The notes beneath the pieces are model-generated. The model was given only the letters and a program-made list of their open reading frames with translations, did no database searches and was not told the origin of the DNA. From Mastigias papua (taxonomy: Eukaryota; Cnidaria; Scyphozoa; Rhizostomeae; Mastigiidae): DNA of 64,000 bases. The position numbers were made by a program, and so were the translations under genes. The stretch is taken from the NCBI GenBank assembly GCA_964019165.1, contig OZ025286.1:9608188-9672187 (forward strand), written 5' to 3'. This document shows, one piece after another, positions 1 through 64,000 of the stretch (positions within the stretch are counted from its first letter, which is position 1; each line of letters starts with the position of its first letter).

Positions 1-560
1 GATTGACAGGCATCTGACTTGAAAGAAGCTCGTGGATATAATATCGAGGTTCCCTATGTCATAGGAACACTGAAGCATGCAAAACAGTTTCTACCACGAT
101 ATATATTGAAGAATTTGTATATTAGTATAACAGAACCACATTTTCGATATTGCCCCTCTGTCTGAGGGTGTTGTAGCACATCTGACATGAATAGATTCTG
201 AAAGCTACAGAATGGAGCAGTTAGAATAATAAGTAACAGTGCGTTTGACGCCCCTGCTAGTCCATTATTAACAAACCTTGCTTTAGGATCTGTAACTTTT
301 TGAACGCGAGACAAAACTTATAACCTTTAAATCTCTGAATGACCTTACTCCAAATTACCTTAGAAAACTTCTGATTCGAAACTCTCAGCATTCGCGTAGA
401 ACCCTAAGAATACGGAAAATGACTTGAGATTGCCATTGAAAAAAGACTAATAATATGCAAAAAGGATATTCATTCAGAGGAGAAGAATCATGGAATAGTC
501 TTCATGCGGATATCAGGTGTGCGCTATCCCTGGCAGCATTCAAATCTTATTTGTAATTAG
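1..560 (+). mobile_element. CR1/L2-like RT 3' relic
   Basis: With frameshifts and stops, this stretch reads LYISITEPHFRYC, NRF-KLQNGAVRIISNSAFD and, near 475-555, YSFRGEESWNSL then AAFKSYL. These are the usual tail motifs of CR1/L2-type pol proteins. It is truncated by the window edge and clearly dead. Confidence 0.7.
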
Positions 561-649
561 ACTTTTAAGATATAAAAATGAACAACAAGATTTGTATTTA
601 GACTTTAACGATGTGTAACTTTTTCTCCTTTTTTGTAATTTCTTTCAGC

Positions 650-880
650 TTTTTTGTTTTAAATAGACGGCCTCCTGGAAGTCAGCTTCGCTGAATGGGC
701 AACCGTCTATAAATAACTGAAATGTATGATGTGTATATGAAGCATATGGCCTGCCATTCTGAGCCTCCTTTCTGTTACCGTATTTTGTAGTTGTTGCGAT
801 TGTCCACGCCGAAGAACCTCCCTGTTTGTAATGGGATATGCTATACGGACATACATTGACCGCGCTCAAAGTCCATTGAG
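650..880 (-). mobile_element. RTE-like C-terminal fragment
   Basis: The minus strand reads ITNREVLRRGQSQQLQ and then TERRLRMAGHML, typical of the end of RTE/BovB-like pol proteins (ITNEEVLRR and GH-L-R motifs). The segment at 833-879 is repeated in inverted orientation at 2,086-2,132. Confidence 0.6.
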
Positions 881-2085
881 CGAGTTGCTTTTTCGTACGA
901 GCCAAGCATGAATACGAACAAGGTACGAACATTTACGTCGTCGCTGTGAAAGCTCCTATTCTCTAAGATATAAACAGAGCAGTCTGAGTTTAAGCAGTAT
1001 TCTTTATCAAAATCATCATCTGGTGTGGGGACTTATTCGGGGGAGGCTTATAAACTATTTGAAGCTCTTGCATGGGGGCTTAATCGAGGGGGGGGGGCAA
1101 TTCGAGGGTTTACGTTATACACGTTTATTTATAAGAAACAAACTTTCGGCTTTCAGCTTGGATATTTCGCCAATTCCAGCCTCAAATGTTTCTTGTATGT
1201 TTCTTAAAATTCTTGAAGCTTTTAATAACAACGAAAACCGATGACAATCTGGTGCAGCCAGAGGGTCTTCCAAATTACAAAGTCCATCCAGTCTCCACTC
1301 TAGATCCAACATCAAACACTTCAGATAACCATAAGTCTGATGATGGACTTCTACCCAATAAAAAATTTCTTGCCACAACTGATTTTTGAAGTTTACTTTC
1401 CAAGCTCAGCCTGTCCATATTTTTTAAATATTTCTTAAAAGACATGTTTCTTAATAAAAATACGTGTATTATTACTTTAGTTTGTCGGAAGTGATATGTT
1501 AGTTCCGTTTTCCCATCTACTAGCGAACAGAAACAGATCTTCGGTATTTAGTTAAAGCTAAGGACAGTCTTTTAGACAAATGTGCTTCAAACACTTCTGA
1601 ATAAACCCTACCCTGGACAAGTTTTATTACGTTCCACGTACGTTCGCACACAATACGTATTGTAAATACTACCGCGTAATCATTTTCCCTGCCTCTATAA
1701 GGCCCCATTTCCACTGACCCTGATAGATGCGAAAACGGATAAAAAATTAATCTTTCTGGCAGCGAATTAATGGAAGCGCTTGACAGACTTGTTGCTCGTT
1801 TTCGCTTGTTTCTATTAACACATATATGCAAATTGAAGCAAGGGACAACTTTTTAGTGAAGTAAGACAGGAAGCTGCAATACAGCTGCAGCGTTTTTGAA
1901 AATATCCTGGTCAGAGTGTTTCCACAAAAACGACGCGGTTTTGAATTTATCCGTTTTTTAAAACATAACGCTCTAAGCACCGTTTTTACAAATACCCGTT
2001 TGTTATCGTTTCAGTGGAAGCTGGGTCTTAGCTTCTCGGTTTTCGCTGCGCCGGTAAACGATGAAAGATCGGAAGTTCCGATAAT
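881..2085. other. no gene seen
   Basis: AT-rich DNA without a convincing coding frame. It contains a 9-base G run near 1,089 beside text like that of the pogo-like subterminal repeats (gggggctta..cgaggg). Several short ORFs lack recognisable motifs. Confidence 0.5.
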
Positions 2086-2132
2086 TCAGTGGACTTTGAG
2101 CGCGGTCAATGTATGTCCGTATAGCATATCCC
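2086..2132 (+). repeat. inverted copy of 833-879 (47 bp, 1 mismatch)
   Basis: From TCAGTGGACTTTGAGCGCGG to ...AGCATATCCC this matches the reverse complement of 833-879 with one difference. It derives from the RTE-like relics on either side. Confidence 0.9.
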
Positions 2133-2139
2133 GTTTGTA

Positions 2140-2610
2140 ATATGGTCGTGGTAAGAAATCCCAAGAATCTGCCGCAAACATCTTTGATGGAAAACGTCTT
2201 GTTTCTTGGAGATTGCTGTTGCTACTTTCGAAGTTTCACTATCACACAGCACCGTCGGCAGTACGATAGTGTTGTACAAGTGAAGCTTAATTTTCGTGAC
2301 GGTTTTTGAGCTCTTCCAAATTTTCTCCATCTTCAGCAGTTGCTTTACTGACTCTTACTCTGACACGGATTTCCGCTTCTCCATCATATGCCAGGACAGT
2401 ACCCAAGTACAGAAAACTGCCAATGTCAGCAGCAAGATGACCTCCAACCGTTATTGGGGTCCATCTTTCACAGAGGCACCGACTTTCATTACCTTAGTTT
2501 TTTCATTACTTATTCACATTCCAATCTTGCCGGCCACTTCCTCTAGACAATCTATTGGTCGCTGTAGTCCCTCCTTGGTCTCCACCAACAATGCTATATC
2601 GCCTGCAAAA
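2140..2610 (-). mobile_element. RTE-like RT relic
   Basis: The minus strand gives EGLQRPIDCLEEVAGKIGM, NEKTKVMKVGA, then LHLYNTIVLPTVLCDSET, KKQDVFHQRCLRQILGISYH and DHITN. This is the post-palm region of an RTE/BovB-like pol, with several frame breaks. Confidence 0.7.
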
Positions 2611-2640
2611 TGATAATAATCTTATTTAAAGTTGGTCTTA

Positions 2641-3830
2641 TTACAATAGTAATATAGTAACTAATTTATACCTACTATTTGCTAAAATAACTTTAACAGA
2701 AAATAAAGCAAATTTACAATTTTGTTTATTTCCAAATCCGACAATTACACTTATTACCAAGCAAGTGCTTGATTTTATGTGGTCACTAAGGGTGTTCCAA
2801 GGGAGGCTTCCTCTAAATGACAATGACTCTATTCCCAATTTTGTTATTCGTGTTCTTGGCGGTCGACATAAATTGTTTGTTCGTAGGTTGTATTTCATAA
2901 CCTTTTCTTCGCGAAATTCCTAAATATATAATGGATTCAAGTTGTTCAATATTTTGTAAATTTCGATCATCAGTTTCTGGAGATTTTGAACATGTATTTT
3001 CATGCTTTCAATTTTCTCCAGTATCTCGTCAAAGAGTCATAGACGTTGATGAGGCTCTTTAGTGCACGTTTGTGTGTTCGGTTTATTTCGTTATTAGAAA
3101 ACTTTTTCGTAGAAAAAGTGAGATCAACGGGCAATAGTTAAAAATTGGACAGTATTAAGGCATTACATATCAACATGGCCTGTAGTGTTGAGATATAAGT
3201 ATTTAGCTTTGAGAAGGCATTTATCTTTCTATTTACCTTGAGCTCAAGTTTTGTATAAGGTCAGTGAAAGTCAACGTGATGTCAGTCTCTATATCCAACA
3301 CTTTAACCACACTCGTAATTAGTTTCTTGTTATCATTGATGTTAAGACGCAAGGTTGTCCAAGAAACATCATTTGAAATTTGCCAGGGTTTGTTACCAAT
3401 CCGTTTTCAAAAAACCATTCCATAAGTGCGCTAAATAAGATCATTTTCCAGCCTTGGGGCAATTTCGTCCAGACCACGGCCACACGCATAGAGTGTGGTA
3501 TCATCTGCAAAAATTGCACACGTCTGAGTCTAATTTTAAAAGATGTCATTGCTGAATATATTACACAATATTGGTCCTAAAACAGAACCCTCTTGGAATC
3601 TCGCTCTAACGATTTGTTGTGAGCTCTTTACCGATCCAATTTTAACCCTTTGCATCCTATTTTTTAGATAGCTATTGATCAAGCACAGGCTATTTACACT
3701 GAATCCAGCTGTGCATAGTCAAAGGCTCACAGGCCTCCAGCTTAGCAATTAGAAGATCATGAGGCAAACAGTCAAACGCTTTTCACAAATCCTCCCAGAA
3801 ATTTTGAGGCAACTTAAACTTCACAAACAT
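2641..3830 (-). mobile_element. CR1/jockey-like RT relic
   Basis: Minus-strand fragments appear in pol order: YLKN-MQRVKIGSV, FFENGLVTNPGKFQMMFLG, and near 2,800 YNLRTNNLCRPPRTR then IESLSFRGSLPWNTLSD. Frameshifts and stops show it is inactive. Confidence 0.7.
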
Positions 3831-4215
3831 AAGCATTCGTAAACTACACATCTTTTTTGAGTGGTAGGAACGCTATCCTTTTTAGCAGATGGTAGCATGA
3901 CCTTAGTATTGTAGACCACACGAGGCTTCGCAGCATAGAAGCAGGATGTAATGACTTTGTTGATTTGTTTCTCAAATTTTGATGAAACATTACCAATTCA
4001 GGACAATTTTAGGTAAACTGGGCACTTTTCAGGACCAAACCATTTTTCTGATGAAATGTTGGCTAGTTTTTCCTTAATGCAAGAAACAAGGACATCAAGT
4101 TTACGAATTTTCGTGCCAATGTGAAGCTCGGTACGTAGGGAACACCAGGCAGAGACTAGCTTACAGAATGAAACAACATTTACCCACGAGCATCAGGACA
4201 AAAAACACTTGTAAC
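3825..4215 (-). mobile_element. Penelope-like element (PLE) relic
   Basis: The minus strand reads GNVSSKFEKQINKVITSCFY, AAKPRVVYNTKVMLPSA, then KDSVPTTQKRCVVYECLC. This is the linker ahead of the GIY-YIG endonuclease of Penelope-like elements. It is cut at the junction with the CR1-like relic. A hammerhead-like motif lies about 300 bp further out on the same strand. Confidence 0.6.
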
Positions 4216-4512
4216 AAGAGAAAATCCACCTGGTATGTGTAAAACTAACTCTAAACTGAAAGTGATTCGGCCATAGGACAACATCTCATCAAAAATCCAG
4301 AATGCGCCAGGACATATTCAGGCGATAATTTTCGGATCATAGGGCAAGCAAGATCGTCCTTTCATTTTACTGGTTTGGAATCAGTTTACATAAAGACTCA
4401 AAATCCCATCTTGGATCATATATATATAAACAAACTGATTCTAAGCCGCATCCACAACGTATATAAATTGTATAACAAGAATAAACCACAAATATACTTT
4501 TTTGTAAGTAGA

Positions 4513-4536
4513 CGTTTCAATTAAAATTTTCATCAG
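4513..4536 (-). ncRNA. hammerhead-ribozyme-like motif, copy 1
   Basis: Minus strand: CTGATGA, then A, stem AAT, loop TTTA, stem ATT, then GAAAC. The core words CTGATGA and GAAAC are those of hammerhead ribozymes; the three-pair stem covaries with the other copies. One extra A precedes stem II relative to the standard fold, and I could not assign stems I and III. The downstream flank (GTATATTTGTGGTTTATTCT) is shared with the copy at 54,361. Confidence 0.4.
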
Positions 4537-4539
4537 TGC

Positions 4540-5163
<624 letters not shown>

Positions 5164-5188
5164 AAACATAGAGAAATTGATGCAGACA

Positions 5189-5212
5189 CTGATGAAGATT
5201 TTAATCGAATCG
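5189..5212 (+). ncRNA. hammerhead-like motif, copy 2 (core mutated)
   Basis: CTGATGA, A, stem GAT, loop TTTA, stem ATC, then GAATC instead of GAAAC. It sits between two (TA)n arrays. Stem II is intact but the core change would be expected to inactivate it. Confidence 0.35.
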
Positions 5213-5247
5213 TTTACTTTAAGAAAAGTATAGTTTTTGTTGATTCC

Positions 5248-5251
<4 letters not shown>

Positions 5252-5340
<89 letters not shown>
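5252..5340. repeat. (TA)n microsatellite
   Basis: About 90 bp of uninterrupted TA. Confidence 0.98.
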
Positions 5341-5344
<4 letters not shown>

Positions 5345-5394
5345 GTGTAATAAGTATAGATGTATATAGACGTGCATATATATGTATGTACTAA

Positions 5395-5726
5395 TTTGAA
5401 GTGGTAGCTAAGCTTTCTAAAGGATACGATGTTTGTTTTATGCTAGTAAGTAGATGGATGCTCAAATTCACACGCCCTCCAGAATAAACAAATTGTCTGC
5501 ATTACATCTACAGTTTGTTTTGTAATATAGCATGGTAGCATCGAATTTGCGCTGTGCAATTATGAATGAGTCTTATGTTTGCTATGTTGGTGTTATTTGT
5601 TGCTTCTACGTTTTCATCACTGTGGAAGTATTCATCCAGCAATTTGCTAATGACTAACTGACTAGAATGTGAAATGGTGGTTGTATCGAAGTATTGGATC
5701 ATGGATGTTTGACTTTTCTTTTGCAG
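5395..5726. other. no gene seen
   Basis: Unique AT-rich intronic DNA leading to the pyrimidine-rich acceptor of the first recognised host exon. Confidence 0.5.
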
Positions 5727-56080
<50,354 letters not shown>

Positions 56081-57498
56081 GTGAGTGATTTGACCAAACG
56101 TAGAATATTTGGCCACATAAGGATTAGAAAGAAGCTTGACTGTTTCCTTGATCTAGTTTACAGATGAGCAGTCTACATCCTTTATTGATTAAGGTTAATG
56201 TTCAAAAGTATTGAAGCTCTTACGACAGACCTAGTGTGCAAGCCGACTGATACTCATCAGTAAGTGGATAAGAGGTCTTTTACCCTTGGCTTTCAAAAAC
56301 GGTAATGGCCGATAGTTAAAAAAGTAGCTTATAACTGATATTTGCTTAGAAGATCGCGAGATAGATGCTAGGATAACCCTTTATTTGGCAGTGGCATCAT
56401 ATGATCATCATATGATTGAACCGAGTCTAAGTTGGTCTGGTTCCATGGGATAACCTTCCCAAGTGTCGTTTTACATGAAGTATGTAATATTCAGCAATGC
56501 CCTACAATAACAGTTCTTGTGAGATTCAATTTAACTGGAAAAAGTAGTTTTTGAAACCATTTATAGAAGGCCCAGCCAGAGTGCAATAGAGTTAGTTGAA
56601 TTTATGGATAATTTTGAGCTGTTGTTGTCCAGGATGTCAGCTGAGAATCCTTACTGTTTTGTTATCACTGGAGACTTTCATGCTCGCTCCCTTTTATTGC
56701 GGGAAAATGATTTAGAAAACGATGCAGGAAAATTATCTAAGCCTTTCGCGACGGGTCTTGGACTCCAACAGCTAATTACTCACCCAACGCATTTCATGGG
56801 GTATTCCAGATCGTGCATTGATCTAATATTAAAGGATCAGCCTAATCTCTTTATTGGTTTTGGAGTTCACACCTTCGCTTCACTACAAATGCCATCATCA
56901 AATCATATGGGGCAAATTAATAAAAGACAATTTATCTATTCCGCCATTCAAGCGAAAAGTCTGTTCTTACAACAAAGGTGATATAGAGTCAATAAGAAAA
57001 AGCATAGACATTTTTCGTTGGAGTGAAACCCTAGATGGGATTGATTTCCCAAAAGTGAAGGTGATGAAGCTAAGCAAGATTCTGTGCATATTTTTGCTAA
57101 CTTCATACCAGATAAAATCATCACAATTGAGCCCAAGCAGTCCCCTTGGATAACCCAGCGGATCAAAATTTCATACGCAGAAAGAATCTAGCATATAAAA
57201 GTTTTGTGGAAAATTGTCTAGAAGAAGATAAGGTATAGGGTATAAATAAGATGACCTCTTGATGATCCAAACTTAGTGAGGATGCTAAGCAAAAGTACTT
57301 CATGATCATAGGGCGTACACTATCAAATCATCATACTGGAGGGTAAACTTCCTGGTCACTGGTTTATAAATATCTGAATAAAACTAAGATACCAATAATT
57401 CCCCTCTTCTTGAAAATAGCGTATTTGTTTTAGATTTCTCTGCAAAGGCACAATTTTCAGTGAGCTTTTTGTACTTCAATGCTCAACCTTAGATTCAG

Positions 57499-58031
57499 GG
57501 AGCGAAATTCCGCTGATGTTAAATTCCGCTTATATGAAATTCCACTGATGTGAAATTCCGCTGATGTGAAATTCCACTGATGTGAAATTCCGCTGATGTG
57601 AAATTCCGCTGATGTGAAATTCCGCTGACGTGAAATTCCGCTGATATGAAATTCCACTGATGTGAAATTCCGCTGATGTGAAATTCCACTGATGTGAAAT
57701 TCCGCTGATGTGAAATTCCGCTGATATGAAATTCCACTGATGTGAAATTCCGCTGATGTGAAATTCCACTGATGTGAAATTCCGCTGATGTGAAATTCCG
57801 CTGACGTGAAATTCCGCTGATATGAAATTCCACTGATGTGAAATTCCGCTGATGTGAAATTCCACTGATGTGAAATTCCGCTGATGTGAAATTCCGCTGA
57901 TGTTAAATTCCGCTGATATGAAATTCCGCTGATGTGAAATTCCGCTGATGTGAAATTCCACTGATGTGAAATTCCGCTGATGTGAAATTCCGCTGACGTG
58001 AAATTCCGCTGATGTGAAATTCCACTGATGT
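57499..58031. repeat. 16-bp satellite, about 33 copies, with higher-order structure
   Basis: Unit CTGATGTGAAATTCCG with variants (C/T at GACG/GATG, G/A at CCGC/CCAC, TATG/TGTG). Variant markers repeat every 176 bp (GACG at 57,627 and 57,803; 11 units) and then 192 bp (57,995). The array starts within RT-connector coding text (GGAGCGAAATTCCGCTG), so it seems to have grown from the host element's own sequence. Long ORFs on the minus strand (HISGISHQRNFTS) are artefacts. Confidence 0.95.
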
Positions 58032-58176
58032 GTGTCAGTACAAAGTACCATCATTTTCTGGTCTCGATGTTTCCGATGAGAAAATATTAAAGATAATTCG
58101 ATCACTACATCCAAGCAAGGCTCATGACTGGGACGAAATATAAGGTTGCATGATTAAAATATGTGATTGGGCGCTG

Positions 58177-58204
58177 CACAGTGTGCCCAGAGGAAGGAAA
58201 AAGT
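58177..58204 (+). repeat. left TIR with 12-RSS-like layout
   Basis: CACAGTG, a 12-bp spacer TGCCCAGAGGAA, then GGAAAAAGT. The A5 core coincides with that of the V(D)J nonamer ACAAAAACC. Confidence 0.7.
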
Positions 58205-59051
58205 GAAAATCACATATCCCTGTATCTGCAAATGCTCATAGCTGCCAAATGCACAATAAACTGAGCTACAATACACTTTTTTAATTAATAAATTATCTTT
58301 TATCGATTTCGTATAAGGCTGATTTGAATGCGTCCATTTTTGTTTGTCTTGCGAACTTGAGGTGTTCGAAAACCCCGCAGAATTGCCGATATAGAGAATT
58401 ACTGCATAGTGCAGGTATGCATTCCAGTTAAGCTGTTGAAGTTAACTAAAAAATTCATTTTGCTATTGTTAGTTGGTGACACCACCTATATGAAGCAGTT
58501 TTGCTGCATCAGGATATCTATTTCATTTAGCGCTAGCGGAAGTCTAGCTAGTAATTGGCTACATGTGACTTTTTTGTCAAATGGCACTTAAAGGTTAGCA
58601 CACTTCCATCATATCTGCAATTTTTTCGCAAGCTCGGGGCTGATGAATTCTTATCTATAGGTAATGCCGTACATGTTAACTGATGAAAACAGGCTAGTTT
58701 ATGGGGCCCCGGCAATGCGGATTGGCGCAGCTTCATCTTTTCTTTCACTGACTGGGTAGAAGGTAGACGTGAAATTGAGATCAATCCTTAAGAGACTATT
58801 ACTACAAACGTTAATATTGATGACATGCTCCATTTTGCAATGAATAAGCTGTTTACAAATTTTGAAGTCGAAAAACGTTGTACCTTGACATAACTCTCAA
58901 TAAACTTAAAATTAAGAATATTTTACTTTTGGCAGTACGTTGAACAATATTGGGAAGTCGCCAAGCAGAACTGTAGTTATGAAAGGATGAAATAGGATAC
59001 AAGTCAATTGTATCAAACTTATGCTGAGATGTTCATCAAATATATGGAGAG

Positions 59052-61201
59052 TTATCGGGAAAAGCAATAGAGAGCCATGATTAGAGAATCATCTCCACTA
59101 AGGTTACCGGCAACACCATGGTGAAGTTTAGACCGAGCAGTGTGGCCCAGACAACCACAGGCACTACACTGGATTTTTCGACGCCTGTTCACGACTAGAG
59201 GATTTGTCATCCATAGCATGCTAGCGAGAATGTCATGCATGTTTTCTTTAATACAATGTTGCCTAGCACGTGTGCCACAGCCCCTTTTAAACCTTGCTAG
59301 GTGCTTGTTCCAGTGTTCCTGAGCCTGCTCACTGAAAACGACAATTGGCTCTGGGGACATCTCGAAAAGCTCCCAACTGTGGGCACACATTGAGTGCAAT
59401 GAAAGATTGATTTGGATCCACGGTTTTCCTTGTTCATCTATAAAAGCAGTGCGGATATTATACATGGTATCAATATCCAGTTGCCTAAGACCATATGTAT
59501 TAACCCCTGGCCGCTCACTCAAACATATACTCAGCATAACATTGATGTTGCACAACAATAATTTGTAGTTCTCACGATCTGCTTCACGAGGTATCATATC
59601 GCATATGGCATCTCTTGACTTGGGATCAAAAAACTGTTGAGCAATATACCCATTGTTCATATTTCCACTCCCAGGTACAGGTACGTCGACAGGGAACCCC
59701 ATTTTCCTTCGAATGTGTTCCTGAGCTCTCAACTTCGCTATCGCAATGCAATGTGTCTCCGTATCAGACGCCACCCGTCCCCATTTGTAGACAACGCTTA
59801 TTAATCTATAGAGGATACGTAAACAGAAATCAAGAGATCGAAGCTTCCAGTGCAGTATACAGAAATTTGTGATGGATACTAGGGGCTTGTCACACTGACC
59901 TTGCCTTTGTAGATCATTATAGTTGATTTCTCTACTCTCAAGATGTTGCCATGCTTCCATATATGATTCGTATGATTTTGTGATGGAAAAGCCACGGAGG
60001 ATTTGAAGTGGATCATTTCTGTCAACCTCTGATGAATCACAATAATGGCATTTCCTGGAACCGAAATCCCCTTGTAGTATTCCGGCCATTTTGCCATCAA
60101 TCATAGAGACCGTGTTCTTAACATTCAAAGTAATAGGGGTTTGGAGTCCTGGAAGAGGAAGGGAAAATTTTTCATTGTTATTAACACAGCTGAAGAGCTG
60201 ATTGAACTCTTTTTCTATAACATCCCTTGACTCTACTGCACGAATGATTGAAAGTGGCCTCGTGTATGATATGGCATTTGGCGAAGGATTCTTCCAAAGT
60301 TGGACAGTCCCACCATCTTTTATGACATCAATCGACAGAGGCGTAATGCAGCAAAGAAGGTAGTTGGTGGTTAAGGTGGGATCAAGATGGGGATTCTCTT
60401 CCACTGACAACTCAATGTTTACTATTTGATTGCGACTACGGTGACCCCTCGATCCATCAATTCCAGTTTTAACATTTAGAATGAGAGTACTGCCCTGAGG
60501 AACTTCATCTATACATTGTTCTGCCTCAACAAGACTCAAAGCAGTATTTTTCATGAGTTCAGGATAGTCAACACTGCATTTTATTTCATTTGCGATTATT
60601 GCTGGATGCAAAGTTTTCTCAATATCAATTTCATTTCTTGTTGGAAGCTCAACTCCAAATTTCAGCAGAAAGAGACGCAACTCTGTCCATCCTCTCGAAG
60701 AGAACCCAGCATTGAAAAAGAAGGCCAACGCTTCTTCTTTGGGAACTGAGCACTTAATTTTGGGCCGTTTCGATTCCTCGGGAATGAGAAGACTAATAGC
60801 ACACTCATAAGATACTCCTTGCTGCTCAGCAAAAGCTTTTAAACGCTCTACTTCAGGTGTCATTATCTTCCTTACTGTGTCAGCACAAGGACTTTCACTT
60901 AGCCTTTTTCCTGGTCTTCCCACCGACTTTGAAGTTTCAGGAGAAGTAGAGAAGACATCGCCACCGCCTATACCAACAGAAGATTCACCAAAGAGATAAA
61001 AGGAGACTGCAACCAATCCTGATACTCTTTAGATAATCTGGCTTTCTTTGGTTTTGACTTCTTCAAGCGCTCAAGTCTTCTACGTACAGATTCTTTGGTG
61101 CCAATGCTTGGAAACTTTTCTACAATTGTTTGAGCTGCTTTTTCTTCATCTCCCGCAGAATGCTCAATAATGCCAAATGCTTCAATAGTTCTAATTATCA
61201 T
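59052..61201 (-). CDS. Transib/RAG1-like transposase (one frameshift near 61,000)
   Basis: The main frame (654 aa, 61,016 to 59,052) aligns by eye with the RAG1 core and with Transib transposases. The predicted DDE triad is D187 (GIDGSRGH), D307 (SMIDGK) and E567 (AQEHWNK). Its zinc ligands are C323/C326 (CHYC) and H541/H546 (HSMCAH); the H-x4-H spacing is that of RAG1 H937/H942. Between them are SITKSYESYMEAW, RRKMGFPVDVPVPGSG and RDAICDMIP, each with a RAG1 or Transib counterpart. The C-terminus has a small CCHH-type cluster (C617, C620, H625, H632). The N-terminal 70 residues (MIIRTIEAFGIIEHSAGDEE...) lie in another frame, 61,201 to about 61,000, so one indel separates them. It cuts and pastes DNA at the CACAGTG ends in the nucleus. 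Other than the frameshift it looks intact. Confidence 0.9.
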
Positions 61202-61449
61202 TTTGAACTGAACTATAGCCTCTTAGCTGTAAATTCTAATTTTCATAACAAAATAGTAAACCAGAAATGAAACTTCACTCAATATTAGCAGCATTACAAG
61301 AGTATATCTTAAAACTGCAAATTTAGTAAAAGAAGACATTACAATGTAGGACGACATTCTTTCAAAATGTCAATTTTAACTACACATAAATAATTCTCAG
61401 TTCTATCTCATGCAAGTACATTTTCATCAAGAAAAATGACAGTGTCCAG

Positions 61450-61930
61450 TTATTTTATACTTTCATGAGATCCATCTTACAATTATGCACTAAATAAGTT
61501 CAGAATAACTTATTGCAAGCGATTTTGAGCAAAATATGTTAGAAATGTGTTTTTGGCCGAAATGACCATATATAGTAATATCACCCTAAAACCCCCAAAA
61601 CTGATATTTTTGCATAATTTCTATTTCCATCAGATACATCTTACAGTTATGCACTAAACTAGTTCATAAAAATATTATACAAATGATTTTGATCAAAAAT
61701 ATGCTACATAATGTGTTTTAGGCTGAAATGACCGTATACAGCAATATCACACTAGAAACCCCAAAGCTCATATTTTTAGATAATTTATACTTTCACCAGA
61801 TCCATCTTACAATTATGCACTAAATAAGTTCAGAATAACTTATTGCAAACGATTTTGAGCAAAAATATGTTAGAAAATGTGTTTTTGGCCAAAATGACCA
61901 TATTTGGTTGTAAGTCCCCAGGAACCCCTA
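61450..61930. repeat. about 165-bp tandem repeat, nearly 3 copies, inside the Transib-like element
   Basis: Units begin with CATCTTACAATTATGCACTA at about 61,473, 61,636 (one variant) and 61,803. Each contains GATTTTGA-CAAAA-TATG and a TTTTGGCC-AAATGACC box. It lies between the transposase start and the right end, where promoter or end-binding repeats could act. Confidence 0.9.
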
Positions 61931-62034
61931 AATTTAAAAGTTTCGATTATGATTACTTTCAATAGATTCTTTACAAATTTCGAATCAAATGAACCCTCAA
62001 CCGTTATCCTGGGATTATCTTCAGTCTTGTAATT

Positions 62035-62072
62035 AATTTTTCCTCAAATTTCTGCTTTCTGGGCACACTGTG
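62035..62072 (-). repeat. right TIR with 22/23-RSS-like layout
   Basis: Read on the minus strand: CACAGTG, 22-bp spacer starting TGCCCAGAAAGC, then GGAAAAATT. The nonamer-like word differs from the left one at a single base, but sits ten bases (one helical turn) further in. Confidence 0.65.
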
Positions 62073-62427
62073 CGCTGGTTCTAAGTCTGAAGCTAATCTT
62101 TAAAGATTGCTTAGCTCATGGCATCTTCCCAGAAACCTGGAAAAGAGCAAATGTTGCAAATGTTGCACGTGTGCATAAAAGAATGGCAAAAATTTGAAGG
62201 ACAATTTCCGCCCAATATCTTTGCTTCCATTATTTGGGAAAATCTTTGAAAAGTTAATATATAACACCGTCTATGAACATCTGGATTCAAATGGATTGCT
62301 AAATCCTAATCAATCAGGCTTTCACCCGGATGATTCGACAATTAATCAATTAGTATCAATAGTACATACTATATCTGAAGCTTTTGACTATAATCCAACA
62401 CTTGAAGTAAGATTCATATATATATAT

Positions 62428-63923
<1,496 letters not shown>

Positions 63924-64000
63924 GGTTTGATAGAGTGCGGGATGAAGGTACCATATTGAAACTGTGTCGTTCTGGTGTTACTGGTCAATTATTGTCATTA

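Follow-up and report, generated by a model that had tools for sequence, protein, structure and literature searches.

The window, the 64,000-nucleotide stretch of Mastigias papua DNA analyzed here, contains a transposon whose transposase is related to RAG1, and the question it raises is what kind of element this is and where it stands between the Transib transposons and the RAG1-like (RAG1L) elements. We are confident that it is a "Subgroup I"-type member of the Transib superfamily, a cut-and-paste transposon that has inserted into an old non-LTR retroelement. Subgroup I Transibs have already been described (PMC9435367), and we make no claim that the family in the window is unreported. The window copy is one decayed member of that family and by itself settles nothing.

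The element spans positions 58177-62072 (3,896 bp), is flanked on each side by CGCTG and carries the same 15 bases, CACAGTGTGCCCAGA, at both termini (Table 1). An inverted-repeat scan of the region identified ten pairs, among which these 15-nt arms, 100% complementary, were the sole pair linking both termini of the element. The ends, the terminal inverted repeats (TIRs) and the target-site duplication (TSD) lie just where an earlier note on this DNA had placed them. Bases 1-7 of the TIR, CACAGTG, are the same as the consensus RSS heptamer given in PMC8289069. Within the element, the arm upstream of the transposase contains a tandem array of 166-bp units, possibly a promoter or binding array, and other copies of the family also match parts of it. 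Outside, the minisatellite GAAATTCCGCTGATGT (16-bp unit, 33 copies, 92% matches) occupies window positions 57504-58032 and stops ~140 bp ahead of the left TSD.

Table 1. Features of the element and of its insertion target, in window coordinates.
Feature	Position	Strand	Remark
Endonuclease fragment, probably from the target non-LTR retroelement	56535..56978	+	PF14529, E 5.8e-05, under the Pfam cut-off
Target-site duplication CGCTG, left copy	58172..58176	.	
Left terminal inverted repeat CACAGTGTGCCCAGA	58177..58191	+	On the 3' side of the transposase gene
A5 core of nonamer-like box, left end	58198..58202	+	Spacer 12 after the heptamer
Main transposase open frame	59052..61028	-	658 aa, stop to stop
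N-terminal coding segment of the transposase	60989..61201	-	Residues 1-71 of the 717-aa protein; other frame in the window copy
Tandem repeat, arm upstream of the transposase	61454..61903	.	166-bp unit, 2.7 copies
A5 core of nonamer-like box, right end	62037..62041	-	T5 on the + strand; spacer 22 after the heptamer
Right terminal inverted repeat CACAGTGTGCCCAGA	62058..62072	-	On the 5' side of the transposase gene
Target-site duplication CGCTG, right copy	62073..62077	.	
Reverse-transcriptase fragment beyond the insertion	62179..62490	+	PF00078, E 4.7e-06, under the Pfam cut-off

The boundaries can also be read from the target. When the flanks were joined with a single CGCTG, they yielded IKICDWA/LVLSLKLIF (slash at the junction) in the reverse-transcriptase frame, which bears out locally the earlier claim that excision on paper restores this frame. 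The target copy carries a stop upstream of the insertion, directly after WDEI, and was therefore broken already before the junction. A search with the joined flanks gave nine matches: two were the window's own, four covered one side only and three relatives of the target (C22, C12 and C20, at 74, 69 and 68%) spanned the junction uninterrupted. Elsewhere in the window, positions 17287-20670 (+) and 27906-30947 (-) hold intact non-LTR retroelement frames of 1128 and 1014 aa, both with endonuclease and reverse-transcriptase domains; a predicted tRNA (27645-27719, +; ARAGORN: Cys, anticodon aca; Rfam tRNA 50.9 bits) lies near one of them.

A search of the 346.8-Mb assembly (172 contigs) with the left 824 bases of the element revealed at least 42 matching places, six of which, the window's own counted, were 97-100% identical. 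We examined the 21 best-scoring places, the window among them. Further copies with the same ends and 5-bp duplications, which the earlier note had suggested as a check, are indeed present: 17 of the 21 have a perfect 5/5 TSD at the expected boundaries, the exceptions being L009, L018, L020 and L027. L012 and L013 have common flanks (96-99% over 600 bp to either side), so the 17 duplications represent 16 separate sites. Over these sites the TSD follows the pattern CGNYG, with C in 15, G in 11, any base, C or T in all 16 and G in 11; a GC bias of TSDs is reported for ProtoRAG, Transib and RAG in PMC8289069. Five copies are full-length (3.9 kb), with a mutual identity of 96.8-98.8%, and L010 has lost most of the transposase gene. 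The 15 copies L014-L028 are 1.9-3.0 kb long, mostly ~2.3 kb; their left arm is 72-75% identical to that of the window element, and the body of the transposase is missing from them, although a stub of its C-terminus (residues ~670-703) is matched in at least nine. Judged by sequence, they form a non-autonomous set related to the window element.

The transposase gene of the window copy is less intact than first described. The earlier note had taken a 654-aa frame to be the entire transposase of a complete element. The frame is 658 aa from stop to stop, an uninterrupted 717-aa frame is present in the full-length copies L009 and L011, and "complete" was an overstatement, as the window gene is frameshifted between its first ~70 codons and the main frame. 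From FGESS onward the latter matches the full-length protein from residue 71 to 717, with one codon fewer. L012 lacks the first Met and has a frameshift near the C-terminus, and L013 is frameshifted in mid-gene. In the two copies with whole genes the opening bases of the left end deviate (AGCAGTG in L009, TACAGTG in L011), and L013 is altered at the right (CAGAGTG); the window copy and L012 have perfect ends. An intact gene and two perfect ends are found together in none of the five full-length copies. A second long frame was sought in the 3.9 kb of L009 and none was found, the next longest frame in or overlapping the element being 119 aa.

Inward of the heptamers, the two ends differ in where an A-rich box begins. 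In 20 of the 21 copies (L024 deviates) the left end has an A5 run from base 22 onward. At the right end it starts at base 32 in the window, L009, L010, L011 and L012 and at base 31 in 15 other copies (L027 deviates). Laid out in RSS style, a heptamer, a spacer of 12 and a nonamer-like box face a heptamer with a spacer of 22 (21 in the relatives). By the position of the A5 run, base 22 versus 31-32, the TIRs are asymmetric, and a function of the boxes is putative. Uneven ends of this 12/22 type are already known, since 12/23±1 ends are reported for some Transibs in PMC8355894.

The same genome harbors relatives against which this asymmetry can be viewed. A protein search gave at least 63 matches, including no fewer than three additional families whose long frames are whole: L052 (749 aa, with copies L051, L058, L060-L062 and L066), L055 (745 aa) and L063 (704 aa). 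The C-terminal zinc motif occurs in each of them, in L055 with D for G before the His, and the zinc-domain gap is 69 residues in L052 and 67 in L055. Within the stretches examined, no second long frame was found in the window family, L052, L055 or L063. A search for ends by inverted repeat and TSD was successful at 1 of 12 other loci, L055, where 10 of 14 TIR bases match, the TSD is TAGGG and an 11-bp common block lies, by eye, at base 25 versus 15. A relaxed search gave ends for L063 with 13 of 14 TIR bases, an unmatched TSD (1/5) and a block of 8 bp that sits, by eye, at 19 in one end and 28 in the other. L052 has the TSD CCTTC, a 16-bp TIR and, by eye, a box at 20 in both ends, making it even. 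A RAG2 search of this genome found no match, and neither did its control, hence the result is no evidence of absence.

The asymmetry in the window family might be chance in AT-rich ends and not a functional 12/23-like arrangement, a reading that we regard as somewhat unlikely. The 60 sub-terminal bases are already 37-43% A, the box agrees with the RSS nonamer at merely 5 of 9 bases, the even-boxed L052 resides in the same genome, and common ancestry of the copies means that 20 of 21 does not equal 20 independent observations. However, A5 runs at 12±1 and 23±1 occurred jointly in 0.034% of 200,000 single-base shuffles, in a test designed after the ends had been seen. Furthermore, the left box is retained in relatives of only ~75% identity, and L055 and L063 have their common block offset, by eye, by 10 and 9 bp.

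We turn to the protein. Comparison of sequence and structure identifies the transposase as a RAG1-type RNase-H DDE enzyme with conserved catalytic acids and zinc pairs, as the earlier note had held, and as a member of the Transib superfamily; its best match in sequence, and in predicted structure, is HzTransib. Its relatives include a krill protein (47%). No Pfam family scored over its cut-off for the transposase (zf-CCHC_6 reached 16.9 against 22), and PF26100 is precomputed on 6 of 16 relatives as well as on matches of the HzTransib-type and RAG1L groups. Searches of bacterial and archaeal genomes and of viral contigs gave 56 and 142 pattern matches, none upheld by tblastn.

Two regions distinguish the window family from HzTransib-type proteins. 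From the zinc CxxC to the next conserved His there are 61-64 residues in the window family, 60-67 in RAG1L proteins and 64 in mouse RAG1, versus 30 in all 20 chosen HzTransib-type proteins; judged by length and alignment, the family's stretch corresponds to the alpha11-alpha12 region of RAG1. Of the 17 family proteins P0002-P0018, 15 carry a C-terminal CxxC..GH knuckle (P0013 and P0017 end before it), as do 31 of 44 RAG1L matches, several of the others being short or ending early; none of the best 120 of 998 HzTransib-type proteins does. In the alignment, the Cys pair and His of the knuckle occur in every one of the 23 chosen RAG1L rows and in all 14 family rows with letters there; the window's own branch has the final knuckle Cys replaced. 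An NBD-like GRP motif, common to both Transib subgroups (PMC9435367), reads GRPGKRLSES in P0018, and the G of GRP is found in 10 of the 12 family rows with a letter at that position.

These traits agree with the marks of Subgroup I given by Tao et al. 2022 (PMC9435367), namely a zinc-domain region like RAG1 alpha11-alpha12, a CTT1 tail and uneven TIRs, and that work considers the subgroup possibly intermediate between Transib and RAG1L. All marks of the superfamily are present too: an RNase-H DDE transposase, TIRs starting with CAC, a GC-rich 5-bp TSD and a single protein. By its traits the family would belong to Subgroup I, although AU tests do not fix its deep place. As a counterpoint, L052 has both protein parts yet even boxes, contrary to the published Subgroup I rule (PMC9435367).

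Profile comparison and phylogeny, which the earlier note had recommended, gave significant likeness to both neighboring groups: E-values were 1.5e-45 between the family and HzTransib-type proteins, 1.1e-26 between the family and RAG1L, and 4.9e-19 between HzTransib-type and RAG1L, the family thus matching RAG1L more strongly than the HzTransib-type proteins do. A quick tree that included partial mouse RAG1 showed a long branch; the tree used here is a careful, unrooted one that omits mouse RAG1. Its 61 rows comprise 15 of 18 window-family proteins (three fragments excluded), 20 of 120 listed HzTransib-type proteins, 23 of 44 RAG1L proteins, L052, L055 and L063. The window family, the HzTransib-type and the RAG1L groups each fell on one side of a branch with support of 100/100, and L052/L055/L063 did so with 100/97. 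The window family and the HzTransib-type were joined at 95/80; AU tests rejected neither the family with RAG1L (p 0.514) nor the family with L052/L055/L063 (p 0.167), and we accordingly make no claim on the deep order. The bacterial searches described above gave no outgroup with which to root it. The earlier suggestion that the element may fall between Transib and RAG1-like families is therefore favored by its zinc stretch, knuckle and uneven ends, whereas the trees leave its placing unsettled.

These results bear on three other accounts of the element. It is improbable that it is a RAG-like transposon of the RAGL, ProtoRAG type that lost its RAG2-like gene: the knuckle and long zinc stretch are common to the family and RAG1L, and the AU test tolerates their grouping on one side of a branch, but the RAG1L rows chosen for the tree stand apart as a group without the window family, the family is closer to the HzTransib-type (mean core identity 23.4% versus 19.6% for RAG1L, with profile values in the same order), and L009, with one long frame, lacks the convergent RAG1L/RAG2L gene pair. 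We judge it equally improbable that the element is just a HzTransib-type (Subgroup II) Transib, not specially linked to RAG1; HzTransib is its best match and the 95/80 branch joins the two, but the zinc spacing and the knuckle separate them. That the transposase is a domesticated host gene deserves almost no weight, as the whole 717-aa frame is kept in two copies but both lie within elements whose ends remain recognizable, and between the two frames 16 codons differ in amino acid and 11 silently, so that no selection on them is seen.

A Subgroup I Transib would be expected to move as its better-known relatives do. In the HzTransib and RAG mechanism, the ends are paired, DNA is nicked at the CAC, hairpins form on the flanks, the excised ends are blunt and strand transfer occurs with a 5-bp stagger. 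The single gene of the element, decayed in the window copy, encodes a 717-aa RAG1-like transposase, and by analogy two of its subunits would pair one short-spacer and one long-spacer end. The complex would nick beside the CAC and leave the flanks as hairpins; the element, freed with blunt CAC ends, would then be inserted with a 5-bp stagger into GC-rich (CGNYG) targets. What the sequences themselves show are the ends, the 5-bp duplications, the target preference, the conserved active site, the predicted fold, the numerous copies and their non-autonomous kin.

The origin of V(D)J recombination turns on the form of the ancestral transposon, and RAG1 relatives bearing RAG1L-type parts make up at least four families in this genome: the window's, L052, L055 and L063. 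Because they differ in the evenness of their boxes, they constitute a natural set for testing whether evenness depends on protein parts or on RAG2. A RAG2-less line with the exact RSS heptamer, 12- and 22-bp spacers and a RAG1L-type zinc stretch and tail could conceivably be a living stand-in for the pre-RAG2 stage, an idea we hold as unlikely; if true, pairing of unequal ends would not require RAG2.

Among known systems, Subgroup I Transibs (PMC9435367), compared by their described traits, are alike in having one RAG1-like transposase, CTT1, an alpha11-alpha12-like zinc region and uneven TIRs, and differ from the window branch in the last knuckle Cys, which is replaced in the latter. HzTransib of Helicoverpa zea (PDB 6pqn/6pqx; PMC1852546) has the same fold, active site, 5-bp TSD and single gene in an element of 3,518 bp, compared with 3,896 bp here, but has neither the long zinc stretch nor the knuckle; its TIRs are called symmetric in PMC8289069, whereas those of the window element are uneven. 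ProtoRAG and other RAGL elements (PMC7204232, PMC8289069) share the CAC ends, 5-bp TSD, knuckle tail and long zinc stretch, and ProtoRAG also has uneven ends, but in RAGL elements a RAG1L and a RAG2L gene lie convergently, whereas the window element is without RAG2L, and the RAG1L proteins group apart. Vertebrate RAG1 shares the second and third acid, the zinc pairs and the core fold with the window transposase at ~19% identity. Compared with the 12/23 RSS, the window ends have the identical heptamer, spacers of 12 and 22 and a nonamer-like box that agrees at 5 of 9; in contrast to the vertebrate RAG1 system, the window element is a mobile element and without a RAG2 partner.
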